Shown: positions 1 through 45,279 of the stretch, in pieces | How the letters are laid out: each line of letters starts with the position of its first letter | How positions within the stretch are numbered: the stretch's first letter is position 1 | Assembly: GCF_000367365.1 (NCBI RefSeq) | Contig: NZ_BARF01000001.1 | Span: 1-45,279 of the forward strand | From: Streptomyces prunicolor NBRC 13075 | GTDB lineage: Bacteria > Actinomycetota > Actinomycetes > Streptomycetales > Streptomycetaceae | DNA: 45,279 nucleotides | Direction of reading: 5' to 3' | Notes under the pieces: generated by a model | What the model was told of the DNA's origin: nothing | What the model saw: the letters and a program-made list of their open reading frames with translations, nothing else | The model's database searches: none | Position numbers and translations under genes: made by a program

Positions 1-1413
1 GGCGGGTGCGGGGGGTTGCTCCGCCGGCATCGCGGGCGGCGGGGTCGTAGCGGCGAAGGGGGCCGGGGTGGTGCCGGGCGCCCCTGGACCTCGTACCGCT
101 GCCCGCGCGGCGGCGGCGCCACCGCCCGGTGGGACAGGGGCGGCGGCGACATTGTGGGCGGGAGCCTGGACCTGAACGTGCGCCTGCGCCTGGGAGTGGG
201 CTTCGGGTCCGGGGACGTAGCCCATGGCAGGCGCACCGCCACCACCCGCGAAGTTGACGCCCCGTTCCAGCCGGTCGAGGCGGGCCATGACCGACTGTTC
301 GTCGCCGTAGGCGGCGGGGAGCATCACTCGGGCGCAGATGAGCTCGAGTTGGAGGCGGGGGGAGGTGGTGCCGCGCATCTCGGTCAGGCCGGTGTTGACG
401 AGGTCGGCGGCGCGGCTGAGTTCGGCGGCGCCGAAGGTGCCGGCCTGGGCCTGCATACGTTCCAGTACGTCGGTGGGGGCGTCGATGAGGCCTTTGTCGA
501 GGGCGTCCGGGACGGCGGCGAGGATCACCAGGTCGCGGAGGCGCTCCAGCAGGTCGGCGACGAAGCGGCGCGGGTCGTTGCCGCCATCGATGATGCGGTC
601 GACGACCTCGAAGGCGGCGGCGCCGTCACCGGTGGCGAAGGCCTCGACGACGGAGTCGAGGAGTGAGGCGTCGGTGTAGCCGAGCAGCGAGGTCGCCATG
701 GCGTATGTCACACCGTCGGTGCTCGCCCCCGCGAGCAACTGGTCCATGACGGACATGGAGTCACGCACGGAGCCGGCGCCGGCGCGCACGACGAGGGGCA
801 GGACGCCGTCCTCGACCGGGATGTTCTCCTGCCCGCAGACCTGGCCCAGGTACTCGCGCAGGGTGCTGGGCGGCACGAGCCGGAAGGGGTAGTGGTGGGT
901 GCGTGACCGGATCGTCCCGATGACCTTCTCGGGCTCGGTGGTCGCGAAGATGAACTTGAGGTGCTCCGGCGGCTCTTCGACGACCTTGAGAAGGGCGTTG
1001 AAGCCGGCCGACGTGACCATGTGGGCCTCGTCAATGATGTAGATCTTGTAGCGGCTGCTCGCGGGGCCGAAGAACGCCTTCTCGCGCAGCTCACGGGCGT
1101 CGTCCACACCACCGTGCGACGCGGCGTCGATCTCGATGACGTCGATGGAACCCGGTCCGTTGCGCGCGAGGTCCGTGCAGGACAGGCACTCGCCACAGGG
1201 GGTGGGTGTGGGTCCCTTCTCGCAGTTCAGACAACGGGCCAGGATGCGCGCGCTCGTGGTCTTGCCGCAGCCTCGCGGCCCGCTGAACAGGTACGCGTGA
1301 TTGACCCGGTTGTTCCGCAGCGCCTGCTGCAACGGGTCGGTGACATGTTCCTGCCCGATGACCTCGGCGAACGACTCCGGGCGGTAACGGCGGTAGAGCG
1401 CGAGAGACGACAC
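1..1413 (-). CDS. dnaX: DNA polymerase III subunit gamma/tau (partial, 3' end outside window)
   Basis: Clamp-loader ATPase subunit that loads the beta sliding clamp at the replication fork. The minus-strand reading begins at a GTG (VSSLALYRRYRP) and stays open for 471 codons to the window edge. Walker A GPRGCGKT lies at residues 45-52, a zinc-binding cysteine cluster (CLNCEKG, then CGECLSC) at about 61-79, and the Walker B/DEAH box at 128-131. The AAA core is followed by the domain III region, then an Ala/Pro-rich stretch typical of the start of the variable tau tail. The C-terminal part is cut off, so total length is unknown. The SRP RNA gene lies about 80 bp upstream in the same direction, the arrangement I know from Streptomyces. 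The start is fixed by the conserved N-terminus. Confidence 0.96.
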   Translation of the reverse strand, partial: MSSLALYRRYRPESFAEVIGQEHVTDPLQQALRNNRVNHAYLFSGPRGCGKTTSARILARCLNCEKGPTPTPCGECLSCTDLARNGPGSIDVIEIDAASHGGVDDARELREKAFFGPASSRYKIYIIDEAHMVTSAGFNALLKVVEEPPEHLKFIFATTEPEKVIGTIRSRTHHYPFRLVPPSTLREYLGQVCGQENIPVEDGVLPLVVRAGAGSVRDSMSVMDQLLAGASTDGVTYAMATSLLGYTDASLLDSVVEAFATGDGAAAFEVVDRIIDGGNDPRRFVADLLERLRDLVILAAVPDALDKGLIDAPTDVLERMQAQAGTFGAAELSRAADLVNTGLTEMRGTTSPRLQLELICARVMLPAAYGDEQSVMARLDRLERGVNFAGGGGAPAMGYVPGPEAHSQAQAHVQVQAPAHNVAAAPVPPGGGAAAARAAVRGPGAPGTTPAPFAATTPPPAMPAEQPPAPA

Positions 1414-1492
1414 GCGTACGAGGTTATAGGCGCCCACTGACAACGGGGGCCGTCCACAAGATCCACAGGGGCGGTCCCGACCCCGGGAACGC

Positions 1493-1590
1493 AAGCGCCC
1501 CCCACGCACCCGCCAGAGCCAACCTACCCTTGCTGCCTTCCGGCCCTGGGGGAGTTCAGTCAGATAGCGCCGCGTGAGGGGCTCCGCACA
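1493..1590 (-). ncRNA. ffs: Signal recognition particle RNA, small bacterial type (4.5S)
   Basis: The minus strand carries the conserved SRP helix 8 apical core (CCGGAAGGCAGC) that binds Ffh. The ends can pair: GCCCCTCACGC (1572-1582) with GCGTGGGGGGC (1497-1507), closing a long hairpin of about 90 nt. Location directly upstream of dnaX fits the family. The exact 5' and 3' ends are estimated from the pairing. Confidence 0.88.
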
Positions 1591-1657
1591 GGCTACAGGA
1601 TCTGAGCGGGGGGAACGAGTTCGCGAGCACTCCTCAACGTCTTGTATTGTTTGCCGC

Positions 1658-1745
1658 GGAGGATTCGCCTAGTGGCCTAGGGCGCACGCTTGGAAAGCGT
1701 GTTGGGGGCAACCCCTCACGAGTTCGAATCTCGTATCCTCCGCCA
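1658..1745 (+). tRNA. tRNA-Ser (anticodon GGA), CCA encoded
   Basis: An 88-nt gene with acceptor stem GGAGGAT/ATCCTCC, discriminator G and encoded CCA (1743-1745). The anticodon stem is CACGC/GCGTG with loop TTGGAAA, giving anticodon GGA (UCC/UCU codons). The long variable arm and T-loop GTTCGAATC are class II serine features. The 3' half from position 1690 is duplicated exactly at 6067, so this tRNA gene is the attachment site of the island that follows and keeps an intact 3' end after integration. Confidence 0.97.
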
Positions 1746-1761
1746 GTGCCTCACCGGGCAC
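1690..1761 (+). repeat. attL: 72-bp direct repeat, left copy (inside tRNA-Ser)
   Basis: Starts TTGGAAAGCGTG in the anticodon loop and ends CCGGGCAC 16 bp past CCA. It is identical base for base to 6067-6138; the bases just outside differ (C versus T before, G versus T after). Confidence 0.93.
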
Positions 1762-1766
1762 GATGT

Positions 1767-1800
1767 CGAAGGGCCTCACCGTTCGCGGTGGGGCCCTTCG
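1767..1800 (+). terminator. Hairpin after tRNA-Ser(GGA)
   Basis: 14-bp stem CGAAGGGCCTCACC/GGTGGGGCCCTTCG with one G-U pair and loop GTTCGC. The outer bases GCACGA/TCGTGC can extend it. It probably ends the tRNA transcript; it lies on the island side of attL. Confidence 0.75.
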
Positions 1801-1809
1801 TCGTGCACC

Positions 1810-1828
1810 GGTTGCATTTCTGGTTGCA
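1810..1828 (+). repeat. Paired GGTTGCA repeat, left island end (putative integrase arm site)
   Basis: GGTTGCA-N5-GGTTGCA, two heptamers 12 nt apart. A nearly identical pair sits at 5952-5970 near the right end in the same orientation. The rest of 1801-2019 shows no gene; it is the leader of the first island gene. Confidence 0.55.
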
Positions 1829-2019
1829 CTTACATGATTCCATTTCCGACATTTCACTGACCTGTCGGCCCTCTCGCGCCGCAATTGAGGCGGCCCACAA
1901 GCCGCCGACGCCCACCAAGGGGGAACTTGCCCCTTGCGGCACCCGCGGATCACGGGGATACGCCATCCTTGAACCCGGCCCCGCTACGAAGCTCCCTGGT
2001 CTGACGAGGTGCACGTCGC

Positions 2020-4446
2020 ATGAAGTCCCGATCCACGCTGGCGACATGGCTCGGCAGCCTCGACAGTTCTCGTCTGGCACGCGTGCTCGGGGCACGGCAG
2101 GACGCCGTGTCGCCTCCGGAGCCGCGTTCACTGGGGGAACTGGCGGATCGTCTTCAGCGCCCGGGATCGGTGGCGCTGGTCCTGCCGCGGCTCGCGCTGC
2201 CACACCTCCAGGCGGCCGAGGCGCTGGCGGCACTGGGGGTGCCCGCATCGCGCGATGCTCTGGTGAAACTGCTGGGAGTCGTGGACGACGCAACCACCCG
2301 CGAACTCGACGCCGTACTGGAGGCGCTGGCCGATCACGCTCTGGTCTGGCCGGACGGCGCGGGGCAGCTCCGTATGACCGGACCGCTGCGGCAGGCATGG
2401 GACACACCCCTCGGGCTGGATGCTCCGCTGGAGGAACTGCTCGCGGGCACGACCTCCGACGAACTGCGCGGCATGCTGGTGGCACTGGGCGTCAAGCCGC
2501 CTGGCAGCAAGTCGCAGCGAGTGACCGCCCTGGTGGAGCACCACAGCGACCCGGAGCAGATCGCCTCCGTGGTCGCACAGGCCCCTGCGGCTACCCGGGA
2601 ACTGCTCGAACGCCTGGCGCGGGGCGCGGCGAGGCAGCCGGAGTTCGTCGTGTTCGGGTCTCCTGGGCCCGGCCTCGAACCGGGCGCGCGGTGGGCGCTG
2701 GACCGGGGGCTCCTGATTCAGGACCGGCATCGCTACGGGCCGGCCCGTATGCCCGCCGAGGTGGCACTCGCGTTGCGCGGAACCGGCCGGCACGCTCCGT
2801 TCGTGCCCATCCCACCGCGTCCCCGGCTGGTATCCGTCACCCGGGCGGAGGTGGATCGCGAGGCGTCGGCCGCGGCCACGACCTTCGTTGCCCATGCCGC
2901 CTCGGTCCTGGCGGTCTGCTCGGCAACCGCACCGGTCCGACTGAAGTCCGGCGGGGTGGGTGCGCGTGAGCTGGCGCGGATCGGCAAGGCCGCCCAGGCC
3001 GACGACACCGTCGTGCGCCTCACTCTCGAAACCGCGTACGCCGCCGGGCTGCTGGGCCGGGACGGCGATCGTGTGGCCGCCACCGAGGCGTACGACGCCT
3101 GGGCGGAGCAGGAACCCCCGAAGCAGTTCGCCGTGCTGCTCCGGGCATGGCAGAACCTGCCGCTCACCCCGACTCAGGCGCGCGACGAGGACAACAAGGC
3201 ACTGCCCGCCGTCGCGGGAGCACCTCCCTGCGGCGGCTGTGTGCAGGCCCGCCTCGGGCTGTTGGCCGCAGCCGCACAGCTCCCGGCCGGGCAGGGCACC
3301 AGGGTCACCTCGGAGCTGGGGTCACTGATCGCCTGGCATCGCCCGCTCGCCGACTCACTACCCCAGGACGGAACGCCGTTCGCCGCTGTGCTCCGTGAGG
3401 CCGAGTTCCTCGGCGTACTCGCGCGTGGCGCCCTGTCCGGTCTCGGCATCCACCTGCGGACCGGCGATACGGAGGGGCTGAGCATCGAGTGCCGGCGGCT
3501 GCTCCCCTCGGCCACGGCGGTGGCTCGGATCGGCGCCGACCTCACTGCCGTCGTCACCGGCACGCCGTCCGCGCGGCTGGCCGCACTCCTGGATTCCGTC
3601 GCCGACCGCGAGACCAGCGGCACGGCATCGGTGTGGCGGTTCAGCGCCGGCGGCATCCGCCGGGCCCTGGACGCCGGCCGCATCCCCGAGGACATCACAG
3701 CCGACCTGGCCGCTGTCGCCGTCGGGCCCCTGCCACAGCCTCTGTCATATCTGATCGCCGACATCGCGCGCGGCCACGGACGCGTGCGCATCGCCCCCGC
3801 CGCCTGCGTCCTCCACGGCGACGAGCCCGCGCTCCTGGCCGAACTCGCCGCCCACCGCGGGCTCGCCAAGCTCGGACTGCGGCAGCTGGCACCGACGGTG
3901 CTGGTCAGCCGCAGCCCGATCGCCACGACCCTCGCCGCGCTCCGGGCCGAGGGATACTCCCCTGTCGCCGAAACAGCCGAAGGCACGGTACGCATCGAGA
4001 AAGCCCGGCCTCAGCGGGCCGCCGCTCCCGTTCCCACTCCACGCGGCAGCAGTGCGAGGGACCGCGGCCGGATCGCATCCGCACGCGCGGCGAAGGCAGC
4101 CGCCGCCGTCGACCCGAACACCTTGGCTACCCGGCTGCTGGCCGCCCCGCCCACGACTCCCGAGCCCGCGCCGTTCGACGGAGGAGTGCCCTTCGCCACG
4201 GACACAGAAGAGATCGTCGCAGGGTGGGCGAAGCGCCTGCCGTACAGCGACATCCGCCAGCTCGCGCATGCCATCGATGTCGGTCAACCCATCACCGTCG
4301 AATACGTCGCCACCTCGGGCAAGCAGACTGTGCGTACCCTCAGCCAGCTCGAACTCGACCCGCCCTACTTGGAAGCCTGGTGCCACCTTCGGGACGCCGA
4401 GCGCGTTTTCACCCTCTCCCGCATCCACAGCGTCATGCCCGAATGA
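2020..4446 (+). CDS. Helicase-associated (Helicase_C_3-like) protein with C-terminal WYL-like domain
   Basis: An 808-residue protein without Walker motifs. The middle third (about 440-650) resembles the XPB/Ssl2-type helicase-associated domain (pattern LGIHLRTGD...RLLPSATAVARIGADLTAVVTGTP...LRAEGYSPVAE). The last 80 residues (KRLPYSDIRQLAHAI...ITVEYVATSGKQTVRTLSQLEL...LEAWCHLRDAERVFTLSRI) look like a WYL ligand-binding fold. The N-terminus has winged-helix-like and SAP-like stretches (DELRGMLVALGVKPPGSKSQRVTAL). ATG start with GAGGTG upstream. It is the first gene of the island, 64 bp before the ATPase gene and separated from it by a palindrome. Role unknown; WYL domains often sense nucleic acids or nucleotides in defence regulators, so a regulatory or defence role is inferred only. 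Confidence 0.75.
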   Translation: MKSRSTLATWLGSLDSSRLARVLGARQDAVSPPEPRSLGELADRLQRPGSVALVLPRLALPHLQAAEALAALGVPASRDALVKLLGVVDDATTRELDAVLEALADHALVWPDGAGQLRMTGPLRQAWDTPLGLDAPLEELLAGTTSDELRGMLVALGVKPPGSKSQRVTALVEHHSDPEQIASVVAQAPAATRELLERLARGAARQPEFVVFGSPGPGLEPGARWALDRGLLIQDRHRYGPARMPAEVALALRGTGRHAPFVPIPPRPRLVSVTRAEVDREASAAATTFVAHAASVLAVCSATAPVRLKSGGVGARELARIGKAAQADDTVVRLTLETAYAAGLLGRDGDRVAATEAYDAWAEQEPPKQFAVLLRAWQNLPLTPTQARDEDNKALPAVAGAPPCGGCVQARLGLLAAAAQLPAGQGTRVTSELGSLIAWHRPLADSLPQDGTPFAAVLREAEFLGVLARGALSGLGIHLRTGDTEGLSIECRRLLPSATAVARIGADLTAVVTGTPSARLAALLDSVADRETSGTASVWRFSAGGIRRALDAGRIPEDITADLAAVAVGPLPQPLSYLIADIARGHGRVRIAPAACVLHGDEPALLAELAAHRGLAKLGLRQLAPTVLVSRSPIATTLAALRAEGYSPVAETAEGTVRIEKARPQRAAAPVPTPRGSSARDRGRIASARAAKAAAAVDPNTLATRLLAAPPTTPEPAPFDGGVPFATDTEEIVAGWAKRLPYSDIRQLAHAIDVGQPITVEYVATSGKQTVRTLSQLELDPPYLEAWCHLRDAERVFTLSRIHSVMPE

Positions 4447-4449
4447 AAA

Positions 4450-4496
4450 GGGTAATGGTATCGGTAGAGATAGTATCTCCATCGATACCATTACCC
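4450..4496. promoter_or_regulatory. 47-nt near-perfect palindrome between the two island genes
   Basis: Outer arms GGGTAATGGTATCG and CGATACCATTACCC are exact inverted repeats of 14 bp. An inner GAGATA-G-TATCTC is also palindromic. It begins 3 nt after the upstream stop codon and ends just before the ribosome site (GGAAGG) of the ATPase gene. It is AT-rich compared with its surroundings. It could be an operator, a promoter with dyad, or a structured leader; a terminator is less likely because no T run follows. Confidence 0.7.
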
Positions 4497-4510
4497 ACGG
4501 AAGGCTGGTC

Positions 4511-5932
4511 GTGCGGCGCTTCATCGGGCGGGACCGCGAGCTGAACGTGCTCGACAACGCCTTGCAGACGGTTCACGATGCCGTCGGGTCGGTGAGACCA
4601 GGCCAGTGCATCCTCATGCGCGGACGGCGGCGGGTCGGCAAGTCCAGCCTCGTCGAGGAATTCCTCCGGCGCACCGAGACGCCGTACCTCTTCTTCACCG
4701 CGGCGGGCGGCACGGCCGACGACGAGCTGACGGAGCTGCTCGACGCCGTCGCCAGATCCACCCTCCCGGAGCGGGGACTGTTCTCGGAGGAGGCCCCGGA
4801 GCAGTGGAATGCGGCATTCAGGCTGCTTGCGGAGGTCCTGCCCGACGACAGCCCAAGCGTGGTCGTCATCGATGAGGTTCCGTATCTCATGGACCGAATC
4901 GACGCGTTCGAGGGGATGTTGCAACGGGCCTGGGACCGGCTGCTCAGCCGCAAGCCCGTGCTCCTCCTCCTGGTCGGATCCGACCTGTCGATGATGGAGG
5001 CGCTGAACAGCTACGACCGCCCCTTCCATCAGCGGGGCCGGGAAATGGTCGTGGGGCCGCTGAACCCGGCCGACATCGGCGAGATGCTCGACCTGTCGCC
5101 GGCGGTCGCCTTCGACGCCGCCCTGATCACGGGCGGTCTTCCGCTGATCTGCGCGGAGTGGCGGGCCGGAGCGGACGTCTGGGAGTTCCTCGGTGACTCG
5201 CTCGACAACCCGATCTCGGCGCTGCTGGTCTCCGCCGAGCGTTCACTTGCCGCGGAGTTCCCACCGCAGGCGATGAGCAGGGAAGTCCTACGGGCCATCG
5301 GAGCCGGAGAACGAACCTTCACCAACATCGCGCGCGCCGCCGGCGGCATCGCCCACACCACGCTTACCCGGGCAACGGACGTCCTGACCGAGAAGCGGGT
5401 GGTGGCAGCCGAACTGCCCCTCTCCCTGCGTCCGTCGAAAGAACGCCGCTACCGAGTGGCAGACCCCTACCTGCGGTTCTGGCTCGCGTTTCTGGATCCG
5501 CACATGGCTGAGATCGAGCGGATGCGGGGAGATCTCACACTGAGCCGGATCAGAGAGCAGTGGACGAGCTGGCGGGGCCGCGCGATCGAGCCCCTGGTCC
5601 GGGAATCCCTCGCCCGTCTCCTGCCGGACGGGCTCCTGCCCGCCGCCCCGGCGATCGGCGGTTACTGGACCCGCAGCAACGACGTCGAAATCGACTTGGT
5701 GGGCGCCGACCGGCAGCCGGTGGCCAAGCAGTTGCTCTTCCTCGGCTCGATCAAGTGGCTGGAGAACTCCCCGCTCGACAGCCACGACCTGGCCGCACTG
5801 CACAAGCACCGGGCGGCGATCACCGACGAGCCTGTGCCGCTCGTGGCGGTTTCCCGAAACGGAACCAGCTGTACTGGGCTTCATGCGTCGTACGGCCCCG
5901 ACGAACTGCTCAGTGCCTGGCGCAGAGCATGA
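4511..5932 (+). CDS. AAA/STAND-type ATPase with DUF234-like C-terminal domain
   Basis: 473 residues from GTG (VRRFIGRDREL), chosen because GGAAGG lies 6 nt upstream and FIGRDREL is the usual start of this ATPase class. Walker A is GRRRVGKSS near residue 40, Walker B VVVIDEVPYL near 120-130, and a sensor-like LLVGSD follows. A winged-helix segment comes next (ERTFTNIARAAGGIAHTTLTRATDVLTEKRVV). The C-terminal part (YRVADPYLRFWLAFLDP...NDVEIDLVGADRQ...LFLGSIKWLEN) matches the DUF234 pattern, related to PD-(D/E)XK nucleases: EIDLV plus IKW are visible, but the usual acidic residue before the lysine is serine here. Cytosolic. Such ATPases are often mobile and suspected in conflict systems. It is the second of two cargo genes of the island. 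Confidence 0.85.
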   Translation: MRRFIGRDRELNVLDNALQTVHDAVGSVRPGQCILMRGRRRVGKSSLVEEFLRRTETPYLFFTAAGGTADDELTELLDAVARSTLPERGLFSEEAPEQWNAAFRLLAEVLPDDSPSVVVIDEVPYLMDRIDAFEGMLQRAWDRLLSRKPVLLLLVGSDLSMMEALNSYDRPFHQRGREMVVGPLNPADIGEMLDLSPAVAFDAALITGGLPLICAEWRAGADVWEFLGDSLDNPISALLVSAERSLAAEFPPQAMSREVLRAIGAGERTFTNIARAAGGIAHTTLTRATDVLTEKRVVAAELPLSLRPSKERRYRVADPYLRFWLAFLDPHMAEIERMRGDLTLSRIREQWTSWRGRAIEPLVRESLARLLPDGLLPAAPAIGGYWTRSNDVEIDLVGADRQPVAKQLLFLGSIKWLENSPLDSHDLAALHKHRAAITDEPVPLVAVSRNGTSCTGLHASYGPDELLSAWRRA

Positions 5933-5951
5933 ACAGCGGCTGAGGTGCCCT

Positions 5952-5970
5952 GGTTGCAGTTCTGGTTGCG
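5952..5970 (+). repeat. Paired GGTTGC repeat, right island end (putative integrase arm site)
   Basis: GGTTGCA-N5-GGTTGCG, with 12-nt spacing as at 1810-1828. It lies 20 bp after the ATPase stop and 96 bp before attR. The stretch 5933-6310 holds this repeat, attR and a hairpin, and no gene. Confidence 0.5.
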
Positions 5971-6066
5971 TTCACCTGCGTACGGCACTGTCCAGAAGTC
6001 CCGAGCACCCCCGCTCCATCGCAGGTCGGAACGCTCCCGTACACCCCCGAACCCCCAGACGAACAT

Positions 6067-6138
6067 TTGGAAAGCGTGTTGGGGGCAACCCCTCACGAGT
6101 TCGAATCTCGTATCCTCCGCCAGTGCCTCACCGGGCAC
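6067..6138 (+). repeat. attR: 72-bp direct repeat, right copy (tRNA-Ser 3' fragment)
   Basis: Exact copy of 1690-1761. It contains the anticodon loop, variable arm, T arm, acceptor 3' strand and CCA, but no 5' half, so it is not a functional tRNA gene. Confidence 0.93.
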
Positions 6139-6141
6139 TAC

Positions 6142-6180
6142 GAAGTAGCCCTGATTCACGGAAACGTGGGTCAGGGCTTC
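6142..6180 (+). terminator. Hairpin with T-rich tail after attR
   Basis: Stem GCCCTGATTCACG/CGTGGGTCAGGGC with loop GAAA, flanked by GAAG/CTTC and followed by TTTGCTTT. It is probably the original terminator of the tRNA-Ser gene, displaced by the insertion, since it stands in the same place relative to the repeat as 1767-1800 does. Confidence 0.75.
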
Positions 6181-6310
6181 TTTGCTTTGGGCTGCGTCGG
6201 GAACAGGCGGTCCGGTCGGTGCGGTTGCATCGGGCGAGGGACCGGCGCCGTAGCGGTACGCCGGTCCCGCCGCGTGGACCAAGACGTACTTCTGCAGGAG
6301 GACTGTTTTC

Positions 6311-7159
6311 ATGACTGACCGGCCCTTGACGCTCATGGCGGTACACGCTCACCCCGACGACGAAGCGACCAGCACCGGAGGGGTGCTCGCGCGGTATGCG
6401 GCGGAAGGCATCCGTACGGTTCTCGTGACCTGTACCGACGGTGGTTGCGGTGATGGACCAGGGGGTGTCAAGCCGGGGGATCCCGGGCACGATCCGGCGG
6501 CTGTCGCGCTGATGCGTCGGCAGGAGCTGGAGGCGAGCTGTGACGTCTTGAAGATCAGCGATCTGGAGATGTTGGACTACGCCGACTCCGGGATGATGGG
6601 CTGGCCGAGCAACGACGCCCCCGGATCCTTCTGGCAGACCCCCGTGGAAGAAGGCGCGGGTCGGCTCGCGGAGCTCATGCGGCATTACCGGCCCGATGTG
6701 GTCGTCACCTATGACGAGAACGGCTTCTACGGGCACCCCGACCACATCCAGGCCCACCGCATCACGATGGCGGCGCTGGAGATGACGGCGCTGGACACGA
6801 CCGCGCCGACACCGAAGGTGTACTGGACCACGATGCCCCGCTCGACGATGCGGCGGTTCGGCGAGATCATCCGCGAGTTCCATCCGGACATGCCGGAGCC
6901 GGATCCCGCCGAGGTCGCCGAGATGGCCAAGATGGGCCTCCCCGACGACGAGATCACCACCTGGGTGGACGCCACCGCGTTCAGCGACCAGAAGTTCGAC
7001 TCGCTGGCCGCGCACGCCAGTCAGGGCGACAACATCTTCTTCCTCAAGATGGGCAAGGAGAGGTTCGGCGAGTTGATGGGCGTGGAGACCTTCGTCCGTG
7101 TTCAGGACGCCACCGGCGCGGCCCTGCCCGAGAACGATCTCTTCGCCGGACTGCGCTGA
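6311..7159 (+). CDS. PIG-L family deacetylase (MshB/Mca-like)
   Basis: 282 residues. Family members are zinc hydrolases that remove acyl groups from amino sugars or cleave mycothiol conjugates. The zinc-binding AHPDDE motif is at residues 12-17 and the second metal/catalytic motif DENGFYGHPDH is near residue 140. ATG start with AGGAGG 8 nt upstream. It stands alone just right of the island; its neighbour is convergent. It is not clearly MshB or Mca itself: the inserts around GGCGDGPGG and the C-terminal LKMGKERFGELMG differ from what I recall for both, so the substrate is open. Cytosolic, no signal peptide. Confidence 0.88.
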   Translation: MTDRPLTLMAVHAHPDDEATSTGGVLARYAAEGIRTVLVTCTDGGCGDGPGGVKPGDPGHDPAAVALMRRQELEASCDVLKISDLEMLDYADSGMMGWPSNDAPGSFWQTPVEEGAGRLAELMRHYRPDVVVTYDENGFYGHPDHIQAHRITMAALEMTALDTTAPTPKVYWTTMPRSTMRRFGEIIREFHPDMPEPDPAEVAEMAKMGLPDDEITTWVDATAFSDQKFDSLAAHASQGDNIFFLKMGKERFGELMGVETFVRVQDATGAALPENDLFAGLR

Positions 7160-7186
7160 TCCCGCGGCTCTTCGGCGTCCCCTCGC

Positions 7187-8749
7187 TCACCGCGCGGGAT
7201 GCCACCGAAGCGACACATACGCCGGTGGTTCGTCCACGAAGGGCGGCTCCCCGCCGATCTGCCGGGCGCGGGTGCCGTCGGGATCGGCCATGTCGTACGC
7301 GGGCCAGCCGGGGTCGCCGTCCGTGAGGAACCCCGTCCACGCGGCGATCAGGGTGTCTCGGGCGGCGCGTTGCTCCGGGGTGTCGATGTCCAGGAGGGCG
7401 CGTTGGTCGAAGGCGTAGAAGCGTTCGCAGCCGTGGAAGGCGCCGTAGTGGGGGCCCAGGGGTTCGGCGGAGAAGAGGTAGGTGTGGGCGGTGCCGCCGG
7501 CCTTGGTCTGGAGTTCGGCCAGGTGCGTTGCCCGGCGGCGGTAGACGGCGTCGGAGAGGAAGCGGGTTCGTAGATCGGACAGTTCGGCGGACTCGTCATT
7601 GGACGGGGCGCTGGACATGTCGTTGGACCGGTCGTTGGACCGGTCGTTGGACCGGTCGTTGGACCGGTCGTTGGACCGGTCGTTGGACCGGTCGTTGGAC
7701 CGGTCGTTGGACCGGTCGTTCGGCGCGTGCGGTGCTTCGTGGTTGCGGTATGCCTCCAGCAGGTCTCGCGGGTGTTGTACGCCTGCCAGTTCCATCTCGG
7801 ACAGGAGGGCCTGTTCGTCTTTCGGGTGGCGGTAGTGCTCACTGGCGTAGAGGTACTGGAAGGTGCGGAACTCGTTCCGGTTGGCGCCGATCAGGAGGGG
7901 GATGTGGGTCGCCGCGCCCGCTGCGATGGCCTTGGCGGGGTCCTCGACGATCACCGTTCCGTCGTGGACCAAACCCCACGCTCGGCCGCCGGGGAGGTTG
8001 CGGGCGCCGAAGTCCTGGTCGATCACCGTGTGTTGGGCCTCGATGATGCGCGTGAGAGGGGCCGACTGAAGTTCGGTCATCATCTTGGCGCCGACCTGCG
8101 TCATGAGGTCCTCCGTGATGGAGGACGAGAGGTCGGGTGGGTAGAGGCGGCCGATGCTGCCGCTGTGCAGGATCGCCTTGTGGAAAGTGCCCCGGGCGGC
8201 GGGGTGGGTCAGCAGGGCGCCGATCGAGAAGGCGCCCGCCGAGTGGCCGGCGACGGTGATGTTGTCCGGATCGCCGCCGAACGAGGCGATGTTGGCGTGG
8301 ATCCAGTGCAGTGCGGCGGTCTGGTCCTGGAGGCCCAGGTTGGCGCTGTCCCGCCACTCGTTCGCGTCCGGGCCTGCCGGGTTCAGCCAACCCAACGCTC
8401 CTACGCGGTAGTTGGGGGCCACCACCACCGCGCCGGTCAGGCGGGAGAGGGCTGCGCCGTCCGTCGTCGGCGGGGAGGCCGTGCCGAGTTCGAAGCCGCC
8501 GCCGTAGATCCACACCAACACCGGTCGCCTGCCTGCCAGTTCGGGCGTCCATACGTTCAGGTACAGGCAGTCCTCGGATGTCTCCCAGCCGCCGGGGCCG
8601 TCCGCGCCTCGCTGTGCGGGGCCCGCGGGGTACTCGGTCGCCTCGCGTACGCCCTCCCAGGGGGTGGGGGGTTGCGGTGGGCGCAGGCGCAGGGGGCCGA
8701 TGGGTGGGGCGGCGAACGGTACGCCGGCGAACAGCAACGCTGACGACAC
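7187..8749 (-). CDS. Type B carboxylesterase, N-terminus probably frameshifted
   Basis: 520 residues from the first in-frame GTG (VSSALLFAGVPFAAPPIG). Alpha/beta-hydrolase with nucleophile elbow GHSAGAF, oxyanion region YGGGFELG, acidic motif ANRNEF and a C-terminal GAFHG histidine motif. The chosen start lacks the usual first strand, but the same frame upstream encodes ITHGVLRGTS, exactly what type B esterases carry there, with no start codon before a stop. An ATG series (8849-8867) just after the preceding gene would enter this frame if one base were removed from the C7 run at 8837-8843 (G7 on the plus strand). The real gene probably runs to 8867. A (NDRS)8 repeat is inserted between core and C-terminal half. 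Downstream of the AtuA genes on the same strand. Confidence 0.82.
   Translation of the reverse strand: MSSALLFAGVPFAAPPIGPLRLRPPQPPTPWEGVREATEYPAGPAQRGADGPGGWETSEDCLYLNVWTPELAGRRPVLVWIYGGGFELGTASPPTTDGAALSRLTGAVVVAPNYRVGALGWLNPAGPDANEWRDSANLGLQDQTAALHWIHANIASFGGDPDNITVAGHSAGAFSIGALLTHPAARGTFHKAILHSGSIGRLYPPDLSSSITEDLMTQVGAKMMTELQSAPLTRIIEAQHTVIDQDFGARNLPGGRAWGLVHDGTVIVEDPAKAIAAGAATHIPLLIGANRNEFRTFQYLYASEHYRHPKDEQALLSEMELAGVQHPRDLLEAYRNHEAPHAPNDRSNDRSNDRSNDRSNDRSNDRSNDRSNDRSNDMSSAPSNDESAELSDLRTRFLSDAVYRRRATHLAELQTKAGGTAHTYLFSAEPLGPHYGAFHGCERFYAFDQRALLDIDTPEQRAARDTLIAAWTGFLTDGDPGWPAYDMADPDGTRARQIGGEPPFVDEPPAYVSLRWHPAR
7621..7716. repeat. 12-bp minisatellite, 8 identical copies, inside the carboxylesterase gene
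   Basis: Unit CGTTGGACCGGT repeated eight times without a mismatch (plus strand), followed by a partial copy. On the coding strand it encodes (NDRS)8, with degenerate copies NDMS and NDES beside it. Perfect identity points to recent expansion by slippage. Confidence 0.95.
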
Positions 8750-8871
8750 ATCGTCGGCCGTATTCGCCGTATTCGCCGTACGCGCTGTACGCGCCGTACT
8801 CGTTCCGCGTAGAACGCCGTGCGTGATGTGTGCGGTGGGGGGGTTTCATCGTCATCGGGTCAGTCATCGGG

Positions 8872-9201
8872 TCAGTCCTTCGCGTCTGTTGTCGGTGGGG
8901 CCGGTACGTCCATCTCCAGCAGGCAGGCCGCGAGGCTCTTTCCGTGGGCGTCCAGGCGGAGGGAACGGGTGACGCCACCGTCGAGGGCGTCGTGGAGGAC
9001 GAACTTGAGGGCGTGGAGGGACGGGATCTCGTAGCGGTGGATCGGGCCTGGGGGGAGGTCGGGGAAGTGGGCGCGTATGCGGTCGGGGGTGAGGAGTGCG
9101 CGGAGGTGGGGGTAGTGCGCGGGCCGGTAGGCGATGACCGAGATGTCGGCCGTGGAGCCCTTGTCGCCGGAGCGGGCGTGGGCCAGTTCGTGGAGTTTCA
9201 T
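8872..9201 (-). CDS. AtuA-associated small protein (AtuA C-terminal/ferredoxin-fold type)
   Basis: 109 residues beginning MKLHELAHARSGDKGSTADISVIAY, the signature ARSGDKG of the small partner domain found beside or fused to AtuA/DUF1446 proteins. Its ATG overlaps the TGA of the preceding atuA-like gene (ATGA), so the two are translationally coupled. In other bacteria the two parts are often one polypeptide, so this is likely a split subunit pair. The exact reaction is unknown; AtuA is linked to acyclic terpene (citronellol/geraniol) breakdown in Pseudomonas, but actinobacterial members may act elsewhere. Confidence 0.83.
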   Translation of the reverse strand: MKLHELAHARSGDKGSTADISVIAYRPAHYPHLRALLTPDRIRAHFPDLPPGPIHRYEIPSLHALKFVLHDALDGGVTRSLRLDAHGKSLAACLLEMDVPAPPTTDAKD

Positions 9202-10664
9202 GGTGTGGCTCCGGCCGTGTTCAGCTGAACTCCCGTTGCGGGCATGACCAGTTCGCGGGGCAGCAGGACCGAGGTGATGGCGATGTTCTCGCGGGCCTCT
9301 CGGGTGACGCCCGCGCCTCCGCAGGGGCCGTTCAGCCACAGGGACGCCACCTCTCTGCCCAACCGGCGTGCCTGGAGGAGGGTTTCGGTGCGGGCGGCCA
9401 CGCGTAGGCGAACTTCGGCTGGTTCTACGGCAGTTGTGGGGTCGGTGCCGGTTCCTCGGTGTACGGCGTCGACGCCGATCAGGTCGTAGCGCGCCTCCGT
9501 GACCGGGAACTCGGCCCGGGTCAGGCGCTGTTGGACGATCCGTGCTGCCTCGCGGGCTCGGGCCACGGCGCCGGGGCCGGCGTAGGAGATCTCGCCGTGG
9601 GCGAGGAAACCGTCACGGTAGCCGACCGATGCCTTGAGGGTGATGGGGCGTTCGCGGCCGGTGATGCCCGTGACCGCGACCCGGTCCTCCGCGAGGTGGG
9701 TGAGGTGGGCGTGGGAGAAGTCGGCGGTGACGTCGGGGGTGAGGTAGGCGGCGGGGTCGTGGACCTCGTAGAGGAGTTGTTCGGTGACGGTGGCGAGCGT
9801 CAGGCGGCCGCCTGAGCCGGGGACCTTGGTGACCGTGAAGGAGCCGTCCTCGGCGACCTCGGCGAGGGGGAAGCCGAGGCGGGCGAGGTCGGGGACGTCC
9901 TTGGTGCCGGGGTCGGCGTAGTAGCCGCCGGTGAGTTGGCCGGCGCATTCCAGGAGGTGGCCCACGGCGGTTCCGCGGGCCAGGAGGGGCCAGTCGGTCG
10001 GGGGCCAGCCGAACTCGTGCATCAGCGGGGCGAGGAAGAGTGACGGGTCGGCGACCCGGCCGGTGACAACCACGTCGGCGCCCTGGGCGAGGGTCTCGAT
10101 GATGGGGGTCGCGCCCAGGTAGGCGTTCGCCGATACGACGGTCTTGTGGAGGTCGCTCACCGTGCTTGCCGCCCTGCCGGGGCCGTCCAGGAGGGGGAGG
10201 TGAGTGCCTTTGACCAGGTGGAGTACGTCGTCGCCGGTGACCGTCGCGATGCGTAGGCCGTCGAGGCCCAGGCGGCGGGCGACCTCGGCGACCACCCTCG
10301 CGGCGGCCGTCGGGTTGGCCGCGCCCATGTTGGTGATGATGCGGGTTCCCTGGCGGGCGCAGGGTTCGAGTACGGCTTCCATGCGCTCCTCCAGCCACTC
10401 GTTGTAGCCGGAGTCCGGGTCGCGGAGGCGGTCCAACTGGGCCAGGGCGACGGTGCGTTCGGCCAGGCACTCGAAGACGAGGTAGTCGAGGCGGCCGTGT
10501 TCCGCGAGTTCCACGGCGGGGTCGACGCGGTCGTCGGCGAAGCCCGCGCCGCAGCCGATGCGGATCCGTCGCGCCGGCTTCTCAGGGGTCGGTGTCCGTC
10601 TCCATGTCCGGCTCCATGTCCGGCTCCGTGTCCGGCTCCATGTCCGGCTCCATGTCCGGCTCAT
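9198..10664 (-). CDS. AtuA family (DUF1446) protein
   Basis: 488 residues from ATG at 10664; I place the start there because it is the last in-frame start before the conserved RIRIGCGAGFADDR. Conserved blocks include ITNMGAANPTAA, the glycine-rich ADVVVTGRVADPS, GHLLECAGQLTGGYY and a C-terminal ALNGPCGGAG-like motif (LWLNGPCGGAGVT). The first 20 residues are a (RTWS)-type repeat encoded by a 12-bp minisatellite and are unlikely to belong to the fold. No ribosome site is visible, so leaderless translation is possible. Divergent from a LysR regulator with an operator-like dyad between them; the small partner gene overlaps its stop. Possible role in acyl-CoA or terpenoid catabolism. Confidence 0.85.
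   Translation of the reverse strand: MSRTWSRTWSRTRSRTWSRTWRRTPTPEKPARRIRIGCGAGFADDRVDPAVELAEHGRLDYLVFECLAERTVALAQLDRLRDPDSGYNEWLEERMEAVLEPCARQGTRIITNMGAANPTAAARVVAEVARRLGLDGLRIATVTGDDVLHLVKGTHLPLLDGPGRAASTVSDLHKTVVSANAYLGATPIIETLAQGADVVVTGRVADPSLFLAPLMHEFGWPPTDWPLLARGTAVGHLLECAGQLTGGYYADPGTKDVPDLARLGFPLAEVAEDGSFTVTKVPGSGGRLTLATVTEQLLYEVHDPAAYLTPDVTADFSHAHLTHLAEDRVAVTGITGRERPITLKASVGYRDGFLAHGEISYAGPGAVARAREAARIVQQRLTRAEFPVTEARYDLIGVDAVHRGTGTDPTTAVEPAEVRLRVAARTETLLQARRLGREVASLWLNGPCGGAGVTREARENIAITSVLLPRELVMPATGVQLNTAGATP
10602..10661. repeat. 12-bp minisatellite, 5 copies, at the start of the atuA-like gene
   Basis: Unit CCATGTCCGGCT, five copies; the third has G for A. It encodes Arg-Thr-Trp/Arg-Ser repeats at the N-terminus. 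Confidence 0.92.
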
Positions 10665-10702
10665 GGGACCACTGTGGGGCGGTGCGGGGGCCCCGGGCAA
10701 AG

Positions 10703-10723
10703 ATCAATCGCGCATGGATTGAT
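10703..10723. promoter_or_regulatory. LysR-type operator between atuA-like gene and regulator
   Basis: Perfect dyad ATCAATC-N7-GATTGAT, containing the T-N11-A pattern of LysR binding sites. It lies 39 bp before the atuA start and 44 bp before the regulator start, so it can serve both divergent units. Confidence 0.72.
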
Positions 10724-10767
10724 GTGGCATCCGCATGGATGAGCCCTCCGCCCTGTACGCATGGGGC

Positions 10768-11727
10768 ATGGACATCACCCTGCGGCAGATGGAGCTGTTC
10801 CTGAGTGTCGCGGAAGCCGAGCCGTTCACCAGGGCCGCCGAGGAGGTGTTGCTGAGCCAGCCTGTGCTGAGCCGTACCGTTCAGCAGCTCGAACACGCGG
10901 TAGGCGCGAAGCTCTTCGAGCGCACGACGCGGTCGCTGGCGCTCACCCCGGAGGGCACTGAGCTGCTCGGTGTCGCCCGCGACATCCTCCGGACGTATCA
11001 CCGCGGCATGGAACGGTTCGCCGCGCTGCGTGCCGGGGAGCGGGGCACGGTGACGGTGGCCGCGCTGCCGTCGGTGGCGGCCGGGATGCTGCCCGGCGTC
11101 TTCCGGGCCGTGCTGGGCGAGCATCCCGCGATGCAGTTGCGGATCCTGGACGGGACCACGCGGGAGGTGATCGAGTACGTCCGTTCCGGGGCGGCGGAGT
11201 TGGCGATCGCGGAGGGCGGGAACGCGGACCCTCAGGTGCGCGGTCAACTCCTGTGCGAGGAACCGGTGTTGGCCGTGCTGCCGGCGGACCATCCGCTCAC
11301 CGAGCGGGCGTCCGTGACCTGGCACGACCTCGCCCAGCAGCCCTTCGTCGCCTTCACCCCGTCCAGCAGTGTGCGGCGGCTCGCGGATCTGTCCTTCGAA
11401 CAGGCGGGAGTTCGGCCGACGAACGTCATCGAGACCCGGGAGGTGGGTACGGCGGCGGGCATGATCTCGGCGGGGCTCGGCGTCAGTGCCGTACCGCGGC
11501 TGGTGCTGCCGTTGATGGCGTTCGGGCGACTGGTGACACGGCCACTGAACGGGCCTGGAACGGTACGGAAGTTGGCGGTGTATACGCCTCGTACGCCTGT
11601 GCTGCCGCCGGCGTCCGCCTATTTTCTGCATCGGCTTCTGCGTGGGGCGGGTGCTGAGCATGATGGTTCGGGGTCGGGTCTGTCGGAGACCGGCGAGCAG
11701 GGAAACAAGGGGGAGAGACGTGTCTGA
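10768..11727 (+). CDS. LysR family transcriptional regulator
   Basis: 319 residues from the ATG of MDITLRQMELFLSVAEA. The N-terminal winged helix-turn-helix (about 18-60: FTRAAEEVLLSQPVLSRTVQQLEHAVGAKLFERTTRSLALTPEG) is typical, followed by the periplasmic-binding-like effector domain (GTVTVAALPSVAAGMLPGVF...). An earlier in-frame ATG at 10735 would add 11 non-conserved residues. Divergent from the AtuA pair and esterase, so it most likely controls them in response to a pathway intermediate. The downstream mycoredoxin start overlaps its stop by 8 bp, suggesting coupled translation. Confidence 0.93.
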   Translation: MDITLRQMELFLSVAEAEPFTRAAEEVLLSQPVLSRTVQQLEHAVGAKLFERTTRSLALTPEGTELLGVARDILRTYHRGMERFAALRAGERGTVTVAALPSVAAGMLPGVFRAVLGEHPAMQLRILDGTTREVIEYVRSGAAELAIAEGGNADPQVRGQLLCEEPVLAVLPADHPLTERASVTWHDLAQQPFVAFTPSSSVRRLADLSFEQAGVRPTNVIETREVGTAAGMISAGLGVSAVPRLVLPLMAFGRLVTRPLNGPGTVRKLAVYTPRTPVLPPASAYFLHRLLRGAGAEHDGSGSGLSETGEQGNKGERRV

Positions 11728-11998
11728 AGAGCCCGGTGACGTCGTCATCTACTGGCGGCCCATGTGCACGTACTGCATGAGGCTGCTCACCCAACTCCGT
11801 TTCACCCGGCTCCAGTTCACCAAGGTCAACATCTGGCGGGACCCCGACGCGGCGGCATTCGTCCGGTCCGTCGCGGACGGGAACGAGACTGTGCCGACGG
11901 TGACTGTGGCGGGGCGGGCGATGGTGAATCCGTCGAAGCGGGAGTTGTTGGAGGCGGTGGAGGCGTATGCGCCGCATCTGTTGTCGGGGAGCGGCTGA
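11720..11998 (+). CDS. Mycoredoxin / glutaredoxin-like protein
   Basis: 92 residues from GTG (VSEEPGDVVIYWRPMCTYCMRL), preceded by GGGGAGAG. Thioredoxin fold with active site CTYC and the cis-proline motif TVPTV. In actinobacteria such proteins reduce mixed disulfides with mycothiol. The usual mycoredoxin-1 active site is CPYC; threonine replaces proline here, which may alter redox potential. Cytosolic. Its start lies within the LysR gene (8-bp overlap). Confidence 0.87.
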   Translation: MSEEPGDVVIYWRPMCTYCMRLLTQLRFTRLQFTKVNIWRDPDAAAFVRSVADGNETVPTVTVAGRAMVNPSKRELLEAVEAYAPHLLSGSG

Positions 11999-12048
11999 CA
12001 GAGCTGTTCATAGGGCTCGTCCGGTCCCCGCGTCGGCGCCTCGGGCTC

Positions 12049-12510
12049 CTACAGCGGTTGCCCGCCGCGGAGTTGGGCGTCGGACACTCGTTTCACCTCG
12101 GCGAACCGGTCGTCCTGGCGCCGTCCGCCCGCCAGGTCGCTCAGGGCGTACGCCGTGTACGTGAAGCCGTCCGTCGTATGGAACTGCGCTCCCCAATTGC
12201 CGAGGGTCACCGCCCTGACCTGCGCCCAGGGCAGGAGTTGGGTGCCCCAGGGGTTCACCATGACGATCATGTCCGTCGTGAGTTCCAGGCGTACGCGCAG
12301 CAGCACCCACCAGGCAAAGAGCGCGAAGAACAGTGCGAAGGCGGTCGCTATGCCGGCGGAGTCCACGTTCGCCATGTCCGGGTGGAAAAGCGCACCCCAC
12401 CAGGCGGACAGCGCCCCGCACGCCGGGCCGACGGCCAGCAGATATCCCCCGAGCCGCCCGGACTGACTGACCCGCCAGACGCCTATGACACCGCCTCGTA
12501 CACCGTCCAC
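12049..12510 (-). CDS. PH domain-like membrane protein
   Basis: 153 residues. Two hydrophobic segments (GGYLLAVGPACGALSAWWGALF and AGIATAFALFFALFAWWVLL) are followed by a bacterial PH-like domain (RLELTTDMIVMVNPWGTQLLPWAQVRAVTLGNWGAQFHTTDG). The GTG start is weakly supported and a GTG a few codons in is possible. It follows the related gene 12538-13233 on the same strand by 27 bp; both carry the pattern of a short membrane anchor plus cytosolic PH domain (I/L-P-W-A-x-V/I). Function unknown. Confidence 0.75.
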   Translation of the reverse strand: MDGVRGGVIGVWRVSQSGRLGGYLLAVGPACGALSAWWGALFHPDMANVDSAGIATAFALFFALFAWWVLLRVRLELTTDMIVMVNPWGTQLLPWAQVRAVTLGNWGAQFHTTDGFTYTAYALSDLAGGRRQDDRFAEVKRVSDAQLRGGQPL

Positions 12511-12537
12511 GGTACGAATGATGCCCGGCCGACTGGG

Positions 12538-13233
12538 CTAGCGGGGTGGGGTGAACGGGTTCCGTTCCGGGGTCGGTGGGGTGTTCCACCAGGCCGGTGG
12601 GGGTGTGATCGGGGTCCAGTCGGGGCCCCTGTGGGTGTGCCACCAGGTTTCTATGGTGTGGAGCTTTTCGTTGAAGTGCCGGTCCCAGGACAGGAATCCC
12701 GTGGTGGGTGCCCGGAGTTCGGTACTGCGGCCGTTCGCCTCGTGGAGGACGATCGACTTGGTGCCCGCGGTGGACTGGACCTGGATGGCTTGGATGTCGG
12801 CCCAAGGGATGGTTCGGCGGCGCACGTTGTGAACCACTGCCGCGGACGGGGTGAGGGTGATGCCGAAGCGGGAGGGGAGGACGCTTCCCAGCAACAGCAG
12901 GACGGCCCAGAATGCCACCACGCCAGGGACTCCGCCCGGCGGTGGCATCTCCGTCCCGGCCGTGGTGAAAAGGACCGCTGTCATAACGGCCATGGGCAGG
13001 AGGGGAGTTATCCATTGCCACACCGCCCTGCGGATGCGCACCTCGGCCGGCGACGGTCTCCCACTCTGCGGACTGTCCACCCCTGCCACCCCGTTGACCG
13101 GTCGTCCCGTTGCGCTGCTGTCCCGCTTGTCCGGTGCGGTGATCCATTGTCGCCGTTGTCGCTGTGTTTGTCGTTGAAGAAGTTTCCCGGGGCGTGACAA
13201 CCCCCCTGTCCCGTAACCCCGTTCCTCAGACAT
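12538..13233 (-). CDS. PH domain-like membrane protein
   Basis: 231 residues from ATG at 13233 (MSEERGYGTGG), chosen because GGTGAGAAG lies just upstream. A basic, low-complexity N-terminus of about 70 residues leads to a two-segment membrane region (ITPLLPMAVMTAVLFTTAG and VVAFWAVLLLLGSVLP), then a PH-like domain (GITLTPSAAVVHNVRRRTIPWADIQAIQVQSTAGTKSIVLHEANGRSTELRAP) and a Trp/Pro-rich tail. The conserved part could begin near RPSPAEVRIRRAVW, so the first 55 residues may be poorly conserved. First gene of the pair with 12049-12510. Its 5' region faces the sigma operon, only 48 bp away and divergent. Confidence 0.75.
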   Translation of the reverse strand: MSEERGYGTGGLSRPGKLLQRQTQRQRRQWITAPDKRDSSATGRPVNGVAGVDSPQSGRPSPAEVRIRRAVWQWITPLLPMAVMTAVLFTTAGTEMPPPGGVPGVVAFWAVLLLLGSVLPSRFGITLTPSAAVVHNVRRRTIPWADIQAIQVQSTAGTKSIVLHEANGRSTELRAPTTGFLSWDRHFNEKLHTIETWWHTHRGPDWTPITPPPAWWNTPPTPERNPFTPPR

Positions 13234-13281
13234 GAAGTACTTCTCACCGTGCGCCGCGCCGGTGCCGGGTGGAGGTGGCCT

Positions 13282-13917
13282 GTGATCCGGACGCCGGTCT
13301 GGCAGGACGTCTCCGATGCCGGTGATGCCGGTGGTGTCGGCGGTGCCGGGCTCGACTTCGACGACTTCGCTCGGAGTCGGCAGGCGCATCTGCGGCGTAC
13401 GGCTCATCTGCTGTGCGGGGACTGGCACTTGGCCGAGGACCTGACGCAGACGGCGTTGGCGAAGCTGTACGCGGTGTGGCGCCGGGTACGGCAGTTGGAG
13501 TCGCCGGACGGGTACGCGCGGCGGGTGCTGTACCGGACGTTCATCGACGAGACCCGGCGGCGGCGCTGGTGGGAGCGGACGGGGGCGGGGGCGGGAGTGG
13601 GAGAGGGCGAGGGGGCGTACCAGGAGGACTTGGTGGCGTCCGCTTCCGATCCGGATCTGCGGCTGACCCTGCTCGACGCGCTACGGCAACTGCCGCCGCG
13701 TGGGCGGGCGGTGCTGGTGCTGCGGTTCTGGGAGGACCAGAGCGTGGAGGCCACGGCGGCGGCGCTGGGGTGCAGCGTCGGCACGGTGAAGAGCCAGACC
13801 TCCCGGGGTCTTGGCACCCTGCGCACCATCCTGGCCGACTCCGGCAAGGATCTCGGCGCCGACTTCGGACCTGGCGGCGCGGGATCTGGAACCGGCTATC
13901 TGCGGGCGGAGTGGTGA
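13282..13917 (+). CDS. ECF RNA polymerase sigma factor, SigE-like actinobacterial family
   Basis: 211 residues from GTG (VIRTPVWQDVSD) with GGAGG 7 nt upstream. Sigma region 2 (FDDFARSRQAHLRRTAHLLCGDWHLAEDLTQTALAKLYAVWRRV) recognises the -10 element; region 4 (LRQLPPRGRAVLVLRFWEDQSVEATAAALGCSVGTVKSQTSRGLGTLRTIL) recognises the -35 element. The linker is a Gly/Glu repeat. It opens a six-gene plus-strand operon: the next start is 2 nt past its stop, then come a lipoprotein and an ABC export-type system. It may direct transcription of that operon; no promoter motif could be assigned. Confidence 0.93.
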   Translation: MIRTPVWQDVSDAGDAGGVGGAGLDFDDFARSRQAHLRRTAHLLCGDWHLAEDLTQTALAKLYAVWRRVRQLESPDGYARRVLYRTFIDETRRRRWWERTGAGAGVGEGEGAYQEDLVASASDPDLRLTLLDALRQLPPRGRAVLVLRFWEDQSVEATAAALGCSVGTVKSQTSRGLGTLRTILADSGKDLGADFGPGGAGSGTGYLRAEW

Positions 13918-13919
13918 CC

Positions 13920-14768
13920 ATGAGCGGGAAGGCCGGTGACGAGTTCACGGACCAGACGGGCCAGACGGGCCAGACGGACCAGACGGACCAGACGGACCAG
14001 ACGGACAGGATCGACCCGCAGGTGTACGAGTCCGCGCTCGCGGATGCCCTCGGCGGGCTCGGTTCCGGAGCCGAACCGCCCATGCCCGACCTGGTGCCGG
14101 GTGCCGTCGCACGCGGTGCGCGGATCCGTCGTCGGCGGAGGGTCGGGGCGACGGTAAGTGCCGCTGCCATGGCGGGAGTTGTCGCCCTCGGCGGGCACGC
14201 GCTGCTCTCACCCCGGCCGGAACCCGCGCCGACGCTTCCCGCCGGGCAGCCGTCGGTCTGGTCCCCGTCACTGGAGTTGGTGCGGTCGATCCTCGCCGCC
14301 GGTGACGGCAACAGCGGCGGTGAGGGCACGACCGTCTCCGCCGAGCAACCCCGCCAACCCCTCCGCCCCGGGCGGTACTTCAAGATGACCACCGCCGACG
14401 GCAGCGTCAACGACCTTTACGTGAGCGTCAGTCGGACCGCCACCGACCCGTCGTACGAACACCCGACCCGGGCCTGCGCGGACAGCAACGGCCGGCTGCT
14501 CGCCTCCCCTTGGAACGGTCTGATCACCCGGTGCTCCCTGACCGAGCACGGGTCGGGCAGCCTGTTGTACTTCTTCGTGGCCGGCAGGTCCATGGCCACC
14601 GGTGTCACCTATCTGACCCCGGGCGGATGGACGGTGCAGGTCATCGCGGGCAGGCTCGACGAGGCCGCCACCGGCCGGAGCGGCAGCACTCCGCGCACGG
14701 GTCCGCTCACCCAACTCGCCACCGACCCCCGCATCTTCGACGCCGTGAAGGAGGGCGGCGGCGGCTGA
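13920..14768 (+). CDS. Sigma-associated single-pass membrane protein (candidate anti-sigma factor)
   Basis: 282 residues. The N-terminus holds a (QTD/QTG) repeat, then an acidic cytosolic stretch (VYESALADALGGLGSGAEPPMPDLVPGAVARGARIRRRRR), one membrane segment (VGATVSAAAMAGVVALGGHALL) and a large outside domain with RYFKMTTADGSVNDLYVSVSR and LLYFFVAGRSM. No zinc-binding HxxxCxxC anti-sigma motif is present. Position 2 nt after the sigma gene is that of an anti-sigma or accessory regulator, but the call rests on context alone. The extracytoplasmic domain may be the sensor. Confidence 0.72.
   Translation: MSGKAGDEFTDQTGQTGQTDQTDQTDQTDRIDPQVYESALADALGGLGSGAEPPMPDLVPGAVARGARIRRRRRVGATVSAAAMAGVVALGGHALLSPRPEPAPTLPAGQPSVWSPSLELVRSILAAGDGNSGGEGTTVSAEQPRQPLRPGRYFKMTTADGSVNDLYVSVSRTATDPSYEHPTRACADSNGRLLASPWNGLITRCSLTEHGSGSLLYFFVAGRSMATGVTYLTPGGWTVQVIAGRLDEAATGRSGSTPRTGPLTQLATDPRIFDAVKEGGGG
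13952..14005. repeat. 9-bp tandem repeat, 6 copies, in the sigma-associated gene
   Basis: Units CCAGACGGG (2) and CCAGACGGA (4), encoding Q-T-G then Q-T-D repeats near the N-terminus. Confidence 0.9.
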
Positions 14769-14842
14769 TCCGGGACCTCTCCGGCTGAGTGAAACACCTC
14801 TCAATCAACAACACTCTGATCAACCCTGAAGGAGCGCATGGC

Positions 14843-15796
14843 ATGAGCATGCCCAAATTCGGCACGCCCAGAATACGTACGTCCGCCCTGGCCCTCACCC
14901 TCGGCCTGCTCCCCCTCCTCTCCGCCTGCGGCGCCGGCTCCGACAGCAAGTCGGCCTCCAGCGAAGGGAGTTCGTCTTCGAGTGCGGCCACGACGACAGT
15001 CAACGGCGCCACCCAACTCACCGTCCCGGACGGCGTGGACGACGCGACGAAGAAGGAGTACATCCAGGAGAACGCCATCGCGGTCTGTATGAAGAAGCAG
15101 GGCTTCACCTACACCCCGCACGTGCAGTCCTCGACCGAGACCGACGCGTTCGCCGCGGTCGACGGGGAGGACTACGCGCGGGCGAAGCAGTTCCGGCAGA
15201 AGTACGGCTTCGGGTACTACGCCGGTGCCGTCTACCCGAACGACTCCAACGTCCCGTTCAGCAAGGCCGCGACGGCCAAGCGGACCACACCCCAGGACCA
15301 GGACGAGGACGGTCTGACCGACGCCCAGAAGAAGGCGTACGACATCGCGCTGACCGGCCCCCCGGCCAAGACCAAGGCCGAGGAGAAGATCGCCGGGTGC
15401 TCCGAGGTGGGGCGGGTCGCGGCGCACGGGCCCGCGCTCAGCGCGGCGGCCGAGAAGAACGCGGAGAAGGCCCGCGACGACCAGAACCACGCCAACGGCC
15501 TCGCGCTCAACGGTGACGCCCAACTCGTCCAGCTCGCCCAGCAGTTCGCGAGCTGCCTGACCGGTCAGGGCATCTCGATCAGCACCACCCAGCCGACCGG
15601 CCTGGTCTCCATGGTCCGCCTCGACATCTCCCGCCAACTGCCGGAGAACTTCATGTCGTTGAGCAAGGAAGCCGCGCTGCCGCTCCTGAACAAGGACATC
15701 GGCATCGCCCTCAAGGACCTGGACTGCGGCAAGAAGTTCCGCGCCGCCTACTTCCCCAAGGAGAAGGCCAAGCCCTACTACGGGGAGAACGGATGA
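14843..15796 (+). CDS. Secreted lipoprotein of the sigma/ABC operon
   Basis: 317 residues from ATG at 14843 (GAAGGA 9 nt upstream). Signal peptide ends in lipobox LLSAC, with lipidated Cys29. The mature part starts with a Ser/Ala linker, then IQENAIAVCMKKQGFTYTP, DEDGLTDAQKKAYDIAL, and conserved-looking cysteines at CMKKQG, GCSEVG, SCLTGQG and DCGKKF that could form two disulfides. No enzyme motif recognised. Actinobacterial ABC operons with a peptidoglycan-binding adaptor often carry such a lipoprotein. Its stop overlaps the next start (ATGA). Confidence 0.82.
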   Translation: MSMPKFGTPRIRTSALALTLGLLPLLSACGAGSDSKSASSEGSSSSSAATTTVNGATQLTVPDGVDDATKKEYIQENAIAVCMKKQGFTYTPHVQSSTETDAFAAVDGEDYARAKQFRQKYGFGYYAGAVYPNDSNVPFSKAATAKRTTPQDQDEDGLTDAQKKAYDIALTGPPAKTKAEEKIAGCSEVGRVAAHGPALSAAAEKNAEKARDDQNHANGLALNGDAQLVQLAQQFASCLTGQGISISTTQPTGLVSMVRLDISRQLPENFMSLSKEAALPLLNKDIGIALKDLDCGKKFRAAYFPKEKAKPYYGENG

Positions 15797-17250
15797 GCCA
15801 CCCGGAGGGAGCAGGCCCGAGCCGCGTCGGCAGCCGTATCGGCAGCGGTCGTAGGCGACTTGGGGTCGTTGTCTCGGCGGTCGTGCTGGTCGGGGCGGGT
15901 GGGTGGTTCGCCGGTACGCAGGTGCAGTCGCCCGCGGACGCCGCCGCCTCGCACCGGGCACCGAAGGCCGGGCCGGTGACGGTCTCCGTCGTACGGCAGT
16001 CGCTCACCGCGAGTGTCGTGGCGACCGGGTCGGTCGAGTTCGCCTCGCCGCGGCCGTTGTCGCTGGCCGGGCCGGTCGGCAGCGGGGCGTCCGCCGGTGC
16101 GGACGGCGAGGGGGCCGAGCAGCGGGTCACCAAGGCGCCGGTGGCCGGGACGAAGATCAAGGAGGGCGATGTCCTGATGACGGTCAACGGCCGTCCGGTG
16201 TTCGCGCTCGGCGGTTCCGTACCGATGTACCGCGCACTGGGGCCCGGCACTTCGGGCGACGATGTGACGCAGCTTCAGAAGGCTTTGAAGCGGCTCGGGT
16301 TCGACCCCGGCGGCACCGGCGGGACGTACGGACAGGGGACCGCCACCGCCGTCGCCGACTGGTACAAGAGCAAGGGGTACGACGCCCAGGAGCCGAGCCC
16401 CACCGATCAGCAGCAACTCGGCTCGCTCGAACAGGCCGTATCCGCCGCGCAGGAGACGCTCCTCACCACCAACAGCGGTGCCGGCACGGCCAGTTCCAGT
16501 GAGACCGGGTCGTCCAGCAGCCCCAACCCTCAGTCCAGCACGGACAAGCAGGTCCACGAGATCCAGGTCAAGTCCGCCCAGAAGGCACTGGACTTGGCGA
16601 ACGGCGCGCTCAGCAGCTTCAAGGCCACCTACGGTACGAAGGTCCCGGCCGGCGAGGTCGTCTTCCTGCCGAAGCTGCCCGCGCGGCTGGACAAGGTGAG
16701 CGTGAAGACGGGCGACACCCCGTCCGCCCAGATCGGCACGGTGACCAGCTCCGACGTGGTGGTGCAGGCGGCCGTCCCCGGCACCGACGCCCAGCTCCTG
16801 CGGCACGGCATGACCGCCCGACTGACCACGGCGGACGGCAAGTCGGCGCAGGGCACGGTGGACGTCGTGGCGGACGGTTCCGATTCCTCGTCGGGTACGG
16901 AATCCGCCGCTACGGCCCCCTCCACCACCGACGACACGAACTCCGCCGCCGACTCCACCGCCGCCGTCCAGGTGCGGATCACCGTCCCGGAACCGGGACC
17001 GCTCGCCGGTGAGGCCGAGGCCGCCGTGAAGGTGACCATCAAGGTCGGCGCCTCCGACGGCAAGGTGCTGACCGTGCCGATGGCCGCGATCCACACCTCG
17101 TCCGACGGGCGGGCCCGGGTCAAGGTCGAGCGCGGCGACGCCGTGACCGACGTCCATGTCACCGTCGGGCTCTCCGCCGCCGGGATCGTCGAAGTCAAGC
17201 CGGACGGGGGCACGTTGGAGGCGGGCGAGCGGGTGGTGGTGGGCGAGTGA
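15793..17250 (+). CDS. Membrane-fusion (HlyD/MacA-like) adaptor with peptidoglycan-binding domain
   Basis: 485 residues. One N-terminal membrane anchor (LGVVVSAVVLVGAGGWFAG), a lipoyl/barrel half (VTVSVVRQSLTASVVATGSVEF...VTKAPVAGTKIKEGDVLMTVNGRPV), an inserted PG_binding_1 domain (LGPGTSGDDVTQLQKALKRLGFDPGGTGGTYGQGTATAVADWYKSKGY, about 155-200), a coiled-coil region (SLEQAVSAAQETLLTT, KSAQKALDLANGALSSF) and C-terminal beta-barrel segments ending LTVPMAAIHTSSDGRARV...GLSAAGIVEV. It is the MacA-like partner of the ABC genes that follow (GTGA overlap). The cell-wall domain probably replaces the outer-membrane partner of Gram-negative systems. Confidence 0.88.
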   Translation: MSHPEGAGPSRVGSRIGSGRRRLGVVVSAVVLVGAGGWFAGTQVQSPADAAASHRAPKAGPVTVSVVRQSLTASVVATGSVEFASPRPLSLAGPVGSGASAGADGEGAEQRVTKAPVAGTKIKEGDVLMTVNGRPVFALGGSVPMYRALGPGTSGDDVTQLQKALKRLGFDPGGTGGTYGQGTATAVADWYKSKGYDAQEPSPTDQQQLGSLEQAVSAAQETLLTTNSGAGTASSSETGSSSSPNPQSSTDKQVHEIQVKSAQKALDLANGALSSFKATYGTKVPAGEVVFLPKLPARLDKVSVKTGDTPSAQIGTVTSSDVVVQAAVPGTDAQLLRHGMTARLTTADGKSAQGTVDVVADGSDSSSGTESAATAPSTTDDTNSAADSTAAVQVRITVPEPGPLAGEAEAAVKVTIKVGASDGKVLTVPMAAIHTSSDGRARVKVERGDAVTDVHVTVGLSAAGIVEVKPDGGTLEAGERVVVGE

Positions 17251-18011
17251 TCCCCCGGCCCGAACTCGAACTCGACTCCACCGTCCCCGACGCCGCGATC
17301 GACACCCCGATCGACACCGTGATCGACACCGTCATCCAACTCACCGGCGTGGAGCGAACGTTCCCCTCCGACCCGCCCGTACATGCCCTGCGCGACGTGC
17401 ACTTGACCGTACGGCGTGGCGAACACCTGGCCATCGTCGGGCCGTCCGGATCGGGGAAGTCGACGCTGCTCAACACGCTCGGCCTGCTGGACCGGCCCAC
17501 GGCGGGGTCGTATCTGCTGGACGGCGTGGAGACCACCGGCCTCGGCGACCTCGAACGAACCTCCCTGCGGGGGAGCCGGATCGGGTTCGTGTTCCAGTCC
17601 TTCCACCTGTTGCCGTACCGGACGGTCGACGAGAACGTGATGCTGGCCGAGGCGTACCGCAGGCCGCGGCCCGGACGGGGGCGGGGTGGGCGGCTCGCGC
17701 GGGCCCATCAGGCCCTGGAGCAGGTGGGGTTGGGGCACCGGGTGGGTTTCCGGCCCGACCGGCTGTCCGGCGGTGAGCGGCAACGGGTCGCCATCGCGCG
17801 GGCGTTGCTCAGTGACCCGGCGCTGCTGCTCTGCGACGAGCCGACCGGGAACCTGGACACCGAGAACACCCTCTCCGTACTGGAACTCTTCGACGACCTG
17901 TGCGCCCAGGGCATGACCCTGGTCGTGATCACCCACGACGACGCGGTCAGCCGTCGGGCGGGGCGGCGGGTCCGGATCACCGACGGGCGCCTGGCCGAGG
18001 AGGCCAAGTGA
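17247..18011 (+). CDS. ABC transporter ATP-binding protein (MacB/LolD type)
   Basis: 254 residues. Walker A GPSGSGKST, Q-loop FVFQSFHLLPYRTVDENV, signature LSGGERQR, Walker B LLLCDEPTGNLD and H-loop VITHDD are all intact. The first 27 residues contain a 12-bp repeat encoding IDTPIDTVIDTVIQ before the conserved LTGVERTF. GTG start overlapping the upstream TGA. Cytosolic ATPase of the transporter formed with the permease at 18008 and the adaptor at 15793. Confidence 0.95.
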   Translation: MIPRPELELDSTVPDAAIDTPIDTVIDTVIQLTGVERTFPSDPPVHALRDVHLTVRRGEHLAIVGPSGSGKSTLLNTLGLLDRPTAGSYLLDGVETTGLGDLERTSLRGSRIGFVFQSFHLLPYRTVDENVMLAEAYRRPRPGRGRGGRLARAHQALEQVGLGHRVGFRPDRLSGGERQRVAIARALLSDPALLLCDEPTGNLDTENTLSVLELFDDLCAQGMTLVVITHDDAVSRRAGRRVRITDGRLAEEAK

Positions 18012-19267
18012 GCGTCGTGGAGAGGGAGTTGGAGGCGACGGCGCGGGTCGAGCGGCCCTGGATGGATCCCCGGGATCTGTGGACGGAGGCCCTCGCGGGG
18101 GTGCTCGCGCGGCCGGTGCGGTCCGCGCTGACCACGCTCGGCACGGTGCTCGGCATCACCACGCTCGTCATCACCATCGGGGTCGCATCGACCGCGGGCA
18201 ACCAGATCGTCGGCCGGTTCGACGCGCTCACCGCGACCTCGGTGACCGTGACCGTGCCGGAACCGCTGCCTGGCGCGGAGGACGCCGGGCCGTTGGTGCC
18301 GTGGTCGGGGACCGATGCCGTGGCGCGGCTGGCCGGGGTGGAGTCGGTGGCGGCGCTCGCCGACTCGGACGCGACCGACAGCGTGCTGGTGCGGGCCAAC
18401 GACGTGTCCGCGCCCGGCGATCTGTCCGGCCAGACCCTCGCCGTGGTCGCCGCCTCGGCGGGGCTGCCCGCGGCCGTGCACGGGCGGATGACCGCGGGAC
18501 GGTTCTACGACGCCGGGGACATCGCCCGGCGCGACCACGTCGTCGTGCTCGGCGACCAGGCGGCCCAACTCCTCGGTATCAAGCGGGTGGAGGACGCGCC
18601 GGCGGTCTTCTTCCGCGGGCAGTCGTACACCGTCATCGGCATCCTCGGCGGGATCCGCCGCGAGGCGCGGCTGTCCACCGCGGTGCTGGTGCCGCCCACC
18701 ACCGCGGCCGACCGGATCGGGCTGCGGAACATCACCCGTGTGCTGGTCAACACGGCGCTGGGTGCGGCCAAGCAGGTCGCGCGGCAAGCGCCGATCGCGC
18801 TCGCGCCCGGGCACCAGGACTCGCTCGCCGTCGTGGCGCCGCCCGACCTCTCCAAGGCCCGCGCCGGCGTCCAGAACGACGCCAACAGCCTCTTCCTCGT
18901 CCTCGGCCTCGTCTCGCTCGTGGTCGGCGCGATCGGCATCGCCAATGTGACGCTGGTGACAGTGATGGAACGGGTCGGCGAGATCGGGCTACGGCGCTCC
19001 CTGGGCGCGTCACGGCGCCAGGTGGCCGGACAGTTCCTGCTGGAGTCCACAACCATCGGTCTGCTGGGGGGAGTTGTGGGCGCGGCCCTGGGCATCGCGG
19101 TCGTGGTCTGCGTCGCCGTGTTCAAGGAGTGGACGCCGGTGCTGGATCTGCGGCTCGCGCTGGGGGCGCCGCTTGCCGGTGCGCTCGTAGGGCTCCTCGC
19201 GGGGCTGTATCCGTCGCTGCGGGCGGCTCGGATGGAGCCGGTGGATGCGCTGCGTGCACCGTCGTAG
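18008..19267 (+). CDS. ABC transporter permease, MacB/FtsX type
   Basis: 419 residues from GTG, overlapping the ATPase stop (AGTGA). Topology of MacB: one N-terminal membrane helix (LTTLGTVLGITTLVITIGVAST), a large outside domain (about 60-290), then three C-terminal helices (LFLVLGLVSLVVGAIGIANVTLV, IGLLGGVVGAALGIAVVVCVAVF, LGAPLAGALVGLLAGLYPSL) with the FtsX-type ERVGEIGLRRSLGASRRQV loop and terminal ARMEPVDALR. Such permeases work as mechanotransmitters for export of peptides, lipoproteins or antibiotics. Last gene of the operon; no terminator obvious in the 54 bp before the convergent gene. Confidence 0.93.
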   Translation: MSVVERELEATARVERPWMDPRDLWTEALAGVLARPVRSALTTLGTVLGITTLVITIGVASTAGNQIVGRFDALTATSVTVTVPEPLPGAEDAGPLVPWSGTDAVARLAGVESVAALADSDATDSVLVRANDVSAPGDLSGQTLAVVAASAGLPAAVHGRMTAGRFYDAGDIARRDHVVVLGDQAAQLLGIKRVEDAPAVFFRGQSYTVIGILGGIRREARLSTAVLVPPTTAADRIGLRNITRVLVNTALGAAKQVARQAPIALAPGHQDSLAVVAPPDLSKARAGVQNDANSLFLVLGLVSLVVGAIGIANVTLVTVMERVGEIGLRRSLGASRRQVAGQFLLESTTIGLLGGVVGAALGIAVVVCVAVFKEWTPVLDLRLALGAPLAGALVGLLAGLYPSLRAARMEPVDALRAPS

Positions 19268-19321
19268 AGACCACGGCCGTAGAAATCACCATCGGCTGAG
19301 GCGAGTTGTCACCCAGGGCCC

Positions 19322-19972
19322 TCAACTCACCTTCACGGACAGCTCTGTTGAGCCCTTCAGCGGGAGGGTCACGGAGCGGAAGCCGTTGGCCGGGTCGCGG
19401 ATGTAGTCGAGGTGGTCGGGTTCGGCGTTGTCGTTCATCACGAAGGCGCCGGTGCGGAGTTGGGGCGCGACGATCTCGATCACCTGGCGGGCCGGCGTCG
19501 GGCCGCCGTCGCTGATCGGCCAGCCGTCGATGAGCGCGAAGTCGACGGGGCCGCCGAGATCGCGCAGCGTCTCCCGGGCGTCGCCGACGCGCAGGTCGAC
19601 GTACTTGTCCAACTCGGCCTCGGCCAGGTTGCGTTGGGCGGTGGCCGCCTTCTCCGGCACGATCTCGGAGCCGATCACCTTGCCGCCGCCGTTGTCGCGC
19701 ACGGCGGCGGCGAAGTAGATCGTGGACACGCCGACGGAGGTGGCGAACTCGACGACCCTCGTCGCGGCGATCGCCCGGCAGAGCAGATAGATGAGGTCGC
19801 CCTGGTCGGCGTGGATCGAGAAGCCGATGTCGGCGTACGCGTGCGGATCGCGGGTGTCCGCGCCGCCGCGCGGGCCTCCGCCCGCGGGGCGCCGGCTTTC
19901 GGCCCGCAGTCGGTCCAGTACGGCCGTGATCTGCGGGTCCTGCAAGGGGCTGGTGGAATTCTGCGCGGGCAT
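19322..19972 (-). CDS. SAM-dependent O-methyltransferase
   Basis: 216 residues (ATG at 19972 preferred, GGAG 5 nt upstream; ATG 19975 also possible). Rossmann methyltransferase: SAM-binding VVEFATSVGVSTIYFA (motif I), then VIGSEIVPEKAATAQRN (motif II acidic), VDLRVGDARETL and DFALIDGWP. It resembles caffeoyl-CoA/catechol-type O-methyltransferases, yet the usual metal-binding aspartates are not certain. Substrate unknown. Its 5' end is only 25 bp from the divergent decayed esterase, leaving almost no promoter room, so a rearrangement may have joined them. Confidence 0.85.
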   Translation of the reverse strand: MPAQNSTSPLQDPQITAVLDRLRAESRRPAGGGPRGGADTRDPHAYADIGFSIHADQGDLIYLLCRAIAATRVVEFATSVGVSTIYFAAAVRDNGGGKVIGSEIVPEKAATAQRNLAEAELDKYVDLRVGDARETLRDLGGPVDFALIDGWPISDGGPTPARQVIEIVAPQLRTGAFVMNDNAEPDHLDYIRDPANGFRSVTLPLKGSTELSVKVS

Positions 19973-19997
19973 CATCACTCCAGTTGTTGTATCGCCG

Positions 19998-21059
19998 ATG
20001 TCGACGTCGACCTTCAAGGTCACCGACCGCACGGTCACGAAGGTCTACCCGAACCGTTCCGCCGACCTCGCCGCGCACGGCAGCAACGGCCGCTACGTCA
20101 TCGTCGAACTGTCCCCGGACGACAAGGCGGCGGCCCTGTGGGTGACCCAGCAGGGTTCCGGCACGGCGTCCGGCTCCGCCTCACTCAGCCCCTCCCCCTC
20201 GGGTACCTCCAGCGCGGCCCCCGGCGGAGGCGGCCCGAAGGTCGGCGACAGCACCCCCGGCGGCACCGTCGTCGCCGCGAAGGCCACCCTCGAGTACTAC
20301 GGGGCTGACGACCGACGCGGTGAAGAACCTGATCGTCGACGACCCAAGCACTACAACCCGCGCAAGAGCTACCCGCTGGTGCTGTTCATGCACGACGCGG
20401 GCGTGGTCAACGTCGCGACCGAGGGCCCGCTGGTCCAGGGCCTGGGCGCGGTGTGCTGGGCGAGCCCGGAGGACCAGGCCCGGCACGAGGCGTTCGTCCT
20501 CGCACTCGAGTACGGCTCCGTCGTGATCGACGACACCTACCTGCCGTCGACCCTCTTCGACGCCACCGCCAACCTCGTCGAGTCCGTCACCGGGCAGTAC
20601 AGCATCGACCCCAACCGCCGCTACACGACCGGTCAGTCGATGGGCGGGATGATGTCCCTCGGCCTGAACATCAAGTACCCGGACCTCTTCGCGGCGGCGT
20701 TCGTCGTCGCCGGGCAGTGGCCGGAGGCGCAGGCGGTACCGCTCGCGAAGAAGAACCTCTGGATCCTTGTCTCGGCCGACGACACCAAGGCGTACCCGGG
20801 CGAGCAGGCGATCACCGAGGTCATCCAGGAACAGGGCACGAAGGTCAGCACCGCGCTGTGGGACGGTCAGTCCACCGCCGCCGAGTTCGCGGCGGACGTC
20901 CGCAGCATGAAGGCCCAGCGGACGCCGGTGAACTTCGCCGCGTACAAGACCGGCACGACCGTACCGACCGGCTCGACCACCAGCGCGCACATGGGCACCT
21001 GGCAGACCGCGTACTCGATCCCCGGCATCCGGGACTGGATCATGCGGCAGTCGCTGTAG
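19998..21059 (+). pseudogene. Secreted PHB-depolymerase-like esterase, N-terminally truncated and internally altered
   Basis: The frame is open for 353 codons from ATG 19998 (MSTSTFKVTDRTVTKVYPN), but no signal peptide or first domain is present; family members I know are secreted and longer. Around 20303-20344 the conserved-looking LTTDAVKNLIVDD is encoded in the +1 frame, flanked by main-frame sequence, so two compensating indels or short deletions have occurred between VVAAKATLEY and KHYNPRKSYPLVLF. The catalytic half is intact: nucleophile TGQSMGG, MHDAGVVN and a C-terminal HMGTW. Upstream and downstream edges suggest decay after loss of the 5' part. It could still make a product, but not a normally secreted one. 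Confidence 0.65.
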
Positions 21060-21153
21060 GGGACGGGCGCGCGGGGGCGGGTCCTCGCCGCGGTACTCCG
21101 AGGCATAGAGTGCTGCGGCGGAACCGGCCGCCCGCCCGTGGAGGTAGATCGCG

Positions 21154-22176
21154 ATGGAGACCCCGCCGCAACTCACCCTGGGTCGGCTGTTCTCCTCGTG
21201 GCAGGCGGACGTCCCCGCGCTGCTGGTCGTCGTACTCCTCGGCGGCCTGTACGGCTGGGGCGTCCTGCGCCTGCGGCGGCGCGGCGAGGCCTGGCCGGTG
21301 GCGCGGACCGCCGCGTTCGCGCTGCTCGGCCTCGGCACGATCGTCGTCGCGACGATGTCCGCGCTCGCCGTCTACGACCGCGTGCTGTTCTGGCCGGCCG
21401 CCGTCCAGAACGTCCTCCTGGACCTGATCGCCCCGCTCGGCCTGGCCCTGGGCGATCCGCTACGGCTGGCTCTGCGCGCCCTGCCCGAACGTGCCGCCGC
21501 CCGCGCACAGGGGGCGATGACCGGCCGACTGTTCCGGCTGCTCACATTCCCGCTGGTCAGCACGGCCCTGGTGCTGGCGACGGAGCTGACGATCTACTTC
21601 ACGCCGTACTTCGAGACGGCCCTGGCCGACAACTGGCTGCACCAGCTGATGTATCTCCATCTGCTGCTCGCCGGGAGCCTGTTCGTGCTGCCGGTGCTCA
21701 CCCGCGAGGAAGCGCTGCCCTCCTGGTGCACGCATCCGGTGCGGGCGGGGCTGGTGTTCGTCGACGGGATCATCGACGCGGTACCGGGCATCGTGGTGAT
21801 GACCCACGGCACGCTGATCGCCGGGTCCTGGTATCTCAGCCACTCCCCGTCCTGGGCCCCGGACGTCCAGCACGACCAGCAGCTCGGCGGCGGCGCGATG
21901 GTCAGCATCGCCGAACTGGTCGCCCTCCCCTTCCTCCTCGCGATCCTGGCCCAGTGGGCCCGCACGGAACGCGCCGAGACGGTCGCGCTGGACCGGCGGC
22001 TGGACAGTGAGCTGGAAGTGGTCCGGGCGACGCCCGCGGAGGCCTCGACGGGGACGGCGACGAGGGCTGCGACGGGAGCTGAAACGGGGACTTCTACTGA
22101 AGGGCCCGATCTCGTACGCCCCTGGTGGGAGACCGAGAACAGCGAGGTCGCGCAGCGCATCCGGGGACAGCGGTAG
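21154..22176 (+). CDS. CtaG/caa3-type cytochrome c oxidase assembly membrane protein
   Basis: 340 residues with about seven membrane helices (for example ALLVVVLLGGLYGWGVL, AAFALLGLGTIVVATMSAL, LFRLLTFPLVSTALVLAT, LMYLHLLLAGSLFVLPVL, MVSIAELVALPFLLAILA). Family marks are the His-containing WLHQLMYLHLLLAGSLF and VDGIIDAVPGIVVMTHGTLIAGSWY...SPSWAPDVQHDQQLGG. Family members help insert copper into cytochrome oxidase. GGAGG lies 9 nt before the ATG. The C-terminus carries a Thr/Ala-rich repeat (TGTATRAATGAETGTST). The CopC-CopD gene a few kb away suggests, but does not prove, a copper link. Confidence 0.85.
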   Translation: METPPQLTLGRLFSSWQADVPALLVVVLLGGLYGWGVLRLRRRGEAWPVARTAAFALLGLGTIVVATMSALAVYDRVLFWPAAVQNVLLDLIAPLGLALGDPLRLALRALPERAAARAQGAMTGRLFRLLTFPLVSTALVLATELTIYFTPYFETALADNWLHQLMYLHLLLAGSLFVLPVLTREEALPSWCTHPVRAGLVFVDGIIDAVPGIVVMTHGTLIAGSWYLSHSPSWAPDVQHDQQLGGGAMVSIAELVALPFLLAILAQWARTERAETVALDRRLDSELEVVRATPAEASTGTATRAATGAETGTSTEGPDLVRPWWETENSEVAQRIRGQR

Positions 22177-22183
22177 GCGTTCC

Positions 22184-22819
22184 TCACACCACGTCGAGGG
22201 CGTCCAACTCCCTGATGAGCCGGGCCCCTTCGCGGGTCATGATCTCCGGGTCGCGCAACGCGTTGGAGAGCAACGACATGCCCTGATAGGCGCCGATCAG
22301 GGTCAGGGCGAGGCCCTCGGGGTCGGCCGCGCCGAGCCGGCGGTACTGCTCCGCCACCCAGTCCACCAACCGCCGTATGACCTGGCCCGCGGCGAGATCG
22401 AGGCCGTCCTCGTAGCGCTTGTCCAGCTCTACGGCGAGGGTGCCCATGGGGCAGCCGTGGCGTGCCGCCATGTCCTTCTGGTCGACCCAGCCGCCGATGA
22501 GGGCCTTGAGGCGTTCGCGCGGGTCGGGGAGCCGGTCGAGCTGTGCGGTCAGGGTCTCCAGGTTGCCGGTGTGCTCGGAGAGGGCCGCCTCGATCAGCTC
22601 GTCCTTGGTCTTGAAGTAGTAGTAGACGTTGCCCGTCGGGACGTCGGCGGCGCGGGCGATGTCGGCGATGGTCGTGCGCTCCACGCCCTGCTCGTGCAGG
22701 ACCCGGGCGGTGGCGGTGGTCAGACGCTGCCGTTTGCCTACGGCGGCGACAGCGGCGGCGGGAGCGGGAGCGCCCGGACCGCCCGGACCGCCGGGCCGGG
22801 AATCTTTTGAGTCAGTCAC
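22184..22819 (-). CDS. TetR/AcrR family transcriptional regulator
   Basis: 211 residues from GTG (VTDSKDS); a TTG 6 codons earlier is possible. Helix-turn-helix (LTTATARVLHEQGVERTTIADIARAADVPTGNVYYYFKTKDELI) is followed by a TetR ligand domain (GCPMGTLAVELDKRYEDGLD...). A Gly/Pro/Ala-rich leader precedes the domain. It is divergent from the NmrA-like gene, and two dyads with the half-site GTTAGTCA or similar lie between and over its own start, so autorepression and control of 22915-24617 are likely. Confidence 0.92.
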   Translation of the reverse strand: MTDSKDSRPGGPGGPGAPAPAAAVAAVGKRQRLTTATARVLHEQGVERTTIADIARAADVPTGNVYYYFKTKDELIEAALSEHTGNLETLTAQLDRLPDPRERLKALIGGWVDQKDMAARHGCPMGTLAVELDKRYEDGLDLAAGQVIRRLVDWVAEQYRRLGAADPEGLALTLIGAYQGMSLLSNALRDPEIMTREGARLIRELDALDVV

Positions 22820-22828
22820 CTGACTAAC
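22809..22828. promoter_or_regulatory. TetR operator O1, overlapping the regulator start
   Basis: Imperfect dyad built of GAGTCAGTCA and TGACTAAC; it covers the GTG start codon of the TetR gene. Same half-site family as O2. Confidence 0.6.
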
Positions 22829-22871
22829 TATAGACAACCCACGGGTCGGTCGTGCTAGCTTCTTCTCGACG

Positions 22872-22893
22872 GAGTTAGTCAGCCAACTAACTC
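22872..22893. promoter_or_regulatory. TetR operator O2, upstream of the NmrA-like gene
   Basis: Perfect dyad GAGTTAGT-N6-ACTAACTC, 21 bp before the ATG of 22915. Confidence 0.75.
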
Positions 22894-22914
22894 ACACATG
22901 ACGGGGGTGGCGAC

Positions 22915-23736
22915 ATGATCGTGGTGACGGGTGCGACCGGGAACGTGGGACGGGCGCTGGTGCGGCTGCTCGACAAGGAGGGCGTAGCGGTGACGGCCGT
23001 GGCCCGGCACATCGACGAGGCCCAAGTGCCGCCCGGGGTGCGGGCGGTGGCCGCCGACCTGGCCGAACCGGACGGTCTGCGGGGCGCGTTCGAGGGCGCC
23101 GAGGCGCTGTTCCTGCTGACGGCGGGCGAGCGGCCGTACGACATTCTGGACGTGGCCAAGGCGGCCGGTGTCCGCAAGGTGGTGCTGGTGTCCTCACAGG
23201 GGGCGGGGACCCGGCCCGAGGTCTACGCACAACCACGTCAATTCGAGGCGGCCGTACGGGAGTCGGGGCTCGACTGGACGATCCTGCGGCCGGGCGGGCT
23301 GGACAGCAACGCGTTCGCCTGGGCCGAGTCGATCCGCGCGGAGCGCACGGCGGCGGCACCCTTCGGTGACGTGGGCCTGCCCTTCGCCGACCCGGACGAC
23401 GTGGCCGAGGTCGCCGCCACCGTGCTGCGCGAGGACGCCCACACGGGCGCTACCTACGTCCTGACCGGCCCCGCCCTGACGACACCCCGCGCGCGGGCGG
23501 CGGCGATAGCGGCGGCACTGGGCGAGCCGGTGACCTTCACGGAGCAGTCCCGCGCGGAGGCGCATGAGCTGATGGCACGGTTCATGCCATTGCCCCTGGT
23601 CGAGGGCACGCTGACCGTCCTGGGCACGCCGACCGAGGAGGAGCAGCGGGTGAGCCCCGATGTGGAGCGGGTGCTGGGGCGTACACCGGGTACGTTCGCG
23701 GCGTGGGCGGAGCGGAACGCGGTGGCGTTCCGATGA
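22915..23736 (+). CDS. NmrA-like NAD(P)-binding atypical SDR
   Basis: 273 residues. Dinucleotide-binding motif GATGNVG at residues 6-12, then VTAVAR, a VSSQGAGTRPE segment and LRPGGLDSNAFAW typical of NmrA/azoreductase-like SDRs (no canonical YxxxK). ATG with GGGGGTGG upstream. Directly coupled (ATGA) to the hydrolase gene 23733-24617 and under the TetR dyads, so the two enzymes probably act together on a xenobiotic or quinone-type compound. Confidence 0.88.
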   Translation: MIVVTGATGNVGRALVRLLDKEGVAVTAVARHIDEAQVPPGVRAVAADLAEPDGLRGAFEGAEALFLLTAGERPYDILDVAKAAGVRKVVLVSSQGAGTRPEVYAQPRQFEAAVRESGLDWTILRPGGLDSNAFAWAESIRAERTAAAPFGDVGLPFADPDDVAEVAATVLREDAHTGATYVLTGPALTTPRARAAAIAAALGEPVTFTEQSRAEAHELMARFMPLPLVEGTLTVLGTPTEEEQRVSPDVERVLGRTPGTFAAWAERNAVAFR

Positions 23737-24617
23737 CCGCGACGGTGACGGCGACCCACTCGACTCCCGTCCTCGACTCGACCATGTTCCACCGCGAGTC
23801 CGGCACCGGAGTGCCGATCGTCTTCCTGCACGGCAGCCCGACCTCGTCGCACCTGTGGCGGAACGTGCTGCCGGGTGTCGCTTCCGGGCGACTGCTGGCG
23901 CCGGACCTGATCGGCATGGGCGAGTCGGGCAAGCCGGAGATCGCGTACTCCTTCGCCGACCAGGCCCGGTACCTGGACGCCTGGTTCGACGCGCTCGGGC
24001 TGCGGGACGTGGTGCTGGTCGGGCACGACTGGGGCGGCGCCCTGGCCTTCGACCGGGCCGCGCGCCATCCGGACCGGGTGCGGGGCATCGCGTTCACCGA
24101 GACCATCGTCAAGCCGATGACCTGGGAGGAATTCCCCGATGGGGGACGGGAGTTGTTTCGCGCGATCAAGACGGAGGGCGTCGGCGAGGCCATGATCCTC
24201 GACCAGAACGCCTTCATCGAACAGGCGCTGCCCGCCGCCTCCGCGACCCCGCTCGCACCGGCCGACCTCGCCGCCTACCGCGAGCCGTACCCGACCCGGA
24301 AGAGCCGACGGCCCCTCCTGCGCTGGGCACGCTCGATGCCACTGGGCGGCGAACCCGCCGATGTCGTGGCCAGGATCGAGGCCTACGACCGGTGGCTGTC
24401 GGCCAGCCCGGACGTGCCGAAGTTGCTGCTCACGTTCGCGCGCGGGGCGGGGGTGATGATGACCCCGGACATCGTCACCTGGTGCGCGGCCAACATCGCC
24501 GGCCTGGAGATCGAGCACTCCGACGCCGTCGCCGGCCACCACACACCGGAGGACCAGCCGGAGGTGATCGCGGGCGCGATATCGGCATGGGTGGAGCGGC
24601 TCGGCCTCCACCTCTGA
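23733..24617 (+). CDS. Haloalkane-dehalogenase-like alpha/beta hydrolase
   Basis: 294 residues from ATG overlapping the previous stop. Nucleophile Asp99 in GHDWGG with the halide-binding Trp100 next to it, catalytic acid Glu in FTETIVKP, catalytic His in GHHTPED, and cap-domain pattern QNAFIEQALPAA...LLRWARSMPLGGEPADVVARIEAYDRWL match subfamily II dehalogenases. However, the usual second halide ligand (Asn in HGNPTSS) is Ser here (HGSPTSS). It might therefore act poorly on haloalkanes or as another hydrolase. Controlled with 22915 by the TetR regulator. Confidence 0.85.
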   Translation: MTATVTATHSTPVLDSTMFHRESGTGVPIVFLHGSPTSSHLWRNVLPGVASGRLLAPDLIGMGESGKPEIAYSFADQARYLDAWFDALGLRDVVLVGHDWGGALAFDRAARHPDRVRGIAFTETIVKPMTWEEFPDGGRELFRAIKTEGVGEAMILDQNAFIEQALPAASATPLAPADLAAYREPYPTRKSRRPLLRWARSMPLGGEPADVVARIEAYDRWLSASPDVPKLLLTFARGAGVMMTPDIVTWCAANIAGLEIEHSDAVAGHHTPEDQPEVIAGAISAWVERLGLHL

Positions 24618-24633
24618 TCCACGGCCCGGCACC

Positions 24634-24661
24634 CCGCCTACCGCCTACCGCCTACCGCCTA
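24634..24661. repeat. 7-bp tandem repeat, 4 copies, at the end of the copC-copD gene
   Basis: CCGCCTA four times plus a partial copy; the TAG stop (minus strand) of the next gene lies in the last unit. Confidence 0.9.
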
Positions 24662-26650
24662 CCGCACGATCCGCACCTGCCGCGACACGCTCACCTGATC
24701 CACGTCGGTCGTCCTGACCGTGACCTTCATCGTCCAGGTCCCGGCGATCGGCAGGTTGAGGGAGTTGGTCCCCCAATAGCCGCCCTCGTCCTTGACGTCG
24801 GCGTCGAGCGGGCCGATCTTCTGGGCCGCGAGGGTGAAGGAGAGGCGGAGTTCGGGGACGGTGGCGAAACCGCCGTCGGGGCCGTAGACCACCGCTTCGA
24901 CGGAGTTCAGGCCGACGCGGCCGGGGTCGAGGGTGATCTGCACCTTGCCGCCGGCGTTGCCGACGCGGAAGGGGACGATGGTGACCGAGGCCGCCGGTAT
25001 GCCGGCCGGTGTCGCCGTCTGCTGCGCGTCCGCCGCGGCCCGGCCCGGGAGGGTGTTGGTCAGCAGGGTGGTGATCACCAACACCACGACACCGACGCCG
25101 ACTTCGAACAGCACCGAGCGACGCAGACCGCGCCGGTACCGGTCCTGGGAGTCGTCGCCCTGGTAGCGATTCTGGGAGCCGTCACCCCGGTCCTGCTCCT
25201 GAGATCCGTCACCGGGATTCGAGGCGCCCTCGCCGTCACCATCGCCATCATCACCGGCACCGGCACCGGCACCGGCACCGGTGGAAACCGTCACCGCCCC
25301 GTCCGCCCCCGTCGCCGCCCCCGCCCGCACCAACTCCGGTACCCGGAGCCGCACATCCGCCCCCACCATCCGCCCCGTCCACTGCCGCGACCAGCCCGCC
25401 ACCGCGAGCAGCAGCACCACCGCGCCGAGCTTCACCAGCAGGATGCGGCCGTACGACGTGCCGGTCAGGGCGTTCCAGGAGCCGAGGCCGCGCCAGGACT
25501 GGTAGACGCCGGTGACGACGAGCACGGTCACCGAGGCGAAGGCGAGGCGGGAGAAACGGGCCACCGGAGCCGCGTCGAGGTCCGGTGAACGGTAGAGGAC
25601 GGTGAGCAGGGCCGTCAGACCGCCGAGCCACACCGACATCGCGAGCAGATGCAGCACCGCCGACGTCATCGCCACCGGCACCTGGATCCCGGCGGACGCG
25701 TGCTCCGCCGACGCCCAGGTCAGCGCCAGCCCGACCGCGAGGACGGCACCCGTCCCCAGGGCCACCCGTCCGAACCGCTCCCGCCCCCGAAGTCGTAGGA
25801 GAAAGAAGGCTGTTGCGGCGGTCAGCAGCACCCGGGCCGCAAGTGCCAGGCCGGGGCGGGAAGTCAGCGTCTTCGGGATGGCGGAGGGTTCGAAGGCCGT
25901 GGCCAGGCCGGTGCCCGCCTCGTAGGGGGCCCGGAGGATCAGGAGGACGACCGTGGCCGCCAGCAGGGTCCACCAGCCCATCAGGATCGGCTTGTTGAGG
26001 ACCGACGGGTTCGGGGGGCGGCACAGGGCGACGAAGGTGGCCGTGCCGATGAGGAGGGCCGCGGCTATGTAGGCGAAGTAGCGGGCTATGTCGTACAGGC
26101 TGGCCGTGAGGGGGTCCTCGGTCGGGGCCGTGGCGATCGGGGTGGTCGTGGCCGAGGGTTTGCCGATGGAGAAGGTGAAGGCGCCCGAGACCGGGTGGCT
26201 GTCCGCCGAGACCACGCGCCAGGCGACCGTGTAGGTGCCCGTGCCGAGCTTGGCCGGGAGGGTGACGCTCGCCGTGTCCCCGGCGTCCTTCGCGTGGTGC
26301 GCCGAACTCGTCCTCACCCGCCGGTTGTCGGGATCGTAGACGCGGAAGGAGTCGTCGAGCAGGGCTACGGACTCGGAGAAGGTCAGGGTGACGGTGCGGG
26401 GGGCGGACTTGAGGACGCTGCCGTCGGCGGGGTCGGTGGATTCGAGGGCGGCGTGCGCGGACGCGGTGCCCGCGGTGCCGAGGAGGAGCAGGACCAGCAG
26501 GGAGCCCAGCAGCACCAGCCCTTGAACTCCTCGCCGACCGACCCGGCCGGCCTGGTCGACCCGGCCGCCGCGTCCCCCGCCCTCGCCTCCGCCGCTGCTT
26601 CCGCCTCCGTCGTGTCCAAAACCCTGATCCTCATTCCGTCGTCGGCGCAC
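24659..26650 (-). CDS. CopC-CopD fusion copper resistance/import protein with YtkA-like tail
   Basis: 663 residues from GTG at 26650 (GGAG 7 nt upstream). A Gly-rich leader and signal segment (GLVLLGSLLVLLLLGTAGTASA) end at mature HAALESTDPADGS, placing the copper-binding His at the mature N-terminus; the second site DSHPVSGAF follows. Eight or so membrane helices of CopD come next (IARYFAYIAAALLIGTATFVAL, ... GRILLVKLGAVVLLLAVAGWSRQW), then a low-complexity loop (TGAGAGAGAG, DGDGDGEG, SQNRYQGDDSQDRY repeats), another helix and a C-terminal YtkA-like beta domain (VTIVPFRVGNAGGKVQITLDPGRVG...). Located in the cell membrane. Copper handling is inferred from the family. Confidence 0.9.
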   Translation of the reverse strand: MRRRRNEDQGFGHDGGGSSGGGEGGGRGGRVDQAGRVGRRGVQGLVLLGSLLVLLLLGTAGTASAHAALESTDPADGSVLKSAPRTVTLTFSESVALLDDSFRVYDPDNRRVRTSSAHHAKDAGDTASVTLPAKLGTGTYTVAWRVVSADSHPVSGAFTFSIGKPSATTTPIATAPTEDPLTASLYDIARYFAYIAAALLIGTATFVALCRPPNPSVLNKPILMGWWTLLAATVVLLILRAPYEAGTGLATAFEPSAIPKTLTSRPGLALAARVLLTAATAFFLLRLRGRERFGRVALGTGAVLAVGLALTWASAEHASAGIQVPVAMTSAVLHLLAMSVWLGGLTALLTVLYRSPDLDAAPVARFSRLAFASVTVLVVTGVYQSWRGLGSWNALTGTSYGRILLVKLGAVVLLLAVAGWSRQWTGRMVGADVRLRVPELVRAGAATGADGAVTVSTGAGAGAGAGDDGDGDGEGASNPGDGSQEQDRGDGSQNRYQGDDSQDRYRRGLRRSVLFEVGVGVVVLVITTLLTNTLPGRAAADAQQTATPAGIPAASVTIVPFRVGNAGGKVQITLDPGRVGLNSVEAVVYGPDGGFATVPELRLSFTLAAQKIGPLDADVKDEGGYWGTNSLNLPIAGTWTMKVTVRTTDVDQVSVSRQVRIVR

Positions 26651-26713
26651 GTCATATCTCCGTCTTCGGACTTGCAGGCCTCGGGTTACGTACGTATGTA
26701 CGGCGCCAGTGAC

Positions 26714-27487
26714 TCACCATGCGGGCCGCGCGGACACTCCGCCGTCCACGACCAGGTCGTGCCCGGTGACCCAGGACGCGAGGGAGGACGCCAGGAAGAC
26801 GCACGCGTCGCCCACGTCCTCCGGCCGCCCCAACCGCCCCGTCGGTGCCGCCTCCCGCCACCTCCGCACGCCGTCCGGCCAGGCCTCCGCCAGCCCCTCC
26901 CGGTCGATCAGACCGGGCGAGACCGTGTTGACGCGGATGCCGTACGGGCCGTACTCCAGGGCCGCCGACCGCGCGTGCATGACGACGGCCGCCTTGGACG
27001 CGGAGTAGTGCGCGTGCAGCGCGGCCGGGGCGCTCGCCTCGATCGACGCGATATGCGTCACCGTGCCGCCGCCAACGCCCTGCTCTCTCATCACCTCAAC
27101 CGCCGCCTGCGTGCACGCGAAGACGCTGGTCAGGTTGGTGTCGACGACCGCCCGCCAGTCCGCCGCCGTCATCCCGGGCAGGGGTTGCGTCGGCTGTACG
27201 CCCGCGTTGTTGACCAGCGCCGTCAGCCGCCCGCCGCTCCACTCGGCCGCCTCACGGACCAGCCCCCGGCAGGCGTCCTCGTCGGTCAGCTCGGCCTGCA
27301 GTACGACGGAACGGGCGCCCAACTCCCGTACGCGCGCGGCGACTTCACCGGCCGCCTCCACCCCCGTACGACAGTGGACCGCGACCCCCGCCGCCCCCTC
27401 CTCCGCGAACCGCAGCGCGATCCCCCGGCCGATGCCGCCGCTCGCGCCCGTGACCAGGGCGAACTGGCCCTCCAGCAGGCGGCTCAC
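26714..27487 (-). CDS. Short-chain dehydrogenase/reductase
   Basis: 257 residues from GTG (VSRLLEGQFALVTGASGG), whose first bases overlap the cupin stop (GTGA). Cofactor motif TGASGGIG, NNAG, catalytic Ser in IASIEAS, YSASK (Tyr/Lys) and PG near residue 185 are complete. C-terminal ITGHDLVVDGG-type motif (VTGHDLVVDGGVS). Classical SDR of the FabG type; NADPH preference is likely from CRTG after strand 2. Substrate unknown; translated together with the cupin. Confidence 0.92.
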   Translation of the reverse strand: MSRLLEGQFALVTGASGGIGRGIALRFAEEGAAGVAVHCRTGVEAAGEVAARVRELGARSVVLQAELTDEDACRGLVREAAEWSGGRLTALVNNAGVQPTQPLPGMTAADWRAVVDTNLTSVFACTQAAVEVMREQGVGGGTVTHIASIEASAPAALHAHYSASKAAVVMHARSAALEYGPYGIRVNTVSPGLIDREGLAEAWPDGVRRWREAAPTGRLGRPEDVGDACVFLASSLASWVTGHDLVVDGGVSARPAW

Positions 27488-27975
27488 GGGCGGCACAGCC
27501 CGGTGATGCGGGCGGCCTCGGCCGGGGAGTGGGCGTAGCGGGCGGTCAACTCGCCCGCGTCGCCGTGCTCGTAGCCGCCGTAGGTGAAGCCGGGTGCCAT
27601 CGTGCAGCCGAAGAACGTCCACGCGCCGCCCGCCGCCACCCGCGCCCCCATCCAGGTGCCGCCCGGCACGGTGAACTGGAGGTGCTGGCCGCGCAGGATG
27701 TCCGGCCCGAGGACCGCCGTGCGCGACGTACCGTCCGGGGCGAGGAGCAGGAGTTCGAGCGGGTCGCCGAGGTGGAAGTGCCAGACCTCGTCGCCGGGCA
27801 GGCGGTGCAGGGCCGAGTAGTCCGCCGCTGTCAGCAGGACGACGATCGCCGTGCCCGCCGGGCGGCCGTCGGGCAGCTCCGGGCCCGCCCAGGTACGGCG
27901 GAACAGGCCGCCCTCGCGGGGGATCGGCTCCAGGCCGTAGTGGGCGACGAGGTCTTCTGGGGTCACTCCGGTCAC
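27484..27975 (-). CDS. Cupin protein, DUF985 (Cupin_5) family
   Basis: 163 residues beginning VTGVTPEDLVAHYGLEPIPREGGLFRRTW, a family hallmark. Cupin metal-ligand pattern HRLPGDEVWHFHLGDPLELLLL and C-terminal GGTWMGARVAAGGAWTFFGCTMAPGFTYGGYEHGD. Possibly sugar-epimerase related; exact reaction unknown. GTG start 9 bp from the acylase stop. Coupled to the SDR gene by GTGA. Confidence 0.9.
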   Translation of the reverse strand: MTGVTPEDLVAHYGLEPIPREGGLFRRTWAGPELPDGRPAGTAIVVLLTAADYSALHRLPGDEVWHFHLGDPLELLLLAPDGTSRTAVLGPDILRGQHLQFTVPGGTWMGARVAAGGAWTFFGCTMAPGFTYGGYEHGDAGELTARYAHSPAEAARITGLCRP

Positions 27976-27984
27976 GTCGGCAGG

Positions 27985-30714
27985 CTACGGGAAGGCCACC
28001 TCGCGAGGGAGAAACGCCAGCTGAGCGCGCTTTTCGGGGATGAACACGTCCGGGATGTCGACCTCCGGCAGGACGACCCTCGGCCCCGCCACGAACCCCT
28101 GCCGCAGGAACCGCGCGATCGCCTTCTCGTTCCGTACATCCGGGTCGACCACGATCCGGCGCCGGCCCAGACCGAGCAGCACGTAGGAGGCGAGGGCGCC
28201 CATCAGCGCCGCCGACCAGCCGGGCCGCTCGCCGTCCGGTCCGGGGGGCGCGAGCAGGAGGTGGATGCCGATGTCTCCGGGTGCTACGGCGTAGCAGTCG
28301 CCGACGCGGTCGGCCGCGGGGTCGTAGGTCTGGAGGAGCGCGACGGGTTCGTCGTCCCGCAGCACCAGGTGGGCGTGGTGGGTGTCGAGGGTGTCCATGT
28401 GGGCGTAGATCTCGGCGACTTGGGCCTTTGTGAGGCCGTTCATGCCCCAGAACGCGGCGCGTTGCTCACTGACCCAGCGGTGGATCGTCCCGGCGTCGGC
28501 GGCCGGGTCCAGAGGGAGGACGCGGACGGTGCCGAAGCCGTCGATGTGTTGTTCGTGGAGGACGGGTCGGCGAGCAGGTGTGCCGGTTTCAGCTGTGCCG
28601 GTCTCGGGTTCGAGGCGGGTGAAGTCGGTGATCACCGGGACCAGATCTCCCTTGAGCCACAAGGGCAGTTGATCGCGGTGGTGCGGTGAACCGGGCACCC
28701 CCGACGCCCCGAACGGCACCACCCACAGGCTGTCCTCCCGCCGCGCCAGATCCCACACGAAGCGAGCCGCCGGGCCCCGCGCGCTCAGGTCGGTGAGCCC
28801 GGGGACGGAGGAGGTGCACAGCACGCAGTCGTGGTCGCCGGACAGGCCAGGGGCGGGAGTTGGGGTCTCGCCGAACGCCCTCCAGGGTGCGAGGCGATGA
28901 GTGTCACCCCACACACCGGCCGGTGTTGCGGCGGCGGCTTCCTCGACCGCGGCCCGTACGATTTCCGACCGGTCGATGCCGTACAACTCCCGTGCCCGCA
29001 GCAGGTGTTCGAGCGCGAAGGCGACGCGGGGCAGCAGTGCGAGCCACGGCAGGAACACCTCCGGGTACGCGGACGGCTCGGCCAACGCGGCGAACGCCGG
29101 GTGCGCCGCGAGCCGTCGTACGACCGCGCCGCGTACGGCCGCGTAGGCGGCGGCGTCGGTGCTGTCGGCGTCCATGCGGCGGTCCCAGTTCAGCAGCCGG
29201 TCGCGGAGCGCGGAGGCCTCGGGGGTGAGGTCGGTGAGTGCATCGAGTTGATCCAACAGGGGTGTGGCTGAACCGAGTTGGGTGTCCATGTGGATCGCGG
29301 GCATGTCGGCGGCGGACCAGTGCTCGCGCTCGGCGAGCAGTGCGGTGATGCGGTCGGCGCGGTGGTTCGGGGCGAACTCGACGCCGAGCGGGGTGGCCGG
29401 GCCGCGCTGGTTGGCCATGACGGCGACGCCGTCGTCCGACAGCCCTCCGCGAGGCGGCCGGTGCCAGCCGTTCCACTCATGACCGGGTTCCCAGGCGGGG
29501 ACGAGCCGGGTGCGGTTGGCCTCGGCGCGGATCGGCACCCGGCCCGCGACCCGGTGCAGCAGGCCGCCCTCGGTGTCGGCGGCCTGGACGACGTTGACGG
29601 GTTCGGCCCAGTCGTCGAACGCCCGGTCCACGTCGGCGACTTGGCGGGCGCGGAGGAGGGGAAGGAGTGCGGTGAAGCCGAGGTCGTCGGTGACGCGGGG
29701 CGGGTAGCGGAGGCTGATGGCGAGGGGCGGGATGTCAGGCGGGGCGCTGATACCTCCGTCGAGTCCTTCCGGCCCGCCGATGATGCCTCCGTCAAGCCCT
29801 TCCGGCCCGCCGATGACGACCGGCCCGCGTTCGGTCTCGATCACTTCAACCTCGACGGGCTCCTCTCCGGCTACCTCGATGGTCTCCGTGTGCCTGGCGG
29901 CGCGGCGCCAACTCCCGTCCGGGCCAAGGGCTTCCACCCCGGCGCCGGTGCGGCGCAACCGTTCCCGGTAGAGGTCCTGGTAGTCGGCCATGGCGTTGGT
30001 GATGGCCCAGGCGACCGTGCCGGTGTGTCCGAAGTGGGCGATACCGGGGACGCCGGGCACGGTGAGGCCGACGACGTCGAACTCCGGGCAGGAGAGGTGG
30101 ACTTGCTGATAGACACCGGGGTCCTCGATGAAGCGGTGCGGATCCCCGGCGAGCACGGCCCGCCCGGTGGTGGTCCGCGCCCCGCTCACCAGCCAGCCGT
30201 TGCTGCCGGAGGTACCGGGCCCATCGGTGGCGAACAGCCCTACGGCATCCGGCCCGAGGTGCCGTACTGCTTCCTCGCGCCAGAGCTTGGAGGGAAACCC
30301 TGCGAACAGGATGTGGGTGGCCAGCCAGACTCCGAGGGGGGTCCAGGGCTCCCAACGGCCGGGAGTGGGGCCGGACTTGGCGAACTCGGGAGCAGCGCTC
30401 GCGGCCAACCCCTCGTTGACCCCGTCGACATACGCCCGGACCCAGCGCGCGGTCTCCGGGTCCCGCTTCTCCAACGCGGCGAAGCACCGCCTGGCCGTGT
30501 TGTCGAGGCGGACGCGGCGGGCGAAGAGATCCCAGGGCAGGGCGCCCGTACCGAGAAAGGCGGCCGAGGTGCCCCGCGCCCGATGCCGTTCGACCTCGAT
30601 CTGCCGGCCGCGGTCGAGGGCGGTGACGCGGCCCTGGGCGTGGGCGAGCTCGTCGGCGCTGTCGGCGCGCAGGTGGGGGATTCCCCAGGTGTCGCGGTAG
30701 ATCTGGGTCGTCAC
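27985..30714 (-). CDS. Penicillin-acylase family protein fused to a siderophore-type N-acetyltransferase
   Basis: 909 residues from GTG at 30714 (VTTQIYRDTWGIPHLRA); a TTG at 30735 is an alternative. Residues 1-730 form an Ntn-hydrolase of the penicillin acylase family: alpha chain start IYRDTWGIPHLRA, then GSNGWLVSG with Ser171 as the likely autocleavage nucleophile and GDPH following. The last 180 residues are a GNAT domain of the IucB-like (Acetyltransf_8) kind (HRWVSEQRAAFWGMNGLT...GDIGIHLLLAPP...VVDPDVRNEKAIARFLRQGFVAG), the family that acetylates hydroxylysine or hydroxyornithine-type amines. No signal peptide. A 30-bp duplication (GGPEGLDGGI twice) lies near residue 310. An iron box lies 46 bp upstream, so iron limitation should induce it. 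Confidence 0.85.
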   Translation of the reverse strand: MTTQIYRDTWGIPHLRADSADELAHAQGRVTALDRGRQIEVERHRARGTSAAFLGTGALPWDLFARRVRLDNTARRCFAALEKRDPETARWVRAYVDGVNEGLAASAAPEFAKSGPTPGRWEPWTPLGVWLATHILFAGFPSKLWREEAVRHLGPDAVGLFATDGPGTSGSNGWLVSGARTTTGRAVLAGDPHRFIEDPGVYQQVHLSCPEFDVVGLTVPGVPGIAHFGHTGTVAWAITNAMADYQDLYRERLRRTGAGVEALGPDGSWRRAARHTETIEVAGEEPVEVEVIETERGPVVIGGPEGLDGGIIGGPEGLDGGISAPPDIPPLAISLRYPPRVTDDLGFTALLPLLRARQVADVDRAFDDWAEPVNVVQAADTEGGLLHRVAGRVPIRAEANRTRLVPAWEPGHEWNGWHRPPRGGLSDDGVAVMANQRGPATPLGVEFAPNHRADRITALLAEREHWSAADMPAIHMDTQLGSATPLLDQLDALTDLTPEASALRDRLLNWDRRMDADSTDAAAYAAVRGAVVRRLAAHPAFAALAEPSAYPEVFLPWLALLPRVAFALEHLLRARELYGIDRSEIVRAAVEEAAAATPAGVWGDTHRLAPWRAFGETPTPAPGLSGDHDCVLCTSSVPGLTDLSARGPAARFVWDLARREDSLWVVPFGASGVPGSPHHRDQLPLWLKGDLVPVITDFTRLEPETGTAETGTPARRPVLHEQHIDGFGTVRVLPLDPAADAGTIHRWVSEQRAAFWGMNGLTKAQVAEIYAHMDTLDTHHAHLVLRDDEPVALLQTYDPAADRVGDCYAVAPGDIGIHLLLAPPGPDGERPGWSAALMGALASYVLLGLGRRRIVVDPDVRNEKAIARFLRQGFVAGPRVVLPEVDIPDVFIPEKRAQLAFLPREVAFP

Positions 30715-30759
30715 CCGGTGGCCCTTCTCTTTCAAGACTGCCTGTCTCGCGGCTGCCTT

Positions 30760-30778
30760 TTAGGTTAGCCTTGCCTAA
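30760..30778. promoter_or_regulatory. DmdR/IdeR-type iron box
   Basis: TTAGGTTAGCCTTGCCTAA matches the actinobacterial iron-box consensus TTAGGTTAGGCTCACCTAA at 16 of 19 positions. It lies between the divergent acylase fusion (46 bp from its start) and the siderophore-interacting protein gene (41 bp before its start). Confidence 0.88.
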
Positions 30779-30818
30779 GTTACTGGTGCGGAAAGCGTAC
30801 GCGAAAGGTGAAGAGACC

Positions 30819-31532
30819 ATGGCGCAGGGGCGCGGTTGGGAGGGCGCGGTTCTCAAACTGCTGCGCGCGAAGGACTTCGAGTTCACGGTGACGAGGGCGG
30901 AGGACGTCACCCCGCACTACCGCCGCCTACGCCTCACCGACGGCGGCATGCTCGCGGCGACCGGCGTCCACCCCACGATGTGGGTCCGCCTCTGGTTCGA
31001 CAACGCCGGCAGGCCGCACCAGCGGGCGTACACCCTGGTCGACCCCGACCCGGCGGCCGGCACGTTCGCCCTCGAATTCGCCCTGCACGAAGGCTGCGCC
31101 AGCGACTGGGCCCGCTCCGCGAAGCCCGGCGACACCATCGAGGCGACGGTCCAGGGCACGGGCTTCGAGGAACCCACCCCGCCCCCGACCCACCTCTTCG
31201 CGATCGGCGACCCGGCGTCACTGCCGGCCATCAACTCCCTTCTGGAAACGGTGGGTTCGGCGACCCCGGCGACGATCTGGTTCGAGAGCGGAACCGAGGG
31301 CCTGCCGTTCCGCACCGACCCGGCACTGCACGAGGTCCGCCACCTCTCCAGGGGCCAACTCGCCGACCAGGTACGGACGGAACTCCCCGACCTGCTGAAG
31401 GACAGCACCGACCCGTACGTCTGGATCACCTGCGACACGGCCACGACGCGGGGGCTGTCGTCGTACGTACGCAAGGAGCTGGGGGTGCGGCGGGAACGGG
31501 TGCACGCGCTGGGGTACTGGCGGGCTTCCTGA
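30819..31532 (+). CDS. Siderophore-interacting protein (FAD-dependent ferric reductase)
   Basis: 237 residues from ATG (MAQGRGWEGAVLKLLRA). N-terminal FAD-binding barrel with RAYTLVDPDPAAGTFALEFALHEG..ASDWARSAKPGD, then the NAD(P)-like SIP domain with AIGDPASLPAINSLLE and WITCDTATTRGLSSYVRKELG. Such proteins reduce ferric siderophores in the cytosol to release iron. The iron box upstream places it under the iron regulator. Divergent partner is the acylase/acetyltransferase fusion, suggesting both act on the same siderophore. A little shorter than ViuB relatives but complete. Confidence 0.93.
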   Translation: MAQGRGWEGAVLKLLRAKDFEFTVTRAEDVTPHYRRLRLTDGGMLAATGVHPTMWVRLWFDNAGRPHQRAYTLVDPDPAAGTFALEFALHEGCASDWARSAKPGDTIEATVQGTGFEEPTPPPTHLFAIGDPASLPAINSLLETVGSATPATIWFESGTEGLPFRTDPALHEVRHLSRGQLADQVRTELPDLLKDSTDPYVWITCDTATTRGLSSYVRKELGVRRERVHALGYWRAS

Positions 31533-31574
31533 GCGGCAGGCCGCCCCTGCCGAACCTCTGTGACGGTGATCGGG

Positions 31575-31921
31575 CTACCCAAGAGGGTGCTGGTAGCGCA
31601 GCTTGTTGAGAGAGGCCCCGCCCGTGGTGTCCTCCACGGCTGCGCCGTCCGCGCGCCAGCCGGCGGCTTCGTAGAAGCGGCGGGCGCGTTCGTTGTCCTC
31701 CAGGACCCACAGGGTGGCTTGCGTGTAGTCGGCCTGTCCGAGCGTCGTCAGCGCGGCCAGCATCAACTGCTTCCCGATCCCGGTGCCCCAGACCTCTGGG
31801 GTCGCGACAGCGTGCCGATTTCGGCGGTGGCAGGGGTCTCCTGGGACGGGCCGAAACCTGCGAATCCGACGACCCCCGCCTCGGTTTCGGCCACTCGTGC
31901 GGAGTTCGCGCAGCCCGCGGG
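31575..31921 (-). pseudogene. GNAT acetyltransferase fragment, frameshifted and 5'-truncated
   Basis: The C-terminal half reads ATPEVWGTGIGKQLMLAAL...ATLWVLEDNERARRFYEAAGW, the acetyl-CoA-binding core of a GNAT. The preceding block (ARVAETEAGVVGFAGFGPS...ATAEIGTL) lies in a different frame; deletion of one base near 31804-31812 (EIGTL[Y] ATPEVW) explains the switch. A TGA stands just before it and the expected N-terminal strand is missing. It is the 3' neighbour of the SIP gene on the opposite strand. Not functional as read. Confidence 0.7.
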
Positions 31922-32059
31922 TCAGGGCTCCCCACGCCGGTATGCCGAGCGGCCACGGTCCACAGAACACCGCAGATGCCCGCACTCCAGCATCCGGACT
32001 CCAACGCCACGTGCGCCCACCGGCAGGCACCCCCCGCCCGCACGCGCCATCATCGACCC

Positions 32060-32656
32060 ATGGACGCAACCCTTCACCTCGCCCAGGACCCCGCCGCCGA
32101 CGAACTCCTCGGCCGTTCCCCGCTCGCCGCGCTGGTGGGGATGCTGCTCGACCAGCAGGTGCCGATGGAGTGGGCGTTCAAGGGGCCGCGGACGATCGCC
32201 GACCGGCTCGGGGCCGCCGATCTGGACGCGCACGAGATCGCGGCCCGTGACCCCGAGGCCTTCGCCGCGCTGCTCTCCGAGAAGCCTGCCGTGCATCGCT
32301 ACCCGGGTTCCATGGCCAAGCGGATCCAGCAGCTGTGCCAGTACCTCGTCGAGCACTACGACGGGGACGCGAGCGGTGTCTGGGCGGGTGTCGGAACCGG
32401 GGCCGAGCTGCTCAAGCGGCTGGAGGAGCTGCCCGGGTTCGGGAAGCAGAAGGCGCAGATCTTCCTCGCCCTGCTCGGCAAGCAGCTCGGGGTCCAGCCG
32501 AAGGGCTGGCGCGAGGCCGCGGGCGCGTACGGCGAGGCGAGGTCCTACCGCTCCGTCGCCGACATCACCGGACCCGAGTCGCTGGCCAAGGTCCGCGCCC
32601 ACAAGCAGGAGATGAAGGCCGCGGCCAAGGCGGCGAAGGCGGCGGGCGGCAAGTAG
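32060..32656 (+). CDS. HhH-GPD-type base-excision DNA repair protein
   Basis: 198 residues from ATG (MDATLHLAQDPAADELL). Helix-hairpin-helix signature LEELPGFGKQKAQIFLALLGKQ at about 125-145 and LVGMLLDQQVPMEWAFKGP near the N-terminus match actinobacterial small glycosylase-like proteins. Basic Ala/Lys tail (AAAKAAKAAGGK) may bind DNA. The catalytic Asp expected in the GPD segment is not obvious (GWREAAGAYG), so base specificity is uncertain. Monocistronic by appearance. Confidence 0.88.
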   Translation: MDATLHLAQDPAADELLGRSPLAALVGMLLDQQVPMEWAFKGPRTIADRLGAADLDAHEIAARDPEAFAALLSEKPAVHRYPGSMAKRIQQLCQYLVEHYDGDASGVWAGVGTGAELLKRLEELPGFGKQKAQIFLALLGKQLGVQPKGWREAAGAYGEARSYRSVADITGPESLAKVRAHKQEMKAAAKAAKAAGGK

Positions 32657-32735
32657 CCCCGGCGCCGAACAGCCCCGTCAGCCAGGTGGACCGCCTCCGG
32701 TGGCGGGCCGTCCGACGCCGGTCAAAACATGGACC

Positions 32736-33404
32736 ATGACCGAGGCACCGAGCGGCCCCTCGTGGGGCCCGGAGTTCGACGACCGCCGCGCCCACGACAC
32801 CCGTGTCCCGCGCGCCCCCCGTGACGAGCCGGAACCGGAATTCGAAGGGCCCCTCTTCGCCCTCTCCAAAGCCGCCTGGCAGGTCGTCCTGCTCACCGGC
32901 GTCGCGTCTCTCGTCCTCGGCGTGCTGGTCCTCGTATGGCCCGGCGCGTCCCTCTTCGCGGCCGGCATCCTCTTCGGCATCTACCTCCTGATCAGCGGCA
33001 TCTTCCAACTGGTCGCCGCCTTCGGCACCCACCGGGCGACCTCGCTGCGCGTACTGGCGTTCATCAGCGGCGCGCTGTCGATCGTGCTGGGCCTGTTCTG
33101 TTTCCGCGGCCCGATGCAGTCGATCCTGCTGCTCGCCCTGTGGATCGGCATCGGCTGGCTGATCCGGGGCATCACCCAGACCCTGGCCGCCGTACACGAC
33201 AGGACGATGCCCGCGCGCGGCTGGCAGATCTTCCTCGGGATCGTCACCTTCATCGCCGGCATCGTGCTGATCGACTCCCCCTTCCGCTCGGTCGCCGTCC
33301 TCACCCTCGTCTGCGGCATCTGGCTGGTCGCGGTCGGCGTCGTCGAGATCATCACGGCCGTCCGGATGAGGGGCCTCGCCAAGAAGGTGCCCCAGTCCCT
33401 GTGA
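32736..33404 (+). CDS. HdeD-family (DUF308) membrane protein
   Basis: 222 residues from ATG (MTEAPSGPSWGPEF); an ATG 12 codons upstream is weaker. A Pro/Arg/Asp-rich cytosolic head is followed by six membrane helices in repeated pairs (VVLLTGVASLVLGVLVLVWPG, ILFGIYLLISGIFQLVAAF, VLAFISGALSIVLGLFCF, ILLLALWIGIGWLIRGI, IFLGIVTFIAGIVLID, SVAVLTLVCGIWLVAVGVVEI). The WPGASLF and GIYLLISGIFQL pattern is that of HdeD, an acid-stress membrane protein of enterobacteria. Function in actinobacteria unknown. A hairpin terminator follows. Confidence 0.87.
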   Translation: MTEAPSGPSWGPEFDDRRAHDTRVPRAPRDEPEPEFEGPLFALSKAAWQVVLLTGVASLVLGVLVLVWPGASLFAAGILFGIYLLISGIFQLVAAFGTHRATSLRVLAFISGALSIVLGLFCFRGPMQSILLLALWIGIGWLIRGITQTLAAVHDRTMPARGWQIFLGIVTFIAGIVLIDSPFRSVAVLTLVCGIWLVAVGVVEIITAVRMRGLAKKVPQSL

Positions 33405-33422
33405 GCCTCGTTGGTAGGCCGT

Positions 33423-33443
33423 GCGGGCGGTTTACCCGCCCGC
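33423..33443 (+). terminator. Hairpin after the HdeD-like gene
   Basis: 8-bp GC stem GCGGGCGG/CCGCCCGC with loop TTTAC, 19 bp past the stop. No T run. Confidence 0.6.
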
Positions 33444-33482
33444 CGCGATGAACGCCGTACGGCCGCTGGGAGATGACCTTCC

Positions 33483-33812
33483 ATGAGCACGAGGGTGCGC
33501 CCCGCACACCACCTCCCCCGCAGCCACGTCTGGCTGCGGGCGCTCGTGCTGCTCCTCGCCCTGCTCGTCCCGGGCACGCACGCCGAGATGCGCGCGATGC
33601 CGGTCGCGTCGTCCGTAGAGACGACCATCGAGTACGACGTCCTCGATACGGCGGCTGCCCTACGGCCGTCCCTCTCGCTCACCGTCCACCGGCCCACCGC
33701 GCCCCTGCGGCCCGCGCCGGCGTCCCCCGCCTCCCGGGTGCGCTCCTTCCCCGCGCCGCCCTCACCCCCGTACACCCTCCGCGCCCTGCGCACCGTGGTC
33801 ATGCGCTGCTGA
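33483..33812 (+). CDS. Small hypothetical protein with one N-terminal membrane/signal segment
   Basis: 109 residues (MSTRVRPAHHLPRSHVWLRALVLLLALLVPGTHAEM). The hydrophobic stretch 17-30 ends near THA, compatible with signal peptidase cleavage; the rest is Pro/Ala/Arg-rich with no motif. No other gene is seen on either strand here. It precedes a 40-codon gene by 53 bp. Function unknown. Confidence 0.5.
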   Translation: MSTRVRPAHHLPRSHVWLRALVLLLALLVPGTHAEMRAMPVASSVETTIEYDVLDTAAALRPSLSLTVHRPTAPLRPAPASPASRVRSFPAPPSPPYTLRALRTVVMRC

Positions 33813-33865
33813 CGGAACGGCCCTCCCCCAGGTCAATCCGTCGGTACGACGTCAGGAGCACAGCC

Positions 33866-33988
33866 ATGCCCATCGACCCGTACGCGGTCCTGCGCGCCCT
33901 GCTGCGCGCGGAGGCCGTCCGCAACGCGCCCAAGCCGGAGGTCCGCCGACCCGAGCCGCAGCGGCCCCCGGAGGAACGCGCGCGCTGA
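33866..33988 (+). CDS. Very small conserved-type hypothetical protein
   Basis: 40 residues (MPIDPYAVLRALLRAEAVRNAPKPEVRRPEPQ...). CAGGAG 8 nt before the ATG and strict G/C third positions support translation. Amphipathic helix followed by a Pro/Arg/Glu tail. Convergent with the HerA-like gene. No function can be proposed. Confidence 0.55.
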   Translation: MPIDPYAVLRALLRAEAVRNAPKPEVRRPEPQRPPEERAR

Positions 33989-34018
33989 CCCGCCGTAGGC
34001 AGAACGGCCCGGCGGGGG

Positions 34019-35539
34019 CTAGCGCTTCCGTCGGGCCGTGCCGAAGAGCGAGCGGGTGATCTCGCGGCCGATCTGGGTGCCGACCGATCGCGCCAGGGAC
34101 TTGAACATCCCGCTGCCGACGACCTGTTGGACCATCGACTCGTCCTCCTTGGCCGACTTGGGGGACGACTTCGAGGCCGCCTTCGGTGTCTCCTGCGGCT
34201 CTCGCACTGCCGTCGCCAGCTTCTCGTACGCCGACTCTCGATCCACAGCCTGTGCGTAACGGCCGTAGAGGGACGAGGACTTGACCGCCGCGTCGAGGGT
34301 GGCCGCGTCGATCGGGCCCATCAGGGACTCGGGGGCGCGGAGGCGGGTGACGGCGACGGGCGTCGGGGCGCCGTTCTCGCTGAGGACCGTGACGACCGCT
34401 TCGCCGGTGCCCAGGCCTGTGAGGATCTCCTCCAGGTCGTAGGAGGAGTTCGGGAAGGTCTTCACCGTTGCCTTCAGGGCCTTCTGGTCGTCCGGGGTGA
34501 AGGCGCGGAGTGCGTGCTGGACGCGGTTGCCGAGCTGGGCCAGGACGTCGCCGGGTACGTCCTTCGGGGTCTGGGTCACGAAGAAGACGCCGACCCCTTT
34601 CGAGCGAATGAGGCGGACGGTCTGCGTGATGGAGTCCAGGAAGGCCTTGGACGCGTCGTTGAAGAGCAGGTGCGCCTCGTCGAAGAAGAAGACGAGCTTC
34701 GGTTTGTCGGCGTCTCCGACCTCCGGGAGGTCGTGGAAGAGGTCGGCGAGCATCCACATCAGGAAGGTCGAGAAGAGCTGCGGTTTGTCCTGTACAGCGG
34801 GGAGTTCGAGGACGGAGACCATGCCCCGGCCGTCCGACGCCGTACGCAACAGCTCGCTCGTGTCGAAGTCCGGCTCGCCGAAGAAGTCGGCCATGCCCTG
34901 CGCCTCGAAGGCGGTGAGGGAGCGCAGGATCACGCCCGCCGTGGCGGTGGACAGGCCGCCGATGTTCTTCAGCTCCGGCTTGCCCTCGTCCGAGGTCAGG
35001 AAGGTGACGACGGCCCGCAGGTCCTTGAGGTCGATCAGCTCCAGGCCCTTGGTGTCGGCGTAGTGGAAGATCAGGCCGAGGGACTGCTCCTGGGTCTGGT
35101 TGAGCTGGAGGACCTTCGACAGCAGTACCGGGCCGAAGCCGGTGATCGTGGCCCGGACCGGGATGCCGTGGCCGATACCGCCGAGGGCGTAGAACTCCGC
35201 CGGGAAGCCGGTCGCCGTCCACTGCTGCTTCACCTCGGCCGCGCGGCCCGCGACCTTGTCGTTCGTGACGCCGGGCGCGGAGATGCCCGACACATCGCCC
35301 TTCACATCCGCGAGGAACACCGGTACGCCCTGCGCCGAGAGCTGCTCGGCGATGAGCTGGAGGGTCTTGGTCTTGCCGGTGCCGGTGGCGCCCGCGACCA
35401 GGCCGTGGCGGTTGAGCATCGGGAGGGGGATGCGGATCTGCGCGTCGGGCAGACAGGCCCCTTCCCACAGCAGGGCCCCGAGGTCGAGTGCAGGTCCTGT
35501 GAAGGCGTAGCCCGCGGCGATCGACTCGCTGTCACTCAT
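34019..35539 (-). CDS. HerA-like/DUF853 ATPase
   Basis: 506 residues from ATG (MSDSESIAAGYAF). Walker A GATGTGKTKT near residue 53, LADVKGDVSG, Walker B LVFFFDEAHLLF and an arginine-finger-like VQHALRAFTPDDQKALK are typical of the DUF853 (YjgR) branch of HerA/FtsK ATPases. The C-terminal SPKSAKEDESMVQQVVGSGMFKSLARSVGTQIGREITRSLFGT segment is also a family trait. Cytosolic. True HerA pairs with NurA nuclease in archaea; no NurA is here and the bacterial role is unknown. Monocistronic. Confidence 0.92.
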   Translation of the reverse strand: MSDSESIAAGYAFTGPALDLGALLWEGACLPDAQIRIPLPMLNRHGLVAGATGTGKTKTLQLIAEQLSAQGVPVFLADVKGDVSGISAPGVTNDKVAGRAAEVKQQWTATGFPAEFYALGGIGHGIPVRATITGFGPVLLSKVLQLNQTQEQSLGLIFHYADTKGLELIDLKDLRAVVTFLTSDEGKPELKNIGGLSTATAGVILRSLTAFEAQGMADFFGEPDFDTSELLRTASDGRGMVSVLELPAVQDKPQLFSTFLMWMLADLFHDLPEVGDADKPKLVFFFDEAHLLFNDASKAFLDSITQTVRLIRSKGVGVFFVTQTPKDVPGDVLAQLGNRVQHALRAFTPDDQKALKATVKTFPNSSYDLEEILTGLGTGEAVVTVLSENGAPTPVAVTRLRAPESLMGPIDAATLDAAVKSSSLYGRYAQAVDRESAYEKLATAVREPQETPKAASKSSPKSAKEDESMVQQVVGSGMFKSLARSVGTQIGREITRSLFGTARRKR

Positions 35540-35644
35540 ATCAGGCCCCTGTTCCCTTTTTGCCCTGCTTTGCTCCATCTTTTCCAGCGTCGCACTCCGT
35601 CTCCATGGCTGCGCCCGGAACGTCATGACCGGTAGGCTTTCCGT

Positions 35645-35941
35645 GTGATCTTCAAGCGCATCGGAAACGGCCGGCCGTACCCCGACCACGGCCGGGAGAG
35701 CACCCGGCAGTGGGCGGACGTCGCGCCGCGCCCGGTCCGCCTCGATCAGCTCGTGACGACCAAGGGCCAGCTCGACCTGGAAACGCTGCTCGCCGAGGAC
35801 TCGACCTTCTACGGCGACCTCTTCGCGCATGTCGTGAAGTGGCAGGGCGACCTGTACCTGGAGGACGGGCTGCACCGCGCGGTCCGCGCGGCACTTCAGC
35901 AGCGCCAGGTGCTCCACGCGCGTGTGCTCGAGCTGGACTGA
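35645..35941 (+). CDS. Small conserved protein, annotated in relatives as VapB-like antitoxin
   Basis: 98 residues from GTG (VIFKRIGNGRPYPDHGRESTRQWADVAPRPVRLDQLVTTK). Highly conserved among Streptomyces in my memory and sometimes labelled VapB-family antitoxin, but no PIN toxin gene is adjacent, so that label is doubtful. The VRLDQLVTT...LDLETLLAEDSTFYGD part resembles a short ParB-like fold. Stands alone between the HerA-like and LytR_C genes. Function unknown. Confidence 0.78.
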   Translation: MIFKRIGNGRPYPDHGRESTRQWADVAPRPVRLDQLVTTKGQLDLETLLAEDSTFYGDLFAHVVKWQGDLYLEDGLHRAVRAALQQRQVLHARVLELD

Positions 35942-36076
35942 GCCGCACTCATCAGGTCCCGGGCACGGCCCCGGACGGCCGCCTTCCGGTAACCCGTTCG
36001 TCCTTTCGGGTTGGTCTCGGCGCTGTCGAATGATCATCTAGTAGGCATCGTCGCCCGGGCGCACTACGCTGCGCTC

Positions 36077-36736
36077 ATGAGCATGCTGACTCCCCCAGGC
36101 ATGGGCGGCCAGTACCGGATCACGGGGGACAAATACCCGCGCATGCGCCGTTCGCGGCGTCGCGGGCGGCTCGTCCTCATGATGGTCGCGTCCGTCGCCG
36201 TACTGGGTGTGGGCGGGTGGGGCACGTTGCAGCTCATCGACGTCTTCACCGGTGGCGGCAAGCAGGCCTCGGCCGCCGGTTCCAAGGCCGCCTGCGCGTC
36301 CAAGGCCAGCCCATCGGCGAGTGCGAGTACGCGCGCGGACTCCGCCCTGCCGAAGCCCGCCCAGATCACCGTGAACGTCTTCAACGCCACGCCCCGCAGC
36401 GGCCTCGCCAAGTCGACCGCCGACGAACTGAAGAAGCGCGGCTTCAAGATCGGCGACGTGGGCAACGCGTCCGCGCAGTGGGACAAGAAGGTCCAGGGCA
36501 CCGGCGTACTGCTCGGTCCCGCCGCCTCGCTCGACACCTCGCTGCCGGTCCTCGCCACCCAGCTGACCGGCGCCGAGCGCCGCACCGAGGCCACCCGCAA
36601 GGGCACCACCGTCGACCTGATCATCGGCACCGCCTTCAAGAACCTCACGGCGAAGGCGGCCGCCGACAAGGCCCTGGCCACGCTGAGCGGGCCCGCCGCA
36701 CCGACGGCCAGTGCGTCACCGAAGGCGTGCTCGTAG
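36077..36736 (+). CDS. LytR_C domain membrane protein
   Basis: 219 residues from ATG (MSMLTPPGMGGQYRITGDKYPRMRRSRRRGR). One membrane helix (LVLMMVASVAVLGVGGWGTLQLI, about 33-55), then a Ser/Ala linker and a LytR_cpsA_psr C-terminal domain (ITVNVFNATPRSGLAKSTADELKKRGFKIGDVGNA...VDLIIGTAFKNL). Found outside the membrane, this domain accompanies cell-wall polymer ligases, but no LytR-CpsA-Psr catalytic domain is present here. Convergent with upp, with a strong terminator hairpin between. Confidence 0.9.
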   Translation: MSMLTPPGMGGQYRITGDKYPRMRRSRRRGRLVLMMVASVAVLGVGGWGTLQLIDVFTGGGKQASAAGSKAACASKASPSASASTRADSALPKPAQITVNVFNATPRSGLAKSTADELKKRGFKIGDVGNASAQWDKKVQGTGVLLGPAASLDTSLPVLATQLTGAERRTEATRKGTTVDLIIGTAFKNLTAKAAADKALATLSGPAAPTASASPKACS

Positions 36737-36760
36737 CCGTACGAAAGCGGTCGTAGGGCT

Positions 36761-36817
36761 GGCGGTCGTACGGCCGGCAGTCATACGACTGGCAGTCGTA
36801 CGAAGGCAGTCGTAGGA
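36761..36817. repeat. Four imperfect 13-bp direct repeats downstream of the LytR_C gene
   Basis: Copies of GGCAGTCGTACGA (variants with GGCGG, TCATACG, GTAGGA) at 36761, 36776, 36791 and 36805. Noncoding, between the LytR_C gene and the terminator. Confidence 0.8.
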
Positions 36818-36822
36818 CAACG

Positions 36823-36864
36823 CCCGATTCCCGTACGGCGGGTAAGAGCCGTACGGGAATCGGG
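36823..36864. terminator. Bidirectional terminator hairpin between LytR_C gene and upp
   Basis: Perfect 17-bp stem CCCGATTCCCGTACGGC/GCCGTACGGGAATCGGG with an 8-nt loop, serving two convergent genes. Confidence 0.9.
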
Positions 36865-36898
36865 TGTTGATGGAGTCTTATCGGGTGTCGACGGAGTC

Positions 36899-37534
36899 CT
36901 ACTCGGCCGCGCCGTAGAGGCGGTCGCCCGCGTCGCCGAGGCCCGGGACGATGTAGCCGTGCTCGTTCAGGCGCTCGTCGACCGAGGCCGTCACGACCGT
37001 CACCGGGGTGCCCGCGAGCTCGCGCTCCATGACCTCGACGCCCTCGGGGGCGGCGAGCAGGACCACGGCCGTCACGTCGTCGGCACCGCGCTTGATCAGC
37101 TCGCGGATCGCGGCGACCAGGGTGCCGCCGGTGGCCAGCATCGGGTCCAGGACGTACACCTGGCGGCCCGAGAGGTCCTCCGGCATGCGCGTGGCGTACG
37201 TGGACGCCTGGAGGGTCTCCTCGTCGCGCACCATGCCCATGAAGCCCACCTCGGCGGAGGGCAGCAGCCGGACCATGCCGTCCAGCATGCCGAGACCGGC
37301 CCGCAGGATCGGCACGACCAGCGGGCGCGGGTAGGACAGCTTGACGCCGGTGGTCGGGGCGACCGGCGTCGTGATGTCGACCTGTTCGGTGCGCACGTCG
37401 CGCGTGGCCTCGTAGGCGAGCAGGGTGACCAGCTCGTCGGCGAGGCGGCGGAAGGTCGCGGAGTCGGTGCGCCGGTCGCGCAGCGTGGTGAGCTTGTGGG
37501 CGACCAGGGGGTGGTCGACGACGTGGAGACGCAT
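36899..37534 (-). CDS. upp: Uracil phosphoribosyltransferase
   Basis: 211 residues from ATG ([20 protein letters not shown]). Converts uracil and PRPP to UMP in pyrimidine salvage. PRPP-binding motif [13 protein letters not shown] near residue 130, substrate loop [13 protein letters not shown] near 75, and the C-terminal [16 protein letters not shown] uracil-binding segment are all intact. A GTG two codons upstream is possible. Usual length for the family. The small gene 37642-37836 starts divergently 107 bp away. Confidence 0.97.
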
Positions 37535-37641
37535 GTCCACAACAGTAGCCGCCCCTCCGTACCTGCTCGCGACCTGCTCGCGCTGGCATCAAACCGCCCG
37601 TCCGGGGGAAAGTGGGAGGGACGGAACGGGGTGGTGAACCG

Positions 37642-37836
37642 ATGCCTGACCGTGAGTCCCACGAGGACCCGTCGCAGCAGGACAGCCGGGAAAGCGATGC
37701 CGAGCGCAGGCGGCGCCGGGCCCGGTTCCTGCGCGAGCTGACCGAGGCGCGCGAGCTGCGGGACCGGGTCCAGCCGCGCCGCGCGAAGACCGCGCGGCTG
37801 CGCCACGCCATGCGTATGCGCACGTTCCGCTGGTAG
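37642..37836 (+). CDS. Small basic hypothetical protein
   Basis: 64 residues (MPDRESHEDPSQQDSRESDAERRRRRARFLRELTEARELRDRVQPRRAKTARLR...). Highly charged, helix-forming, Arg-rich, ending MRMRTFRW; no transmembrane segment. G/C third positions and GGTGGTGAA before the ATG support it. Nucleic-acid binding is conceivable from its charge only. The 243 bp that follow (37837-38079) hold no gene I can support. Confidence 0.65.
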   Translation: MPDRESHEDPSQQDSRESDAERRRRRARFLRELTEARELRDRVQPRRAKTARLRHAMRMRTFRW

Positions 37837-38079
37837 TTGAGGCCTGTCTCACAGCACTTTGTAAGGCCAACCGGGTGCGTGTGTAAGGCGATCGCCGACT
37901 ACGATCCCGCTGGTGGTCGATCAAAACGGGCGGACACAGGGAGCCGAAGACGTCCCCTGCACGCCTTGTTTCTGCCACGATTCCGAGTGGGTGGGGCTCG
38001 GAGCACGAGCTCTCCCCGCCCGCAACCTCCGCCGGGGGGACCCCCAACCGGCACACCTATGACCAGTGGGAGAGTCACG

Positions 38080-38628
38080 GTGTACTTCGCCGCACTGCTC
38101 GCGCGCACCGAAGACGGGTGGGAAGCGAGCGACACAGAGCTCGACGATGTCGAGAGCCTGTCGGATCTGGCCGAACTGGCCCGTGAAGCCTCGCCCGAGG
38201 ACGACACGGTGCTGGTGCTCATCGAGCAGGAGGACGCCTGGTTCGGCGTCGTCCGCATCGACGGCGAGGACGACCCGCGGATCTACGTCTCGGACGCAGC
38301 TGCCGCAGCCCGCAGCTCGTACGGCGAGATCCTGCTCACCGACGAGCTGCTCGGACGGGATCCGGACGACGACGATGTCGTCGACCTGGACTCCCTCGAC
38401 CTCGACGGTACTGAGGACGGTGATCCTCAAAGCGAGGACGAGGAGGACGACGACGAGGACGGCACCTCCTCGGCCGAGGCCGTTCCGCACAGCCCGGTCG
38501 GTGACCGCCAGATCCTGGACGACCTGGGCGTCGGCGAGAAGGAGCTGCTGCTCCTCGACGCGGACGACGCGCTGAACTCCATCGCCGAGGCCCTGGGGGC
38601 CTCGGAGGTCCTGGAGACCGTCCGCTGA
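38080..38628 (+). CDS. tRNA adenosine deaminase-associated protein
   Basis: 182 residues from GTG (VYFAALLARTEDGWEASD), preferred over ATG 38059 because GGGAG lies 8 nt upstream and VYFAALLART is the family start. An acidic protein: SLDLDGTEDGDPQSEDEEDDDEDG forms a low-complexity linker between an N-terminal domain (DDTVLVLIEQEDAWFGVVRIDGEDDPRIYVSDA) and a C-terminal helix (LLLLDADDALNSIAEALGASEVLE). It always precedes tadA in actinobacteria as I know them; its stop overlaps the tadA start. Exact role unknown. Confidence 0.9.
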   Translation: MYFAALLARTEDGWEASDTELDDVESLSDLAELAREASPEDDTVLVLIEQEDAWFGVVRIDGEDDPRIYVSDAAAAARSSYGEILLTDELLGRDPDDDDVVDLDSLDLDGTEDGDPQSEDEEDDDEDGTSSAEAVPHSPVGDRQILDDLGVGEKELLLLDADDALNSIAEALGASEVLETVR

Positions 38629-39116
38629 CCACAGCACGCACAGAAGGGACTCCGGACCCGGTACGCGACCCCTGGCGGGCCGCGATGCGGCTCGCCCTCG
38701 ACGAGGCCGAAGCGGCCGCCCGGGGCGGCGACGTCCCGGTCGGCGCGGTCGTACTGTCCCCGGACGGTACGACCGTGCTCGCCACCGGGCACAACGAACG
38801 CGAGGCCACCGGCGATCCGACGGCGCACGCCGAGGTCCTCGCGATCCGGAGGGCCGCCGCCCACCTCGGTGAGTGGCGGCTGTCCGGCTGCACGCTGGTC
38901 GTCACCCTCGAACCCTGCACGATGTGCGCGGGCGCGCTGGTGCAGTCCCGGGTCGACCGGGTCGTCTACGGCGCCCGCGACCAGAAGGCGGGCGCGGCCG
39001 GCTCGCTCTTCGACGTCGTACGGGACCGGCGGCTCAACCACCGCCCCGAGGTGATCGAGGGCGTCCTCGCGGACGAGTGCGCCCACCTGCTCACGGAGTT
39101 CTTCCGGGACCGGTAG
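38625..39116 (+). CDS. tadA: tRNA-specific adenosine deaminase
   Basis: Converts A34 to inosine in tRNA-Arg(ACG). Deaminase zinc site HAE (TAHAEVLAI) and PCTMC are present. Conserved RDPWRAAMRLALDEAE begins upstream of the first ATG (38685), and that frame has no ATG, GTG or TTG before the previous gene's stop. A CTG at 38625 overlaps that stop (CTGA) with GGAG 9 nt before, so I place the start there: 163 residues. If initiation were at 38685 the protein would lose the first 20 residues, including a conserved segment. Translationally coupled to the associated protein. Confidence 0.9.
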   Translation: MTTARTEGTPDPVRDPWRAAMRLALDEAEAAARGGDVPVGAVVLSPDGTTVLATGHNEREATGDPTAHAEVLAIRRAAAHLGEWRLSGCTLVVTLEPCTMCAGALVQSRVDRVVYGARDQKAGAAGSLFDVVRDRRLNHRPEVIEGVLADECAHLLTEFFRDR

Positions 39117-39196
39117 CAGCACCGGTGGCAGCCCGCGTCTCGGGCCTCCGATTACCGATTTCAAACCACGCCCCACCTTGTTGTAAGGTCTCTCTC

Positions 39197-39281
39197 GGTA
39201 GCGTGTCCGAGCGGCCGAAGGAGCTCGCCTCGAAAGCGAGTGTGGCGCAAGTCACCGAGGGTTCAAATCCCTCCGCTACCG
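39197..39281 (+). tRNA. tRNA-Ser (anticodon CGA)
   Basis: 85 nt: acceptor GGTAGCG/CGCTACC, discriminator G, no encoded CCA. Anticodon stem CTCGC/GCGAG with loop CTCGAAA gives CGA (UCG codons). Long variable arm and GTTCAAATC T-loop are class II features. A strong terminator follows; an accessory region begins just beyond. Confidence 0.97.
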
Positions 39282-39289
39282 CAGGTAGA

Positions 39290-39322
39290 CGAGGGGCCCG
39301 GTCCGATGGACCGGGCCCCTCG
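39290..39322 (+). terminator. Terminator hairpin after tRNA-Ser(CGA)
   Basis: Perfect 15-bp stem CGAGGGGCCCGGTCC/GGACCGGGCCCCTCG with loop GAT, followed by TGGTGCT. Confidence 0.88.
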
Positions 39323-39331
39323 TGGTGCTCC

Positions 39332-39349
39332 GTCTCAGTTTCCGTCTCA
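39332..39349 (+). repeat. Paired GTCTCA repeat after tRNA-Ser(CGA) (putative integrase arm site)
   Basis: GTCTCA-N6-GTCTCA, 12-nt spacing, with TTTC in the spacer region. Its layout mirrors the GGTTGCA pairs at 1810 and 5952 next to the other tRNA-Ser. Confidence 0.5.
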
Positions 39350-39483
39350 CTTGAGGCCCGTCAGGCCTCCAGAGCGCCCTGATGCGGAACGGCGCACGCG
39401 CCAGCGTCCGATGGAGCACAATCCCCGTGAGGGGACTGTGCGACTGCCCCAGTCGCACACCCTTCCCCAGGGGAAGGTGGGAT

Positions 39484-39897
39484 GTGAACTACGGCTTGGC
39501 CTCTGTGATCATGGGCGTGGCTGTCATTGCCACACTAGTCAGTGACGCCTGGCGTAGCGTTCTGCGTGCGATCTTCCGGCATCCACGTAAAACCTCAGTG
39601 ATCGTGCACATGGACGGTACGCACCTGGAGGTCAGTGGCTCCAGTCCAGAAGAGATTCAGAAAGCGCTGGATGAGCTACTCAGCAAGACCGCAGAAGGCA
39701 ATGAGCCGACTCGTGAAGGCAACGAAGACGAGGCCGACTCGCAGCCCATCGTGAACCAGGGCGTATGGGTAACTGGCGGCGCCATTACATTGCACAACTC
39801 AGCGATGGGGAACTCGGCCAAGGTCGAAGGACAGCAAAGCAGTCCGACAGGGACAAACGGCGCTCACCCGACCTCAGGGGATGGGTCAGGTGAGTGA
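39484..39897 (+). CDS. Membrane-anchored small protein, EACC1-like, with glycine/asparagine tail motif
   Basis: 137 residues from GTG (VNYGLASVIMGVAVIATLVSDAW), with AAGGTGGG just upstream. One membrane helix (5-22), a basic turn (RSVLRAIFRHPRKT), then VIVHMDGTHLEVSGSSPEEIQKALDELL, a beta-beta-alpha pattern like the effector-associated constant component (EACC1) of actinobacterial conflict systems. The tail QPIVNQGVWVTGGAITLHNSAMGNSAKVEG resembles GG/NSA-type motifs seen in such systems. Lower GC and less strict third positions than the core genes suggest transfer. Overlaps the next gene by 17 bp. Function unknown; the family link is by eye and weak. Confidence 0.6.
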   Translation: MNYGLASVIMGVAVIATLVSDAWRSVLRAIFRHPRKTSVIVHMDGTHLEVSGSSPEEIQKALDELLSKTAEGNEPTREGNEDEADSQPIVNQGVWVTGGAITLHNSAMGNSAKVEGQQSSPTGTNGAHPTSGDGSGE

Positions 39898-40192
39898 GGG
39901 TCTCGCAAACACTGGCACTGATGTCGCTACCAGTTCAGCACCCACCGCAAGCCAAGCACCCGTAGCAACCGTTGCTGCGCCAGAGGTCACCACCGTGACC
40001 GCTCACTTCAAATTGGTGTTTATCTGCGTAACATTGATCACGGTCCTCACTCTCATAGCCAGCCTCTACATCGGCATTTTCGTGAAGAACCCGACAGATG
40101 CCGCGAAATCGGCAATGGACACATGCGCCACCCTCGCAAACCTAGGCTTCGGTGCCATGGTTGGGCTCTTGGGCGGCAAAGCTGCCAACTAA
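39881..40192 (+). CDS. Small membrane protein paired with the EACC1-like gene
   Basis: 103 residues from ATG 39881 (GTG 39890 also possible). A Ser/Ala/Thr/Val-rich head (residues 1-40) is followed by two hydrophobic stretches: FKLVFICVTLITVLTLIASLYIGIFV and, after TDAAKSAMDTCATLAN, LGFGAMVGLLGGK. Starts inside the upstream gene, so translated together. Lower GC. No family recognised. A weak terminator follows at 40201. Confidence 0.62.
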   Translation: MGQVSEGLANTGTDVATSSAPTASQAPVATVAAPEVTTVTAHFKLVFICVTLITVLTLIASLYIGIFVKNPTDAAKSAMDTCATLANLGFGAMVGLLGGKAAN

Positions 40193-40200
40193 CGGGGGCG

Positions 40201-40217
40201 GGCTGGAAGCCTTTTTT
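40201..40217 (+). terminator. Small hairpin with T6 tail after the membrane gene pair
   Basis: GGCT-GGA-AGCC followed by TTTTTT; short stem but a rare T run for this GC-rich window. Confidence 0.5.
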
Positions 40218-40270
40218 CGCTAGCAATTCAACGAGTCTGCACGGATACCCCGACAAACCCATTGTCTCGG

Positions 40271-40603
40271 TCACCGGGTCCGACTCCTTCTAGCTTCCAA
40301 ATTCAGTCCGTCGACCTGTCGAGCCACATCATTCCGAACGGAATCCACCATGTGCTGGTAACTCGCGGCCATAGCCGTTTTGGACCATCCCATGCGCCCC
40401 ATGACGGTCCGTTCGGAGACTTCGAGGATCAACAGGACCGTAGTGGCGGTGTGTCGAGCGTCGCGCAGCCGACCGTCCCGCACCTTCGCGTGGTCAAGCA
40501 ACTCCTTCCAGGCGTCCCCCCACCGCCGCGCGTTCGGCCTCCTACTTGGTCCGGTGGGCCGGAACAGGTCGGCGAGCTGTGTGTGCAGTCCAACCGTCCG
40601 GGG
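40271..40603 (-). pseudogene. Tyrosine integrase, C-terminal remnant
   Basis: The minus frame, open from just after a TGA (40604-40606), reads RTVGLHTQLADLF, then RRWGDAWKELLDHAKVRDGRLRDARHTATTVLLILEVSERTVMGRMGWSKTAMAASYQHMVDSVRNDVARQVDGL. This is the C-terminal catalytic part of a phage/ICE-type tyrosine recombinase: HxxR is seen as ARHTA, and the Tyr nucleophile in SYQHM. The first catalytic Arg and all of the N-terminus are absent, so it is a dead fragment. It points to an old integration event in the region after tRNA-Ser(CGA). The stretch 40604-40810 holds no further gene. Confidence 0.8.
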
Positions 40604-40810
40604 TCACCGCATCCATGAGCACAACGCGGCCGACGGCGGCTCCGACGGACCATCAGGACACCCTGGTCCAGATCGGCATCGGCTTACTTGAGGCCGAACG
40701 CCACGGCCCACATGCGGAGTTCCGATGGCACCGGAATTGGCCCGCCGTCAGATGACCGTTCCGACTGGTCCGGTCTGTTTCCTTGCCCGACTCGCCTTCG
40801 GTACCCCCGA

Positions 40811-41443
40811 TCAGGGCACGAGGTTGGTGAGGCCGATGTCGAGGTCGAACGGAGTGGAGATCTTCAGGTGGTTTCGGTGGATTCCGGTGGGTACGTAGGT
40901 GCTGGTCATGAGGTCGAGCTCGTAGGTGTGGACGGCAGGCGCTCCAGCCTCGTCCTCGATGCGCCAGAAGTGGGCGATCTTGGCCTGGGCGTACTTGAAG
41001 GGCTTCAGGGATCGGTCCCGGTCGGCTGATTCCTCCGAGACGACTTCGATGACGAGAGTGACGTCGACGGGTGCGTACCAAGTCCGGTCGGCTTCATATG
41101 CGGCGGTGGTGACCAGGATGTCGGGCTCGGGACGGCTCTTGTTGTCGAGACGGACGGTCATCTCCCGCTCGACCTCGAACCCCGCAGGAGCCGCCTGACG
41201 TAGAGCGAACGTCATGTTCTCCACCAGCCGTGAGTGCCAGGACCGCTGTGGCGACATCATGAAGATCAGGGCTCCGTCGATCAGTTCGGTGTGCCGCGGT
41301 GCTTGGGGGAGGTGATCGAGGTCATCGGCTTCCCAGCCGCTGGGCCTGGGCGGGATCATCCAGTCGGGGAGTCCGGCGGTCACGGCTTCCTCCAAGCGCT
41401 GCGTAAGGAGCGACCAGGGGCCTTGGTCCCGGATCACGAACAC
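40811..41443 (-). CDS. Uma2-family (PD-(D/E)XK-like) protein
   Basis: 210 residues from GTG at 41443 (VFVIRDQGPWSLL); the frame stays open further upstream. Uma2 core: HTELIDGALIFMMSPQRSWHSRLVENMTFALRQ, then REMTVRLDNKSRPEPDILVTTAAYE, VTLVIEVVSEESADRDRSLKPFKYAQAKIAHFWRIE. The PEPDI and VIEVVS...KPFKYA residues give the nuclease-like active-site pattern (E, D, ExV, K). Uma2 proteins are very numerous in Streptomyces; role unknown. Here it is monocistronic, inside the accessory stretch. Confidence 0.85.
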   Translation of the reverse strand: MFVIRDQGPWSLLTQRLEEAVTAGLPDWMIPPRPSGWEADDLDHLPQAPRHTELIDGALIFMMSPQRSWHSRLVENMTFALRQAAPAGFEVEREMTVRLDNKSRPEPDILVTTAAYEADRTWYAPVDVTLVIEVVSEESADRDRSLKPFKYAQAKIAHFWRIEDEAGAPAVHTYELDLMTSTYVPTGIHRNHLKISTPFDLDIGLTNLVP

Positions 41444-41772
41444 GGGCCATGCACCTGTCTTCAGCGTAGTTGACGCCGCTCCTCGGCGAGCGGCATGAAG
41501 CGCAGCGTAATGGCCGGGGCCCCCGGACACGCAGCAGGTCAAGGCGTCTCCGGCCTCGACCAGTGAGATCTGTCAGCATCGTGGTCGGTCCACCGACCTG
41601 CCGCGGAATGTGAATCCGAGCAGACCGCAGGTGAGAGACGTGGCAACAGCCCTTCACCTGCGGGCCGTTGGTCCCTGGTTGATCCCTGATTGATCCAAAA
41701 AGGGGCCGTAAAGGTTACACTCACCGCCGGCAACAGGGGGCCCACGGGCACAAAATGACAGGGGAGGCCGCG
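41444..41772. other. Intergenic stretch, no gene seen
   Basis: Holds a short dyad GGTCGGT-CC-ACCGACC (41583-41598), a direct repeat of TTGATCC spaced 11 nt (41679-41696) and A/G-rich sequence before the next gene. No credible coding frame with actinobacterial codon use on either strand. Confidence 0.6.
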
Positions 41773-41949
41773 ATGGCGGTGAACGCGAAGAAGATCGCCG
41801 TCTATTTGCTCGTGGTCTTCGCGCTGTACGTGATCATCACGGACCCGTCCAAGGCGGCCGACTACGTCCAGATAGGCTTCGAGGGCATTTCGGACGCCGC
41901 GAAGGCCATCGGCGACTTCATGACCTGGCTGGCCGACGGGGCGCAGTAG
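41773..41949 (+). CDS. Small single-pass membrane protein
   Basis: 58 residues (MAVNAKKIAVYLLVVFALYVIITDPSKAADYVQIGFEGISDAAKAIGDFMTWLADGAQ). The ATG with GAGG 5 nt upstream is preferred over ATG 41755. One membrane helix (8-23) then an amphipathic helix. A core-type gene: G/C-ending codons and position before the Dabb and sigma genes. Function unknown. Confidence 0.8.
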   Translation: MAVNAKKIAVYLLVVFALYVIITDPSKAADYVQIGFEGISDAAKAIGDFMTWLADGAQ

Positions 41950-41987
41950 CCGACCGCGGTAGCCAACTACCCACCAGGAGCGCGCAG

Positions 41988-42281
41988 ATGATCCGGCACC
42001 TCGTCCTCTTCAAGCTCAACGAGGGCGTCGAGCGCGACGACCCGCGCGTCCTGGCCGGCGTCGAGGCCTTCCGTCCGCTCGGCGACCTGATCGACGAACT
42101 GCGCTTCTGGGAGCTGGGCTGGAACATCAGCGACCGCCCCATCGCGTACGACTTCGCGATCACCTCGGTGGTCGACGACCCCGACGCACTGAAGCGGTAC
42201 GTCGAGCACCCCGCGCACCAGGCGGGGGTCGTGCTGTGGCGCGAGTTCGCGACCTGGGTGATCGCCGACTACGAGGTCTGA
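41988..42281 (+). CDS. Dabb (stress-responsive alpha-beta barrel) family protein
   Basis: 97 residues starting MIRHLVLFKLNEGVERDD, the Dabb hallmark, with ELRFWELGWNISDRPIAYDFAITSVVDDPDALKRYVEHPAHQ...WREFATWVIADYEV. A dimeric ferredoxin-like fold; some relatives act as cyclases or heme/peroxide stress proteins. CAGGAG 9 nt upstream of ATG. A clean terminator follows, separating it from the sigma genes. Confidence 0.92.
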   Translation: MIRHLVLFKLNEGVERDDPRVLAGVEAFRPLGDLIDELRFWELGWNISDRPIAYDFAITSVVDDPDALKRYVEHPAHQAGVVLWREFATWVIADYEV

Positions 42282-42295
42282 GGCCCCCTCTTCAG

Positions 42296-42324
42296 CAGCC
42301 CTCCGCCGGAACGGCGGGGGGCTG
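42296..42324 (+). terminator. Terminator hairpin after the Dabb gene
   Basis: 13-bp stem CAGCCCTCCGCCG/CGGCGGGGGGCTG (one G-U) with loop GAA, followed by TTATG. Confidence 0.88.
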
Positions 42325-42463
42325 TTATGCGTCTTATGAACCAATTTGCCATTCAACACGGCGTAACACGGTGATATGCGGTGCTTGCACACAGTGCACA
42401 TGTGTTGTGATGCTATGACCGCTATTGACGGATGAGTTGACCGATGAAGAGGTGGCGTTGACC

Positions 42464-43288
42464 GTGTCGGCCAGTACTGCGCCGCCCCAGGAAGTCACGG
42501 AAGCCCCGCCGGCCGCGCCCCGCAGCCGCGGCGCGGACACCCGGGCCCTCACCCAGGTGCTGTTCGGCCAGCTCAAGGGACTCCAGCCGGGTACGCCGGA
42601 GCACAACCGCGTGCGTGGGGCGCTCATCGAGGCGAACATCCCGCTCGTGCGCTACGCCGCCGCCCGCTTCCGCTCCCGCAACGAGCCGATGGAGGACGTC
42701 GTCCAGGTCGGCACCATCGGTCTGATCAACGCCATCGACCGCTTCGACCCGGACCGGGGAGTGCAGTTCCCGACGTTCGCGATGCCGACCGTCATCGGCG
42801 AGATCAAGCGGTACTTCCGCGACAACGTCCGTACGGTCCATGTCCCGCGCCGGCTGCACGAGTTGTGGGTGCAGGTCAACGCGGCAACCGAGGATCTGAC
42901 GACCGCCTTCGGGCGCACCCCCACCACCGGCGAGATCGCCGAGCGGCTGCGCATCGGCGAGGACGAGGTGCTGTCCTGCATCGAGGCCGGCCGGTCGTAC
43001 CACGCGACCTCCCTGGAGGCCGCCCAGGAGGGCGACGGACTGCCCGGCCTGCTGGACCGGCTCGGTTACGAGGACCCGGCCCTGGACGGCGTGGAACACC
43101 GCGACCTCGTCCGGCACCTCCTCGTCCAACTCCCCGAGCGGGAACAGCGGATCCTGCTGCTGCGCTACTACAGCAACCTCACCCAGTCACAGATCAGCGC
43201 GGAACTCGGCGTCTCCCAGATGCATGTCTCGCGGCTCCTCGCCCGCAGCTTCCAGCGACTGCGCTCCGCGAACCGCATCGAGGCGTAG
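42464..43288 (+). CDS. sigF: RNA polymerase sigma factor SigF (SigB/SigF family)
   Basis: 274 residues from GTG ([16 protein letters not shown]), chosen because it aligns with the SigF start I know from S. coelicolor; upstream TTG/GTG codons are alternatives. Region 2 ([36 protein letters not shown]...[19 protein letters not shown]), region 3 and region 4 ([45 protein letters not shown]) are complete. In Streptomyces this factor acts late in spore maturation. Located next to a second SigB-type factor in the same order as in S. coelicolor (sigF then sigN). Anti-sigma genes are not adjacent. Direct repeats of CGTAGCACCGCGTC follow the stop. Confidence 0.88.
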
Positions 43289-43466
43289 CACCGCGTCACC
43301 GAGGTGCGTAGCACCGCGTCGTCGAGGCGCGGAACCGTGCCTTCGCGGTAACCGAATGCCCGAGCGAGCTGTCACCGGTACGAACGAATCGCCTATCGGG
43401 CACTTTCCCGGCAGTTCTGGGCTGAAAAACCGTCAGACCCCCTTTTTCCAGGGCTGATTCGTAACA

Positions 43467-43510
43467 GACATGTCGACATGTCACTACAGCGTGTTGCCGA
43501 CATGTGACAT
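43467..43510. promoter_or_regulatory. GACATGTC palindromes upstream of sigN
   Basis: A perfect 16-bp palindrome GACATGTCGACATGTC (43467-43482) and a related GACATGTGACAT 16 bp further (43499-43510). Located about 110-150 bp before the sigN start, inside the 331-bp gap 43289-43619, which otherwise holds no gene. Probably a regulator binding site. Confidence 0.65.
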
Positions 43511-43619
43511 TCTGCGGGAAGCGCGTTTGCCGAGGCCCAGGCTCCGGTATTCAGGTGAAGGCACCGCTCCCCAGACGGGGGCGATCGCCGCGACCGTCCC
43601 GCGACCCAAAGGGGGTGGC

Positions 43620-44510
43620 ATGTCCGCAGACCAGGGCAGCTCGAAGGTGCTCACGCTCACCAAGAGCGACGCTGAGCCCGCACTCGACGCCGTTACGGTC
43701 CTTGAGGCCGTACCCGCCGTACCGGCCCCGGCCCTCCCGACCACGGGAGCCATCGACACCCGCACCCTGTCCCGCTCCCTCTTCCTGCGGCTCGCCGCAC
43801 TCGACGAGAACAGCCCCGAGCGTGGTTACGTCCGGGACACCCTCATCGAGCTCAACCTCCCGCTGGTGCGGTACGCCTCGGCGCGTTTCCGCTCTCGCAA
43901 CGAGCCGATGGAGGACATCGTCCAGGTCGGCACGATCGGCCTGATCAAGGCGATCGACCGGTTCGACTGCGAACGCGGGGTGGAGTTCCCGACGTTCGCG
44001 ATGCCGACCGTCGTGGGCGAGATCAAGCGCTTCTTCCGCGACACGTCGTGGTCGGTGCGCGTCCCGCGGCGCCTCCAGGAGCTGCGGCTGGCCCTCACGA
44101 AGGCCAGCGACGAGCTCTCCCAGAAGCTGGACCGGTCGCCGACCGTCCCCGAACTCGCCGTGGTCCTGGGCGTGTCCGAGGAGGACGTCGTCGACGGCCT
44201 CGCGGTCGGCAACGCGTACACGGCCTCCTCGCTCGACTCCCCGGCTCCCGAGGACGACGGCGGCGAGGGCTCGCTGGCGGACCGTCTCGGCTACGAGGAC
44301 ACGGCGCTGGAGGGCGTGGAGTACCGCGAGTCGCTCAAGCCGCTGCTCGCCAAGCTGCCGCCTCGTGAGCGCCGGATCATCATGTTGCGCTTCTTCGCCA
44401 ACATGACCCAGTCGCAGATCGGCGAGGAGGTCGGCATCTCCCAGATGCACGTCTCCCGGCTGCTCACGCGCACCCTCTCGACCCTCCGCGAGGGCCTGAT
44501 CTCGGACTGA
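43620..44510 (+). CDS. sigN: RNA polymerase sigma factor SigN (SigB/SigF family)
   Basis: 296 residues from ATG ([20 protein letters not shown]), with GGGGGTGG 1-8 nt upstream. A 45-residue variable head is followed by region 2 ([36 protein letters not shown]...[19 protein letters not shown]), region 3 and region 4 ([48 protein letters not shown]). Clearly a paralogue of the neighbouring SigF (long identical stretches). The symbol is given by gene order beside sigF. In Streptomyces SigN is linked to aerial hyphae development. Regulation: the GACATGTC dyads upstream. Confidence 0.85.
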
Positions 44511-44566
44511 CCCCCAACAGGGTCACGAGGGTTCCTATTTGACGGAGTGTCAGCCACCATGGCGCG

Positions 44567-45220
44567 ATGCCTCGTTCGACATGGACAGCTGGCCGCCGAG
44601 GCGCCCTGTTGGGCGCGTCGGCGGCCGTCGTCTGCGCGACGCTGACCGCATGCGGAGACACCGGCGGCGACAGCTACGCGGCGGTCGGCCCACCCCGGCC
44701 ATCCGCTACGGCGGCACGCCCGACCGGGAGCGTCACGCTGGTGCCGCTCGACGCCCCGACGCCGTCGTCCGCGGCCGGCAAGTCACCTGACGGCGAGGGG
44801 ACTTCAGCCTCCACCCCGGCCGCCCCTTCACCCACGGGCGCCAAGTCCGGTCGTAGCAGCGCGCATTCACCGTCACCGACCTCAACTGCCGCTTCTACGA
44901 CGGCTCCCAGCACCCCCGCCGCCCTCAGCTGGGGCGCGCCCGCGCGCAAGGCCACGGCCCACCGCTGGTGCGAGGACGTGACCCTGGCCTTCCGCAACTC
45001 CGGCGGCACGGCGGTGCGTTCGGGCACGGTGACGTTCGGGACGCACATCATCGGCGCCCTCGGGATCGACTGGGCGACGATCGAGTCGACGGAGCAGCTT
45101 CCCGTGCCGATCGCGACCCATGGCCACACGGACAAGACCTGGACGGTGTGCGTCGACGCGTGGCGTGTGCCGTTGGGAATGCACATCGAGACGCGGGACG
45201 TGTCGGTGGAGTGGCAGTAG
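44567..45220 (+). CDS. Secreted lipoprotein, function unknown
   Basis: 217 residues from ATG (MPRSTWTAGRRGALLGASAAVVCATLTACGD). Lipobox LTAC, lipidated Cys29. A Ser/Thr/Pro/Ala linker (about 40-120) tethers a C-terminal beta domain (WCEDVTLAFRNSGGTAVRSGTVTFGTHIIGALGIDWATIESTEQLPVPIATHGHTDKTWTVCVDAWRVPLGMHIETRDVSVEW) with two cysteines that may pair. The beta domain looks like a small immunoglobulin-like fold. 56 bp after sigN in the same direction; may be co-transcribed. The last 59 bp of the window hold nothing I can call. Confidence 0.85.
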   Translation: MPRSTWTAGRRGALLGASAAVVCATLTACGDTGGDSYAAVGPPRPSATAARPTGSVTLVPLDAPTPSSAAGKSPDGEGTSASTPAAPSPTGAKSGRSSAHSPSPTSTAASTTAPSTPAALSWGAPARKATAHRWCEDVTLAFRNSGGTAVRSGTVTFGTHIIGALGIDWATIESTEQLPVPIATHGHTDKTWTVCVDAWRVPLGMHIETRDVSVEWQ

Positions 45221-45279
45221 GCGGCGCCGGCATAGGGGCCGCGATCTGCCGTCAGCCTTCTGCAGCGCCGTCGTGGCTG

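What the first reader, a model, noticed from the sequence alone, without database searches (positions are those of the whole stretch)
27985..31532. Iron-box-controlled fusion of a penicillin acylase with a siderophore-type acetyltransferase, divergent from a siderophore reductase
The Ntn-hydrolase half could remove an acyl group and the IucB-like GNAT half could add a new one, so one protein might edit acyl chains of hydroxamate siderophores, or salvage foreign siderophores before the divergent SIP protein takes their iron. A DmdR/IdeR box between the genes supports iron control. No complete siderophore synthesis genes are adjacent.
Basis: partly seen in the sequence, partly recalled or inferred. 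Interest (0 to 1): 0.75.

Follow-up and report, generated by a model that had tools for sequence, protein, structure and literature searches.

The report
Fused acyl-swapping enzyme for desferrioxamine B
A bacterial gene joins an acylase and an acetyltransferase in one protein next to an iron-box DNA sequence; it corresponds to a published gene pair (desG and desH) and likely swaps a succinyl for an acetyl group on a building block of the iron-scavenging drug molecule desferrioxamine B, so it is a fused form of a known system.

Summary
One uninterrupted frame (27985-30714, minus, 909 aa) carries a penicillin-acylase-family (Ntn hydrolase) domain and an IucB/DesC-type GNAT domain. A palindromic iron box (30760-30778) separates it from a divergent siderophore-interacting protein (30819-31532). 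The order HhH-GPD / SIP / acylase-GNAT / Cupin_5 / SDR matches the published description of Streptomyces coelicolor SCO4047-4052, the desJGH locus (PLoS Biol 2025, PMC12161575). There, inactivating desG or desH cut desferrioxamine B about 1000- and 16-fold. That paper already reports desG-desH fusions and proposes that DesG de-succinylates N-hydroxy-N-succinylcadaverine and DesH acetylates the product. Added here: this genome holds a complete desEFABCD cluster with its own iron boxes; in 199 same-genus genomes desG was never found without desD (113 of 113 desG genomes have desD; 0 of 44 desD-less genomes have desG); at least 17 of the 113 are fused; the fused state needs 10 changes on a 90-row tree; a desG relative lying beside desD is identical to PDB 35sz. 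Verdict: new member of a known kind, modest interest.

The parts
27985..30714 (-). desGH fusion gene, 909 aa, GTG start; acylase half then GNAT half
   Evidence: homologues fused likewise
28600..30714 (-). DesG half (residues 1-705), PF01804 Ntn-hydrolase acylase, no signal peptide apparent
   Evidence: AlphaFold2 model pLDDT 91.8
30202..30204 (-). codon of Ser171, predicted nucleophile and first residue of the beta chain (SNGW)
   Evidence: aligns with residue 1 of the beta chains of 35sz and 4hsr; invariant in 50 and in 87 aligned proteins
28075..28509 (-). DesH half: Acetyltransf_8 (PF13523) GNAT domain, IucB/DesC/MbtK type
30760..30778 (.). palindromic iron box (DmdR/IdeR-type consensus) between the two divergent genes
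30819..31532 (+). desJ: siderophore-interacting protein (SIP), 237 aa, 30% identical to this genome's DesF over 188 aa
32060..32656 (+). HhH-GPD protein, counterpart of SCO4047
   Evidence: gene order in the paper
27484..27975 (-). Cupin_5 protein, counterpart of SCO4051 (called sugar epimerase in the paper; the equation is mine)
26714..27622 (-). SDR dehydrogenase, counterpart of SCO4052 (longest ORF; the true start is probably near 27487)

Best explanation
By gene order and domains this is the desJ-desG-desH locus with desG and desH fused in one frame; the protein is predicted to cut itself before Ser171, its acylase would then likely take succinate off N-hydroxy-N-succinylcadaverine, and its acetyltransferase would likely put acetyl on the freed N-hydroxycadaverine, which would steer desferrioxamine assembly from E towards B. 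An iron repressor of the DmdR1 type is predicted to bind the box between the genes, so the fusion and the divergent SIP reductase would be made when iron is short, together with the separate desEFABCD cluster. After canonical processing the GNAT domain would stay attached to the catalytic beta chain (predicted chains about 18.7 and 79.7 kDa), so N-hydroxycadaverine would be released next to the acetyltransferase before DesC can re-succinylate it. Shown here: the fused frame, domains, Ser-Asn motif, box, gene order, full des cluster in the same genome, desG/desD association, recurrence of the fused state. Shown in print for the split S. coelicolor genes: effect of the mutants on DFOB and DFOE. 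Inferred: chemistry, processing, channelling and regulation of this protein.
For: Domains and motif; gene order equal to the published description of SCO4047-4052, with mutant phenotypes; desEFABCD in the same genome with iron boxes before desA (perfect) and desE (2 mismatches); 113 of 113 same-genus desG genomes have desD; outside the genus 27 of 32 do, and in 22 of those 27 the genes lie within 10 kb; box with at most 3 mismatches upstream of desG in 63 of 66 same-genus loci, control pattern 0 of 66; the DesG model is closest to D-succinylase and to a class III cephalosporin (glutaryl-type) acylase, ahead of penicillin G acylase and PvdQ; of three other acylases of the genome one is closest to D-succinylase, one to PvdQ, one to penicillin G acylase; no signal peptide or membrane stretch is apparent, as an acetyl-CoA enzyme needs; closest solved relative of the GNAT half is DfoC.
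Against: No enzyme assay exists here or in the parts of the paper that I read; de-succinylation is a proposal. Control acylase L014, not a DesG, also has D-succinylase as its best solved relative, so that nearness is not specific. The direct sequence of SCO4049/4050 was not compared. 5 of 32 desG genomes outside the genus lack desD and show no desH beside desG. 42 same-genus genomes have desD without desG, as expected only if they make uncapped DFOs, which was not checked.
Confidence: 0.75

Rival explanations
1. The acylase acts on aryl or fatty acyl groups, and the fusion makes aryl- or acyl-capped desferrioxamines instead of swapping succinyl for acetyl.
For: desG was first proposed to give phenylacetic-acid-capped derivatives (reported in the paper); PF01804 includes phenylacetyl and fatty-acyl enzymes.
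Against: The paper states that no arylated DFOs are known from S. coelicolor and that its desG mutant loses acetyl-capped DFOB; penicillin G acylase and PvdQ are further away in sequence and fold than diacid acylases.
Confidence: 0.1
2. The locus edits or salvages finished or foreign hydroxamate siderophores before the SIP protein takes their iron.
For: A SIP reductase gene is divergent from the same iron box; five genomes outside the genus carry desG without desD.
Against: In the 199 same-genus genomes desG was never found without desD (0 of 44 desD-less genomes); the five exceptions show no desH beside desG; the published desJ mutant makes more DFOB.
Confidence: 0.07
3. The fusion is neutral: the two domains work separately as in the split form and there is no channelling.
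For: In the split loci the two genes lie close together in one direction, so joining them needs only a small change; split forms outnumber fused ones in the genus (at least 17 fused of 113).
Against: The fused state has changed at least 6 to 10 times and persists in clades; in every split locus with both genes but one (L095) the genes are in different frames, so loss of a stop alone would not join them. Neither excludes neutrality.
Confidence: 0.4

Closest known systems
desJGH (SCO4048-4050) of Streptomyces coelicolor, PLoS Biol 2025, PMC12161575
   Same: Acylase, DesC-like GNAT and SIP paralogue of desF, DmdR1 control, same neighbours, separate desABCD cluster
   Different: There desG and desH are two genes; here one frame
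Fused desGH of Streptomyces atratus and Micrococcus CH3 and CH7 (same paper)
   Same: desG and desH in one gene
   Different: Another instance; sequences not compared here
DfoC (PDB 5o7o)
   Same: Best solved relative of the GNAT half, E 2e-20; a desferrioxamine acyltransferase domain in a larger protein
   Different: There the domain is in a 787-residue protein with the synthetase (layout recalled), not with an acylase
PDB 35sz, penicillin acylase family protein
   Same: Closest solved relative of the DesG half, deposited as alpha and beta chains, beta starting with Ser-Asn; identical to a desG relative beside desD in genome G228
   Different: No desH was found in the 6 kb fetched around it; about 42% identical; a linker between the chains that this protein lacks
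D-succinylase (7eby) and glutaryl-7-ACA acylase
   Same: Same Ntn fold; they remove dicarboxylic acyl groups (function from the names of the entries and recall)
   Different: About 25-35% identical in aligned parts; no GNAT domain
PvdQ
   Same: Ntn acylase in siderophore making
   Different: NCBIfam PvdQ model 34 bits against a cut-off of 950; periplasmic fatty-acid remover (recalled)

Membership tests
desJGH locus | PF01804 (desG) and PF13523 (desH) within 1 kb, the rule used in the paper | tested here: met
   both in one frame; rule
desJGH locus | gene neighbours HhH-GPD, SIP, Cupin/epimerase, dehydrogenase | tested here: met
desJGH locus | DmdR1-type box | tested here: met
   (sequence only; binding not tested)
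desJGH locus | desABCD in the same genome | tested here: met
desJGH locus | direct sequence comparison with SCO4048-4050 | not tested
   no named S. coelicolor sequence was fetched
desJGH locus | needed for DFOB production | not testable with these tools
   shown in print for the split genes only
Ntn-hydrolase acylases (PF01804) | fold and N-terminal Ser of the beta chain | tested here: met
Ntn-hydrolase acylases (PF01804) | autoproteolytic maturation | not testable with these tools
   inferred from 35sz and other relatives
PvdQ | NCBIfam equivalog cut-off | tested here: not met
   34 bits against 950
Penicillin G acylase or D-succinylase | substrate specificity | tested here: inconclusive
   fold and sequence favour D-succinylase and glutaryl-type acylases, but control L014 shows the same preference; controls L016 and L017 do not

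The most novel reading that the evidence does not exclude
DesGH is a self-cleaving bifunctional acyl-exchange enzyme: after autoproteolysis the acetyltransferase stays tethered to the catalytic beta chain and passes N-hydroxycadaverine straight from de-succinylation to acetylation. Evolution has built this same two-step machine by gene fusion several separate times in actinobacteria.
Probability: 0.4. Interest if true: 0.5.

Novelty: new member of a known kind. Interest (0 to 1): 0.3.

Why it matters
DFOB is the iron-overload drug deferoxamine, and a locus that decides between it and DFOE was described only in 2025. A natural single-chain desGH gives a compact enzyme on which to test the proposed de-succinylation and acetylation steps. 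The genome survey (desG only with desD in the genus sampled; repeated fusion) independently supports the published model and argues against a salvage role.

Tried and rejected
AlphaFold2 on the whole fusion with 50 close homologues gave a poor model (pLDDT 55.6) and was not used; the acylase half alone, in an 87-row alignment with more diverse rows, worked.

I expected nearness to D-succinylase to be specific for DesG. Controls were the other three PF01804 proteins of the genome: L014 also has D-succinylase on top, L016 has PvdQ, L017 has penicillin G acylase. My first searches with L016 and L017 were on the wrong strand, found nothing and are void; one search printed wrong-strand text for these two as well.

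The orphan desG genes outside the genus were looked at as possible salvage or degradation genes. Pfam of chosen neighbours: an FAD-dependent amine-oxidase-like gene near desG in G258, G316, G407 and G344, a histidine kinase in G258 and G344, and a tryptophan-dioxygenase-like gene in G507. My note took this whole group to lack desH; one search corrected that: G344, G390 and G335 have desH beside desG, G258, G316, G407, G507 and G578 show none.

In one search the SIP query was translated in a wrong frame; its SIP column was discarded and redone. My note says 13 box sites in the genome; a recount gives 12. Paper searches for penicillin acylase with siderophore and desferrioxamine (none), N-hydroxy-N-succinylcadaverine with acylase (one review on Shewanella, listing only) and nocardichelin or NcdE (nothing relevant among the 20 of 369 listed) did not help. 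The source and title of 35sz were not found; it is not among the rows shown.

Full report
What is there. The minus-strand frame 27985-30714 (GTG start behind AGAAGG; 909 aa) carries a full PF01804 acylase domain followed by a PF13523 GNAT domain. Third-position GC stays high through the join, and 24 homologues of 77-94% identity from other sources carry both domains. Ser171-Asn172 aligns with residues 1-2 of the beta chains of 35sz and glutaryl-7-ACA acylase. Divergent from it lies a SIP-family gene (30819-31532, plus), and between them the box TTAGGTTAGCCTTGCCTAA at 30760-30778, 0 matches expected by shuffling.

Identity. The order HhH-GPD, SIP, acylase, GNAT, Cupin_5, SDR is that described for SCO4047-SCO4052 of S. 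coelicolor in PLoS Biol 2025, PMC12161575. Of that paper I saw the outline and abstract, passages and sections 13 and 14 in full. SCO4048-4050 are desJ, desG and desH. Inactivating desG or desH lowered DFOB about 1000- and 16-fold and raised DFOE; inactivating desJ raised DFOB. The authors propose that DesG de-succinylates N-hydroxy-N-succinylcadaverine and that DesH acetylates the product, report desGH fusions in S. atratus and Micrococcus CH3 and CH7, and suggest that fusion exploits a high local concentration of the intermediate. So the finding is a fused desGH. It is the only paper that my searches for desG with penicillin amidase and desferrioxamine and for desGH with desferrioxamine returned. 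SCO4049 and SCO4050 themselves were not compared by sequence.

The rest of the pathway. The window's genome (11.76 Mb, 202 contigs) has desE-desF-desA-desB-desC-desD in a row on contig C184, with a perfect box before desA and a 2-mismatch box before desE. The box pattern at up to 2 mismatches gave 22 strand hits (12 sites) genome-wide; the reversed control gave 0.

Survey. Of 199 same-genus genomes, counting desG at best E under 1e-100 and desD at best E under 1e-200: both 113, desG alone 0, desD alone 42, neither 44; Fisher p 2e-20 (the genomes are related, so p overstates independence). I read the lists off the tables by eye and recounted them. Two genomes with weaker acylase hits (G012, 8.7e-73; G083, 4.0e-50) were counted as lacking desG; both lack desD. 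At least 17 of the 113 are fused, all 17 seen in fetched DNA. Of 354 genomes of other genera in the class sample (desG at 1e-60, desD at 1e-100): both 27, desG alone 5, desD alone 34, neither 288; 9 of the 34 match desD at only 37-38% identity and may be other synthetases. In 22 of the 27 the two genes lie within 10 kb on one contig (coordinates, compared by eye). The five exceptions show no desH in the DNA fetched around desG; neither does G228, which has desD.

Regulation. In same-genus loci with an intact desG start and at least 200 bases upstream, a box with at most 3 mismatches lies within 250 bases upstream in 63 of 66, control 0 of 66; in other genera 0 of 25 (91 of 98 distinct loci used, 7 dropped as partial or short). 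A SIP relative on the opposite strand was seen in 55 of 99 loci, on the same strand in none; the other 44 showed none in the DNA fetched.

Fusion history. On a tree of 90 DesG domains (22 fused, 68 not; 9 of 99 rows dropped as partial or duplicate) the fused label needs 10 changes, 6 of them forced by starred branches. Shuffled labels need 19.8 on average and none of 500 is as low, so the state is also inherited in clades. The tree is quick and unrooted with several long branches, and rows were chosen to include the fused cases, so it shows recurrence but neither direction nor prevalence. In the split loci with both genes the two genes are in different frames, except in L095.

Verdict. The acyl-editing idea is essentially the published model; the salvage idea is not supported. 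The fusion as such is already in print; what is added is this instance, its recurrence, the desG/desD association in the genus sampled, and the link to 35sz. Chemistry, processing, channelling and iron response of this protein remain inferred.

Noticed in passing
window 29749-29811: A 10-residue unit GGPEGLDGGI occurs twice in tandem (residues 302-311 and 313-322) in a loop of the DesG half that overlaps the low-confidence stretch 309-324 of the model.
   Followed up: no
window 31575-32069: A minus-strand ORF between the SIP gene and the HhH-GPD gene matches only the end of GNAT profiles (Acetyltransf_1 positions 68-116 of 116), perhaps a broken acetyltransferase gene.
   Followed up: no
L125, L126, L127, L128, L112 (genomes G258, G316, G407, G507, G578): DesG-like acylases without desH beside them in genomes without a desD match; three of them (G258, G316, G407) near an FAD-dependent amine-oxidase-like gene. 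Possibly a different function.
   Followed up: partly
L012 (C129) and L013 (C118): The window's genome has three further IucA/IucC-family genes: one on C129 near a second Acetyltransf_8 gene, and a divergent pair on C118, suggesting one or two more siderophore pathways.
   Followed up: no
window 42425-43288 and 43470-44510: Two sigma-70-family sigma factor genes lie in a row.
   Followed up: no
window 24659-26650 and 21154-22176: A protein with CopC and CopD domains together and a CtaG-family protein lie near the iron locus, suggesting copper handling.
   Followed up: no
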